Source: Planctomycetaceae bacterium
GTDB lineage: Bacteria; Planctomycetota; Planctomycetia; Pirellulales; Thermoguttaceae
Length of the DNA: 45,676 bases
Assembly (NCBI GenBank): GCA_031274255.1
Contig: JAISQK010000079.1
Coordinates: 1-45,676 of the forward strand
Direction of reading: 5' to 3'
In this document: positions 1 to 45,676 of the stretch, piece by piece
Numbering within the stretch: the first letter of the stretch is position 1
How the letters are laid out: the number at the start of each line of letters is the position of its first letter
The notes under the pieces: generated by a model
Seen by the model: only the letters and a program-made list of their open reading frames with translations
Databases searched by the model: none
What the model was told of the DNA's origin: nothing
Program-made: the position numbers and the translations under genes

Positions 1-783
1 TACGAGGAATGGGTCGTCGAACAGCTTCAGAACGCAAAAATCACCCATCATGACGAGACGGGGATAACCATAGGGGCGGAGCGGGTATGGCTGCACAGCA
101 CCTCAAACGGCCAGTATACCCACTATTATCCGCATAAGAACCGTGGTAAAAAAGCGATGGACGATATTGGGATAATAGGGAACCATGAAGGGATAATGAT
201 ACACGGCGGGTGGCCGGCCTATTACAGCTACGAGGGGAAAGTACATGCCCTTTGCAATGCGCATCACCTGCGGGAACTGAGCGGGGCGGAGGAGGAAGGG
301 CAGACATGGGCGGGATCGATGATAACCTTGTTGTTGTCGACCAATGAGGACGTGAACAAAGCGGGAGGGGAATTGACAGCGGAAGGGCAGGAGCGGGCAA
401 GGAAGAAATACCGGCGGATACTCCGGGCAGGGGAGGAGGAATGCCCGTTACCGCCGCCGCCGAAAGAAAAGAAGCGGGGGAGGATACCAAAGACAAAAGT
501 GAGGAATCTCCTGGAACGGTTGAGAGATAATGAAGATGACGTACTGAGGTTCATGACGGACAAGGACGTACCGTTTACGAACAACCAGGCCGAACGGGAT
601 ATACGGATGGCCAAGTTGCAACAAAAGATATCCGGGTGTTTTCGTTCCTGGGAGGGCGCCTATATATTCAGCCGGATAAGGGGATACCTGTCAACAAGTG
701 AGAAGCACAATGTAACATCGGCGGAAGCGTTAAACTTGCTTTTTAACGGCGAATTCCCTGAGTTTATGACTGAAATTGTATAA
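1..783 (+). CDS. IS66 family transposase, 3' part (5' end outside window)
   Basis: The frame is open from base 1 to a TAA at 781-783, giving about 260 residues against roughly 500 for a full IS66 TnpC. Visible hallmarks of the IS66 DDE domain are HHDETG near the start, CNAHHLREL in the middle, and NNQAERDIRMAK followed by the GCFRSWEGAYIFSRIRGYLS block near the end. NNQAER carries the catalytic Glu. The second catalytic Asp normally lies in an H-D-x-W context, but here the codons read IHGGW (about 208-222), so Asp appears replaced by Gly, explicable by one A-to-G change. If real, this would abolish transposition. The first Asp (in DETG) and the Glu are intact, and there is no frameshift in the visible part. 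The product would act on its own element ends. Family assignment is secure; activity is doubtful. Confidence 0.9.
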   Translation, partial: YEEWVVEQLQNAKITHHDETGITIGAERVWLHSTSNGQYTHYYPHKNRGKKAMDDIGIIGNHEGIMIHGGWPAYYSYEGKVHALCNAHHLRELSGAEEEGQTWAGSMITLLLSTNEDVNKAGGELTAEGQERARKKYRRILRAGEEECPLPPPPKEKKRGRIPKTKVRNLLERLRDNEDDVLRFMTDKDVPFTNNQAERDIRMAKLQQKISGCFRSWEGAYIFSRIRGYLSTSEKHNVTSAEALNLLFNGEFPEFMTEIV

Positions 784-801
784 ACCAGGCTGAATGGTTA
801 C
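1..801 (+). mobile_element. IS66 element, right part
   Basis: The transposase reading frame is followed by a short AT-rich tail. The likely right terminus is GGCTGAATGGTTAC, ending near 801; its reverse complement starts GTAACC, a common IS66 end type. The left end and the accessory TnpA/TnpB genes lie outside the window. The exact end is an estimate because the left terminus is not available for comparison. Confidence 0.55.
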
Positions 802-827
802 AAAAAATTTATCCCATTCGATTTTAC

Positions 828-865
828 TTTAAAAGGATGCCTCCCGGCCAACAACGCACGTTATC
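828..865 (+). repeat. Dispersed modular repeat, copy R1 (left-end module only)
   Basis: TTTAAAAGGATGCCTCCCGG matches the left end of the larger copies at 6531 and 44738. It is followed by a degenerate AACG/CGTT hairpin. The bases just upstream (ATCCCATTCG) also recur before copy R3. This piece lies between the IS66 end and the stop codon of the gene at 861-2690. Confidence 0.7.
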
Positions 866-2690
866 TGCTGTGTAGAATCACAACGAAACTTTGCACATTG
901 AAATGAAAGGAATCAGGACCGCGTTTTTCGGCGATTTTGGCTTCGACTTCCGGTTCGGAACCGTCGAACTTGTAGGCTTCGTCATTCACCAGCAAAACGT
1001 CATGTTCCCGCTTCAGGTAGCGCATCGGTTTTTCCGTGTACGGGGAAGACGGAACGGCATCACAATATTCCGGCACCAATGCGTCGAATGTGTCGGGATA
1101 GTCTCCGTGTTCCGCGCGGTACGCCGTGAGCGCAAAGGTGATGTCCGCCATACGGATAAGGCATTCCGCCCGTATTTCCGTTCTCATAAACGAAGACATC
1201 ACCGGACTGAACACGCAAAGGAAAAAGTCCGCCGCAACATTTTCACGGTCAAAACCGGTCTCCAGGTTGGTGTTTTGGATGAGTCTTTCCGCCGTTTCCC
1301 GAAGACGCTGTTCGAATCTTTCATAAGCATGGACACGCCGCATAGACAGAGGAATCAGATAAATGTTGTCAAGGTCGTCAAAAAAACCATTGACTCTGCG
1401 GAGAACTTTGTCCCAATCATAATCGTAATCCGGGGCAAGACACTTGGCATAGAGCTGATCCTCAACAAGACGGTCTTCCTCATGGAGTGCTTTCAGTGAC
1501 TCCTCAAAAAGGCTGCGGCTCGTTGCGTAAGCCTGTATGAGCGTCAGTGTTCCGCAGCGTTCGACGGCGAGCCATTTCGGCGGCGCGGGAAACGGTTTGC
1601 CGGTGAAAATCTCCGCAAACTCTTTCCGCTTTTGGAGAATCCATGCCGCGTCTTTTTTCCCTTCGAGATGTCCGAGATAATACGTCACATCCCAGGTTCC
1701 GATTCCTTCCATCGCAATTCCGACAAGATTTTCTACGATAAAAGCGGAATTTCTTCTCATCGCATGACCGATCCGCAGTGTTGCGAACGCACACTCAAAC
1801 GCTTCGCCGTATTCCCCGCGGGCAAAGTGCCATTTTCCCCGCGCGGAGAGATACCGTGCCGTCTGACGTGCGGACTGAATATAGGGAAGCATGGCCTCAC
1901 ACAGCAAAACCTGATTTTCGCCGCTCTCCGCAATAGGATTGTAAAAGTCCGGACGCCTGGAAATTTCAAGGATTTTCGCCGTCATCTCGGTCGTGGATTG
2001 CATCCAGTGATCCAGAAGCGGCAAATCTTCCGCCGTCCAAAGTCCTCTTGTCTTATAATCAAGCTCCTCCAAAATCATCCTGTGAAACTGACTGTCGGCG
2101 AAATCGGAACTGTCGAAGTATTTCCGCGTCTTCTCCAGTTCCTCCTTGCTGATTTTTCCTTCGTTGAACCGGTTTTGCAGCTCCTCCATCTCGGACTTTT
2201 TTTTCGCGTCCAATCGGGCGTCGATTTTTTCTTTCGGGTAATACTTGAGCAGTTCTTGGCAAGGGTCTATTCCGTCCGCACCGGAGCCGCCGGGCGGAGA
2301 AAGGTGTTGCAGCGAACTCAGCGGCGGCGGGGCGTCGAATCCAAGACTTTTCCAGTATTTTTCACGAAACCGTGTTATGGAAGCCGTATGGGAATACGGC
2401 TCTTCTTGTCTCCGAAGAAGAATGATTTCATATTCGCCGGCGGTCAGCGTGAACAATCCGGCCACCTGATTGTTCTCCCGGGTGATTCCCTGCGACATGA
2501 TCCGGTTGATTGCCGTGTAGTAGTCCACTCTGCCGTCGGGAAACTGCGGCCCGGTAAAGTACGTGGTTTCCGGCGAAATCGTCAGTTTCACGGTTTTCTT
2601 CGCCGACTCCTCTTTTGGGGCGGGCTCATCGCTCCATACTGATGTCGCGGAGAGCAAGGCCGTGACGAGGCATAAAAAACGAACGTTCAT
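861..2690 (-). CDS. Secreted hypothetical protein downstream of an ECF sigma factor
   Basis: 609 residues. The start ATG at 2690 has AAAGGA about 9 bases upstream. The N-terminus is a signal peptide (basic Asn-Val-Arg, hydrophobic core, likely cleavage after VWS, about residue 21), so the protein is exported. The body is largely helical and charged with no recognised enzyme motif. A C-terminal block at about 513-560 contains AYRAEHGDYPDTFDALVPEY and then AVPSSPYTEKPMRY. This pattern recurs in planctomycete exported proteins, where it resembles the post-helix part of pseudopilin-like domains. The gene overlaps the upstream membrane-protein gene by 65 bp, placing it third in a sigma factor operon, so it is probably an envelope protein controlled by or linked to that sigma factor. 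The stop codon abuts dispersed repeat R1, so the last few residues may be recent. Function is unknown. Confidence 0.8.
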   Translation of the reverse strand: MNVRFLCLVTALLSATSVWSDEPAPKEESAKKTVKLTISPETTYFTGPQFPDGRVDYYTAINRIMSQGITRENNQVAGLFTLTAGEYEIILLRRQEEPYSHTASITRFREKYWKSLGFDAPPPLSSLQHLSPPGGSGADGIDPCQELLKYYPKEKIDARLDAKKKSEMEELQNRFNEGKISKEELEKTRKYFDSSDFADSQFHRMILEELDYKTRGLWTAEDLPLLDHWMQSTTEMTAKILEISRRPDFYNPIAESGENQVLLCEAMLPYIQSARQTARYLSARGKWHFARGEYGEAFECAFATLRIGHAMRRNSAFIVENLVGIAMEGIGTWDVTYYLGHLEGKKDAAWILQKRKEFAEIFTGKPFPAPPKWLAVERCGTLTLIQAYATSRSLFEESLKALHEEDRLVEDQLYAKCLAPDYDYDWDKVLRRVNGFFDDLDNIYLIPLSMRRVHAYERFEQRLRETAERLIQNTNLETGFDRENVAADFFLCVFSPVMSSFMRTEIRAECLIRMADITFALTAYRAEHGDYPDTFDALVPEYCDAVPSSPYTEKPMRYLKREHDVLLVNDEAYKFDGSEPEVEAKIAEKRGPDSFHFNVQSFVVILHSR

Positions 2691-3195
2691 GGTTTTGTTC
2701 CTTTATAGGTGTTGAGGTTTCCGTGTCGAGATGAATCACGGGGTAATCCGGCGGGACGGCGGGAATCGGTTTTTTGACTTCCATTTCCTCCATCAGCAGG
2801 GCAAGCTGTTTTCGCATGGAGACATTTTCATGCGGTAAAACACGAGGTTTCGCGGCGTGCGGCCCTTGAACGGCCGGCCGGGGAGAAAATCGGGAAGAGA
2901 GTTGCGGGGAAGGTTGCGGAGAGATCCTCCGTGACGGTTCCGCCGGAGGAAAACCATTCCTGTGGCAAAACGCAACGAGGAGAAGCGACACGGCAAGAAT
3001 CGGCACAGCGGCTCCGGTCCAAAGGACCATCTTCCGATAAGGACGGCATTTCGGACGCAACAGTACCGATCGGCGTAACGTTTGGGACGGAAACGGGACG
3101 AGCCGCCGCAATTCCGTTTCAAACGCCTGCCGTTCAGGACTCCATCGTTCAGGATTCCGTTGCTTCTCCTCAGACGGTTTGTTCCTGTCATTCAT
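2626..3195 (-). CDS. Small single-pass membrane protein, possible anti-sigma partner
   Basis: 189 residues from ATG 3195 (an in-frame GTG lies at 3204). The ATG overlaps the end of the sigma factor gene by 8 bp, so the two are translationally coupled. The first 55 or so residues are charged and presumably cytoplasmic. A hydrophobic segment (about 58-80, MVLWTGAAVPILAVSLLLVA) follows, then a Pro/Ser/Arg-rich stretch with SPQPSPQLSSRFSPRP and a hydrophilic tail. Size, topology and position directly after an ECF sigma gene fit an anti-sigma role, but there is no zinc-binding HxxxCxxC anti-sigma motif. The role therefore rests on context only. The 3' end runs 65 bp into the next gene in another frame. 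Confidence 0.7.
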   Translation of the reverse strand: MNDRNKPSEEKQRNPERWSPERQAFETELRRLVPFPSQTLRRSVLLRPKCRPYRKMVLWTGAAVPILAVSLLLVAFCHRNGFPPAEPSRRISPQPSPQLSSRFSPRPAVQGPHAAKPRVLPHENVSMRKQLALLMEEMEVKKPIPAVPPDYPVIHLDTETSTPIKEQNHERSFFMPRHGLALRDISMER

Positions 3196-3688
3196 CGTGA
3201 TCACCGTTTCCTTTCATTAACCTTCGCAAGGCGGCAATTCCTTCTTCGTAACGGCGGAAGACGGTCGTCCTGGGGAGTTCCGTCAGTTCCGCGATTTCCG
3301 TAAAACTCAGATTTCCCCAGATGTGCAGTGTCACCATTTCGCGGAGTTCTCCGTCGAGCAACCGCAGTTTTTCAACCGTATTTTCCGCGTCGAGCTTCGC
3401 CGCCGGATCGGGGAGAAACCACGGGATTGCGGGACGCGACTGTTCCCGAAGCCGCCGCCGTTTTTCGCTCCGCTGCCGGGAAATCGCTCCGTGACGGACC
3501 GTTTTGTACAGCCACGCCACTCCGTTTTTCGGCATGTCCGGTTCACGGGAGAGTTTTAACAGAGCTTCCTGCACGATTTCCTCCGCGGTGTGAAAATCCG
3601 CGTCTGCGAGAAACTGCCGGGCGTAAAGCACGAGCGCGGAATCACACCGCGTCATGATTTCCCGAAGTTCCTCCTGTGAAATGCCCAT
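3188..3688 (-). CDS. ECF-family RNA polymerase sigma factor
   Basis: 166 residues from ATG 3688 (MGISQEEL). The open frame extends to 3757, but a TATAAT-like box lies at 3731-3736 inside that extension, so the shorter form is preferred. Region 2 spans about 12-80 (ALVLYARQFLADADFHTAEE, then WLYKTVRHGAISRQRSEKRR). Region 4 spans about 110-158 and holds a helix-turn-helix (LSFTEIAELTELPRTTVFRR). The product would direct core polymerase to a small regulon. Two downstream genes overlap it and presumably share its transcript. The operon is divergent from the DUF1559 protein at 3881, which could be a target. The ECF subgroup cannot be assigned by eye. Confidence 0.9.
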   Translation of the reverse strand: MGISQEELREIMTRCDSALVLYARQFLADADFHTAEEIVQEALLKLSREPDMPKNGVAWLYKTVRHGAISRQRSEKRRRLREQSRPAIPWFLPDPAAKLDAENTVEKLRLLDGELREMVTLHIWGNLSFTEIAELTELPRTTVFRRYEEGIAALRRLMKGNGDHDE

Positions 3689-3730
3689 CCGGTCTGTCCC
3701 GATTCCCCTGTTGTCCCATGCGTCACACTC

Positions 3731-3736
3731 ATTATA
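3731..3736 (-). promoter_or_regulatory. Putative -10 box of the ECF sigma operon
   Basis: Read on the minus strand this is TATAAT, placing the transcript start near 3724, about 35 bases before ATG 3688. No good -35 hexamer lies 16-18 bases upstream, so an activator or an alternative sigma may be needed. It supports the shorter sigma start. Confidence 0.4.
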
Positions 3737-3784
3737 ACGCCGCCGGACGCGGAGCATTCCGAAAAAAATTTTTTTCCCGGGGAC

Positions 3785-3813
3785 TTGATCTTGGAATTTC
3801 GGCGTGTTACAAT
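3785..3813 (+). promoter_or_regulatory. Sigma-70-type promoter for the DUF1559 gene
   Basis: TTGATC (3785-3790), a 17-base spacer, then TACAAT (3808-3813). A start near 3820 gives a leader of about 60 bases to ATG 3881. It faces the gene at 3881 and is back-to-back with the sigma operon promoter. Confidence 0.6.
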
Positions 3814-3880
3814 GAACGAAACAGTTCGGTTTTTGTGAAAAACTTTGTTTTCAACTTTTCGCAACCTTAAGGAGAAACCC

Positions 3881-5599
3881 ATGATGAAACGTTTCACGGT
3901 CACTGCGACGCTGGTTTTCGCGTCGTGTTTTTTGGGAACCCTGGTTCAGGCTCAACAGCCGTCCCCATTGGCTCCTATTGCTCCGATCCTCAACGGCGAA
4001 ACGCTCGTTGCGGTCAAAATCGACATCAGTCAGATCCATTTCGACCAGCTTCAAAAGCTGGCACTGGACGCGGTCGGTCAATATGTCACGCTTCAGGGAT
4101 TTGACGAGGAATCCATTGACGACATCAAGGACGAAGCGGCGTCGCTCCTTGCGGACAACCTTCCGCCGGTCAAAGCGATGTATGATGATTTCGTCGCTCA
4201 AACCGGTATTCAGGACATCTATTTTGTCACGTCTGTTGATTTGCTGGATACCCGGCTTCCCGGCGTCATTGCGATTCCGAAAACCGGCAAGACCAATAAA
4301 CAGCTCAATGCCATCAAAGACTTCCTTGAGGAATACGATCTTCCGGGCGGCATCGGTTACAAGGATTTGATTCTCATTCCCGCGGTACCGAATAACAAGT
4401 ATAATGCCGCGCAATTTGCACAAAGTCTCAGGGATTATTTCAAAAATTTTCAGCCGGCGGAAGTTCCGGCTCTGAATGAAGCGTTTGCGGATTCCCGGGG
4501 CGATCTGATCCGGGCGGCGGTCACGGTGCCGAAGAGCTTGGTCGCAATCCTGGAGGAAAAAGTGCCGCCGGTTCCGTTTCCTCAGGCGGCCGCGCTTCTC
4601 CATCAGGTGACTCATGATGTGCGCTGGATCAATCTTCAGTTCAACCCGTCGGAACTTCACATTGGTGCCGCCATTCAAATGTCGTCGGAAAAAGCCGCGG
4701 TGAAATTTCGGAAAACGCTGCTCGAACTGGTGGATATGGGAATCATGATGACAAAGGCCGGTATGCAGGAGGGGCTGACGGACCCGCAATTGGAGAAGTT
4801 TGTCCCGCTATTGACGGCTTATTTTCGCGGACTGTACCGTGCGATGCTTCCTAAGGTCCGGGGAGATCAGCTCGTCTATGAGGTTGACGCGGAGACCTCG
4901 GATATCGCGGCGGCGGTCGGTGTCGGCGGAGTGATGGCGGCTCTTCTGCTTCCGGCGGTGCAGGCGGCACGGGAAGCCGCAAGGCGGATGCAATGCTCGA
5001 ACAATCTCAAGCAAATCGCTCTGTCCATGCACAATTTTCACGACGCAAGACAAACATTTCCTCCGGCGTACACCGTTGACAAAGACGGGAAACCGTTGCA
5101 CAGTTGGCGGGTTTTGATTCTTCCGTTCATCGAACAACAGGCGTTGTACGAACAGATTCGCCTGGAGGAACCGTGGGACAGCGAACACAACAAGCAGTTT
5201 CATAACGTCAATATTCCGGCATTTCAGTGTCCTTCAAACGGACAGGCCGGACCGGGATTGAACTGTCATTATTCGGTGGTGGTCGGCAAAGAAACCCCTT
5301 TTGAAGGTTCAAAACAACTCACTTTCGGAGCAATAACAGACGGTACCTCCAACACGGTGATGTGTGTGGAACGCCGCGATCCTGTTTGCTGGATGGACCC
5401 GACAAGTGAACTGACGTATGAAGAGGTTCTCGAAAGCGGAATCAACCGCTCGCCGGAAGGGATCGGAAGTTTCCACACAGGCGGCCTCAATGTTGTGTTC
5501 TGCGACGGCGCGGTGCGGTTCCTTCCGGAAACGGTCGACCTTGAGATTCTCAAAGCCATCCTTACCAAAGCCGGCGGCGAATCCGCCATGATACCGTGA
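3881..5599 (+). CDS. Secreted DUF1559-domain protein with large N-terminal domain
   Basis: 572 residues. ATG 3881 has AAGGAG 7 bases upstream; the frame is open from 3845 but that part lacks an SD sequence. A signal peptide covers about 1-24 (cleavage after VQA). Residues 25-340 form an unassigned domain. At about 345 comes the hydrophobic DUF1559 hallmark [20 protein letters not shown] followed by [15 protein letters not shown], and the C-terminus carries the H-X9-DG signature ([12 protein letters not shown], about 531-542). In most DUF1559 proteins the hydrophobic helix is the N-terminal pseudopilin helix. Here it is internal after a long extra domain, so pilin-type processing is unlikely and the protein is probably periplasmic or membrane-tethered. 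The function of DUF1559 is not established. It is followed after 32 bp by the coaB-like gene and may be cotranscribed. Confidence 0.9.
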
Positions 5600-5631
5600 C
5601 GGAATGACAGGACTTCGACGAGGGGATTTTC

Positions 5632-6261
5632 ATGACGCAGCCGCATATTTTAATCACCTCCGGCCCGACGCGGGAGTATCTTGATCCGGTCCGCTATTTG
5701 AGTAACGGTTCCAGCGGGAAAATGGGACAGGCACTCGCTGTCGCGGCACTGGAGAAAGATCTCCGCGTGACGGTCGTCAGCGGTCCGGTTTCGGTGGAAT
5801 ATCCGAAAGAAGCCGCGGTGCATCATGTGGTGACGACAAAAGAGATGCTCGCAAAATGTCTGGAAATCTTTCCCGACTGCAGCATGGTCATTGGTGCGGC
5901 GGCTCCGTGTGACTATAGAGTGAAGACGGTTTCACCGCACAAAATCAAAAAACATCGCGGAAAGCCTCTTCAACTGGAACTGGTCGAAACGCCGGACATT
6001 CTCGCGCGGCTCGGCAGACGAAAGCAGCATCAATGTCTGGTTGCCTTTGCGTTGGAGACGGAAAATGACGAGTTCTACGCGGCGGAAAAACTGCGGCGGA
6101 AAAATTGCGACTACATCCTGTTGAATCATCCGTCCGCGATTCACAGCGATGAAACCTGTCTCCACATGATCGACGGGACCAATCACATTACGGCGACGTT
6201 GCAAGGTTCCAAGAGTGCGGTTGCGGTGAAAATACTTGACATTCTGTTGGTGGGTGCCTAG
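5632..6261 (+). CDS. coaB: Phosphopantothenoylcysteine synthetase-like protein (CoaB / DFP domain)
   Basis: 209 residues, a stand-alone version of the C-terminal half of CoaBC. It would join 4'-phosphopantothenate to cysteine using a nucleotide triphosphate in coenzyme A synthesis, in the cytoplasm. Family motifs seen are TSGPTREYLDPVRYLSNGSS near the N-terminus (nucleotide binding), GAAAPCDYR in the middle (usually AAVxDY/F), HKIKK (the conserved K-x-K-K), and LVAFALET. The decarboxylase half (CoaC) is not nearby. The stop codon TAG at 6259-6261 is unusual: its TA is the target dinucleotide of a 101-bp MITE and its G is the first base of the element. The C-terminus (KILDILLVGA) could thus be slightly altered compared with relatives. 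Confidence 0.85.
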   Translation: MTQPHILITSGPTREYLDPVRYLSNGSSGKMGQALAVAALEKDLRVTVVSGPVSVEYPKEAAVHHVVTTKEMLAKCLEIFPDCSMVIGAAAPCDYRVKTVSPHKIKKHRGKPLQLELVETPDILARLGRRKQHQCLVAFALETENDEFYAAEKLRRKNCDYILLNHPSAIHSDETCLHMIDGTNHITATLQGSKSAVAVKILDILLVGA

Positions 6262-6361
6262 AGCGGATTAGTAATTGGTGCGGACATATCTTCAATGATT
6301 GTCGACACATAAAATACTAGGACAGCAATGAGTATTGTCTCTGTAAATGATAAAACCGCTC
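6261..6361. mobile_element. MITE of IS630 (Tc1/mariner-like) type, 101 bp
   Basis: Terminal inverted repeats GAGCGG (6261-6266) and CCGCTC (6356-6361) are flanked on both sides by TA (6259-6260, 6362-6363), the TA duplication typical of IS630 insertions. With the flanks the arms read CCTAGAGCGG and CCGCTCTAGG. The left end GAGCGGATTA is the reverse complement of the right end of the IS630 remnant at 39495-39858 (TAATCCGCTC followed by TA), linking it to that family. No coding capacity. Confidence 0.75.
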
Positions 6362-6375
6362 TAGGTAATGAAATG

Positions 6376-6416
6376 GCCGCTGCGTCAACGCGAGGGCGTT
6401 GGCAGCCGGAGGCATT
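6376..6416 (+). repeat. Dispersed modular repeat, copy R2 (hairpin plus right end)
   Basis: Hairpin CAACGC (6386-6391) / GCGTTG (6396-6401), then the right-end module CCGGAGGCATT. The rest of 6364-6530 is AT-rich and shows no gene. Confidence 0.6.
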
Positions 6417-6530
6417 ACTTATAACATTTATTTTATATCGCGGAAGACTTGCGAAAGGAAATAGAAATCTTAATGAATCTTATCTTCTCTTAATGGAACC
6501 CTACCTTGTGAAAATTTTATCCCATCCGTC

Positions 6531-6703
6531 TTTAAAAGGATGCCTCCGGCGGGCCGCGACGGGCACTTGCCTCCCAGCTACGCGGTCGGCTTCCAATGTC
6601 ATCTTTTTCCCATTGTTTCGCTGGTTGACTCCAGCGACAGACGGGAGCGAGTTATTGTTTCGGGACGGCAGTCCCATCCGGGATGCAACGCCCGTGCGTT
6701 GCC
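6531..6703 (+). repeat. Dispersed modular repeat, copy R3
   Basis: Starts TTTAAAAGGATGCCTCCGGC. It contains the CACTTGCCTCCCAG and CGGTCGGCTTCCA module, the hairpin GGGAC-GGCA-GTCCC (6662-6675) and the hairpin GCAACGC-CCGT-GCGTTGC (6685-6702). No right-end module is evident, so it may be partial. It overlaps the 3' end of the HAD hydrolase gene and supplies its last codons and stop. Confidence 0.75.
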
Positions 6704-7410
6704 GGTTGGAGGGATTTCTCCAAAATTTCCGACAGTTTGGCAAGTTTGCGGTAATTCGGATGGGTGACCTCCTGATCCAGGTGGTCGTAAGCCCAAACGG
6801 TGTGGAACGGAACATGAATACCGTAACCGCCGAGGTTCAGCACCGGTAAAATGTCCGACTTGAGCGAATTGCCGATCATCAGAAATTCATGCGGGGCAAT
6901 CTCAAGATGCCGAAGGAGTTTTTGATAATGAACCTCGTTTTTTTCGCTCATGATCTCAATGTGATGAAAAAAGTGCTCCAGTGAAGACCTCCTCAGCTTT
7001 TGCTCCTGTTCGTGAAGGTCGCCTTTGGTGATGAGAATCAGCCGGTATTTCTCGGAAAGTTTTTCCAGCACCGGTACGGCATCCTCAAGAAGCTCAACGG
7101 GCCGCCGGAGAAGTCTTTTACCGAGGTCGAGAATGGCCGCAATGTGGGAAGACGCCGCTTTCCCGCCGCTCAATTTCAGTGTCGTTTCCATCATCGACAG
7201 CGTGAAAGAGCGGCTGCCGTAGCCGTAAATGCCGAGGTTGGCGATATTGATTTCGTGCAGCGTTGCGGAAATCTCTTCCGGCGGCGCGAAGGAACGCATC
7301 AATTCGACGTATTCCGCTTCCGCTTTTTTATAAAACGGTTCATTCATCCAAAGGGTGTCGTCCGCGTCGAAACCGATCCTTTGGATTGCCGCAGGGAGGA
7401 TTTTTTCCAT
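6652..7410 (-). CDS. HAD-superfamily hydrolase
   Basis: 252 residues from ATG 7410 (MEKILPAAIQRIG); an in-frame GTG at 7449 would add 13 residues. It is a cytoplasmic phosphatase-type HAD protein. Motif I is DADDTLW (about residues 14-20, nucleophile and acid/base Asp), motif II is the Thr in LITKGD, motif III is the Lys in the KNEVHYQKLL region, and motif IV is MIGNSLKSD. The cap between motifs I and II is helical (C1 type). Motif I with DADDT resembles YjjG/phosphoglycolate phosphatase-like enzymes, but the substrate cannot be read from sequence. The last ~17 residues (PATHGRCIPDGTAVPKQ) lie entirely in dispersed repeat R3, so the native C-terminus was replaced or extended by the repeat. 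The gene is divergent from the one at 7483. Confidence 0.85.
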   Translation of the reverse strand: MEKILPAAIQRIGFDADDTLWMNEPFYKKAEAEYVELMRSFAPPEEISATLHEINIANLGIYGYGSRSFTLSMMETTLKLSGGKAASSHIAAILDLGKRLLRRPVELLEDAVPVLEKLSEKYRLILITKGDLHEQEQKLRRSSLEHFFHHIEIMSEKNEVHYQKLLRHLEIAPHEFLMIGNSLKSDILPVLNLGGYGIHVPFHTVWAYDHLDQEVTHPNYRKLAKLSEILEKSLQPATHGRCIPDGTAVPKQ

Positions 7411-7482
7411 TTTGCTCTTGTGCTTGTGACGTGAATTTGTTACGCTCACTTTTGAATCAAATCATTGTAGAGGAAATCGTCA

Positions 7483-8115
7483 ATGTTACAAGGAAGCGAC
7501 CTTATCAGTTTAATGGGGACACTCCCCGGACTTTCGGGAGTGAAGGGGGCAAAAACATCCGTTCCCGCAGAAACCGTCACGCCGCCGAAGCGTCCGCAGC
7601 AGGAAAAAGACGTGTTCCTCCTGTCTCCGTCGGCTCGGCAGCTTGCGGATTTTTTCGCCGATCAGGAGACGGTTGACGAGGAGCGGGAAGGAAATTTTGA
7701 CACGGCCGCTTTGAAGCCCCAAGGGGAAACGCCGCTTACCGACCTCCTGAACATGCAGTTGGAAGCGTTCCGCCGGTCCCTGACGAAAACACTTCAGGAA
7801 AACGGCGTCCCTCTGACGGAACCGGTCGAGCTTCAAAAAGACAAGTCGGGAACCATTCAGGTGGCGAACCTTCATCCCGACGCCGCGAAGATCGAACAGA
7901 TTTTCAAAAAGGATTCCGGTTTGACGCAGCAGTTCCGTAACATTTCGGTTTTGGCGGAAGCCGCGACCATGCGGGAAAGAGAACTGAAATCCGCTGACAT
8001 GAACAACATCAATCCGATTTCCGGGATATTTCAATATCTTCGGAACACCCAAACCGGCAACGCCGAGCGGTTCCATCTTGAGGTGAACGCCCGTTCCGCG
8101 TCGTACCATTTCTGA
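7483..8115 (+). CDS. Hypothetical protein
   Basis: 210 residues. ATG 7483 is preceded by AGAGGA at about 10 bases. There is no signal peptide or membrane segment. The sequence is hydrophilic, with a Pro/Lys/Gln-rich segment near residues 25-45 and a helical middle (TDLLNMQLEAFRRSLTKTLQ). It ends RSASYHF. I do not recognise a family. It is divergent from the HAD gene with a 72-bp spacer, so the two may share a regulatory region. Codon use resembles its neighbours. Confidence 0.7.
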   Translation: MLQGSDLISLMGTLPGLSGVKGAKTSVPAETVTPPKRPQQEKDVFLLSPSARQLADFFADQETVDEEREGNFDTAALKPQGETPLTDLLNMQLEAFRRSLTKTLQENGVPLTEPVELQKDKSGTIQVANLHPDAAKIEQIFKKDSGLTQQFRNISVLAEAATMRERELKSADMNNINPISGIFQYLRNTQTGNAERFHLEVNARSASYHF

Positions 8116-8240
8116 ACAACGGACGCGGATTTTGCCTTTCCGATGTCGGATTTTATCCTTTCTCTCTCCGATTTTGAGCTTCCAAGAGGGGGAACATGTC
8201 CGTTCCAACGGCCGCGGGCGGTATCCTCATGGTCACTGTG

Positions 8241-8376
8241 TTCCATTCGGCTTTCATTGGATACGTTTCCCATCAGAGGGTGAACCGAACGAAGTGAGTA
8301 TGAGCCTACCGGGATGCAACGCCTGTGCGTTGCCGCTTGCCGTGGCGTCGCGGCCCGCCGGAGGCATCTTTTTAAT
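8241..8376 (+). repeat. Dispersed modular repeat, copy R4
   Basis: Contains the GAACGAAGTGAGTATGAGCC module (also seen reversed at 44790), the hairpin GCAACGC-CTGT-GCGTTGC (8316-8333), and the right end CCCGCCGGAGGCATC followed by TTAATGTC. It is joined directly to the segment shared with 45.3 kb. Confidence 0.7.
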
Positions 8377-8415
8377 GTCTTGCTGAGAAAAAGGTTCCTC
8401 ACGCGGTATTCTGTC

Positions 8416-8485
8416 AATCCGAAAATTGTTTCTCTAATCATTTTCTTGCTTTCCTTCTTATTTCTTATTTATGCTGCATGATTCT
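8416..8485. repeat. Segment shared, inverted, with 45280-45349
   Basis: AATCCGAAAATTGTTTCT (8416-8433) and TGCTGCATGATTCT (8472-8485) recur exactly as reverse complements at 45332-45349 and 45280-45293. In both places the segment lies between a modular repeat copy and a 21-bp tandem repeat, so the three parts form one composite element present twice. Confidence 0.75.
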
Positions 8486-8525
8486 GATTGCCTTCTCAGG
8501 CGGTTTCAGAGTAGGCAATGATACT

Positions 8526-8630
8526 ATCGTAGATACCTGCGTAATTCTCGGGCTGTACTACGAGACTCCCGGGCTATACTACGTGATGCTTGTGCTATGC
8601 TACGTGACGCTCGTGGATACCCGCGAATCC
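8526..8630 (-). repeat. 21-bp tandem repeat, about five units
   Basis: Units of 21 bp start at 8547, 8568, 8589 and 8610, with a degenerate one at 8526. Typical unit (plus strand): CCCGGGCTATACTACGTGAT plus G. Read on the minus strand it matches the tandem repeat at 45057-45251. The length, divisible by three, keeps frames open; on the minus strand it reads as heptads such as ASRSIAR. There are no unique spacers, so it is not a CRISPR. Confidence 0.8.
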
Positions 8631-8819
8631 ATCGCGGAGTCCGAAGGAAGTCTCGGGAAACAAAACGAAATTCCCAAAGAATCAAGGATTTATGACGTTT
8701 TTCTCCTCGAAATCCGTATTTGGATTCCAGAATCGTCCGCAGTGCAAGCGGAATGTCATAAGGAGTCAAGGATTCTTCCTATAGGATTCCCATAACAGGA
8801 AATTGGGATGATTCAGGTA

Positions 8820-8860
8820 TTAAAAGAATGCATCCGGCGGCCAACGTCCGTGCGTTGCCC
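8820..8860 (+). repeat. Dispersed modular repeat, copy R5 (left end)
   Basis: TTAAAAGAATGCATCCGGCG followed by the hairpin CAACG (8842-8846) / CGTTG (8853-8857). The repeat abuts the -35 box of the NicO permease promoter. Confidence 0.65.
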
Positions 8861-8889
8861 TTGTCTGCGGGGCGGAAACGGTTTATAAT
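8861..8889 (+). promoter_or_regulatory. Sigma-70-type promoter of the NicO permease gene
   Basis: TTGTCT (8861-8866), a 17-base spacer and a perfect TATAAT (8884-8889). The start would be near 8896, giving a leader of about 75 bases to ATG 8971. The -35 box lies at the very edge of repeat copy R5. Confidence 0.6.
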
Positions 8890-8970
8890 GAGAAACGGGA
8901 GAAATTCCTGAATGTTACGCTTCCCTGTGCCTTGCGTTTTCCCAAAATCCCCTTGAGGCGAAGTTCACTC

Positions 8971-9702
8971 ATGCCGTTAGTCTTCTTTTTATTGTATGCT
9001 TTGTATGTCGGTTTCGTTCACGCGTTCGAACCGGACCATCTTCTGGCGGTCAGCAACATTGTGTCCCGACGCAGCCGGATTCTTCCCGCCGTGAAGGACG
9101 GATTATTCTGGGGACTGGGGCACACCTCCACGATTTTTCTGGTCGGAGTGCTCATGGTTCTTTGCCAAGTGAACATTCAGAGGGAAATCTTTTCCTATTT
9201 TGAGGCGGCGGTCGGTCTCATGCTGATGATCGTGGCCGTTTGCAGGATTTACGTTTTTTTCCGCGACGAACGGCCGGACACTCCCTTCCATAAGCACGAG
9301 CATGAACACGCGGGCGAGAACGAACATGTCCACGCGCACATTCATTTTCACGAGAGTCATCTTCATAAGACCTCTTACGGGATCGGAATCGTGCATGGTC
9401 TGGCAGGGAGCGGTGCCTTGATACTTCTTGTGATGACGCAAATTCCTTCGGCGGCGGGATGTTTGCTGTATCTGATGATTTTCGGACTCGGCTCCATGAT
9501 CGGGATGGCAATCAGCGCCGGATTGTTCAGCATACCGTTTTCCCGAAAATTTCTCCTTTCAGGAGGAGTGTGGCGTGCCGCTTTGGTACTGCTGCCTACG
9601 CTTCTTTGTTTTGCCTACGGCTGTTACACGATTTACACCAACCTTTTCACAGAGGAAGAGGCGGATGCAATAAGCCGCGTATTCTTCGCCGGCATGATTT
9701 GA
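8971..9702 (+). CDS. NicO/RcnA-type nickel-cobalt membrane permease
   Basis: 243 residues from ATG 8971; the frame is open from a TTG at 8932, but the ATG form begins right at the first membrane helix. It is an integral membrane protein with about six hydrophobic segments. The first contains HAFEPDH, matching the H-x4-D-H metal-selectivity signature of the NicO/HoxN-UreH superfamily, and GLGHTS follows in the second helix. A loop at about 108-140 is extremely His-rich (HKHEHEH, HVHAHIHFHESHLHK), as in RcnA-like Ni/Co exporters and UreH-like proteins, and probably binds metal. Direction of transport cannot be decided. No urease or hydrogenase gene is nearby; the gene is monocistronic behind its own promoter. 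Confidence 0.8.
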   Translation: MPLVFFLLYALYVGFVHAFEPDHLLAVSNIVSRRSRILPAVKDGLFWGLGHTSTIFLVGVLMVLCQVNIQREIFSYFEAAVGLMLMIVAVCRIYVFFRDERPDTPFHKHEHEHAGENEHVHAHIHFHESHLHKTSYGIGIVHGLAGSGALILLVMTQIPSAAGCLLYLMIFGLGSMIGMAISAGLFSIPFSRKFLLSGGVWRAALVLLPTLLCFAYGCYTIYTNLFTEEEADAISRVFFAGMI

Positions 9703-9803
9703 CTCCTTTGCTCCCGATTCGTTTGAAAAACCGGTCCGCGTTCGACTCCGCGTTTTTTACAAAATGTCCATGAGGGAAAGCGCGAGCGACGGAAACGGAA
9801 GCG

Positions 9804-11066
9804 TTACAAATCAGAGAAGTCGAGTGTTGCGAAGTAATCGTCAAGGGTTTCCGCCCGGCGTATCTGTTTCACCGTACCGTCTTCACAGAGAAGGAGTTCG
9901 GCGCTTCGGAGTTTGCCGTTGTACTGGAACCCCATGGCGTGACCATGAGCTCCCGTGTCGTGAATGACGAGCAGGTCGCCGATTTCGATGACCGGAAGTT
10001 CCCGGTCGATGGCGAATTTGTCGTTGTTCTCACACAGCGACCCCACCACATCCACCACTTCGCGAGGTTCGGCGTTTTCCTCTTTTCCGGCCACCGTGAT
10101 GTGATGGTATGCTCCGTAAAGAGCCGGCCGCATCAGGTTCGCCATGCAGGAATCGACGCCGACATATTTTTTGTAGATATTTTTGCGGTGAATCGCCCGC
10201 GTCACGAGACAGCCGAACGGTCCCGTCACACAACGGCCGTATTCCGTGCAGATTTTCAGCGGATGAAGAACCGTCGGACGAATCATTTCCTCATAGACAT
10301 CTTGGATCGCTTGTCCCATCATGTCAAAATCAAACGGCTTGTCCTCCGGCCGATACGGAATCCCGACGCCGCCGCCGAGGTTCACCATTTCCATCTGGAC
10401 GCCGTGTTTTTCATAGAGATCAAGTACCAAATCAAAAAGCATCCAGGCGGTATCGACGAAACAACGCTCCTCCAGCTGATTCGAGGCAACCATTGTGTGC
10501 AGTCCGAACCGTTTCACTCCGCGGTCCTTCAGGATTTTGTACCCTTCCATTGTCTGTTCACGGGTGAAACCGTATTTGGCGTCTTCCGGATTACCGATGA
10601 TCCCGCCGGCCTGGCCGATAATCTGCCGAAGCGGTCCGGGATTGTAGCGGATACTGATCCGTTCAGGAAGTTGACCGAGCGTCCGCTCCAGAAAATCAAT
10701 GTGAGAGATGTCGTCCAGATTGATGATTGCGTCCAGTTTTTTCGCCGCGGCGTACTCGGAGGCGGGCGTGTTGTTCGAGGTGAACATGATTTTTTCGCCG
10801 CGAAGTCCGGCTTTTTCGCTCAAAACCAACTCCGCAAGACTGGAACAATCCGTTCCCATGCCTTCTTCGGCGGCAATCTTCAGGAGGTACGGATTCGGTG
10901 CCGCTTTGACGGCAAAATACGGTTGGAACCCTTCATTCCACGTGAAAACCTCCCGGATCCGGCGGATTCTCCGGCGGATCGCCTTTTCGTCGTAAATATG
11001 GAACGGTGTCGGATAAATGCGGGTCAGTTCCTCAAGGAACGCCCGGTCAAAAGGGAGTGTCTTCAT
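9804..11066 (-). CDS. lysA: Diaminopimelate decarboxylase
   Basis: 420 residues from ATG 11066. An in-frame GTG at 11117 overlaps the thiG stop (GTGA) and would add 17 residues, but MKTLPFDRAFLEEL is where the family normally begins. It is a PLP-dependent fold-type III enzyme that decarboxylates meso-diaminopimelate to lysine in the cytoplasm. Motifs: YFAVKAAPNP with the PLP Lys at residue 54, VNLGGGVGIPY (phosphate loop), CTEYGRCVTG, GSLCENND (the Cys-Glu region that completes the partner active site), and GAHGHAMGFQYN near the C-terminus. Relatives include other type III decarboxylases, but the C-terminal CE motif supports LysA. It is directly downstream of thiG and probably cotranscribed. 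Confidence 0.88.
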   Translation of the reverse strand: MKTLPFDRAFLEELTRIYPTPFHIYDEKAIRRRIRRIREVFTWNEGFQPYFAVKAAPNPYLLKIAAEEGMGTDCSSLAELVLSEKAGLRGEKIMFTSNNTPASEYAAAKKLDAIINLDDISHIDFLERTLGQLPERISIRYNPGPLRQIIGQAGGIIGNPEDAKYGFTREQTMEGYKILKDRGVKRFGLHTMVASNQLEERCFVDTAWMLFDLVLDLYEKHGVQMEMVNLGGGVGIPYRPEDKPFDFDMMGQAIQDVYEEMIRPTVLHPLKICTEYGRCVTGPFGCLVTRAIHRKNIYKKYVGVDSCMANLMRPALYGAYHHITVAGKEENAEPREVVDVVGSLCENNDKFAIDRELPVIEIGDLLVIHDTGAHGHAMGFQYNGKLRSAELLLCEDGTVKQIRRAETLDDYFATLDFSDL

Positions 11067-11113
11067 ATCGAATTTTGCCTGATCTTCCAAACTCTTGATT
11101 GGATGCGAGACAA

Positions 11114-11938
11114 TCACCTCGCGATGATGCCTTCGGTGGGGCTGCTGGCGGTCGCATAAAGTTTTTTGGGAATCCGCCCCGCAAGATAGGAAAACCGTCC
11201 GGATTCACAGGCCCATTTCATTGCGTGAGCCATTTTGACCGGATCCGCGGCATGCGCAATTCCGGTGTTGAGCAACACCCCGTCCACGCCAAGCTCCATC
11301 GCCTGGGAAACATCGCTCGCCGCACCGACACCGGCGTCCACGATGACCGGAAAATTCGGGTCATTCTCCTTGAGATACTCCATGCAAATGCGGATTGCGT
11401 TCGGGTTGAGAATCCCCTGACCGCTTCCGATGGGACTCCCCGCCGGCATGACGGCACTTGCTCCGGCGTTCTTCAGACGCTTCGCCATGAGCGGATCATC
11501 AGATGTATAGACGAGAACTTCAAAGCCGTCACGGACAAGGATTTCCGTTGCTTTCAACGTTTCAATGGGGTCAGGCAGAAGCGTTTTCGTATCGCCAAGA
11601 CATTCCAGTTTCACCCAATTTGCTCCGGGATTTTCCATCTGCTCAAGAATTTCGCGTCCAAGTTTGGCCACGCGGACCGCTTCCTCCGCGGAAAAACATC
11701 CGGCAGTATTCGGAAGAATCGTGTACCGTTTCGTGTCGATAAAATCCAGGAGGCTCTGCCCCCGGGCGTTAATCAGACGGTCGCGGCGGACAGCCACCGT
11801 GACGCATTCCGTACCGGAAATATCGAGAGCTGTCTGCATGGTCTCAAAGGCGGCATAACGTCCGGTGCCGACGAACATGCGGCTTTTGAATGTGTGCGAC
11901 CCGATGACGAGCGGGGAATCGGTGAGTGAATCCATCAT
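11114..11938 (-). CDS. thiG: Thiazole synthase
   Basis: 274 residues. ATG 11938 (a second ATG follows at 11935) has AAGG about 10 bases upstream. It forms the thiazole phosphate of thiamine from 1-deoxy-xylulose 5-phosphate, dehydroglycine/iminoacetate and ThiS-thiocarboxylate; it is a cytoplasmic TIM barrel. Motifs: [34 protein letters not shown] with the Schiff-base Lys at residue 110, [20 protein letters not shown], and GVLLNTGIA (phosphate site). Length is normal. ThiS, ThiF and ThiH are not in the window. The coupling to lysA has no obvious metabolic reason. No TPP riboswitch fits the ~60-base leader. Confidence 0.93.
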
Positions 11939-12004
11939 GAAAACGGCCTTAAACTCTGAAAAACATGTGATATGCCATAAGCCTATCCATTAATAACAGC
12001 CGTC

Positions 12005-12032
12005 ATTATAACGGCAAGGCCGTTTCCTTCAA
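12005..12032 (-). promoter_or_regulatory. Sigma-70-type promoter of thiG-lysA
   Basis: On the minus strand: TTGAAG (12032-12027), a 16-base spacer and TATAAT (12010-12005). Its -35 box overlaps the stop codon of the upstream CAP-domain gene. The start near 11998 gives a leader of about 60 bases before thiG. Confidence 0.55.
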
Positions 12033-15000
12033 GACATCCTCTCCCTTGACATTGTTTCCAGTACGGCGAGGCGTTCAAATTCCGCCATCCAGTCATCGCT
12101 CTGAGTAGGATTTTTTCGGGACGGACGCCACTGTTCCTCCGCGAGAAGAGCCATGAGCCGATCTTCCGTGAACGGATGATCGTCATCGGGAAGTGCCGCA
12201 GTGGAAGGAACAGCCGCCGCAGCAGCAGAAGAAGAAACGGCAGCCGCTTTCCAATAATTGACGAACAAAACCCCGCGGTAATAGACCCTGCTTTGGGAGG
12301 AGGAAATCACGGAATTTTCCGTATTAAGCACCCACGTTTCAGGCACGCTGACGGTGGCCGTCTGCTGCGACGGAATAATCACCATACTGGTAAACCCTTT
12401 GACTTCGTGCAAGTAGGTTCCCGCTTTGTCGGTGACTTTGATATAACCGTCCTCATTGGTGTAAATGTCGTCGCCGCCTGAACCGTTCAGAATGACGGAA
12501 CTGCTTGGACCATCGTTATTGACAGCGATCACATAAGGACAGTTCCATACTTTGTAATACTGATCCGCCTGACGCCGTGTCGCATAAACCGAGTCGATTG
12601 TGATGAGGGAATCGGTTTCACCGTAAAGACAGGCCGTCTCTTTCCCGCCGGCAACGGAAGTCATCGTCACGTCATGGAAAGACAACGCTTCGACATAATA
12701 ACCGCCCCCTTCCAAGGTGACTTTTTCGGAGTAAAGGGAAAAAGTGTCGTCTTCAGGCGTGTCGTAAATGTCCGCCAGATTGTGCCCGCCTTTGGCATCA
12801 ACGAGGATTTCCTCAATATTGTAGGTTTTGTAAACTTTCTGATCCGTGATGAATGTTCCGATGCCGTCTTTGAAAATGAAAATGTCATCGCCGTCTGTTC
12901 CGGTGAAGGAAATGCTGTCCGGCAGATCAGGTGTTCCGTAGAAACTCATCTCCTGAAAACCGGAGACATCCACTTGAATGCCACCGATTTCAATTACGGA
13001 ATTGTCAGGAAGAATAACAATGGGATCGCCGCCTCCGATAATCCTGATGGAGTCCTGAGCATTCGGAAGGAAGCGAATCCATGGGAACTGAGACCAATCG
13101 TAATCCCCCCATTCATTATTAATCCCGATTTTGTGATTATTGAGATCAAGTGTGAATTCGTTTTTCTCTTGATCTCCTTGGATTTCGAGCCAATCTTCAC
13201 TCGTTTTGTAAATCTGCGTCATCTTGAGACGATCCACCGGCAGAATGTTTCCGTCAGCGGAATCCCCCGTCCATTCCACTTTGACCACATAAATCAAACC
13301 CTCCGTAATGTCAAACTCCAAATGCTGATGATTCATGTAAACGGCCGAAGACGCTTGCGGCACCTGAGCGTGAGAACCGAGATAATAGGTGATTTTCACG
13401 CCTGCCGGAAGAGCGTCCATGTAGGCATCCCAGGAAACCCGGCCGGTCGAAGCCGCCTGGAACGAGTAAAGACGCCGAACCCCCTCGGTAAACTCCAGAT
13501 CGGTAAATTCCGCCGTGGAAATCCGTCCCAGGTCAATGATTTTGTCATCTTCGAGAATCGTGCCTGTGACCGAGTCTTTTGCGATTTCGACATTTTCGTA
13601 ATCGTTGATTTGTACGGTCAATGTCTTTTCATCCAGACCATTGGTGTAAAGATAGTCCCCTTTGACTTTGATGACAATTTGAGCGGAAGAATCCCCTTCG
13701 GCAATGGTGAGCGGAGAAGCGGTCACCGGTTCGTAATCCATGTTCACCTGCGCCGTACCGGGAATCACATTAAAGCGGATCGTAATATCCCTTCTTGCCG
13801 GTTCGTCCAGTTCCACGATGAAAATCATTTCCGCCGTATCATCGTCCCCTTCAATCACGCGGACATCTTCAATGGCGGCGATCGGCTGTTTTGACGGATG
13901 GATGCGGATGGTACTCGTGACAATATCGCTGAAATCCTGCTCATCGGAGACGGAGACCTCGACAATCCTGTCCTCAAGCTGACAGCGTTCCCGGGCATTA
14001 TGATAGGAAAGCGTCTTGAGAACCTTGACGTAATCGGCCGTCGGTGCCAGACCGGAAATTGTCAAAACCCCTGTTTCGTTGTGATAATTCCAGGAAAGTG
14101 CCGTTCCTGTGGTGTCAACACTCAGAGATTCGTAGAGTCCGTCGGGAATGTTTGTCAACACCGCTTTCGCCTGATTGAGAAACGGACTGTCCTGATCAAC
14201 AATGACAAGCGTTTCCGGAATGATCCGCACCGGTTCGGAGTTTTCCGTATATCCGCAGAGAGAATCCCCGCCGGACTCCTGACCATTGAGATGGATCTGC
14301 GGCTTTTGATTTTCCGTTTCCTGAGAGCGGAAATCCAGTTTTTCGTTGGAACCGTTGATGGTCACCGTTTTGGTGATCGGTTCGTCAAAGCCTTCGCCCG
14401 AAACCGTCACCGTATAAGTGCCGTTTTCCAGATATTCCTGATAAGCTCCCGCGGTCAGCGTATTGACTTCATAAACGACGACATCCCCCTGTTTTACGGT
14501 GATGTTCATGCCCGGCAGCCCTTCGCCCGCCTGATAAACGCGGTCGCCGTTGGCGTCATCGTAAACCAATCCCATCAGATAGGCCCCGTCGGAAAAAGAG
14601 GATCCGCTGACCGAACCGAAATCCACCGTCACCACCCAGGGACCGAAATTGTTTTTGTCTGTGGAGAGAAGTCCGATTCCGATGTCCGTGAGTTCCGCAT
14701 TCATCACGTTATCACGATGCTCGTGCTTCGGATTACCAAAATCAATGACGAAAAACTGATGAATATAGGAAGCCAGCGTTCCGTAATCGGAATCCGTGAC
14801 ATTGGGAATATGAGCGGAAATGTTTTCCCTGACAAGCAGATTGTCCCCGCTGTTCGGGTTGTAATAGCCGGTGTCGGTGACCCGGTCCTCCAGTTTTTTT
14901 TCAGAAGAAAGTCTATGCCCTTCCTCGACTTTATCAATCATCAGTTGACTGTGAAGAACGGCCGCTTCCGCAAGACTCGGATTCCATGCCAACGGTGCGG

Positions 15001-15304
15001 CCGGTCGAAGTTCTTCCCATTCTTCGAGCAGCTTCGCCGCTTTAGGATAAGAGAGCCACTGATCTTGCAGAATTTTGTTAAACGCAGGATTTCTGGCCGT
15101 CAAATTTTTGTCGTTAATTTCTGAAAAAATACGTCCCAATTCTCCCTGCGGGTCCATCCTCATCTGATTGATCAGCTCCAGAAGCTCCATTTGTTCCGGC
15201 GTGGGATCAAACGGAGTTGCCGAGAGATATTCGCGTGATTCCAACAATTCCATGCGGAGCGGTCTTGTTTCCAAGTGACGTTTGCGCGGAGAGGACTTAC
15301 TCAT
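12029..15304 (-). CDS. Large exported CAP-domain / Calx-beta protein
   Basis: 1091 residues from ATG 15304 (a GTG at 15316 is possible). There is no classical signal peptide; the N-terminus has the planctomycete-style basic segment KSSPRKRHLETRPLRMELLE then SREYLSA, resembling the export leader of giant planctomycete surface proteins. Residues about 35-230 look like a CAP/SCP domain (AAVLHSQLMIDK, GHRLS, ENISAHI, HEHRDNVMNAELTDIGIG). Next comes an SdrD-B/Cna-B-like module (LVYDDANGDRVYQAGEGLPG), then a cadherin-like or unknown stretch, then a Calx-beta domain at about 465-570 (VRVIEGDDDTAEM, DYEPVTASPLTI, TGTILEDD). The C-terminal third is repetitive with short acidic D/G-rich motifs. It ends in an Ala/Ser-rich segment and a Trp/Arg-rich tail. 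The role is probably cell-surface or matrix; CAP chemistry in bacteria is unclear. Confidence 0.8.
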   Translation of the reverse strand: MSKSSPRKRHLETRPLRMELLESREYLSATPFDPTPEQMELLELINQMRMDPQGELGRIFSEINDKNLTARNPAFNKILQDQWLSYPKAAKLLEEWEELRPAAPLAWNPSLAEAAVLHSQLMIDKVEEGHRLSSEKKLEDRVTDTGYYNPNSGDNLLVRENISAHIPNVTDSDYGTLASYIHQFFVIDFGNPKHEHRDNVMNAELTDIGIGLLSTDKNNFGPWVVTVDFGSVSGSSFSDGAYLMGLVYDDANGDRVYQAGEGLPGMNITVKQGDVVVYEVNTLTAGAYQEYLENGTYTVTVSGEGFDEPITKTVTINGSNEKLDFRSQETENQKPQIHLNGQESGGDSLCGYTENSEPVRIIPETLVIVDQDSPFLNQAKAVLTNIPDGLYESLSVDTTGTALSWNYHNETGVLTISGLAPTADYVKVLKTLSYHNARERCQLEDRIVEVSVSDEQDFSDIVTSTIRIHPSKQPIAAIEDVRVIEGDDDTAEMIFIVELDEPARRDITIRFNVIPGTAQVNMDYEPVTASPLTIAEGDSSAQIVIKVKGDYLYTNGLDEKTLTVQINDYENVEIAKDSVTGTILEDDKIIDLGRISTAEFTDLEFTEGVRRLYSFQAASTGRVSWDAYMDALPAGVKITYYLGSHAQVPQASSAVYMNHQHLEFDITEGLIYVVKVEWTGDSADGNILPVDRLKMTQIYKTSEDWLEIQGDQEKNEFTLDLNNHKIGINNEWGDYDWSQFPWIRFLPNAQDSIRIIGGGDPIVILPDNSVIEIGGIQVDVSGFQEMSFYGTPDLPDSISFTGTDGDDIFIFKDGIGTFITDQKVYKTYNIEEILVDAKGGHNLADIYDTPEDDTFSLYSEKVTLEGGGYYVEALSFHDVTMTSVAGGKETACLYGETDSLITIDSVYATRRQADQYYKVWNCPYVIAVNNDGPSSSVILNGSGGDDIYTNEDGYIKVTDKAGTYLHEVKGFTSMVIIPSQQTATVSVPETWVLNTENSVISSSQSRVYYRGVLFVNYWKAAAVSSSAAAAAVPSTAALPDDDHPFTEDRLMALLAEEQWRPSRKNPTQSDDWMAEFERLAVLETMSRERMS

Positions 15305-15622
15305 AACATTTCTCACTGACGTAAAGTAAAAAGAACAGACATAACGGAAAGGACAAAAAACGGTGAGTGAAATGGAAAAGAATACCGGATTGCCAAGTAA
15401 TACCTATTATAACAGGAAATTAGACAGTATATCTACAAAATTGTTCCCAAAAACTCAAAATATTACTCTGTTGGAGAGTGATATGTAAAAATTTTCAAAT
15501 TCTCAAAAATTTATTGCGGCGCAAATGACTTTTGAGGTATTTTATAGTTCCCAAAATTTTGCAATTCTTTCATTGAGAGTGGTGACTCAAATAGAGACAT
15601 GCGTTGTCTTCCGATATGTCTT
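15305..15622. other. AT-rich spacer upstream of the CAP-protein gene
   Basis: No gene seen. A minus-strand TATAAT (plus 15406-15411) lies about 100 bases upstream of ATG 15304 and may be a -10 box, but no convincing -35 is spaced correctly. The remainder of the spacer (15623-15852) carries repeat copy R6. Confidence 0.4.
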
Positions 15623-15760
15623 TCGGCCTCTAATGAAAACGTTGTTCCACTCGCGGACTCCAGTGAGCAACGCGAGCGGCAGCGTGGCACGCTGCACCGC
15701 ACATTCGCAAGCGATGGAAAGATTATCCATCGGAGGCCGACCGCAAAGCTGGGAGGCAAA
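15623..15760. repeat. Dispersed modular repeat, copy R6
   Basis: Contains CGTTGTTCCACTCGCGGACT (the module also at 30661 and 44565), the hairpin GCAGCGT-GGC-ACGCTGC (15679-15695), and GGCCGACCGCAAAGCTGGGA, which is the inverted form of the CTCCCAGCT...CGGTCGGC module in R3. Module order and orientation differ from the other copies. End modules are not evident. Confidence 0.65.
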
Positions 15761-15852
15761 TCTATTCTCTTTCACGCTATATTTTGTGTGTCGCGATATT
15801 GACTTAGTACTCTATCCGGTACATCATCTCTATTTGTCTCAGCACTCTCCTT

Positions 15853-17301
15853 TCATTTTCTTATTGGAATACCGTGATCGGCCAACGGTGTTTTGATTTG
15901 TTCCATTGTGTAAAGGCCGGTGTGCAAAATTCCGGCGATGATCGCCGCACTCACTTCCGTTTTTTCGAAAACTTCCATCAGATGGTCTATGTTTCCCGCC
16001 CCGCCGGACGCCACGACCGGAATACTCACTGTCCGGGCGATCTGTCCGGTGATGTCCAGCTCGAAGCCGATCCGCGTACCGTCACGATCGACGGAGTTGA
16101 CCACAATTTCGCCGACTCCCAAATCCTCACAGCGTTTTGCCCAATCGAGTGCGTCCATGCCGGTTCGTTCACGGAAACCGCGGACGGTGACTTCAAACCC
16201 GCTCGGAAATTTTTCCCTGTCCGGGTTAGAGACGGGGTCCATGCCAAGCACAATGCACTGCCGCCCGAAAGCTTGACTTCCTTGAGCGATAATGCCGGGA
16301 TCGGCGACGGCAAGGGAATTGATGGAAACCTTTTCCGCGCCGGCTTCGAGAACTTCCGCCATGTCGTGGAGTGTCGCAATTCCTCCTCCGACCGCGAACG
16401 GAATGTGAATCGCTTTGGCCGCGTCACGCACCATGCCGATGTCGATTTTACGATGTTCCGCGGAAGCGGTAATGTCGTAAACCACGAGTTCATCGGCACC
16501 TTCGTTGTAATACCGCCGGGCAAGCTCCACAGGATCACCGAGGTCAATGTTGTCCTTGAACTTGACCCCTTTTGTGACGCGGCGGTTGATCACATCAAGA
16601 CACGGCACGATCCGCCGTTTCACCGGACAAACCGCCGCATCCATCCGGCCAGTGACTGGAGCAAAGGACGGTTCTTCCGGCACCGTGCCGTCCCACCGGG
16701 TGAAGTTTTTCAGAATACGGAGTCCGACAGGCCCGGATTTTTCGAGGTGAAACTGCGCCGCCGCCAGATTCTTCCGGCCGATCATTGACGCAAACCGCGT
16801 TCCGGCGTAATCCGTCGTGCCGATGATGTCGTATGGACTTTCCGGCACAGGATAGTAACTGTGGACAAAGTAAAAATCACTCTCGTCCGGCACACCGTTC
16901 AAAATCGGGTGTTTCCGGCACTGTTTCATGGAATTCCAGCCCATGTGCGGAACCTTGAATTGCGAACCGACCGGCTGAAACAGTTTGACCATGCCCGGTA
17001 AAAGCGACAACATCGACGTGCCGCCGTTTTCCTCGGAAAAATGAAGGAGAATTTGCGTGCCGAGACAGATTCCGAGAAACGGGACACCGCGTTGGAGAAC
17101 CTCGTGCAATACCGGCACCAGACCGCGTTCGTTGAGGTTTTGCATCGCCGCGGCCGCAGCTCCAACACCGGGAAAAATCACCCGTGTCGCCTGACGCACC
17201 ACCTCCGGGTCGGACGTGATCACGGCTTCGCAGCCCAGACTTTCCAGAGCCAGTTTCACACTTGTCAGATTACCTGCACCATAATCAATGAGTGTCAGCA
17301 T
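15853..17301 (-). CDS. hisHF: Fused imidazole glycerol phosphate synthase (HisH-HisF)
   Basis: 482 residues, ATG 17301 with CAGGGA about 9 bases upstream. The N-terminal domain (1-205) is a class I glutamine amidotransferase like HisH: DYGAGN, FPGVGA, GICLGTQ with nucleophile Cys79, HMGWN, and QFHLEKSG with His185/Glu187. The C-terminal domain (about 225-482) is HisF: IVPCLDV with catalytic Asp236, DITAS, AVGGGI, the second-Asp region LGMDPV, SVDRDGT and VVASGGAG. Together they convert PRFAR to IGP and AICAR using ammonia from glutamine. Bacteria usually encode two separate subunits; this order and fusion match eukaryotic HIS7. All catalytic residues appear present. It lies 21 bp downstream of pyrB in the same operon; both pathways use glutamine nitrogen or PRPP-derived intermediates. 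Confidence 0.92.
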   Translation of the reverse strand: MLTLIDYGAGNLTSVKLALESLGCEAVITSDPEVVRQATRVIFPGVGAAAAAMQNLNERGLVPVLHEVLQRGVPFLGICLGTQILLHFSEENGGTSMLSLLPGMVKLFQPVGSQFKVPHMGWNSMKQCRKHPILNGVPDESDFYFVHSYYPVPESPYDIIGTTDYAGTRFASMIGRKNLAAAQFHLEKSGPVGLRILKNFTRWDGTVPEEPSFAPVTGRMDAAVCPVKRRIVPCLDVINRRVTKGVKFKDNIDLGDPVELARRYYNEGADELVVYDITASAEHRKIDIGMVRDAAKAIHIPFAVGGGIATLHDMAEVLEAGAEKVSINSLAVADPGIIAQGSQAFGRQCIVLGMDPVSNPDREKFPSGFEVTVRGFRERTGMDALDWAKRCEDLGVGEIVVNSVDRDGTRIGFELDITGQIARTVSIPVVASGGAGNIDHLMEVFEKTEVSAAIIAGILHTGLYTMEQIKTPLADHGIPIRK

Positions 17302-17322
17302 ATTTTCAATCCCTGAGATTTT

Positions 17323-18288
17323 TTACACTACCGGCGGATTTTTACCAAGCAAAAGTGACAAAACCGCCATTCGCACCGCCACGCCGTTGGTGACCTGATC
17401 GAGAATCGCGGAATGTTCTCCGTCGGCCACATCGGGAGTGATTTCGACACCGCGATTGATGGGTCCCGGTGCAAGAATCAGCACATTTTCCTTCGTTTTC
17501 CGCATACGGACACTGTTCATGCCGTAAAGATGGGCATATTCGGCAATAGAGGGAAACGGACGCACCACCTGCCGTTCGAACTGAATCCGCAACAGATTCA
17601 GGACATCCACACGGTTAAGGATGGCGTCAAGGCTGTAGCTGTATTCCGCTCCAAATTCCTTCCAGTACGGCGAAACCAATGTGGACGGTCCGCAAACAAT
17701 GACGTTCGCACCGAGTTTTTTAAGTCCCCAAATGTTGGATCGGGCGGTCCGGCTGTGAGCAATGTCTCCCACCAGTGCCACCGTCAGCCCTTTCAGAGAT
17801 CCGAATTTTCGGCGGATGGTCAGGATGTCGAGCAAGCCTTGAGTCGGATGTTCGTGCGGACCGTCTCCGGCATTGATAATCGAACAGCTAAGATTTTTTG
17901 CCAATAACCGCGGCGTTCCCGGACAGCCGTGCCGGACAATGACAGCATCAATTTGCATCGCCTCAATATTTTTTGCGGTATCAATGATTGTTTCGCCTTT
18001 ATTCAAACTACTGGTTGAAGCAGCGAACTCAATGACATCCGCACCGACCCGTTTCGCGGCAAGTCCGAAACTTGTGCGGGTACGAGTCGAATTTTCAAAG
18101 AACAGATTGACGCACGTTTTTCCACGCAACAAATCCACTTTCCGTCCCGGCTGACGGAGTACCTTCAAAAAATCCTCCGCCGTGTCCAAAATCGTGGTGA
18201 TTTCTTCCGGCGTGAGGTCTTCCAGTCCCAAAAGATGCTTCTGTGACCAAGGAACAACTCTTCTCTGCGGTTCTGAAAAATCGACCAT
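17323..18288 (-). CDS. pyrB: Aspartate carbamoyltransferase catalytic subunit
   Basis: 321 residues from ATG 18288 (MVDFSEPQ). The frame is open to 18438, but the extra 50 residues are unlike the family and overlap the spacer. It condenses carbamoyl phosphate with aspartate in pyrimidine synthesis; cytoplasmic. Motifs: [12 protein letters not shown] (carbamoyl phosphate site), SLNKGE (the Lys of the 80s loop), [31 protein letters not shown], and [11 protein letters not shown] (the PGP of the 240s loop, here Gly-Pro). Length is normal for PyrB. No PyrI or PyrC is adjacent. It is first in an operon with hisHF. Confidence 0.93.
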
Positions 18289-18392
18289 TTCCGCACCGAT
18301 AATCAAATGGTAAAAACTCTCATCAACACTCCTCAATATTAACAGGGAGACGGCAATCCGGCAAGGGTATCGGAAAAATTGCCAGTCGAGTG

Positions 18393-21300
18393 TCAGGTAC
18401 GCCGGTGACGGGATTGCCGTCTTGCCGCGTAAAACCACACGAACGCGATCACGCCTGACAAACAGACGGAAAAAGCCAGATCACTCAGCCGTTTTTCCGC
18501 CACCAGTGAAATTCCGCTGACACTCAACCGCTTTTCTGACAACGGCGCAGTGAAAAAATAAACGGTACCGATTTGCGGGATTTCGATGTCCAGGCTTGCC
18601 GACTTCGTGGCCGTCACCGCGGTCATTGACGGGGAAACCGTATCAACCGGAGCGGACTGTGCAGGAACCAATTCGTTGTTCAGTGGAAGTCGTTCCGATT
18701 CCCACAGATCTCCGTTCACCGCGACGGGAGGCTGAAACGAACCGGACATTGAAAGATTCCCCCCTGAGATGCCTCCCGCAGCACCGAATAAACTGGAATC
18801 CTGCCTTCCTAGTTCGTATCCCAATCCCAATCCCAATTCCGGGCTTTTTCCCGCCATGCTGTCCAACAAAATCCCTGACGACACCCTCGCCGCTTCATCG
18901 CTTTGTTGTACCTCTGCGGAACCGCTGCGACTGGTTCTACCGATGCCAGCTGCTATGGCTATGCCGGGACCGGATTGCGGCTGCGACGGACTCGGAGTCA
19001 TGGCCGGAACATTCCTCTCATTACTAACGATCCCATCTTGCGGAACGATCTGACCTTGCGCATAAACGCTCTGCGGCACCTGCGGCAGCGAACTCGGGGG
19101 TGCATAGTATCCTTGCATAAAACTTCCTTGCGGAGATTGCAGAGTCTGCTCCGGCGACAGCGACGACGATTGCCGTGGTATCTGTTGCTGCGGTATCTGT
19201 TGTTGCGGTATTGTCATCGACCACTGCGGATTCGGAACGAGTGCATTTTGAGCGGCCTGTTTTTGCGCATAACGTTCAAGATTCTCCTGCTCCAGCGACG
19301 ACTGCGGCATCTGTTGCGATTGCGGCAGCGGTACAAGGGAGGAACTCTCCGAACTCTGTTTTTGCACGGACAATTTCGAGGCCAACTTTTGATCGCTCAG
19401 TTTTTCCTGATCTTTCAGCGACGACTGCGGTGCTTTCTCTTTGCCGAAAACGGAGCCGCTCTTAAGGTTAAGGTCCGACGACCGCGTTGAAGAAGAGGAA
19501 TCCGTTTTCTTGCCGTCTTCCGACTGTATGACAACATTCCGGCCGCGTGCGTTCTCTTGCGATTCGAACCGCTGCTGCAATTGAAGGCTGTTGCTGTGAA
19601 ACTGCTGCTGTTGTGCTGCCGGTGATGTCCGGGAGAAATTATCCATTTGCGGCGAATTACTCATGGAGGTTCCGTCCGTCTGCGGACTTTCCCGTCCTTG
19701 TGCCTGAACCGGCGAACTTTTAAAAGAAGAGAGGTCTTTCGACAGTCCCCCCAACTGTCGGATATTGCTGAACGCCCGCACTTTTTCGTAAGGATTGCCG
19801 GCTTGCAGCGTCTCTTGCAGTTTGGTGTTGAGTTGGTTTTCGTATTCCGACCTGGTTTCCGCCACGACGGCACTGTCTGTTTTCCGCATGGTGCCGTCGA
19901 AGCGGAACCGGTAATTGTCCGGCAGATAAAGTTTCACATACGACGAACTGACCGGAATGTTCAACACTTCAAGGAACGGAACATCAAGAGAACTCACCCA
20001 GCGGATTTTCCTCATTTTTCCGGCGTACACGATCCGTACAATGTAATCAAGATCGCCGACTTCGGTTTTGACAATCGGAATCCGCACAAAAGAAACACCG
20101 CTCTTGTCAGAAAGATTCCTGACGGGAATGTCCCTGGCGGAAAAAAGCGTCGGTTTGACCGGCTGTCCGAAATCGCCCGACCTGCCGGACTCGCGGAGAT
20201 TCCACTCCGGTGTCGATAGGATCCGCACCACACGGATTTCCGCACCGGCCGGCAGTTTCAAATCAAGGTACTGTTCCGTCTTGTTGTCGATCCGGTAAAT
20301 CTGTTCGGCGGTGTAATCGCCGTTTTCCCCGAGTACGGCCCGCGTTTCCGCAAGTCCGATTTGCGCTCCCGACATTTTGACCGTTTCACGCCGCATCATG
20401 GAAAACGCAAGTTTCGGCGGGACTTCCTTTTCACCGTCCGCCGCGTGACTTACCAGATAGGCTTCCGCCGCACCGGCACCGAGTATTTCCCTTAAACGTC
20501 CCCATTCTTTTTGCTGACGGCTGATCTTCCGCACACCGGCGAGATTTTTCGTATCAACCTGCATTTCGTCGAAACTTCCCGCGTTTTCAAGCACGATATA
20601 CCGGTTGAGTACGTTTCCCGTCAACATTTTCGGAATGGCCGCAAAGTAGGGTTTGCCGGAAATCAATTCACGGTCATTGCGGATCAGAACGCGGAATTCG
20701 TTCATGATCTCGTCCTGTAAATGAAGCGTCACAAGAATGGTGCCATGATCCGTGTCCGTGATTTCCTTCCGCTGCAAAAGCGGTGCGTCAATCCGGGCGT
20801 CGGCCATTTCTTTCGGCAATTCAAACTGCACGGAATGAATTCCGGCGTTTTGAATATTGTAGTCAAGCAGAATCATCTCCTCGATACTCCGGCTGTTCGT
20901 CCTGACATTGGTGATGCTTTCGCACGTGATTTTAGGCATCCGCGGCACCAATGTCAGTTTGGCGGACGGTTTGCCGTCCCTTCCGGACAGACTGAATTCC
21001 TGACGGCGGAGCGGACGGTATTCATTCGCAATCCATCCGCTCATTTGCTCCGGCTCACGAATATAAACCAAATGCGTGTCATGAATGTCCACATCAAACG
21101 ACGGATCAGCCAGTACCGCAAATTGCTGCTGTACCATTCTGAACCGTTCTGTCTGACCGGTTTTGTCACGGATGATCGGCACATCGACCTCTTTTTCCGC
21201 ATCACAGGCAACAGTGCCGATGATATTGAACCGAATGTTCCTCTTGCCAGGAACATTGGCCCACAAAACGGTCAGTTCGGTTTCACCGGATTCCAGCGGC

Positions 21301-24300
21301 TTGGTTGACCATTCCACCGGCGATTCCGACTGCACCGTTTCCAGGCGGAAATCCTTCGGTAAAATCAGGTCTTCATGAAAGAGAGTCCATTCCGGTCTCT
21401 CCGAACGAAACAGATGACTGCACTCCAGTCTTACGAGATGCGGCGAGAGTTTGACAATGTTTTCAGCGGTACGGACGACGGTCAAATCCTTCTGCGTCAC
21501 CGTGAGCGGCAGTTGGTAATTTTCCGACGTAAACCGGAGGGCTCGGAACGGTGTCAATCCGAACGGATTTTCCGCAACGGATGTTTTCACCATTTCTTTC
21601 ACGAGAGAATCACCCGCCGGAGTCTCTTCCTTGTCATTTTGTCTGTCGGGCATATCCGTCATGCTGAGATTCGACGTTTCGCCGATTTTGACCTCAAGCC
21701 GCGGACTGTGCTGAATCGTGATTCGTCCGTGATGCATTGCGGCACCGGCCACACCGACATTCGGCACCGTGATCGTTTGCTGTTTTACGTCGGAAAAATC
21801 CGCATCACTCCTCAATACGAGATGAAATTGATCATTTCCTTCCGTCGGATGCAACAGCTCCACTTCAATCATCGTATCGGTTTGGGAATCGGTTTCCACG
21901 TTTTCCCAGCCGCGGACATTTTCCCCCTTCACGGAGACCACGAGAGATTTTTTCGGAACGCGCAACTGAAAAGACTCGTGTTTTCCGCGGCGGAATGCCA
22001 GTGACAAATCCCAGTCGAGAAGGAGAGCGTCCTCGCGGATATTGAACCGCAGTTCGGAATCGGCGGTCAGACTTTGATCAATTTCCGCCCCGGTCACTTT
22101 CGACCGCCACGACCATCGGAACTCCCCGTTCGGAGCGAGTGCTGTCGCGATCGTTTCATTGGGTTTCGCTGCCAGCCATTTTTGTTGAGCGGCGACATTA
22201 CTGCATCGCAGTTCCATCTGTTCTTCAGGAAGCGTCACGAGGACTTTTTCCGCTGGAAATTTCGCCAGACGTCCCGAAACAAGCCGCCAACCTCCCTGCC
22301 GTTCCGCCTTGAATTTCACGGTGAACACAATCCGGTGTTTTCCCTTGCCGTGAATTTGAACCGCAAACAGACCGTTTTTCGACGGCGTCACGGAGATTTC
22401 CGCGTCACGGTCATCGACTTTCAATCCGGTCAGAATCCCCTGTCCCAGTGCAAGAGGAAAGAGAATCGGCTTGTTGTTAAGGATTTCGATCTCCGCGTCT
22501 CCCGTGATGCTTAAATCCTCGGTCTGTCCGAGGACCGCCCTGTATTCGCCGGAGAGGACGGCGTAATCCGCGGGAGCCTTTTCTTCGGCGGCGGCCTTTT
22601 TTTCAGGATGCACAAGATTCCAAAGTTCCATATATTTCGCATACGGCACAAGCAGCTTCTGATCCGTCCGCGTCAGCAGTTTGGGATGGGGTAAACCGTC
22701 CTCAAGCTGCGGAGCGGCAAGCATGGTTTCGGCGTCATAAAACGCGACGATCACGTCATCAGGAATCCGAATCGGTTTTTCCTCCGATGTTTCCGCGTGA
22801 ACCGGTCCCGATATCCATGTGAGTGTCAGGAACATCATAACGGCGGCGGAAATGTTTTGTGTCTTCCGTTGTTTCATTTTTTGCCAAACTCCGGTGAAAA
22901 GATAAACCGCGAAAACCCAAAATCCCGCTTTGACGGCCTCATCAAAGAGTGAAGCGAAAACATCAAACCGGGGAACAAGCACAAGGAGCGTCCCGCCGGA
23001 CATCACGCTCAGCACGAAAATCATGCGGGTACGGACGCTTGCTTTCCAAAGGAAAAGTCCGGCCAAAAGGACGCTTCCCCAGATGAAATAGAAGCCGAAC
23101 GTGAAGAGTTGCGTGTTCACGGTTCGTACCCGAAGCTGCATTTCACTGCCGCCGATCATCTGGAACTGTTTGTGACGTTGAAGCGGAGAGGCGAGATTCT
23201 GCTGAAACCGCACCTGAACCGGCTGTACGGTTTGAAGCGTCTTGTTCTGATACGGCACGGTTTGCAGCGGTTCGTTCGGTACGGCTTGCGGCACGGCAGA
23301 GGAAACTTCACTGTCATTGATGCCGCTGCGATAACTGCGGCGGTCGGAAGTTTCTTCCGAGCTTCTGTTAAAATTTTGCAGTTTTTTGGCGTCTTCGGAA
23401 TTGGAATCTTCGGTAATAAATCTTCCGTCTTTTTTACCCAATGATTCTTCTGATTCTTCCAACAGAATTTCCGAATCCGAATTCCATTCCGTTTCAGCCG
23501 ACATCTTTATCTTTCGTTTCGACTGCGGCAAATCGGCTGCATAACGGGCCGACTCCCTTGCAGACATAAACGGCGAGAGGAAAATATTGTGAAGATAACG
23601 CATGACGAGCGGTCTCGGCGGTTCGTTTTCAAGCGGTTTGTCCCCAATGCGGACAACCTCATAACCGGGCGGTGCCGTCACGTTCCACACAACACGGGTC
23701 ACCGGCACTTTTTGCCAGATAATGGTTCCCGCTTCCGCGCAGACAAGGGTTGTTGCTTCCGGGGCAAGGTACCTGAAATCATGCTCTCCCGCTTTCTTCG
23801 GTACGAGCAAATCGGGCAGACGGATGTCGGACGAGGCGAAAACCGGTGATGCTCCGCTGCTCTCCGCTGCCGCCCAGACGATTTCAAGCCTGCGCACAAT
23901 ACTGTCCGGTTTCGCCGGAATATCCGCCATGATGCCGTTTCCGTCCTTTTGCGGCTTGATTACGGCGCCATCAAGCGACACCGCCCAGATTTCTTCATTC
24001 CCGTTGAGATCAATCATGAGAAAGGTCGCCCGTGTTTTCAGGTCATACACCGCTTTGGTCACCCGTTTGCCGTTTGCCGCAATTTCCACTTCGCCATACA
24101 CAAGCTGCACCAGGGACGACGGCAATTGAAAATCAGGATTCTGCTTGATGTCCACATGAAGCGGGTTTTCGCGGGTGATTCCCTCATACACACCGAGAAG
24201 CCGCTGACCGGGAATGTAGTGCGACGCGGCCAGTTCTCCGACATCCACCGGACGCAACAGAGAGGGAGAGGCCGTTTGAGAAGGAACGGCTGTTTCATGC

Positions 24301-26531
24301 AGCGAAAGATTCAATTCTTCATGTCCCTCGACGGAAACAAGTCCCGACTGCCACGCCGTCTCTTCGGCAGTGACAAGCGGAAGTTCCTGTGTTGTTTCCG
24401 CTTCCGTTGTCTGTTCAAAACGGACCCCGAGCGTCAAAAGTCCTGACTGCGGACCGGCGAGCTGCACATTCCACTTGCGAAATTCCCTGCCGTCCGCCGC
24501 CGTCACGGGTGTACTGACATACTCTTTGACCTCAAGGCCGTTCAGTCCGAAAATACCGATGTGTTCCGGGGTCTCCGCAGGAAGTAAAAATGAAAGAAAC
24601 TTTGTCCGTGCCTGTTCCACATTGTAATGCAGTTCGTAATTCACCGACATCAATGACGGAGCAAACCGGAAAAACGCGAATGTTCTCGCGGTCAGACGCG
24701 GCAGGGTGCGTGTGATGCAAAGCTCGGTCGAATACGGCTGACTCCAGTACCGAAACGCCATGTCGACGGGAAGTCCCGCGAGAAATTCGGTTCGCTCCTT
24801 GTTATCCAGCGGAATGAGACGGACGTCATTTTCCGACGTGACAAGCATGTCACTGTCCACGGTCACGGCAATCGTGCCGCGGTCGTCCGCCGCGTCGGCA
24901 AGACAAAATCGCGGAAACGGAAATTTCTGCTCGCTCCAGTCGCCAAACCAGCCGGGAGTGTCCCCTTTTGCCTCGAAAAAGACCGGAAAAACCGTCTGCG
25001 GCTCAATCCCGTTGACAACCTTGATTTGAACGGACGTTCCTTTTTGCTCAAACGGAATCATGACATCCTCCTGATCGGTGACCCGTGTGACCGTCCAATT
25101 TTCAGGAACTTCGAGTTTGAGCGTGAACAATTTTTCATGACGCGGCGAAATTTGCAGCAGTCCGCGCAGCGTTTGCTCTTTGTCGCTGAGCGTGAGCACC
25201 TGATGCGAGACGGCGTCGAATGCCGGTTTCGGTTTGAGAAATTCACACACAATACTCCAGTCGCCGGTGTTCGGTGCATACCACGCCGCAACCGTTCGTA
25301 CTGCCGGAGCGTCCGCCGTTGTTTCAAACACTTCCGCGGAAATGGTATTCTGCAAAATCTCCGGTGCTATCGCAATAAGCCGTGTTGCGTCAAGCTTGTG
25401 GACATTCCACTGCGTCTCAAGCAGGAGTCCGAACACCGCGGAATCGCTGCTGACCTCAAGCGGTTTGAATGCCGGAAACGCCCATTCGGAAAGCGTGTCA
25501 TTCGCGGACACCGTATCGAAAAAATGCACCGCTGTCAGATTGACGGAGACGATGCCGCTGACAGGTTCACGGAACCGGACTTCAAGAATCGACTGGTTTT
25601 CACGTTCCGTCACACTCCACTTTGCGAGTTGCGGAGAGACCGCCCCGGTCATTTCAAAACCGCGCGGCACAACAAATTCCGCGGTTTGAACCGGTTGATG
25701 CAGGATGTCGAGAGAAAACGCGGCGTGAAGTTTTTCGTAATGTCCTGTCACCTCGGCAAACTGAACGCTTTGGGAAAGGACGGACTTGAGAATTTGTGTC
25801 CGGTGACTGTTGAGTGTCAATGTCAGATGTTGTGCGTCGCTTTGCGGAAGGAGTTCAAATTTTGTCACACGGGAAGCTCCTTCCCCTTCAACATGACGGC
25901 TCACAATGACCGCACCGTCTTTGAGTTCGACATCTCCCGGTACGACAAGTCTTTCCGCCGTTTTTGGGGCCCGCGGCACACGGAACCGGATTTCCTGCCG
26001 CACCGTATCGACAAGAAGCTGTGATGTCATTTCCAGTTCGAGTGTGTGGCGTCCTTTGCCCCGCAGAAAAAGAGTGTACGGCGCGTAGGGTGCCGGGGTT
26101 TCTTCCTCATGGGGCGAAACACCGAATCGGGCCGGTTCTCCGTCAAGGATTGCGGACTGAACCGCGACGGAATCCAAGTCAAGCGGCAGAGCTTGCCGTT
26201 TGTCCGTCAACGACTCCCACTGAAGGACCGCATGAATTTTCGCCTGTTCCCCTTCGATCGTGACCGTGTAATCACTCGCGAGAAACACCGTCGCAACCGG
26301 AGCGGCGGCATCCGGCGAATCCTGTGTTTCCCGCTGTTGGAGCGATTCGAGTAAAAGTGTTTCAAACTCTTCACGCGGCAGCAGCACACGGTCTTTGCAG
26401 TTTTCAAGCAGCTTTGCCATTTCGGAAGCCGGCACGAAAAGTTCCCGGACAGTGATCTTTTTCGGTTCGTCTTGTGCGTGAAGAGAACATGCCAGCATCA
26501 TCGACAGGACAGTAAAAAACCATTTACGCAT
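18393..26531 (-). CDS. Giant two-module membrane-anchored envelope protein
   Basis: 2712 residues. ATG 26531 has GGAGG 6 bases upstream and overlaps the end of the 1217-residue gene by 8 bp. A signal peptide covers 1-19 (cleavage after LHA). Module 1 starts with an [11 protein letters not shown] motif (about 49-60) and a beta-rich region containing [20 protein letters not shown]. Hydrophobic segments lie at about 1140-1160, 1170-1187, 1200-1216 and 1224-1244. The last reads like a signal peptide ([15 protein letters not shown]) and is followed by a second module with [12 protein letters not shown] (about 1285-1296). This suggests two ancestral genes fused. A Ser/Gln/Pro-rich low-complexity stretch spans about 2264-2630, with [12 protein letters not shown] inside, and a final helix lies near 2684-2704. 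No enzyme motif is visible; the paralogous 1217-residue gene lies upstream. Probably a structural or assembly protein of the envelope; function unknown. Confidence 0.85.
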
Positions 26532-29500
26532 GAGGACCTCCTTCCGTGTTTTCAGAACTCGTTGTCACTTCAGCGGATGTCTCTGTTTTTCTCCGCGTCA
26601 ATGGTGTCGTCATGATGGTTTTGAACGTACTCCAACCGCAGACGAGCGACCGGATGATCCAGAGAATCACCGTCAGACCAATCGCCCACCGTACACCGGA
26701 AACAACACCGGCGGTAAACATCAATGTCGGAGCAATCAGCACAAGCAGGGCGTAAAGTATTATGACACTGAACACGACAATTCCGCGAATCCGCCACTTA
26801 TAGAACATCAGGAGAATTCCTCCGGTCAGAAGCAGGAGAAACATCACCACGTTAATGAAGCTGATTTTCCGCAACCGTATGGTGAAAAGTCCGGCATTGT
26901 CGGAATCCGGCTGAATTGTCGAAAAGAGATAAGGGCTTCCGTCCACCGGAAAATTCCGCCAGGAAGGAGACGAACGTTGTTCAAGCTCTTGCGTCAACAC
27001 CCCCGTCACCATATCAACACCCGGACTGTTACTGATGCCCACCGTATCGCTCTGAAAGGTGGGAAACATGTGAAAATTCTTCGAGCAATTCCCTTGGTAG
27101 GAAGTGAGAACATACTCCTCCGGCACATAAACCGCGACGTACACGTGCTGAATCGCCGGTTCATCAGGAAAAACAGGAATGGCAATCGTTTCACGCCGTG
27201 AGAGGTGTTTCCGTTCCGGCGGAGCGTCTTTCTTTTTCTGTGTGTACCGGATTTCGAGCAAAAACGGTTTGTCGGGAAGCGTCGAGGTCAACGGAATCAA
27301 ATACTGTCCCGCGGCATCGGTTTCCAGCGTCACCGGCACATCATTGATTCGCGGCTCAACGTCAAAGGAAGAATCCGGCGGCAAAATGACCGGCAGCCGT
27401 TGTTTGACGCTTTGAATCCGGTAGAGTGCCTGCACCGATTGCGTGTTCGCCCGTGTCAGCACATGACGGATCAAAGCGTATTCAATACTTGCCCGTTTGA
27501 CTTCATGCCATTCATACCGCATGGCACTGAGGGAAAGTTTCCAATCCTCGTGAAATTCAAATCCGTATGCCGCATCCGCAATACGGTCCTCGGCTTCCAC
27601 ATCATGCTGCGGGTCAATCTGCCGCAGTCCGTTGTTGACGTCCGATGTGGAGATGTCAACGGTTCCGGTTTTGGCCAGCAGGATTTGTCCCCAGGAACGG
27701 AACACCTTTTGCGGAATCAGCCGAGGAACCGAAATTTCAACGCTTTTCCCGTCAAGAAGCTGCGGAATCTGTTTTTCCCACGTCAGAATGATGGTTCCTG
27801 TTCCTTGCAAATTGGTGTCATTGGCAAAGTTCCACGCCTCATATCCTTCGGCCACATCTTCCGGCTGCGGCGAAAGAACGGTATCGCGGAAGTCTTTGGT
27901 TTGATTACGCAGGTCTTTGGAAATTTCTTTCGGCACATCAATCCGCAATGACGGGACACCGCTATACAAGACGTTATAGGCGATTTTGTCGGAAAAGCGG
28001 ACCACTCCGTCGTCAATTCTCGCGGTGAGAAGCTGTTTGATCGTCACCTGCGGTGTCCGCCGCATCGCCTGAAGCGAAAGTTCCGGCTGTTCTCCGGCAA
28101 ACACATAGGCAAGATTCCCCAAAATCGGCCTCGCAATCCATTTGTCCGCCAACTGTTCACGCGGCACATTCTGCATTCCGGTGAACGCGGTCGGGGTCAC
28201 CCGTAAACTGTCGGGCGACTCCAGAACGAGAATCCCTTCCTTTTGTTCGATCCCTTCAGAAGCAACAACCGGCACAATGATCTTGAGATCAAACGCTTTT
28301 TCCGTTTCTTTTTGCTGTGCGTCACGATTTTGCGGTGGTTGCGGGGGAAGGGGTTGTGAATAAAACCGTACCGCAACTCCGACAATACCGATGGCTTTTC
28401 GGGCAAGATTCACTGTCAGCCGTTTCCTTTTCGGTTTTCCCTCTTCGGTCGGCAGATCGGAAAGCTGATACCCGTCAATGACAAGGGACGACACTTTGGT
28501 CGGCTGCTGCGGGGAGGAACCGGATTGAGATTGACGATTTTCCGGCGGTGCGGTTCTGCCCAATAAATTTTGCACATTAATGGAGGTGTCTCCGCTCACG
28601 TTCATGACATTCAATCCCTCCGGAACATCATAAAACAATTGAAAAACGCCTGCTTTTTCAATTTGATAAGCATTCACCATCTGAACGGAATAGTCTCCGT
28701 CTGAAGAAAGCGATATACGTGTTTGTGTTTTTGCAAAAATTTGCGGACGCTCTTTTTCGACCGCCAGTTCCAACCCATACACCGCGGCGGAAAGTCTGTA
28801 TGCCAAACCGGTTGCGCGAATTTTAAGATTTTGCGGCAGTTCCGCCGGATCAATCTGGACCAAACCGGACATTTTCTTCTGCTCACAAACAAGCCCCGGT
28901 GATGTATCGACCGCCAATGTTCCTTGATGCGCACCGACACCAATGATTTTGATTCGCGGTACATCTATCGAAAAATGGTCTGTCTCAGGAATGAATTTTT
29001 CCAGGTCAATCAGCAACGACTGTTTTGATTTCGCCGGCTCAAAGAGTTCCACTTGAATCACTTGCGTCTTTTCCCCTTGTGAAATTTCCCAAGAGCGGAT
29101 GTTGTCATCCACAACTCCGACGACTTTTTGATCTTCCGGCACTTCAATGGCAAGTTTGTCAAGTTGAGCGCGGCTGATAGAATAGACAATATGCACACGA
29201 TTGCGTATCACCCCTTCTTCAACGGTGACCCGCTGTTGTGACTGAACATTGGCGAGCGCTTCAAGTCCTTTGGCACCTTCCGCTTTCGGTGTCCAACCGA
29301 TCTGCACGTTGGGAGCGGAACCGGCGAATGCCCGAAAAATCGTTCCTTCCGTTCCGTTTTCAGGCGGAAATTCACTGGCGGCAATCATCGGCGCAAAATC
29401 GACTTTAACCCCTGTGTCCGGCATCCGAAATTCCCAACGGCTCAAAGGGGCCTGCGGCACACGCAACGACACCGAATTCCGGCCCGGTGATTTTTCATAA

Positions 29501-30177
29501 CTTTTTGCATAACAGAGCGTTAGCTCTCTGCGAACAGGAGCGTCCTTTTTTCGTTCCACCAGAAAAGAATATCCGTTTTGATTGTCGCCCAATATTTGAG
29601 CCGGTTCACCGCCCAGTATGGCTTCTGTGATCGCAACTCCCTGCAACTGAAGGGGTAACGTATGCCATCCCGGTTCAAGCAGATCGAATTTTACCGTTGC
29701 GGTCACTTCCACCAAATCGCCGTTGATTTTGGCAATGCTGTCTGTTTCCGTAATCATTGCAGGAATCGGAGCTTTTTCCGGTTCAGGAGCCGGTTGGGGA
29801 GTCTCAAGACGCTTGGCGGCGTCCCACAATTTACGAAATTCCGCATAAGGCAAAAACACGCCGCGTCCTTCCGATTCAAACGCCCCGCGAAGTTTTTCAT
29901 ACGGCACATAAACCGTCTGTTCTTTCTCAATGACGGCAACCGGTTTGGAGACCGCCGGTTCCGGTTTCGGAGTTTTTTCTACTGCCGGTTTTTCTTCGGT
30001 AACAGGGGAAGCCTCCTCCGTTCCATTTTCTGTAACATTTTGATTTTCCACGAGTTGCGTCTCCTCCTGAGGAACAGGTTCCGATTCCTGAGCGTAGAGT
30101 GTTCTCGCCACAGAAAACAACATCAAAAACATCGCCATGAGCGGCAATACCATTTTTCGGTTGTTGGAAAAAAACAT
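26524..30177 (-). CDS. Large membrane-anchored envelope protein, paralogous module
   Basis: 1217 residues; ATG 30177 has AGGAG 7 bases upstream. A signal peptide covers about 1-29 (cleavage after LYA). A Pro/Glu/Val-rich linker follows, then two copies of a VPY-type motif: VYVPYEKLRGAF and, at about 106-118, VFLPYAEFRKLW. Next is the beta-rich module with LEPGWHTLPLQLQGVAITEA and LGGEPAQ, clearly related in pattern to both halves of the 2712-residue protein. Further on is DDNIRSWEISQGE, comparable to [13 protein letters not shown] there. The C-terminus has a cluster of hydrophobic helices (about 1104-1180) and a short basic/Ser/Thr tail, so the bulk is outside the cytoplasm. First gene of a two-gene operon. 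No known function; members appear planctomycete-specific from memory, which should be tested. Confidence 0.85.
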   Translation of the reverse strand: MFFSNNRKMVLPLMAMFLMLFSVARTLYAQESEPVPQEETQLVENQNVTENGTEEASPVTEEKPAVEKTPKPEPAVSKPVAVIEKEQTVYVPYEKLRGAFESEGRGVFLPYAEFRKLWDAAKRLETPQPAPEPEKAPIPAMITETDSIAKINGDLVEVTATVKFDLLEPGWHTLPLQLQGVAITEAILGGEPAQILGDNQNGYSFLVERKKDAPVRRELTLCYAKSYEKSPGRNSVSLRVPQAPLSRWEFRMPDTGVKVDFAPMIAASEFPPENGTEGTIFRAFAGSAPNVQIGWTPKAEGAKGLEALANVQSQQRVTVEEGVIRNRVHIVYSISRAQLDKLAIEVPEDQKVVGVVDDNIRSWEISQGEKTQVIQVELFEPAKSKQSLLIDLEKFIPETDHFSIDVPRIKIIGVGAHQGTLAVDTSPGLVCEQKKMSGLVQIDPAELPQNLKIRATGLAYRLSAAVYGLELAVEKERPQIFAKTQTRISLSSDGDYSVQMVNAYQIEKAGVFQLFYDVPEGLNVMNVSGDTSINVQNLLGRTAPPENRQSQSGSSPQQPTKVSSLVIDGYQLSDLPTEEGKPKRKRLTVNLARKAIGIVGVAVRFYSQPLPPQPPQNRDAQQKETEKAFDLKIIVPVVASEGIEQKEGILVLESPDSLRVTPTAFTGMQNVPREQLADKWIARPILGNLAYVFAGEQPELSLQAMRRTPQVTIKQLLTARIDDGVVRFSDKIAYNVLYSGVPSLRIDVPKEISKDLRNQTKDFRDTVLSPQPEDVAEGYEAWNFANDTNLQGTGTIILTWEKQIPQLLDGKSVEISVPRLIPQKVFRSWGQILLAKTGTVDISTSDVNNGLRQIDPQHDVEAEDRIADAAYGFEFHEDWKLSLSAMRYEWHEVKRASIEYALIRHVLTRANTQSVQALYRIQSVKQRLPVILPPDSSFDVEPRINDVPVTLETDAAGQYLIPLTSTLPDKPFLLEIRYTQKKKDAPPERKHLSRRETIAIPVFPDEPAIQHVYVAVYVPEEYVLTSYQGNCSKNFHMFPTFQSDTVGISNSPGVDMVTGVLTQELEQRSSPSWRNFPVDGSPYLFSTIQPDSDNAGLFTIRLRKISFINVVMFLLLLTGGILLMFYKWRIRGIVVFSVIILYALLVLIAPTLMFTAGVVSGVRWAIGLTVILWIIRSLVCGWSTFKTIMTTPLTRRKTETSAEVTTSSENTEGGPHA

Positions 30178-30532
30178 AAAAAACTCCTATTTTAAGGTTA
30201 CACTTAAAAGTTTATGTGACAGCAACTTCGAGACTCCAACAAAACCGCGGTCACGGAGGACGTTTCTATCTACTGTTGAATAAAAGGGTTACGGTAATGA
30301 AAACACCTCTCGGACACACAGAAAGCCCATTTTGACACACGAATGTTACGTTTCATTATACAAAACAAAAAGACGTATTTGTACTGCCGCCGGATTTAAA
30401 AATACAAGAATTATCCGAAATTTTCCGAACGTATTTACTCCATTGGGGAGCGGCTTTGAAATGACGTGGAATGAGTAAAACCGGGCGAGACGGCGAGTTG
30501 CTTGCAGACGTTCCCAAAGATCGACCGGCGAG
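30178..30532. other. Upstream region of the giant-protein operon
   Basis: AT-rich with no gene. A TATAAT-like box on the minus strand (plus 30355-30360, ATTATA) lies about 180 bases upstream of ATG 30177 and could be a -10 box; the -35 is poor. Confidence 0.35.
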
Positions 30533-30743
30533 AAGCATGCTGCTTCACCGCAGTTGCCTTCGGCCTCCAGTTGAAAAGATTTTCCATCTGACGGCGAACC
30601 GCCAACGTAGCACGTTGGATCGCACTTGCCTCACAGCTTCGCGTTCGGCTTCCAGTGATAACGTTGTTCCACCTGTCGACTCCAGCGACTAACAGGAGCG
30701 GGTCCGTGGCTTTCGGAGCGGCAGCTCCATCCGTCCGCCGCGG
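30533..30743 (+). repeat. Dispersed modular repeat, copy R7
   Basis: Modules in order: TTGCCTTCGGCCTCCAGTTG, TTTTCCATCTGACGGCGAAC, the hairpin CCAACGT-AGC-ACGTTGG (30602-30618), the CACTTGCCTC...CGTTCGGCTTCCA module, GACTCCAGCGACTAACAGGA, the hairpin GGAGC-GGCA-GCTCC (30715-30728), and CCGCCGCGG. End modules with GATGCCTCC are missing on both sides. Confidence 0.75.
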
Positions 30744-30865
30744 TTAAACTCATTTGCTTGCTACAGAGACTAAAACAACACAAAAGATGGAAAATGTTTC
30801 AGGCGTTACCCTCGCAATAGTGAAACATTTTACCGTTATGATGTAAAAATGAAAACGCGGCGCAT

Positions 30866-31060
30866 TTATGCGTACACGTCGAAATGACTGCCGGTTCCCT
30901 GGGATTTTCCCACAGGTGTCATCGCGGCGTCCATCAGTGATAAAACAGCATTTCCAACCGCTTTCTGCATGTTCATCGACTCTTTGAGCACTTTAACCTG
31001 CATCTGCATCGCGAGTTGCTGCTGCTGAGCCTGCATGTAACCATTCACGAGTTCCATCAT
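30866..31060 (-). CDS. YjfB-like small putative motility protein
   Basis: 64 residues from ATG 31060 (GAGG 8 bases upstream; the open frame reaches 31072). The sequence is one amphipathic helix rich in Gln, Met and Lys (YMQAQQQQLAMQMQVKVLKE, then NMQKAVGNAVLSLMD) and ends in the family-typical short tail GSHFDVYA (compare G-S-x-I/L-D-V-x-A). The Pfam YjfB family is described as putative motility, and its biochemical role is unknown. It stands alone between spacers and no flagellar gene is in the window. A TACAAT box (minus strand) lies about 15 bases upstream of the SD sequence. Confidence 0.7.
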   Translation of the reverse strand: MMELVNGYMQAQQQQLAMQMQVKVLKESMNMQKAVGNAVLSLMDAAMTPVGKSQGTGSHFDVYA

Positions 31061-31484
31061 TGTCCGCCTCACTTTCTATTGTACCGCCGTTTGAACATAC
31101 CGAATCTGTACAGTAATATTATCGTCTCCCAAATGTAGCACACGTAATAAAAATGATGGGACAAAAAGTAAAATGTCAGAGGAAATTTTACGGACATTGG
31201 GTCGCAATGAGGATTTTTCTGATTTTTGGGATTTCAGAAGGTATAAACCCGTGATGGTTCACCGTTATATTTCACGGGAATCCGTAAGATGGAACAGTCA
31301 GGAATTTGTTTTTCACACCCAAACAACGATATTTCGAAAATTTATGCCATTTTTACTCTGAAAAATCCAATTGGCAAGAGAATTGCATGTTGGTACGGTA
31401 TTAGATAAAATACAAGTTATCCTGTTTTGTTTCTCATGAAGTCTAAAATTTATTATTGACTGTAATATTTGAAGGAGGTTCCCC
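31061..31484. other. Spacer upstream of the sulfatase gene
   Basis: 424 bp, AT-rich. A 62-codon open frame on the plus strand (31173-31361) has no SD sequence and no recognisable domain and is not called as a gene. A promoter candidate for the sulfatase is listed at 31383. Confidence 0.5.
31383..31411 (+). promoter_or_regulatory. Possible sigma-70-type promoter of the sulfatase gene
   Basis: TTGCAT (31383-31388), a 17-base spacer and TAAAAT (31406-31411). The implied leader is about 67 bases, ending in a strong AAGGAGG. Confidence 0.45.
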
Positions 31485-33098
31485 ATGTCACACCGTTCGT
31501 TTTGCAGATTTTTAATGTTGGTTATTGTTCTGTTTTTCGGAAGTGCCGTTTGTGCCGCGGACAAAAAACCGAACATTCTCGTGATCGTCGTTGACGACAT
31601 GGGGTTTTCCGACCTCGGAAGTTACGGCGGAGAAATTGAAACACCGAATATCGACTCTCTGGCAACCGGCGGACTTCGTTTCACGCAGTTTTACAACACC
31701 GCGCGATGCTGGCCGACCCGCAGTGCTTTGATGACCGGTTATTATCCGCAGCAAATCCGGAGTGATCCGCCGCAGGGAAAACTGCCTCAAGGGACGCTCC
31801 TGATTCCGCACTACCTGAAACCGCTCGGTTATCGGACATATCACAGTGGAAAATGGCACGTTCCCGGCGCACCGTTTCCGGTCAAAGACGGCGGATTCGA
31901 CCGTTCCTATGAGCTTTTGGATCACAATCACAATTTTTATCCGCAGAAGCACCGGCTCAATGACGAACCGATTGCCGCAATCGACCCGGAAAACAACGGC
32001 GGATATTATACGACAAACTTTATCGCGGAACAAACGATTCATCAGCTTCGGGAACACGCGGAAGAACATGCGGAGAAACCGTTTTTTGCTTACACGGCTT
32101 TCACGTCGCCGCATTTTCCATTGCAGGCTCCGCAAAACGTCATCGACAAATACCGTGACCGTTACGTCGAAGGTTGGGATGCTGTCCGGGAAAAACGGTT
32201 CCGGCGGCAGACGGCTTCAGGAATCGTCCGCACAACACTTTCGCCGCGGGAGGAAAATGTCGGACCGCCGTATCCGCAGAACAATCTGGAGATTCTCGGA
32301 GACGGTGAAGTGCTCCGGCCAGTGGCATGGGAAACGCTCACCGACACTCAAAAACGGTTTCAGGCGGAAAAAATGGCGATTCACGCCGCAATGGTCGACT
32401 GCATTGATCAGCAGGTCGGGCGGATCATCGAAACATTGAAATCCATCGGACAGTGGGAAAACACCGTCATTTTCCTCCTCTCTGACAATGGATGTTCCGC
32501 GGAAATCATGGTTCGCGGTGACGGTCACGATCCGGCGGCCCCGTTGGGGTCAGGAAAGACCTACCTCTGTCTCGGTCCCGGTTGGTCGACGGCAAGTAAT
32601 ACTCCGTTCCGGCGGCACAAAATCTGGACTCTGGAAGGGGGAATCTCGACACCGCTCATTGTCCATTGGCCGGAAGGAATTCCAAAAAACCGGCAAAATA
32701 CGCTACGGCATGAAACCGGACACGTCATTGACCTTCTCCCGACAATCCTTGACCTGACGGGCCTTGACCTGACCGGTGCGTCGAAGGAGAACGATTCAGG
32801 GGTTCCGTTACCGGGGGAAAGTCTGCTTTCGGCGGTACAAGGAAAATCACTCAACGAAAATCGGAAAGATTTGTTTTTCCTGCATGAAGGAAATCGCGGT
32901 CTCCGCTCCGGAAATTACAAAGCGGTCTCAACAGCGGACAAACGTCAAGGGGATGGTGAATGGAAGCTGTACGATTTGAGTACTGATCGGAGTGAGCAAC
33001 ATGATCTGGCAGCGGAAAAGCCGGAAAAACTTAAAGAACTTGTTACGAAATGGGAATTGTGGAATCAAACGTGTTCCAAAGAGAGTGAGCGTCCTTAG
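31485..33098 (+). CDS. Exported sulfatase (formylglycine-type)
   Basis: 537 residues. ATG 31485 has AAGGAGG 7 bases upstream. A signal peptide covers 1-24 (VCA/A). KPNILVIVVDDMGFSDLGSY supplies the metal-binding Asp pair (37-38). CWPTR at 75-79 is a C-x-P-x-R formylglycine site, which needs a maturation enzyme (FGE) not in this window. GKWH and LLSDNG are further active-site motifs; the latter gives the second metal-binding Asp-Asn. The product hydrolyses sulfate esters outside the cytoplasm, probably on sulfated polysaccharides, a common planctomycete trait. Arylsulfatase A-like by pattern; the exact substrate is unreadable. The next gene starts 223 bp downstream. Confidence 0.93.
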   Translation: MSHRSFCRFLMLVIVLFFGSAVCAADKKPNILVIVVDDMGFSDLGSYGGEIETPNIDSLATGGLRFTQFYNTARCWPTRSALMTGYYPQQIRSDPPQGKLPQGTLLIPHYLKPLGYRTYHSGKWHVPGAPFPVKDGGFDRSYELLDHNHNFYPQKHRLNDEPIAAIDPENNGGYYTTNFIAEQTIHQLREHAEEHAEKPFFAYTAFTSPHFPLQAPQNVIDKYRDRYVEGWDAVREKRFRRQTASGIVRTTLSPREENVGPPYPQNNLEILGDGEVLRPVAWETLTDTQKRFQAEKMAIHAAMVDCIDQQVGRIIETLKSIGQWENTVIFLLSDNGCSAEIMVRGDGHDPAAPLGSGKTYLCLGPGWSTASNTPFRRHKIWTLEGGISTPLIVHWPEGIPKNRQNTLRHETGHVIDLLPTILDLTGLDLTGASKENDSGVPLPGESLLSAVQGKSLNENRKDLFFLHEGNRGLRSGNYKAVSTADKRQGDGEWKLYDLSTDRSEQHDLAAEKPEKLKELVTKWELWNQTCSKESERP

Positions 33099-33321
33099 AC
33101 TGTCACAAAAAAAGATGAGAAAAAAACAAAAACAGGAAGAAAAATGGCTTACACATTGCAAAAGCAATTTTAATGATTACAATAAGTTAAGTGATAATTC
33201 CTGTTTTTTGAAATTTCGTCTTGAATATTTGGGGAATGGCGGCTTGAAAACACAACAAACTTACTGGAGTATCTCTTTGAAAATGTCATGAAATTCAGTT
33301 ACAGTTAGATGGAGAAATGGA

Positions 33322-33660
33322 ATGCAAATCTTAAAACGTACAAAAAAAGGATTGGGAATACTGAGGTCTTTGGAAGAACGGTTGGCGGAGCCGGAAAATT
33401 CCGTAATCAGCGGCAAAATCAGAAGGGTGAATGCTTTTGAACCGGCTCACCAAAAATTGTTGGAATTTTGCAGCGAAATTGAGGCAGCCATAAAAAGAGT
33501 CACCAATTCACAGGTTCAGACACTTTCCGTCTTGCCGGAGCCGACAAGCATTATCATCAGAGGATATTGTAACTCCTTTTATATCAAGCAATTAGCACAG
33601 GAAGCCGTCATGCGGATCGTCAAAAACAAAGAAATCATCAACGAGATTCATGTTTACTGA
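33322..33660 (+). CDS. Small BON-domain-like protein
   Basis: 112 residues. ATG 33322 is preceded by GGAG about 8 bases upstream. There is no signal peptide. The N-terminal half is basic and helical (KRTKKGLGILRSLEERLAEP). The C-terminal 45 residues have the BON-type pattern: SIIIRGYCNSFYIKQLAQEA, then VKNKEIINEIHVY. This is the beta-alpha-beta unit in which G-x-V/C-x-S-x-x-x-K-x-x-A is followed by a late N-x-I-x-V strand. BON domains bind lipid or other hydrophobic ligands, but many planctomycete short versions have no known role. It lies between the sulfatase and a Ser/Gly-rich secreted protein; 175+ bp spacers argue against tight operon coupling. Confidence 0.65.
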   Translation: MQILKRTKKGLGILRSLEERLAEPENSVISGKIRRVNAFEPAHQKLLEFCSEIEAAIKRVTNSQVQTLSVLPEPTSIIIRGYCNSFYIKQLAQEAVMRIVKNKEIINEIHVY

Positions 33661-33859
33661 TGGATTTTTCGATTTATTATTCATTGATCTGTTTTTACGC
33701 ATTTTTTCTTTTTCTGCGATTTTTCCAATAGACGCCGCCGCTCCGACTGATTATGATAAGAAATGTGCAATATGCCGGATTTTGATAAATTTCAGGATTT
33801 CCGTCGCCATTTGATTAACAAGACAATATCATTAAGTGTCAATTACCGGAGGTTTGGTT

Positions 33860-34660
33860 ATGATGTCGATTCGTCTCAAGGTTTTCTTTGCGGCTTTTTT
33901 GATGAGCGGGATTTTAGCATCTGTGTCACTGAAAGCCGAAGAGTCTGTTCCAGAAAAGCTGGGATTGTTTTCTGCGATTGAGCAGGGTAAAGTGGAAGTG
34001 AAAGTTGTCGCTAAAAATTCCCTGCAATCGAAACTCATTGTCACAAACAAGACAAAGACCCCATTGAGAGTGGACTTGCCGTCTTCTTTTGCACTGGTGC
34101 CGGTTTTGGCTCAGGATTTTATGGGAGGCAGCGGCGGGGTGAGTGGAACCTCAAGCCGGTCTTCCACTTCGCGTTCCTCCACCAGCAGCAGTGGAAGTCA
34201 GTCGACCGGCAGCGGTTACGGCAGTAGCAGCGGCAATCGAAGCAGCAGCGGCAGTAACAATTGGAGTCTTTTGCCGGAAAAAACCATTCAGGAGACCGTC
34301 CGAACTGTTTGTCTTGAACATGGTAAAAAAGAGCCTTCCCCGCGAACTCATTACGCGATCCGCCCGATCACGGATGTCACCGACAACAGAGCCGTTCATC
34401 TTCTCTGTGAAAAGGTCGGTGTCGGGGAAGTGGATCAAAACAGTGCTCAGGCGGCTGTCTGGCATCTGAACAGTGAAGTGAGTTGGGAAGAACTTGCCGC
34501 GAAGTTCAAAAAGACCGCTTACGGCGGCAAGATTGTTTCCTATTTCAACCGTGATCAGATGAATGAAGCAATACGGTTGGCGGAAAAAGCTGTCGGCACT
34601 ATTGAAGAGGAAGAGCGTGCCATGGCCGGAACCGAAGCCGGACCGTCACTCGCCAATTGA
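33860..34660 (+). CDS. Secreted Ser/Gly-rich-linker protein, planctomycete type
   Basis: 266 residues. ATG 33860 is chosen because GGAGG lies 9 bases upstream; an in-frame GTG at 33836 precedes the SD. A signal peptide covers about 1-26. A first domain (residues 30-90) contains KNSLQSKLIVTNKTKTPLRV, suggestive of a beta-sandwich that handles added groups. It is followed by a Ser/Gly/Thr low-complexity linker (about 92-138). The C-terminal domain includes VCLEHGKKEPSPRTHYAIRP and AQAAVWHLNSEVSWEELAAK. I recall similar exported proteins with Gly/Met-rich linkers from other planctomycetes, but no function. The gene ends 54 bp before a strong terminator. Confidence 0.7.
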   Translation: MMSIRLKVFFAAFLMSGILASVSLKAEESVPEKLGLFSAIEQGKVEVKVVAKNSLQSKLIVTNKTKTPLRVDLPSSFALVPVLAQDFMGGSGGVSGTSSRSSTSRSSTSSSGSQSTGSGYGSSSGNRSSSGSNNWSLLPEKTIQETVRTVCLEHGKKEPSPRTHYAIRPITDVTDNRAVHLLCEKVGVGEVDQNSAQAAVWHLNSEVSWEELAAKFKKTAYGGKIVSYFNRDQMNEAIRLAEKAVGTIEEEERAMAGTEAGPSLAN

Positions 34661-34713
34661 TCTTCTTCTCTACTACTTATAGCTTGTCTAGATTGACACG
34701 GTCATATTCACTC

Positions 34714-34740
34714 GACAGGACGCGGCGGCCTGTCTTTTTT
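34714..34740 (+). terminator. Rho-independent terminator
   Basis: Stem GACAGG (34714-34719) / CCTGTC (34729-34734) with a 9-base loop, followed directly by six T. It terminates the plus-strand gene ending at 34660. It would not work for recJ on the minus strand, which lacks a T run there. Confidence 0.85.
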
Positions 34741-34746
34741 ATGCCG

Positions 34747-36501
34747 TCATTCCCGTGAAGGCCGCCAGTCGAGCAGTTGAAGTTCGACATTGGAAACGCC
34801 GCGGAATTCATTAATCACCGGATGAAACGCGATGTCGATCGGGCCGTTGTGCGAGTTCATCGGTTCGACCCAATCCGCTTCTCCAAAAGCCACGGCTCGT
34901 TTTTTTTGTTCTCCCTGCCGGAATGTCGCGGTGAAATGCCGGTTGTCCTGCCCCATTGTTTTCGCCGTTTCCGTGAGTGCCACCTTACACGTACAGAGAA
35001 CAGGCCGCTTATTGGCCTGTCCGAACGGAGCCAGTGCTTCCATTTGCCGTACAATGTCGGTTTGAAACACGGAGAGCGGAAATTCGGCATCAATAAAAAG
35101 CTCCTGAATCCGGTTTTCGTGAGGAAGCATGGACTCCGTCACTTCGCAAAACGCATCACGGAACAGATCAATGTTTTTGTCCTCAATGGTCAGACCGGCG
35201 GCGGCGGCATGTCCTCCGAACCGCAGGAGATATTCCGAACATGCGTTCAGGGCATTGTAAAGATTGAGTCCTTTGATGGTTCGTGCGGAACCTCCGGCTG
35301 GTTTGCTCTGCATCCGGTCTTTGGCAATCAGAATGATCGGTTTGTGATATTTTTCCGCGAGCCGCCCCGCGACAATTCCGATGATTCCCGCATGCCATGA
35401 CGCATCGGCGAGAACATAGGAGGAATCCTCCGGCGAGAATTTGTCTTCAATCTGCTGAACGGCGGAGCGGAAAATGTCCCGTTCCAGTTTCTGCCGCGAC
35501 TCGTTCAGTCCGTTGATGTACTGTGCGATTTCCGCGGCACGTTCCGGCTTGTCGGTCACAAGAAGTTCCACGCCGAGCTGTGCGAAACCGAGCCGTCCGG
35601 CAGCGTTCAACCGCGGTGCCAGCGTGAATGCGATAGTTTCCGACGAAAGACGGGTCCCTTCTTTGAGACCTGCCGCTTTCATCAATTCCTGAAGTCCGAC
35701 CGGTACGGATTTTTTCAAGCTGTTTTCAAGGGCGTAACGCACCAGCATACGGTTTTCATCAAGCAGCGGCATCACATCCGCAACGGTTCCTATCGCGGCC
35801 AGTCCCACCGCCTGAAGCAAAAAATCCCGCATCGCCGCAGGGAGTTTCGCAGTGGTTTCTTTCTGATCACTCTTCAACTGACAAAGCATCCAGGCCACTT
35901 TGAACGCCACCATTGCGCCGCACAATTCAGGAAAAGGATACGTTCCGCCAAGCATCGGGTGTGCAATGGCCGACGCTTCCGGCAAAGTCTCACCCGGTGT
36001 ATGGTGATCGGTAATCAGCAATTCGACATGAACCTCTTTGGCTGTTTGAGCTTCGTCAAGACCATTGATACCGCAGTCGGTCGTGACAATCAACTCCGTT
36101 CCCTGGAGAGCCAATTGCCGGATGGCATCGTGATTCAGTCCATACCCTTCGGAGAGTCTCGCGGGAACGTAGTAATTAACATTCCCTCCCAAAAGACGAA
36201 TCACTTGCCGGAGAATGGCAGTTCCGGTCATGCCGTCAGCGTCATAGTCTCCGAAGACGGTGATTTTTTTCCCGCTCTTGATTGCATCATGAAGTTTTTC
36301 CGCCACCTGAACACATCCCGGCAACATCTCCGGAGGCCGTAAATTCGTGAGCTTCGGAGTCAGAAAAGATGCAGCCGCTTCCGGTGTAGTGATTCCGCGG
36401 CCGATCAACAACTGAGCGATCAACGGATGAACATTCACCCGTTGTCCGAGTGACGTGACGTGTCCCTGATCGTAAGAGTGAATCTTCCAGAATTTTGACA
36501 T
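34747..36501 (-). CDS. recJ: Single-stranded-DNA-specific 5'-3' exonuclease RecJ
   Basis: 584 residues from ATG 36501. DHH-family nuclease: VFGDYDADGMTGTAIL carries motif I, TTDCGIN motif II, and ITDHHTPGE the DHH triad. Later comes a second domain with the DHHA1 signature FGGHAAAAGLTIE. It degrades single-stranded DNA from 5' ends with Mn2+/Mg2+ and acts in recombination and mismatch repair. Length is normal. The C-terminal OB-like domain ends LLDWRPSRE, as is common in RecJ. The frame is intact. It is convergent with the gene ending at 34660, the terminator lying between. Confidence 0.95.
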   Translation of the reverse strand: MSKFWKIHSYDQGHVTSLGQRVNVHPLIAQLLIGRGITTPEAAASFLTPKLTNLRPPEMLPGCVQVAEKLHDAIKSGKKITVFGDYDADGMTGTAILRQVIRLLGGNVNYYVPARLSEGYGLNHDAIRQLALQGTELIVTTDCGINGLDEAQTAKEVHVELLITDHHTPGETLPEASAIAHPMLGGTYPFPELCGAMVAFKVAWMLCQLKSDQKETTAKLPAAMRDFLLQAVGLAAIGTVADVMPLLDENRMLVRYALENSLKKSVPVGLQELMKAAGLKEGTRLSSETIAFTLAPRLNAAGRLGFAQLGVELLVTDKPERAAEIAQYINGLNESRQKLERDIFRSAVQQIEDKFSPEDSSYVLADASWHAGIIGIVAGRLAEKYHKPIILIAKDRMQSKPAGGSARTIKGLNLYNALNACSEYLLRFGGHAAAAGLTIEDKNIDLFRDAFCEVTESMLPHENRIQELFIDAEFPLSVFQTDIVRQMEALAPFGQANKRPVLCTCKVALTETAKTMGQDNRHFTATFRQGEQKKRAVAFGEADWVEPMNSHNGPIDIAFHPVINEFRGVSNVELQLLDWRPSRE

Positions 36502-36634
36502 ACTCCATTTTCCCCGTGATAAGTGTTTCTACCGCAGCCGGATTGTTTTCAATCTCCGCAAAACCGCATCATCAAACGGTTCCCGCAGAAAATTTCAACC
36601 GGTTGGGTATCCTTCTCCATTCGTACTTCAGAAA

Positions 36635-37261
36635 TTAACGTCCGGCGATTGAGTATTTCCTTGTTTTCCGCGACGCAAGGAACTCTTCAAGCAGTTCCTC
36701 GGCAATGATCCAACCGCGGCATTTCGGAGACCCGCACAAACACGGGATGGCACGATCTTCCGTCCAGGCATAATCTATCGTCAACTGTTCGTGCGGCTCA
36801 ATGTCCCGAAGCGTTTCCAGCCAAAGTTCAACCCCGAACGCAGCGTCCGTTCCGGCAAATTTCTTCGCCTGCGGACGGTTTGCCCGCTCAAACGCCAGCT
36901 TCCGGCGGAGGGTGTCGTCCCATTCGTTCTCATCAATATAGTTCAGCAACTGACAATTCGGCTCACAGGAATGATTCAAAAAACAAAACGGTGCCGCCGG
37001 TTCCAGACTCATTGAGCCGCCGGCATCAATGCAGTAGTTGGAAGAATAATCCGGATCAGCGAAGATTTTTCCCCGAACACGGCCGATTCTGGCTCCTTCA
37101 CGATATTTTCTTACGGCGAACACTCCGAGACCGCAAACCGTACGGTCCACCCGGATTCCTTTCGGAAAACTTTTGGCAAAATGAGGATGGTGACGGTTCT
37201 CCACATCTTCACGTTCCAATTCAGTCAGTTCACAAGCAAGAAACGGAAACTCAATAAGCAT
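36635..37261 (-). CDS. SET-domain protein (putative protein lysine methyltransferase)
   Basis: 208 residues from ATG 37261; the frame also offers ATG 37300 and GTG 37303, none with a clear SD. It has the full SET pattern: GLGVFAVRKYREGARIG (SET-I start, SAM loop), FLNHSCEPNC (the N-H-S-C-x-P-N signature), EQLTIDYAW (catalytic Tyr), then a post-SET-like CLCGSPKCRG holding three cysteines as in zinc-binding eukaryotic enzymes. Expected reaction: methyl transfer from SAM to a lysine on a protein. Bacterial SET proteins are scattered and the targets are mostly unknown. It stands between recJ and hemH with 133 and 146-bp spacers. Protein target and partner cannot be inferred. Confidence 0.85.
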   Translation of the reverse strand: MLIEFPFLACELTELEREDVENRHHPHFAKSFPKGIRVDRTVCGLGVFAVRKYREGARIGRVRGKIFADPDYSSNYCIDAGGSMSLEPAAPFCFLNHSCEPNCQLLNYIDENEWDDTLRRKLAFERANRPQAKKFAGTDAAFGVELWLETLRDIEPHEQLTIDYAWTEDRAIPCLCGSPKCRGWIIAEELLEEFLASRKTRKYSIAGR

Positions 37262-37407
37262 AAAAATGATCACGGGTGGCGAAATGGAAGAAAATGACAT
37301 CACGAACCGGTCATTATCTCCCTTCTTGCCGTTTCGACAAGGACGGGGTAAAACAGCCGGAATGGGAACATCTTCATGAATTTCAGTTCACGGCGGAATC
37401 GTAACAT

Positions 37408-38400
37408 TCATTGCCAACCACGGATGATTTCCGCGGTCAACTCATGAATCATCCGAATGACGGGACGCGAACATCCTACAGCCTGCGTCCGCAAATAGTG
37501 CAGTCCCAGTGCCTCGCAGCGTTCACGCACCTCAATGTCGAGGTCGTAAAGAAGTTCAATGTTTTCCAGCATAAAACCGAACGGACAGAATATCAGCGTT
37601 TTCTTATCCTCCTTTTCGACAGTTCGGACATCAGGGCCGATCCAGTTTTCCTCCGAACCTCCGCCGCGGCTTTGAAACATCAGTTCCCAGTCGATGTGAA
37701 ATCGGGCAAGATTCAATGTTTGAGCGATTTTGTCTGCCGTGTCGAGAAGTTGCCGCCGATAGATTTGATTTTTGTCTTCATTCTGCGGGAGTGAGTGCGC
37801 CGTAAAAATGAGCTTGACCGTTTCCGGCTGCGGCAATTTTTCCAACAGAGAATCCTTGTCTTCCAGTTTGGGAATTTTGGTCCCATTGTTCTCCAAACTG
37901 GCGAATGTCTCCAGAATCGTTAGAGCGGACGCTTCCGTAAATAACGGGTGATCATGAAAAATCCGTGTCGTGCGGATTTCCATGCCGCCGGTGAGTCCTG
38001 TTTGTTTCTGTGCCGATTGAATGGCGTCCGTATATTTCTGAAAACTTTCCGGCGATGCAAAAGGAACCGTACAGAAAGCAACCACCTTTCGGACACCGTC
38101 GCGGGCCATCGCCGTGAGCGTTTCGGGAAGCAGCGGATGCCAGTAAAGGTTTCCCCAGTAGATCGGTATTGTAGCAGTCTGTCCCATCTTTGAGGACAAA
38201 TACGCAGTGAGAAGCCCGCGACACTCCTCGTTGACCGGACTTACCCCGTTAAAAAGTTCATATTTTCGGGCGGCCTGCTCAATCCGTGACATCGGAACAT
38301 TTTTTCCGGCGAGAATGTTCTGAATGAACGGAAACACATCTTCCATCTGCTCAGGACCGCCGTATGACACCAGAAGTAATGCACAATCCGAATGTTCCAT
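37408..38400 (-). CDS. hemH: Ferrochelatase (protoheme or coproheme type)
   Basis: 330 residues from ATG 38400 (MEHSDCALLLVSYGGPEQ). The frame is open to 38493, but the extra 31 residues are not family-like. It inserts Fe2+ into a porphyrin in heme synthesis. Motifs: LVSYGGPE near the N-terminus, GNLYWHP (metal-side region), and FTAHSLP (catalytic His), then VGCSRPVIRM near the C-terminus. The length suits the family. Typical [2Fe-2S] C-terminal cysteines are not obvious. There is no other heme gene here. Whether coproporphyrin or protoporphyrin is the substrate cannot be decided by eye. Confidence 0.88.
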   Translation of the reverse strand: MEHSDCALLLVSYGGPEQMEDVFPFIQNILAGKNVPMSRIEQAARKYELFNGVSPVNEECRGLLTAYLSSKMGQTATIPIYWGNLYWHPLLPETLTAMARDGVRKVVAFCTVPFASPESFQKYTDAIQSAQKQTGLTGGMEIRTTRIFHDHPLFTEASALTILETFASLENNGTKIPKLEDKDSLLEKLPQPETVKLIFTAHSLPQNEDKNQIYRRQLLDTADKIAQTLNLARFHIDWELMFQSRGGGSEENWIGPDVRTVEKEDKKTLIFCPFGFMLENIELLYDLDIEVRERCEALGLHYLRTQAVGCSRPVIRMIHELTAEIIRGWQ

Positions 38401-38580
38401 GATCAATAAATAAAAAGGGTAAATACGGTCATTCCACAGCCGGCAAATCCTTTTAGCCCTGTGACGGGTCAAACAACGCGATTCGCTCTCCACAAAATCG
38501 TCTAATTAGACAGATCATGTGTTCAAACCGGAAATTGATATCAACCTGAGTATATCAAAAACGGACGTTTGAGCAATGTC

Positions 38581-38609
38581 TTGACATTTTCCTCTCTCTG
38601 TTTCATAAT
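38581..38609 (+). promoter_or_regulatory. Sigma-70-type promoter of the ricT-like gene
   Basis: Perfect TTGACA (38581-38586), a 17-base spacer and CATAAT (38604-38609). The leader is about 40 bases to ATG 38656. An extra TACAAT at 38612-38617 is spaced too far from the -35 to be the preferred -10. Confidence 0.65.
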
Positions 38610-38655
38610 GATACAATTGTGGAATGATTACGGCACATAGGAAGATTTTTTGATT

Positions 38656-39546
38656 ATGCCAAAATATATCACACGATATGGAACAATGCGGCTTTTGGGG
38701 ATTTTTGCGTCTCCGGACGGCACTCCGTTTCATCGTGACGCACGGGTGATTGTGCGGACCAGCCGTGGTCAGGAAACCGGTCAGGTTCTTTGCGAGGCGA
38801 CCCCGGATGTTTTGCGGCATCTTCCTCAGCAAATGGAGGAAAACAAAATCATCCGCGTCATGACTCACGCGGACATTCTCGAAGCAAAACGAATCCACGA
38901 AGAGGAACATGACGAGTTCAGCCGGTGCAGTGAGGTGATCAAGCGGATGAAAATCGAGATGAATCTTGTCCGCATTGAGCACATTTTCGGCGGCGAACGG
39001 ATCATCATTTATTATGTCGCAGAGGGTAGGGTCGATTTCCGTGAACTGGTCAAGGTTTTGGCGTCCGAATTTCAAACACGGGTCGAAATGCGGCAGATTG
39101 GAGTTCGCGACGAGACGAAACTCCTTTCCGATTTCGGAGACTGCGGCAAAGAATGCTGTTGCAATTCCTATCTGACCGCGATGCCGCCGGTGTCAATGAA
39201 AATGGCGAAAATGCAGAAGGCGACACTTGATCCGACCAAAATTTCCGGACGGTGCGGACGGCTGAAATGCTGTTTGCGGTACGAATACAGTACCTATCTG
39301 GAACTTTTGAGTCAAATTCCCGCTTTCGGGGCAATGGTCACAACGGCGGAGGGAACCGGTCGTGTCGTGGGGCAGGAAATCCTCCGGCAAAGAGTCTATG
39401 TGGAATTTCCTGATCAGACCAGAAAATCGTTCTCTATTTCTGATGTGGAATTTTCCAAAAACAGCGCAACCCCGGAAAATCTGGAGGTCATTGACTTCCC
39501 CAAAAACTCGTGTTTTTCGATGAGACCTCCGCAAAGACCGACATGA
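38656..39546 (+). CDS. ricT: PSP1/RicT-like protein with IS630-derived C-terminus
   Basis: 296 residues from ATG 38656 (AGGAAG upstream); an in-frame TTG at 38650 is less likely. Cytoplasmic. The PSP1 family pattern is clear: GIIYYV-type strand VAEGRVDFRELVKVLASEF, then QIGVRDETKLLSDFGDCGKE, CGKECCCNSYL, MQKATLDPTKISGRCGRLKC and CCLRYEY. The cysteine clusters match RicT of Bacillus, which binds Fe-S clusters and regulates RNase Y with RicA and RicF. Those partners are not in the window. The last ~17 residues (PKNSCFSMRPPQRPT) are read from the start of an IS630 transposase remnant in another frame, so the native C-terminus was probably replaced by insertion. Confidence 0.88.
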   Translation: MPKYITRYGTMRLLGIFASPDGTPFHRDARVIVRTSRGQETGQVLCEATPDVLRHLPQQMEENKIIRVMTHADILEAKRIHEEEHDEFSRCSEVIKRMKIEMNLVRIEHIFGGERIIIYYVAEGRVDFRELVKVLASEFQTRVEMRQIGVRDETKLLSDFGDCGKECCCNSYLTAMPPVSMKMAKMQKATLDPTKISGRCGRLKCCLRYEYSTYLELLSQIPAFGAMVTTAEGTGRVVGQEILRQRVYVEFPDQTRKSFSISDVEFSKNSATPENLEVIDFPKNSCFSMRPPQRPT

Positions 39547-39847
39547 CGAGAAGGTAGGGTCGCGCGTTGAAAGGGAATCGGCTTGCGGACAAAACGCTGC
39601 ATAGACATTGGAGTACGACGACCTATGTCTGCGGCCTACGACACGACGGAATCGTTGCGCCGCAGGCGTTTGTCGGTGCGATGAACCGTCAACGGTTTTT
39701 GGAAATAGGTGGAAACGGTGTTGTGCAAAGGGAACATTGTCGCGATGTGGGGAAACTGCAAGAGTTCCTTCACGGGTCGGGAAAGTTTTTTCTTCAACCG
39801 ACTGTAAAAATGACTTCAAACACTATGGACACTGTCTGCGTAAATAA
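39495..39847 (+). pseudogene. IS630-family transposase remnant
   Basis: Read in frame from 39495, the sequence gives LVFFDETSAKTDMTRR, a TAG at 39555 where Tyr is usual, then GRALKGNRL, RHWSTTTYVCGLRHDGIVAP and GAMNRQRFLE. FDET contains the first catalytic Asp of IS630 DDE enzymes. After about 39700 the frame shifts (VETVLCKGNIVAM in the next frame), and a large internal part is missing. The end ECK-type tail appears as CKNDFKHYGHCLRK before TAA 39845-39847. The N-terminal half is absent. At least one stop, one frameshift and a deletion make it non-functional. It overlaps the 3' end of the ricT-like gene. Confidence 0.85.
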
Positions 39848-39858
39848 TTAATCCGCTC
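39495..39858 (+). mobile_element. IS630 element remnant with right terminal repeat
   Basis: Right end TTAATCCGCTC (39848-39858), then TA (39859-39860). TAATCCGCTC is the inverted form of the left end of the MITE at 6261-6361, linking the two. The left end is gone; the remnant starts within the ricT-like gene. Confidence 0.75.
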
Positions 39859-39864
39859 TAGCCG

Positions 39865-39928
39865 TGATATTTCACCACCATAAATGATGCTTCGCGCCCA
39901 AAAAATCTGGTTGAACTGTGAAATATCA
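39865..39928. repeat. 11-bp inverted repeat pair
   Basis: TGATATTTCAC (39865-39875) and its exact complement GTGAAATATCA (39918-39928) are separated by 42 bases, just beyond the IS630 right end. A run of seven T follows about 10 bases later, so a terminator-like hairpin or a binding site is possible. Confidence 0.5.
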
Positions 39929-40024
39929 AGGGCGGACTTTTTTTAACATGCCGGAATTTGCTGTTTCTCACTTTCTTTTCCGCGCCGGAAAAATTTCTTT
40001 TGATTTGGTTTCACATCGAAAATT

Positions 40025-40039
40025 GCGACGTTTTGTCGC
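40025..40039. promoter_or_regulatory. Palindrome, candidate activator site
   Basis: GCGAC-GTTTT-GTCGC, centred about 80 bases upstream of the start expected from the sigma-54 promoter at 40086. Distance and symmetry fit an upstream binding site for a sigma-54 activator. No activator gene is in the window. Confidence 0.35.
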
Positions 40040-40085
40040 TGTAAGACACTTCGGAATGTTTGCCGTATCCTCCTGAAATTCTGTT

Positions 40086-40102
40086 TTGGCACGGCAGTTG
40101 CA
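40086..40102 (+). promoter_or_regulatory. Sigma-54 (RpoN) promoter
   Basis: TTGGCACGGCAGTTGCA carries GG at 40088-40089 and GC at 40100-40101 with the standard 10-base separation, matching the full YTGGCACGRNNNTTGCW consensus. The start would be near 40113, about 155 bases before ATG 40268. No other strong promoter is seen in that leader. Confidence 0.75.
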
Positions 40103-40191
40103 ATAGAGTGAAAATGTTCAGCGATGTTTCCGGGAAGGAATCCCGTAAAATTTCATTGGGCAAGACACGGCAATAAAAACAAAATAAAGTC

Positions 40192-40233
40192 CTGTCTTTT
40201 CCGGTATGCCAGAGTTCTTCGGCCTACCTTTCA
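40192..40233 (+). repeat. ~40-bp direct repeat, copy 1 (leader of pseudopilin gene)
   Basis: Core CCGGTATGCCAGAGTTCTTC and a final CTTTCA. A similar block lies at 41979-42020 (CCGGTATGTCAGAGTCCTCA ... CTTTCA), with one indel and a few substitutions. Both lie shortly upstream of a start codon. Confidence 0.65.
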
Positions 40234-40267
40234 ACTCAATTCAAGAATGGATAAGGAGACTTTTCCC

Positions 40268-41434
40268 ATGAAAAAACTTGTAACAATGTCCCAAAAACTT
40301 TTCCTGGAAAAAAGAAGCGTCAGAATGAACTTCCAACAAAAATCATCGGCAAACTTCCGTCATGTTAAAATGGGGTGGGGGGACAGTCTGCGACTTTCCC
40401 GTAAAGCTTTCACGCTTGTCGAGCTGCTGGTGGTCATTGCCATCATCGGCATTTTGATTGCTCTTTTGCTTCCCGCGGTCCAGGCCGCCCGCGAAGCGGC
40501 AAGAAGAATGCAGTGTACGAACAATCTCAAGCAAATCGGCATTGCCCAGCACAGCTATCACGATATACATAACACTCTACCGTCGGGAGCGATTGCCCAA
40601 CCGATTGAAGTCGGTTTAGTGATAAGCAATCGTGCCGCCGGAAGTGATTATTGTTCGGGATGGGGACCATTGGCGCAAATTCTTCCCTTCATTGAGCAAA
40701 CTCCTGTTTGGGAAAGAGCCGGTGTTTCCAGCATCACACTGGAAAGAGCTTTTGAAGACAGTCAAAAACCCGGTTCAAAAGACGCGATTGTCAATACAAA
40801 AATACCTTTTTATCTTTGTCCGTCAGATGGTAATCTCGAATTTCCAAACAAAGCGAGCGGGGATTACCCTACAACGCCTAACAGAGACACAGCAGCGCTG
40901 GCAACATCAAGTTATTCTCCTCACCGAGGATTCTTCCGGTTTGGAGGGGCTTATGGTGCGTATTTAGCAACACCGCAAAACGCAACGCTGAATACAGGCG
41001 TGTTTCCGGCGTCGAAAGCCTATAATTTCGCCGCGATTACAGACGGATTGAGTAACACGTTTGTTTACGGAGAACGGGATTATACAACAGGCAAAGCGTC
41101 CTATTGGCCCGGAACCTGCGGTATCGGCTCAATGAATTACACACATGGATACACCGCGTTGAAGATCAATGAAGGGGCCTATGCGTTTTCGTCACTTCAT
41201 ACCGACGGAGCAAACTTCCTCTTTGGTGACGGCAGTGTTCATTTTCTCAGCGAAACCATCGAATCCCGAAAAGACAAAGCGGACGGTTCAGGAATCATCC
41301 CAAATCAGGCACAGTCCGGCGATACGGGAACTGAAACTTATGCTCTGTTTCAACAAGCGGCAGATGCCGGAACATTGGGTATTTATCAACTCATCGGATC
41401 GAAAGCGGACGGTCGAAGTGCCAGCCCTTTATAA
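40268..41434 (+). CDS. DUF1559 pseudopilin-like protein
   Basis: 388 residues. ATG 40268 has AAGGAG 9 bases upstream. The type IV prepilin motif SRKA|FTLVELLVVIAIIG starts at about residue 44, cut before Phe48, then [20 protein letters not shown], the DUF1559 hallmark. The C-terminus has HTDGANFLFGDG, the H-X9-DG signature (H-x9-D-G). The product is expected to be cleaved by a prepilin peptidase and kept in or exported from the membrane. Oddly, the leader is about 47 residues long; a later ATG (40370) would give a standard 13-residue leader, but it has no SD. The gene is preceded by a sigma-54 promoter and followed after 55 bp by a lipoprotein gene, a typical planctomycete pair. Confidence 0.9.
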   Translation: MKKLVTMSQKLFLEKRSVRMNFQQKSSANFRHVKMGWGDSLRLSRKAFTLVELLVVIAIIGILIALLLPAVQAAREAARRMQCTNNLKQIGIAQHSYHDIHNTLPSGAIAQPIEVGLVISNRAAGSDYCSGWGPLAQILPFIEQTPVWERAGVSSITLERAFEDSQKPGSKDAIVNTKIPFYLCPSDGNLEFPNKASGDYPTTPNRDTAALATSSYSPHRGFFRFGGAYGAYLATPQNATLNTGVFPASKAYNFAAITDGLSNTFVYGERDYTTGKASYWPGTCGIGSMNYTHGYTALKINEGAYAFSSLHTDGANFLFGDGSVHFLSETIESRKDKADGSGIIPNQAQSGDTGTETYALFQQAADAGTLGIYQLIGSKADGRSASPL

Positions 41435-41489
41435 CACGATCTTAATTAAAACTTAATGAAATGATTATATCATAAACAAATGGATTTCC

Positions 41490-41978
41490 ATGAAAACAAA
41501 ATTATTTTTATTTTTGGGGCTTATGTTTGTCCTGTCAATGAACGGGTGTGACGATTCAGAAATCCCATTCGGGTATGTCACCGGAAAACTTACCATTGAC
41601 GGCAAACCAGCCCCCGAAAATGTGAAGATTTATTTTTATCCGCAATTTCAAGGCGGATCTTATTCGACAGGTCTCACCGATGCCGACGGAAACTTTGAAA
41701 TGAAATTTTCCACAAAGCGAAAAGGAGTCGAAGCCGGTCAGAATAAAGTCCAAATCGAAAATCCGGAAACCGGAAGAGCGGTTGTTCCTCGTGCTGTTTT
41801 GAATGCCAACAACAAAGAACTTTGGGCGAAAACCATTGAAGTGAAAAAGGGAAGACAGAAACTCGACTTTAACATCGACACATCGCTCAAGACGGAGGAA
41901 AAACCTCCGGTTTCCAGACGTAATAAAAAGATTGAAGAATTATTGGAAAAGGATAGGGAACTCGGTAATAACGGTTGA
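41490..41978 (+). CDS. Lipoprotein with carboxypeptidase-regulatory-like domain
   Basis: 162 residues. The signal peptide ends in a lipobox-like MNGC (Cys20), so it is probably lipid-anchored. GYVTGKLTIDGKPAPENVKI followed by GLTDADGNFEMKF is the typical transthyretin-like/carboxypeptidase regulatory-like fold (G-x-V-x-x-D-G-K-P, then D-x-x-G-x-F). Such small lipoproteins commonly follow DUF1559 pseudopilin genes in planctomycetes; their role is unknown. The C-terminus is charged and helical (NKKIEELLEKDREL). SD sequence is weak at ATG 41490, suggesting coupling to the upstream gene. Confidence 0.82.
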   Translation: MKTKLFLFLGLMFVLSMNGCDDSEIPFGYVTGKLTIDGKPAPENVKIYFYPQFQGGSYSTGLTDADGNFEMKFSTKRKGVEAGQNKVQIENPETGRAVVPRAVLNANNKELWAKTIEVKKGRQKLDFNIDTSLKTEEKPPVSRRNKKIEELLEKDRELGNNG

Positions 41979-42020
41979 CGTGTTTTCTCCGGTATGTCAG
42001 AGTCCTCAGGCAAACTTTCA
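41979..42020 (+). repeat. ~40-bp direct repeat, copy 2 (upstream of symporter gene)
   Basis: Partner of 40192-40233. It begins right after the lipoprotein stop and ends 3 bases before ATG 42024, which argues that this stretch is a leader and that the earlier ATG at 41994 is not the start. Confidence 0.6.
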
Positions 42021-42023
42021 CGC

Positions 42024-43238
42024 ATGAAATTACAACTTCACTGGCAGATCCTGATTGCGTTGATATCGGGAGGGGCGGCGGGCGTTTTATGGCCCGGCGG
42101 AACTCCTTACCTTTCATGGCTGGGCGACCTGTTCATGAACGCACTGAGCATGTTGATTGTTCCGATCATTTTTTTCTCGGTGGTGTCGGGCATTTCCGGC
42201 GTGGTCAATACGGGGGAAGACCTGCGGAAGCTGGGATTTCAGACGATCGGACTTTACCTCCTCACCATGCTCATTGCGATCCTCACCGGCCTGATTCTGG
42301 TCAACCTGATTCAGCCGGGAAGCGGAATCGTGATGCCGGAGAGTCTTGCGAAGCCGTCGGTGGAGTACAGGTCGGTCAGGGAGATCGTGACGGGGTTTGT
42401 TCCCAAAAACATTGTGGACGCCTTGTCGAACAATTATACGCTTCCGGTGATTCTGCTTGCTTTTTTGGCGGGTCTGAATCTCCCGAAGCTGCCGCCGGAG
42501 GAAAAGAAGGTTTTGACGCATTTTTTTCAGGCCGGAACGGGACTGACGATGCTGGTCACGAAGCAGGTGATCTTCCTTTCGCCGATCGGGATATTTGCCA
42601 TTGTGATGAAGCAGTTCAGCGGGACCTCCGATTTCCTGCTGCTGATTGCCAACATGTTGAAATATGTGTTGACGGTGACGGCGGGGCTGGGGATTCACAC
42701 GTTTGTGTGGCTTCCGCTGCTGCTGAGGTTTGGTTTCCGCGTGAATGCGGGACAGCATTTCCGCAACATGAGCGTGCCGCTTTTGACGGCGTTTTCCACC
42801 GCGTCGTCCGGGGCGGCCCTGCCCGCGACACTGGAGGCCGTCGAACGCCGGGACGGTATTTCTCCGAAAGTCACGAACTTCACGATTCCGCTCGGTTCGG
42901 CCATCAACATGGACGGGGCGGCCTTGCTGGAATGTGTGGCGGTGATTTTCATCGCCCAGGCTTACGGCGTGGAGCTGACGCTCCTGCAGACGGGACTTGT
43001 GGCGTTCACGTCGCTGTTATGTGCGATCGGTGCGGCGGGGGTTCCCATGGCCGCCCTTGTGATGATGAGTCTGATCCTCAGCGTTGTCGGGCTTCCGCTG
43101 GAGGGAATCGGCCTTGTGGCCGGTGTGGACAGAATTCTCGACATGATGCGTTCCGCCGTGAACGTGTACGGCGACACCTGTGTGGCCGTGATGGTCGCCA
43201 AGCTCGAAAACGAAAAGCTCCCCATTGATATTGATTAA
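42024..43238 (+). CDS. Dicarboxylate/amino acid:cation symporter (DAACS family)
   Basis: 404 residues from ATG 42024 (MKLQLHWQILIALISGG); an in-frame ATG at 41994 adds 10 residues encoded by a repeated leader, so it is rejected. Integral membrane, about eight helices plus two hairpins. Family signatures: LIVPIIFFSVVSGI, the Ser-rich hairpin FSTASSGAALPATLE, FTIPLGSAINMDGAALL (substrate and Na+ binding), and DRILDMMRSAVNVYGD in the last helix, with the substrate-contacting Asp, Arg and Asn. Imports Glu/Asp or C4-dicarboxylates with Na+ or H+; substrate choice is open. The family usually has Thr where this has Ser after the Arg. It is 33 bp upstream of the cyanophycinase-like gene, suggesting uptake of the released amino acids. 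Clearly GC-richer than the AT-rich stretch before it. Confidence 0.88.
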   Translation: MKLQLHWQILIALISGGAAGVLWPGGTPYLSWLGDLFMNALSMLIVPIIFFSVVSGISGVVNTGEDLRKLGFQTIGLYLLTMLIAILTGLILVNLIQPGSGIVMPESLAKPSVEYRSVREIVTGFVPKNIVDALSNNYTLPVILLAFLAGLNLPKLPPEEKKVLTHFFQAGTGLTMLVTKQVIFLSPIGIFAIVMKQFSGTSDFLLLIANMLKYVLTVTAGLGIHTFVWLPLLLRFGFRVNAGQHFRNMSVPLLTAFSTASSGAALPATLEAVERRDGISPKVTNFTIPLGSAINMDGAALLECVAVIFIAQAYGVELTLLQTGLVAFTSLLCAIGAAGVPMAALVMMSLILSVVGLPLEGIGLVAGVDRILDMMRSAVNVYGDTCVAVMVAKLENEKLPIDID

Positions 43239-43271
43239 CCCGACAACAGGAAAGACGAAAAGAGGTATTCC

Positions 43272-44441
43272 ATGAAAAACAGCATGATGAAAACGCTTCG
43301 GCACCTCGCGTGCGTGCTGATGATCACCGTGGTCACGGTGACGGCTTACGCCCAAAATCCGATCAAGATCGCTCCGGCGGAGACCCGCCACGGTCCCGAG
43401 AACGGCTCGCTGGTGATTATCGGAGGCGGCGGCGTGACGCCGGAGATCTGGGACCGGATTATTGAGCTGGCCGGCGGCGCGGAGCGTGCGAAATTTGTAG
43501 TCGTGACGAACGCCGCGGGTCCCGGGCTGAACACCCGTTCGGGAAGCGCCCGCGTGCTGCGGGAAAAGCTCGGCGAGGGGAATGTCAGCATTCTCGATCT
43601 GAAAACCATTGCCGAGGCCAACGACGAAAAGAATCTCACCGCTCTGAAGCAGGCGACCGGCGTCTTTTTCGACGGCGGCCGTCAGTGGCGGATTGCCGAT
43701 GCGTATTTGAACACGCTGGCCCATCAGGAATTTCAGAACGTCCTTGCACGGGGCGGGGTCATCGCCGGCTCGTCGGCGGGTGCCTCGATTCAGGGGAGTT
43801 TCCTCTGGCGGGGGGACACGAAAACCCCCGACATCCTCGTCGGCGACCACACGCAGGGGCTGGGCTTCCTCAGAAATTCCGTGATCGACCAGCACATTCT
43901 CGCGCGGAACCGGCAGTTCGATCTGATTGAATTTGTCAAAGGGGCGCCGCAGCTTATCGGACTCGGGATTGACGAATCGACGGCCGTGGTGATTCTCCGG
44001 GACGAACTGGAAGTGGTCGGAAAATCGATTGTGGCCGTTCACAGTTATCCGAACACGATTCCGGGCGCGAATGAAAGCCCCCGGTCTGCCGTTGTTTCAA
44101 CCGAACGGCGGGCGGCGGAAAATCCCGTCCCGCCGGAAAACGCCGGGAACCGCGGACCTTTCGTCCGTTACTCCAACGGCAGCGCGGACGCCTACAAGCC
44201 GTTCCTTGTGCTTCGCGCGGGTCAGAAATACGACCTGAAGGAACGCCGGGTGATTCCGCCGGAACGCCGGGAATTTCCTCGCGGCGGCTTTGCTCCGGCG
44301 GCGAATCCTCCGCAAAATCCCCCGGCTAACCCCCCGGAGGTGAAGGAATCCGCCGCGGAGGGGAAAGAATCCAACCAGTCGGCGAGTGAATCGACCCCGG
44401 AAGTGAAGGAATCCGATCCGGCCTCCGAGGGCAGGCTTTAG
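43272..44441 (+). CDS. Exported cyanophycinase-like peptidase (family S51)
   Basis: 389 residues. ATG 43272 has AGAGG 6 bases upstream. A signal peptide covers about 1-27 (cleavage after AYA). Catalytic core features: SLVIIGGGG, FFDGGRQWRI, GGVIAGSSAGASIQG with the nucleophile Ser in GSSAGA, DQHILARNRQFDLIE, and LGIDESTAVVI. These match cyanophycinase (CphB/CphE) which cuts beta-Asp-Arg dipeptides from cyanophycin; being exported, it would act on external polymer. The C-terminal 60 residues are Pro/Glu/Ser-rich with repeats of EVKES, likely a linker or wall-associated tail. Operon with a DAACS symporter. The substrate is inferred; other S51 members act on other beta-Asp peptides. Confidence 0.85.
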   Translation: MKNSMMKTLRHLACVLMITVVTVTAYAQNPIKIAPAETRHGPENGSLVIIGGGGVTPEIWDRIIELAGGAERAKFVVVTNAAGPGLNTRSGSARVLREKLGEGNVSILDLKTIAEANDEKNLTALKQATGVFFDGGRQWRIADAYLNTLAHQEFQNVLARGGVIAGSSAGASIQGSFLWRGDTKTPDILVGDHTQGLGFLRNSVIDQHILARNRQFDLIEFVKGAPQLIGLGIDESTAVVILRDELEVVGKSIVAVHSYPNTIPGANESPRSAVVSTERRAAENPVPPENAGNRGPFVRYSNGSADAYKPFLVLRAGQKYDLKERRVIPPERREFPRGGFAPAANPPQNPPANPPEVKESAAEGKESNQSASESTPEVKESDPASEGRL

Positions 44442-44462
44442 GCGATAGTCGTTAGGCTTCAG

Positions 44463-44674
44463 ACTTCCGTTGGAAAGATTTTCCATCTGAGGGCGAACCG
44501 GCAGCGTGGCACGCTGCACCGCACTTGCCTCCCGGCTGCGCGGTCGGCCTCCATTGGAATCTTTGTTCCGCTTGCGGATACTAGCGACTAACAGGAGCGG
44601 GTCTGCGGCTTTCGGAGCGGTAGCTCCATCCGCCCGCCGCGGCGTCGCGGCCCGCCGGAGGCATCCCCTTAATG
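44463..44674 (+). repeat. Dispersed modular repeat, copy R8
   Basis: Modules: TTTTCCATCTGAGGGCGAAC, hairpin GCAGCGT-GGC-ACGCTGC (44501-44517), CACTTGCCTC...CGGTCGGCCTCCA, ACTAACAGGAGCGGGTCTGC, hairpin GGAGC-GGTA-GCTCC (44614-44627), CCGCCGCGGCGTCGCGGC, and the right end CCCGCCGGAGGCATCCCCTT. Order matches R7 but it keeps the right end. Confidence 0.8.
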
Positions 44675-44737
44675 TCCTGATGAAAACCTTTTCCCATAAC
44701 CGGAATCCAACACAATGAACCTTTTTTCCAATAAAAC

Positions 44738-44968
44738 TTTAAAAAGATGCCTTTGGCGGCCAACGCAAGGGCGTTGGATCCCGGTAGGCTCACACTCACT
44801 TCGTTCGGTTCGCCCTCCAATGGAAAATTTTTTCAACGGAGGCCGAAGGCAACTGCGGTGAAGCGGCACGCTTCCCAGCGACCATCGGGAGCGGGTCCGT
44901 AGCTTTCGGAGCGGCAGCTCCATCCGGGGTGCAGCGTCCGCACGCTGCCCGGAGGCATCCCCTTAATG
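44738..44968 (+). repeat. Dispersed modular repeat, copy R9 (both ends present)
   Basis: The most complete copy, 231 bp. Left end TTTAAAAAGATGCCTTTGGC and right end CCCGGAGGCATCCCCTTAA are roughly inverted copies, MITE-like. Inside: hairpin CCAACGC-AAGG-GCGTTGG (44760-44777), the CACTTCGTTCGGTTCGCCCT module, hairpin GGAGC-GGCA-GCTCC (44908-44921), and hairpin GCAGCGT-CCGC-ACGCTGC (44931-44948). AGAAACAATTTTC follows at 44976, as in the composite elements. Confidence 0.8.
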
Positions 44969-45056
44969 AGTTAAGAGAAACAATTTTCATTTCGATGATA
45001 GAAATGCCGTAACAATGTTATTATACGAAACTTATGATTGGTTCCATGCAATGTCC

Positions 45057-45251
45057 GGCGGACTCCCCAAGAGTTGCGGAGTATCCTCCGAGCATCGCGG
45101 AGGATAGCCCGAGAACCTCGGAGTATAGCCCGAGCATCGCGGAGTACAGCCCGAGCATCGCGGAGTATAGCCCGAGGGTCACGGAGTACAGCCCGAGAAC
45201 CTCGGAGTATAGCCCGAGGGTCGCGGAGCATAGCCCTAACATCTCGGAGAG
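45057..45251 (+). repeat. 21-bp tandem repeat, eight full units plus a degenerate one
   Basis: Units start at 45078, 45099, 45120, 45141, 45162, 45183, 45204 and 45225; 45057-45077 is a degenerate first unit. Typical unit: GGAGTATAGCCCGAGCATCG plus C. Differences between units cluster in the last seven bases and at the CAG/TAG position. Same family as 8526-8630, opposite strand. No unique spacers. Confidence 0.9.
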
Positions 45252-45279
45252 TTCTACGAAACGACAAGAGAAGGAAGTA

Positions 45280-45349
45280 AGAATCATGCAGCATCAATCA
45301 GAATCAATAAAGAGAGCAGGAAAATGATAACAGAAACAATTTTCGGATT
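45280..45349. repeat. Segment shared, inverted, with 8416-8485
   Basis: AGAATCATGCAGCA (45280-45293) and AGAAACAATTTTCGGATT (45332-45349) are exact reverse complements of the 8.4-kb copies. It again lies between the tandem repeat and a modular repeat copy (R10). Confidence 0.75.
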
Positions 45350-45396
45350 AAAAGAATCCAACCTGAGGAAAAATTTCTCCTATTCGACTTTAACGA

Positions 45397-45510
45397 AATG
45401 CCTCCGGCGGGCAGCGACGCCGCGGCGGGCGGATGGAACTACCGTTCCGAGAGCCGCAGACCCGCTCCCGTTGGTAGCTGGTATCCGCGAGCGAAAAAAT
45501 CTTTTCAACC
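45397..45510 (-). repeat. Dispersed modular repeat, copy R10 (inverted)
   Basis: AATGCCTCCGGCGGGCAGCG, then the hairpin GGAAC-TACC-GTTCC (45435-45448; read on the minus strand the loop is GGTA), then CCGCAGACCCGCTCCCGTTG and a degenerate end. The stem has A-T pairs where R7-R9 have G-C. Confidence 0.7.
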
Positions 45511-45593
45511 AACACACTAAAACCATCCTTTAACAGATAAAAACCCTTAACCAAAAACTAAACTCTTATCACACCTTTATGAAAGGCAACATC

Positions 45594-45676
45594 ATGAAAC
45601 ACAAACTCAAACTTTTCACCTCTCTTCTCCTTCCGTTGCTGGTTCTGGCAACAAACGCGGCGGTTTTTGCCGCTCC
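45594..45676 (+). CDS. Exported protein, N-terminal fragment (3' end outside window)
   Basis: 27 codons are visible. ATG 45594 has AAAGG 8 bases upstream, which is why it is preferred over the in-frame ATG at 45579 that lies before the SD. The sequence MKHKLKLFTSLLLPLLVLAT followed by NAAVFAA is a classical signal peptide, probably cut near VFA. Nothing of the mature protein can be read, so family is unknown. Confidence 0.65.
   Translation, partial: MKHKLKLFTSLLLPLLVLATNAAVFAA

Follow-up and report, generated by a model that had tools for sequence, protein, structure and literature searches.

The window (the whole stretch of 45,676 nucleotides analysed here) contains two giant minus-strand genes that overlap by 8 bp and are probably two translation products of one transcription unit (Table 1). 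The upstream product, P0002, has a single module (S), and the downstream product, P0001, has two (BN and BC), arranged in the order signal, BN ectodomain, three helices, signal-peptide-like segment, BC ectodomain, low-complexity linker, and one terminal helix. The BC juxtamembrane motif was found again in unfused BC genes. The longest open reading frame (ORF) of pyrB overlaps the end of P0001 (window 18393-18438); pyrB probably begins at a site further inside this frame, and it is thus treated as a same-strand neighbour rather than a conserved partner. Elsewhere on the minus strand, the window encodes a 482-aa protein that is an apparent HisH-HisF fusion (15853-17301; GATase 4-200, His_biosynth 230-464), an arrangement known from eukaryotic HIS7; a 1095-aa protein matching CAP, CarboxypepD_reg, and Calx-beta domains (12029-15316); and a tight cluster (861-3757) of a 609-aa protein without a Pfam match, a 192-aa ORF, and an ECF-sigma-like gene that matches the sigma factor of a related locus (L166) at E 4e-9.

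Table 1. Features of the S and BN-BC genes (window coordinates in nucleotides; residues numbered in the encoded protein).
Feature	Residues	Coordinates	Strand	Description and basis
S protein P0002	1217 aa	26524..30177	-	Signal peptide, ~1070-aa beta ectodomain, three C-terminal membrane helices, short tail
S N-terminal signal peptide		30091..30177	-	Predicted cleavage after ARTLYA, residue 29; by eye from sequence
S first M1-aminopeptidase-N-terminal-type beta-sandwich	137-297	29287..29769	-	VIA Z ~14, rmsd 3.4 Å over 158 residues (LTA4H)
S three membrane helices	1105-1189	26611..26865	-	Model helices 1026-1046, 1049-1069, 1071-1110, and hydropathy
Fused BN-BC protein P0001	2712 aa	18393..26531	-	Start within the final 8 bp of S
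BN ectodomain	20-1010	23502..26474	-	hhalign to S, 879 columns, E 1.4e-75
BN-terminal three membrane helices	1140-1222	22866..23114	-	Model m032e948cec1b helices 11-34, 37-56, 61-93
Predicted internal signal peptide and basic flank	1224-1246	22794..22862	-	Signal peptidase I predicted to cut after A1246; 32/41 fused homologues have an SPase-type motif
BC ectodomain	1247-2320	19572..22793	-	Tandem M1N-type beta-sandwiches; profile alignment and model
Low-complexity Q/S/P-rich linker	2321-2640	18612..19571	-	Sequence
BC juxtamembrane strand pair, single C-terminal membrane helix, and basic tail	2682-2704 (helix)	18420..18623	-	Sequence, hydropathy

S, BN, and BC are full-length homologues. By pairwise blastp, S matches BN (E 7e-8) and BC (E 1e-10), and the BN-BC comparison is not significant. 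With module profiles compiled from 53 S and 41 fused homologues, all three pairs align at probability 100 over 860-880 columns (S-BN E 1.4e-75; S-BC E 2e-78; BN-BC E 4e-71), and 30 column-shuffled controls gave a probability below 1. This HHpred-type comparison, proposed in the first-pass annotation of the sequence, bears out its claim of three related modules, one in P0002 and two in P0001. The VPY-type and LPL-type motifs that it described are found where it had placed them in S (TVYVPYEKL and VFLPYAEFRKLW, and LPLQLQGVAI) and in BC; the BN version is weaker (ELFVPASEM). Sub-optimal profile alignments also occur at shifted registers, a sign that the modules may themselves consist of repeated domains in a chain.

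The annotation would have given way to a known family already covering both proteins; none was found in Pfam or NCBIfam, where nothing scored over cut-off for P0001, P0002, or diverse relatives. A sequence search of S against solved structures (PDB) gave no match, and PADLOC gave no usable match (best E 0.028). The S/BN/BC family is absent from the curated family libraries searched, and no paper on it, or on planctomycete polyproteins, was found in the open-access literature.

AlphaFold2 models were obtained for S (residues 80-1190; pLDDT 86.7) and BC (P0001 residues 1130-2320; pLDDT 79.6), with low pTM values (0.48 and 0.39, respectively) that make the relative placement of the domains unreliable. 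Structure prediction had been named as a check on the modules, and both models give tandem beta-sandwiches of the type found at the N-terminus of M1 aminopeptidases (M1N-type), with three helices predicted after S and after BN. The first domain of S aligns with the M1 N-terminal beta-sandwich (Table 1), and the BC model yields three successive M1N-type matches (191-349, 357-551, and 552-734). Ost1/ribophorin I is the best solved two-domain match for both models. The first two domains of S match it with a VIA Z of 14.6 at an rmsd of 16 Å, so that the pair does not superpose on Ost1 as one body; the BC model matches with a VIA Z of 13.1 and 9 Å over 313 residues. The Ost1-type tandem M1N arrangement is thus recovered over two domains and ~310 residues (Z 11-15), as a similarity at the level of fold. 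The M1 catalytic motifs HExxH and GxMEN are absent from P0001 and P0002; Peptidase_M1_N (PF17900) has no match in this genome (8 of 14 control genomes were positive); and PF04597 (Ost1/ribophorin I) has none in this genome at E up to 10, nor in P0001 or P0002. These results indicate a shared fold, not family membership.

Far from being peculiar to this genome, the S/BN-BC pair is found widely across Planctomycetota and Verrucomicrobiota. A search with the S alignment recovered S-type modules in 123 of 392 Planctomycetota genomes sampled across the phylum and in 48 of 241 Verrucomicrobiota genomes, and a scan of GTDB contigs gave 76 named loci, mostly from planctomycetes and some from Verrucomicrobia (organism names are those of the database records and may be wrong). 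Many genomes, including members of the same family, had no match; although many of the relatives are incomplete draft MAGs, the set is probably not universal. In the compared loci S comes first, followed by BN and BC, with the larger gene on the same strand as S and less than 100 bp away in 84 of 85 adjacent pairs; 4- or 8-bp overlaps are common, and larger overlaps are inflated by the use of the longest possible ORF starts in relatives. The survey of gene neighbourhoods that the first-pass annotation had called for therefore places S directly before BN-BC and offers no other widely shared neighbour as a functional clue, since neighbour clustering found no gene family besides the pair in more than 7 of 80 loci.

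A second, divergent type of pair (type II) also exists. This same genome has one outside the window (L135, G000:C201:27-11083), made up of a 1195-aa S-type protein and a partner of 2490 aa; the partner, too, contains an internal signal-like segment (LLILFLPSLLVA/EED, the slash marking the putative cut here and below). Of 11 type II loci, 5 (L142, L143, L146, L147, and L048) have a gene that by eye resembles inositol monophosphatase (SuhB) immediately before the pair, which may reflect inheritance only. Separately, Verrucomicrobiota-side two-module relatives at five loci lie directly downstream of a protein with zf-HC2 and/or VWA plus YfbK_C domains (confirmed by Pfam in L158, L165, and L166; added by blastp in L157 and L164). 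Certain BN proteins on the Verrucomicrobiota side have additional segments, by eye secretin-N0/STN-like, that follow the chain of beta-sandwiches (L121:13407-22226, L129:9783-15689, L159:6169-10569, and L163:8598-13292).

BN and BC are separate genes in at least four genomes. A groundwater planctomycete (L120) has three separate genes for proteins of 1128, 1237, and 1138 aa, and BN and BC are also apart in three loci from the Verrucomicrobiota-side searches (L129, L159, and L163); in L120 and L129, each of the separate genes encodes a signal-like N-terminus and membrane segments at the end. In a tree of 79 modules, built by a quick method and with some long branches, S and BC each form one clade (99% SH-aLRT), and the BN modules group together with two changes needed, because the N-modules of type II pairs fall inside the BN group. 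S, BN, and BC each include both phyla, and so the triplication either predates the split of the phyla or moved between them. In another Verrucomicrobiota clade, with two-module proteins of 2.1-2.3 kaa, the N and C modules are each other's relatives near S, and these proteins thus look like the outcome of an independent duplication. On the tree of concatenated modules, the fused or separate state needs at least three changes, forced by the starred branches; this is easiest if both forms yield the same mature proteins, equal function of the two forms being our assumption. The proposal that P0001 is a fusion of two ancestral, paralogous units is upheld by the profiles, the genomes with unfused BN and BC, the module tree, and these repeated changes of state.

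At the junction, P0001 has a hydrophobic segment (residues 1232-1246), preceded by a basic stretch (KMKQRKTQ) and the three membrane helices, and BC starts at ~1250; this agrees with the earlier description of a cluster of hydrophobic helices ending in a signal-peptide-like segment. A signal peptidase (SPase)-type site, scored as [AVST]xA/[QEDAKSG], is present at the junction in 32 of 41 fused homologues, comparable with their true N-terminal signals (30/41) and more frequent than in the preceding membrane segments (32/110) or the C-terminal ones (13/68); the Fisher P for junction versus preceding segments is 8e-8. The junction segment matches N-terminal signals in hydrophobicity (P 0.56) and length (P 0.77) and differs in both from the preceding helices (P 1e-4 and 0.004, respectively), being less hydrophobic; all of these P values make the evidence look stronger than it is, because the 41 sequences share ancestry and are frequently rich in alanine. 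AxA-type sites are kept while the sequence of the hydrophobic core changes, and several of the nine homologues that lack the strict motif end in a near-canonical manner (e.g., TLWA/QS or PALS/QE). All ten type II partners inspected by eye have A or G as the last residue of the corresponding segment, with Q or E next, but not every one of them has a small residue at -3. With a cruder signal-peptide matrix derived from the S proteins, the junction came first among internal sites in only 20 of 41 homologues, and a different position was preferred in P0001 of the window; this matrix is too crude for ranking within single proteins. An internal translation start for BC was also considered and is unlikely, given that ATG, the only start codon counted, occurs at the junction in only 6 of 41 homologues.

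We infer that residues 1224-1246 of P0001 are a retained Sec signal peptide, an identification that is well supported, and the site pattern makes it quite probable that signal peptidase I cleaves the chain at this position. The alternative is that the junction is an uncleaved signal-anchor acting as a fourth membrane helix, in which case P0001 would be one 300-kDa protein whose two ectodomains are linked by a four-helix hairpin. A short helix is indeed modelled at the junction, with low model confidence in the BC model, and the strict motif is missing from the nine homologues noted above; against this, the AxA-type sites persist while the hydrophobic core turns over, the segment is less hydrophobic than the other helices, and fused and separate states interchange. 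An uncleaved anchor is unlikely. Since the internal segment appears to be a retained and probably cleaved signal peptide, P0001 is probably a precursor, most likely a polyprotein that is split into two membrane proteins. Accordingly, of the first-pass description of a pair of giant envelope proteins, the paralogy and the fusion stand, and the 2712-aa product is probably not one giant protein.

Our proposal is that S, BN, and BC are three paralogous, membrane-anchored envelope proteins. During export of P0001, the BN domain would pass out first, the three helices that follow it would bring the chain back to the cytoplasm, and the internal signal would then restart export, so that BC goes out. 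A cut by signal peptidase I after A1246 would release BN (three membrane helices) and BC (one membrane helix) in equal amounts, with S supplied from the coupled upstream gene. The three would assemble in one complex with very large ectodomains in the periplasm (or paryphoplasm), and this complex might serve as a non-catalytic scaffold or client-binding platform, as does Ost1/ribophorin I beside the Sec translocon. We hold this explanation as a whole to be somewhat probable. Confidence is high for the anatomy and homology and low for the specific role: by analogy, S, BN, and BC may form a single inner-membrane-anchored, periplasm-facing complex of this kind, a weak suggestion that draws on fold resemblance and gene order, and a shared fold does not show function. 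The broader reading, of a widespread PVC complex of three paralogous Ost1-like beta-sandwich chains, two of them normally from a precursor split by signal peptidase I and subject to repeated fusion or fission with the signal kept, we regard as evenly balanced.

A serious rival to the scaffold is an envelope sensor, in which the ectodomains would detect a signal or ligand and relay it to an ECF sigma factor via an anti-sigma protein. In one Verrucomicrobiota clade a two-module relative adjoins the zf-HC2/VWA/YfbK_C protein, which in turn adjoins an ECF sigma factor in L158, L165, and L166; this arrangement looks like a sigma/anti-sigma/envelope-protein operon, and by eye a secretin-N0/STN-like segment is common to some verrucomicrobial BN proteins and one VWA protein (L165). 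That clade is, however, a separate branch near S in the module tree, and in the Planctomycetota loci tested the pairs have no VWA gene of this kind beside them; a sensory role is unlikely. A role as surface structures (an adhesin or an S-layer-like coat), in which the chain of beta-sandwiches would form a stalk comparable to that of integrin alpha chains, is more improbable still. Foldseek ranks integrin alpha ectodomains high and with low E, but the alignments are loose (TM-score ~0.12-0.14, rmsd 25-33 Å), and the matches to integrin and complement were discounted as a loose likeness among all-beta folds; in addition, multi-helix anchors (in S and BN) and basic C-terminal tails point to residence in the cytoplasmic membrane, and inspection by eye revealed no outer-surface anchor.

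The envelope of Planctomycetota is unusual, and many of their essential genes lack an assigned function; among the results given for TraDIS in Planctopirus limnophila are 108 essential, phylum-specific unknowns (PMC10632474). The S/BN-BC locus adds an ancient operon of ~12 kb that lies outside the curated family libraries, for which the Ost1-like fold is a first mechanistic lead. If P0001 is cut at its internal signal, many planctomycete proteins of 2,500-2,900 aa would each be two proteins, with consequences for proteomics, topology, and localisation work, and a testable rule would follow, namely to scan for signal peptides inside proteins as well as at their N-termini. The natural series of fused and separate forms allows direct experiment.

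Among known systems, the M1 zinc aminopeptidases (LTA4H, PepN, and TAF2) share the fold of their N-terminal domain with the repeated domain of S and BC. The membrane-coat-like proteins of Gemmata are likewise large, PVC-typical, and membrane-linked, but those proteins combine a beta-propeller with an alpha-solenoid, whereas S and BC are modelled as beta-sandwich chains with membrane helices and no solenoid is predicted. Ost1/ribophorin I resembles S and BC in having two tandem M1N-type beta-sandwiches on the trans side of the membrane and a C-terminal helix anchor; it differs in its shorter domain chain and in its single C-terminal helix (as in BC only, S and BN having three). Ost1 is itself a subunit of the eukaryotic oligosaccharyltransferase; according to a review, it has two lumenal beta domains that resemble each other, and it may keep the glycosylated peptide from slipping back towards the active site (PMC7226087). 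As for a bacterial polyprotein processed by signal peptidase, BN-BC has a conserved, predicted internal Sec signal with a signal peptidase I motif, and its two halves, BN and BC, occur as separate genes elsewhere; if the proposal is true, it would be a standing natural case of such polyproteins. A parallel is Bradyrhizobium fbcH, whose single translation product contains cytochromes b and c1 and is cut between them at an internal signal peptide, a cleavage that is experimentally known. Both systems place two membrane proteins in one chain with an internal signal peptide; the proteins are unrelated, and in BN-BC the cleavage is a prediction and the arrangement extends over two phyla, with fusion or fission having been repeated.
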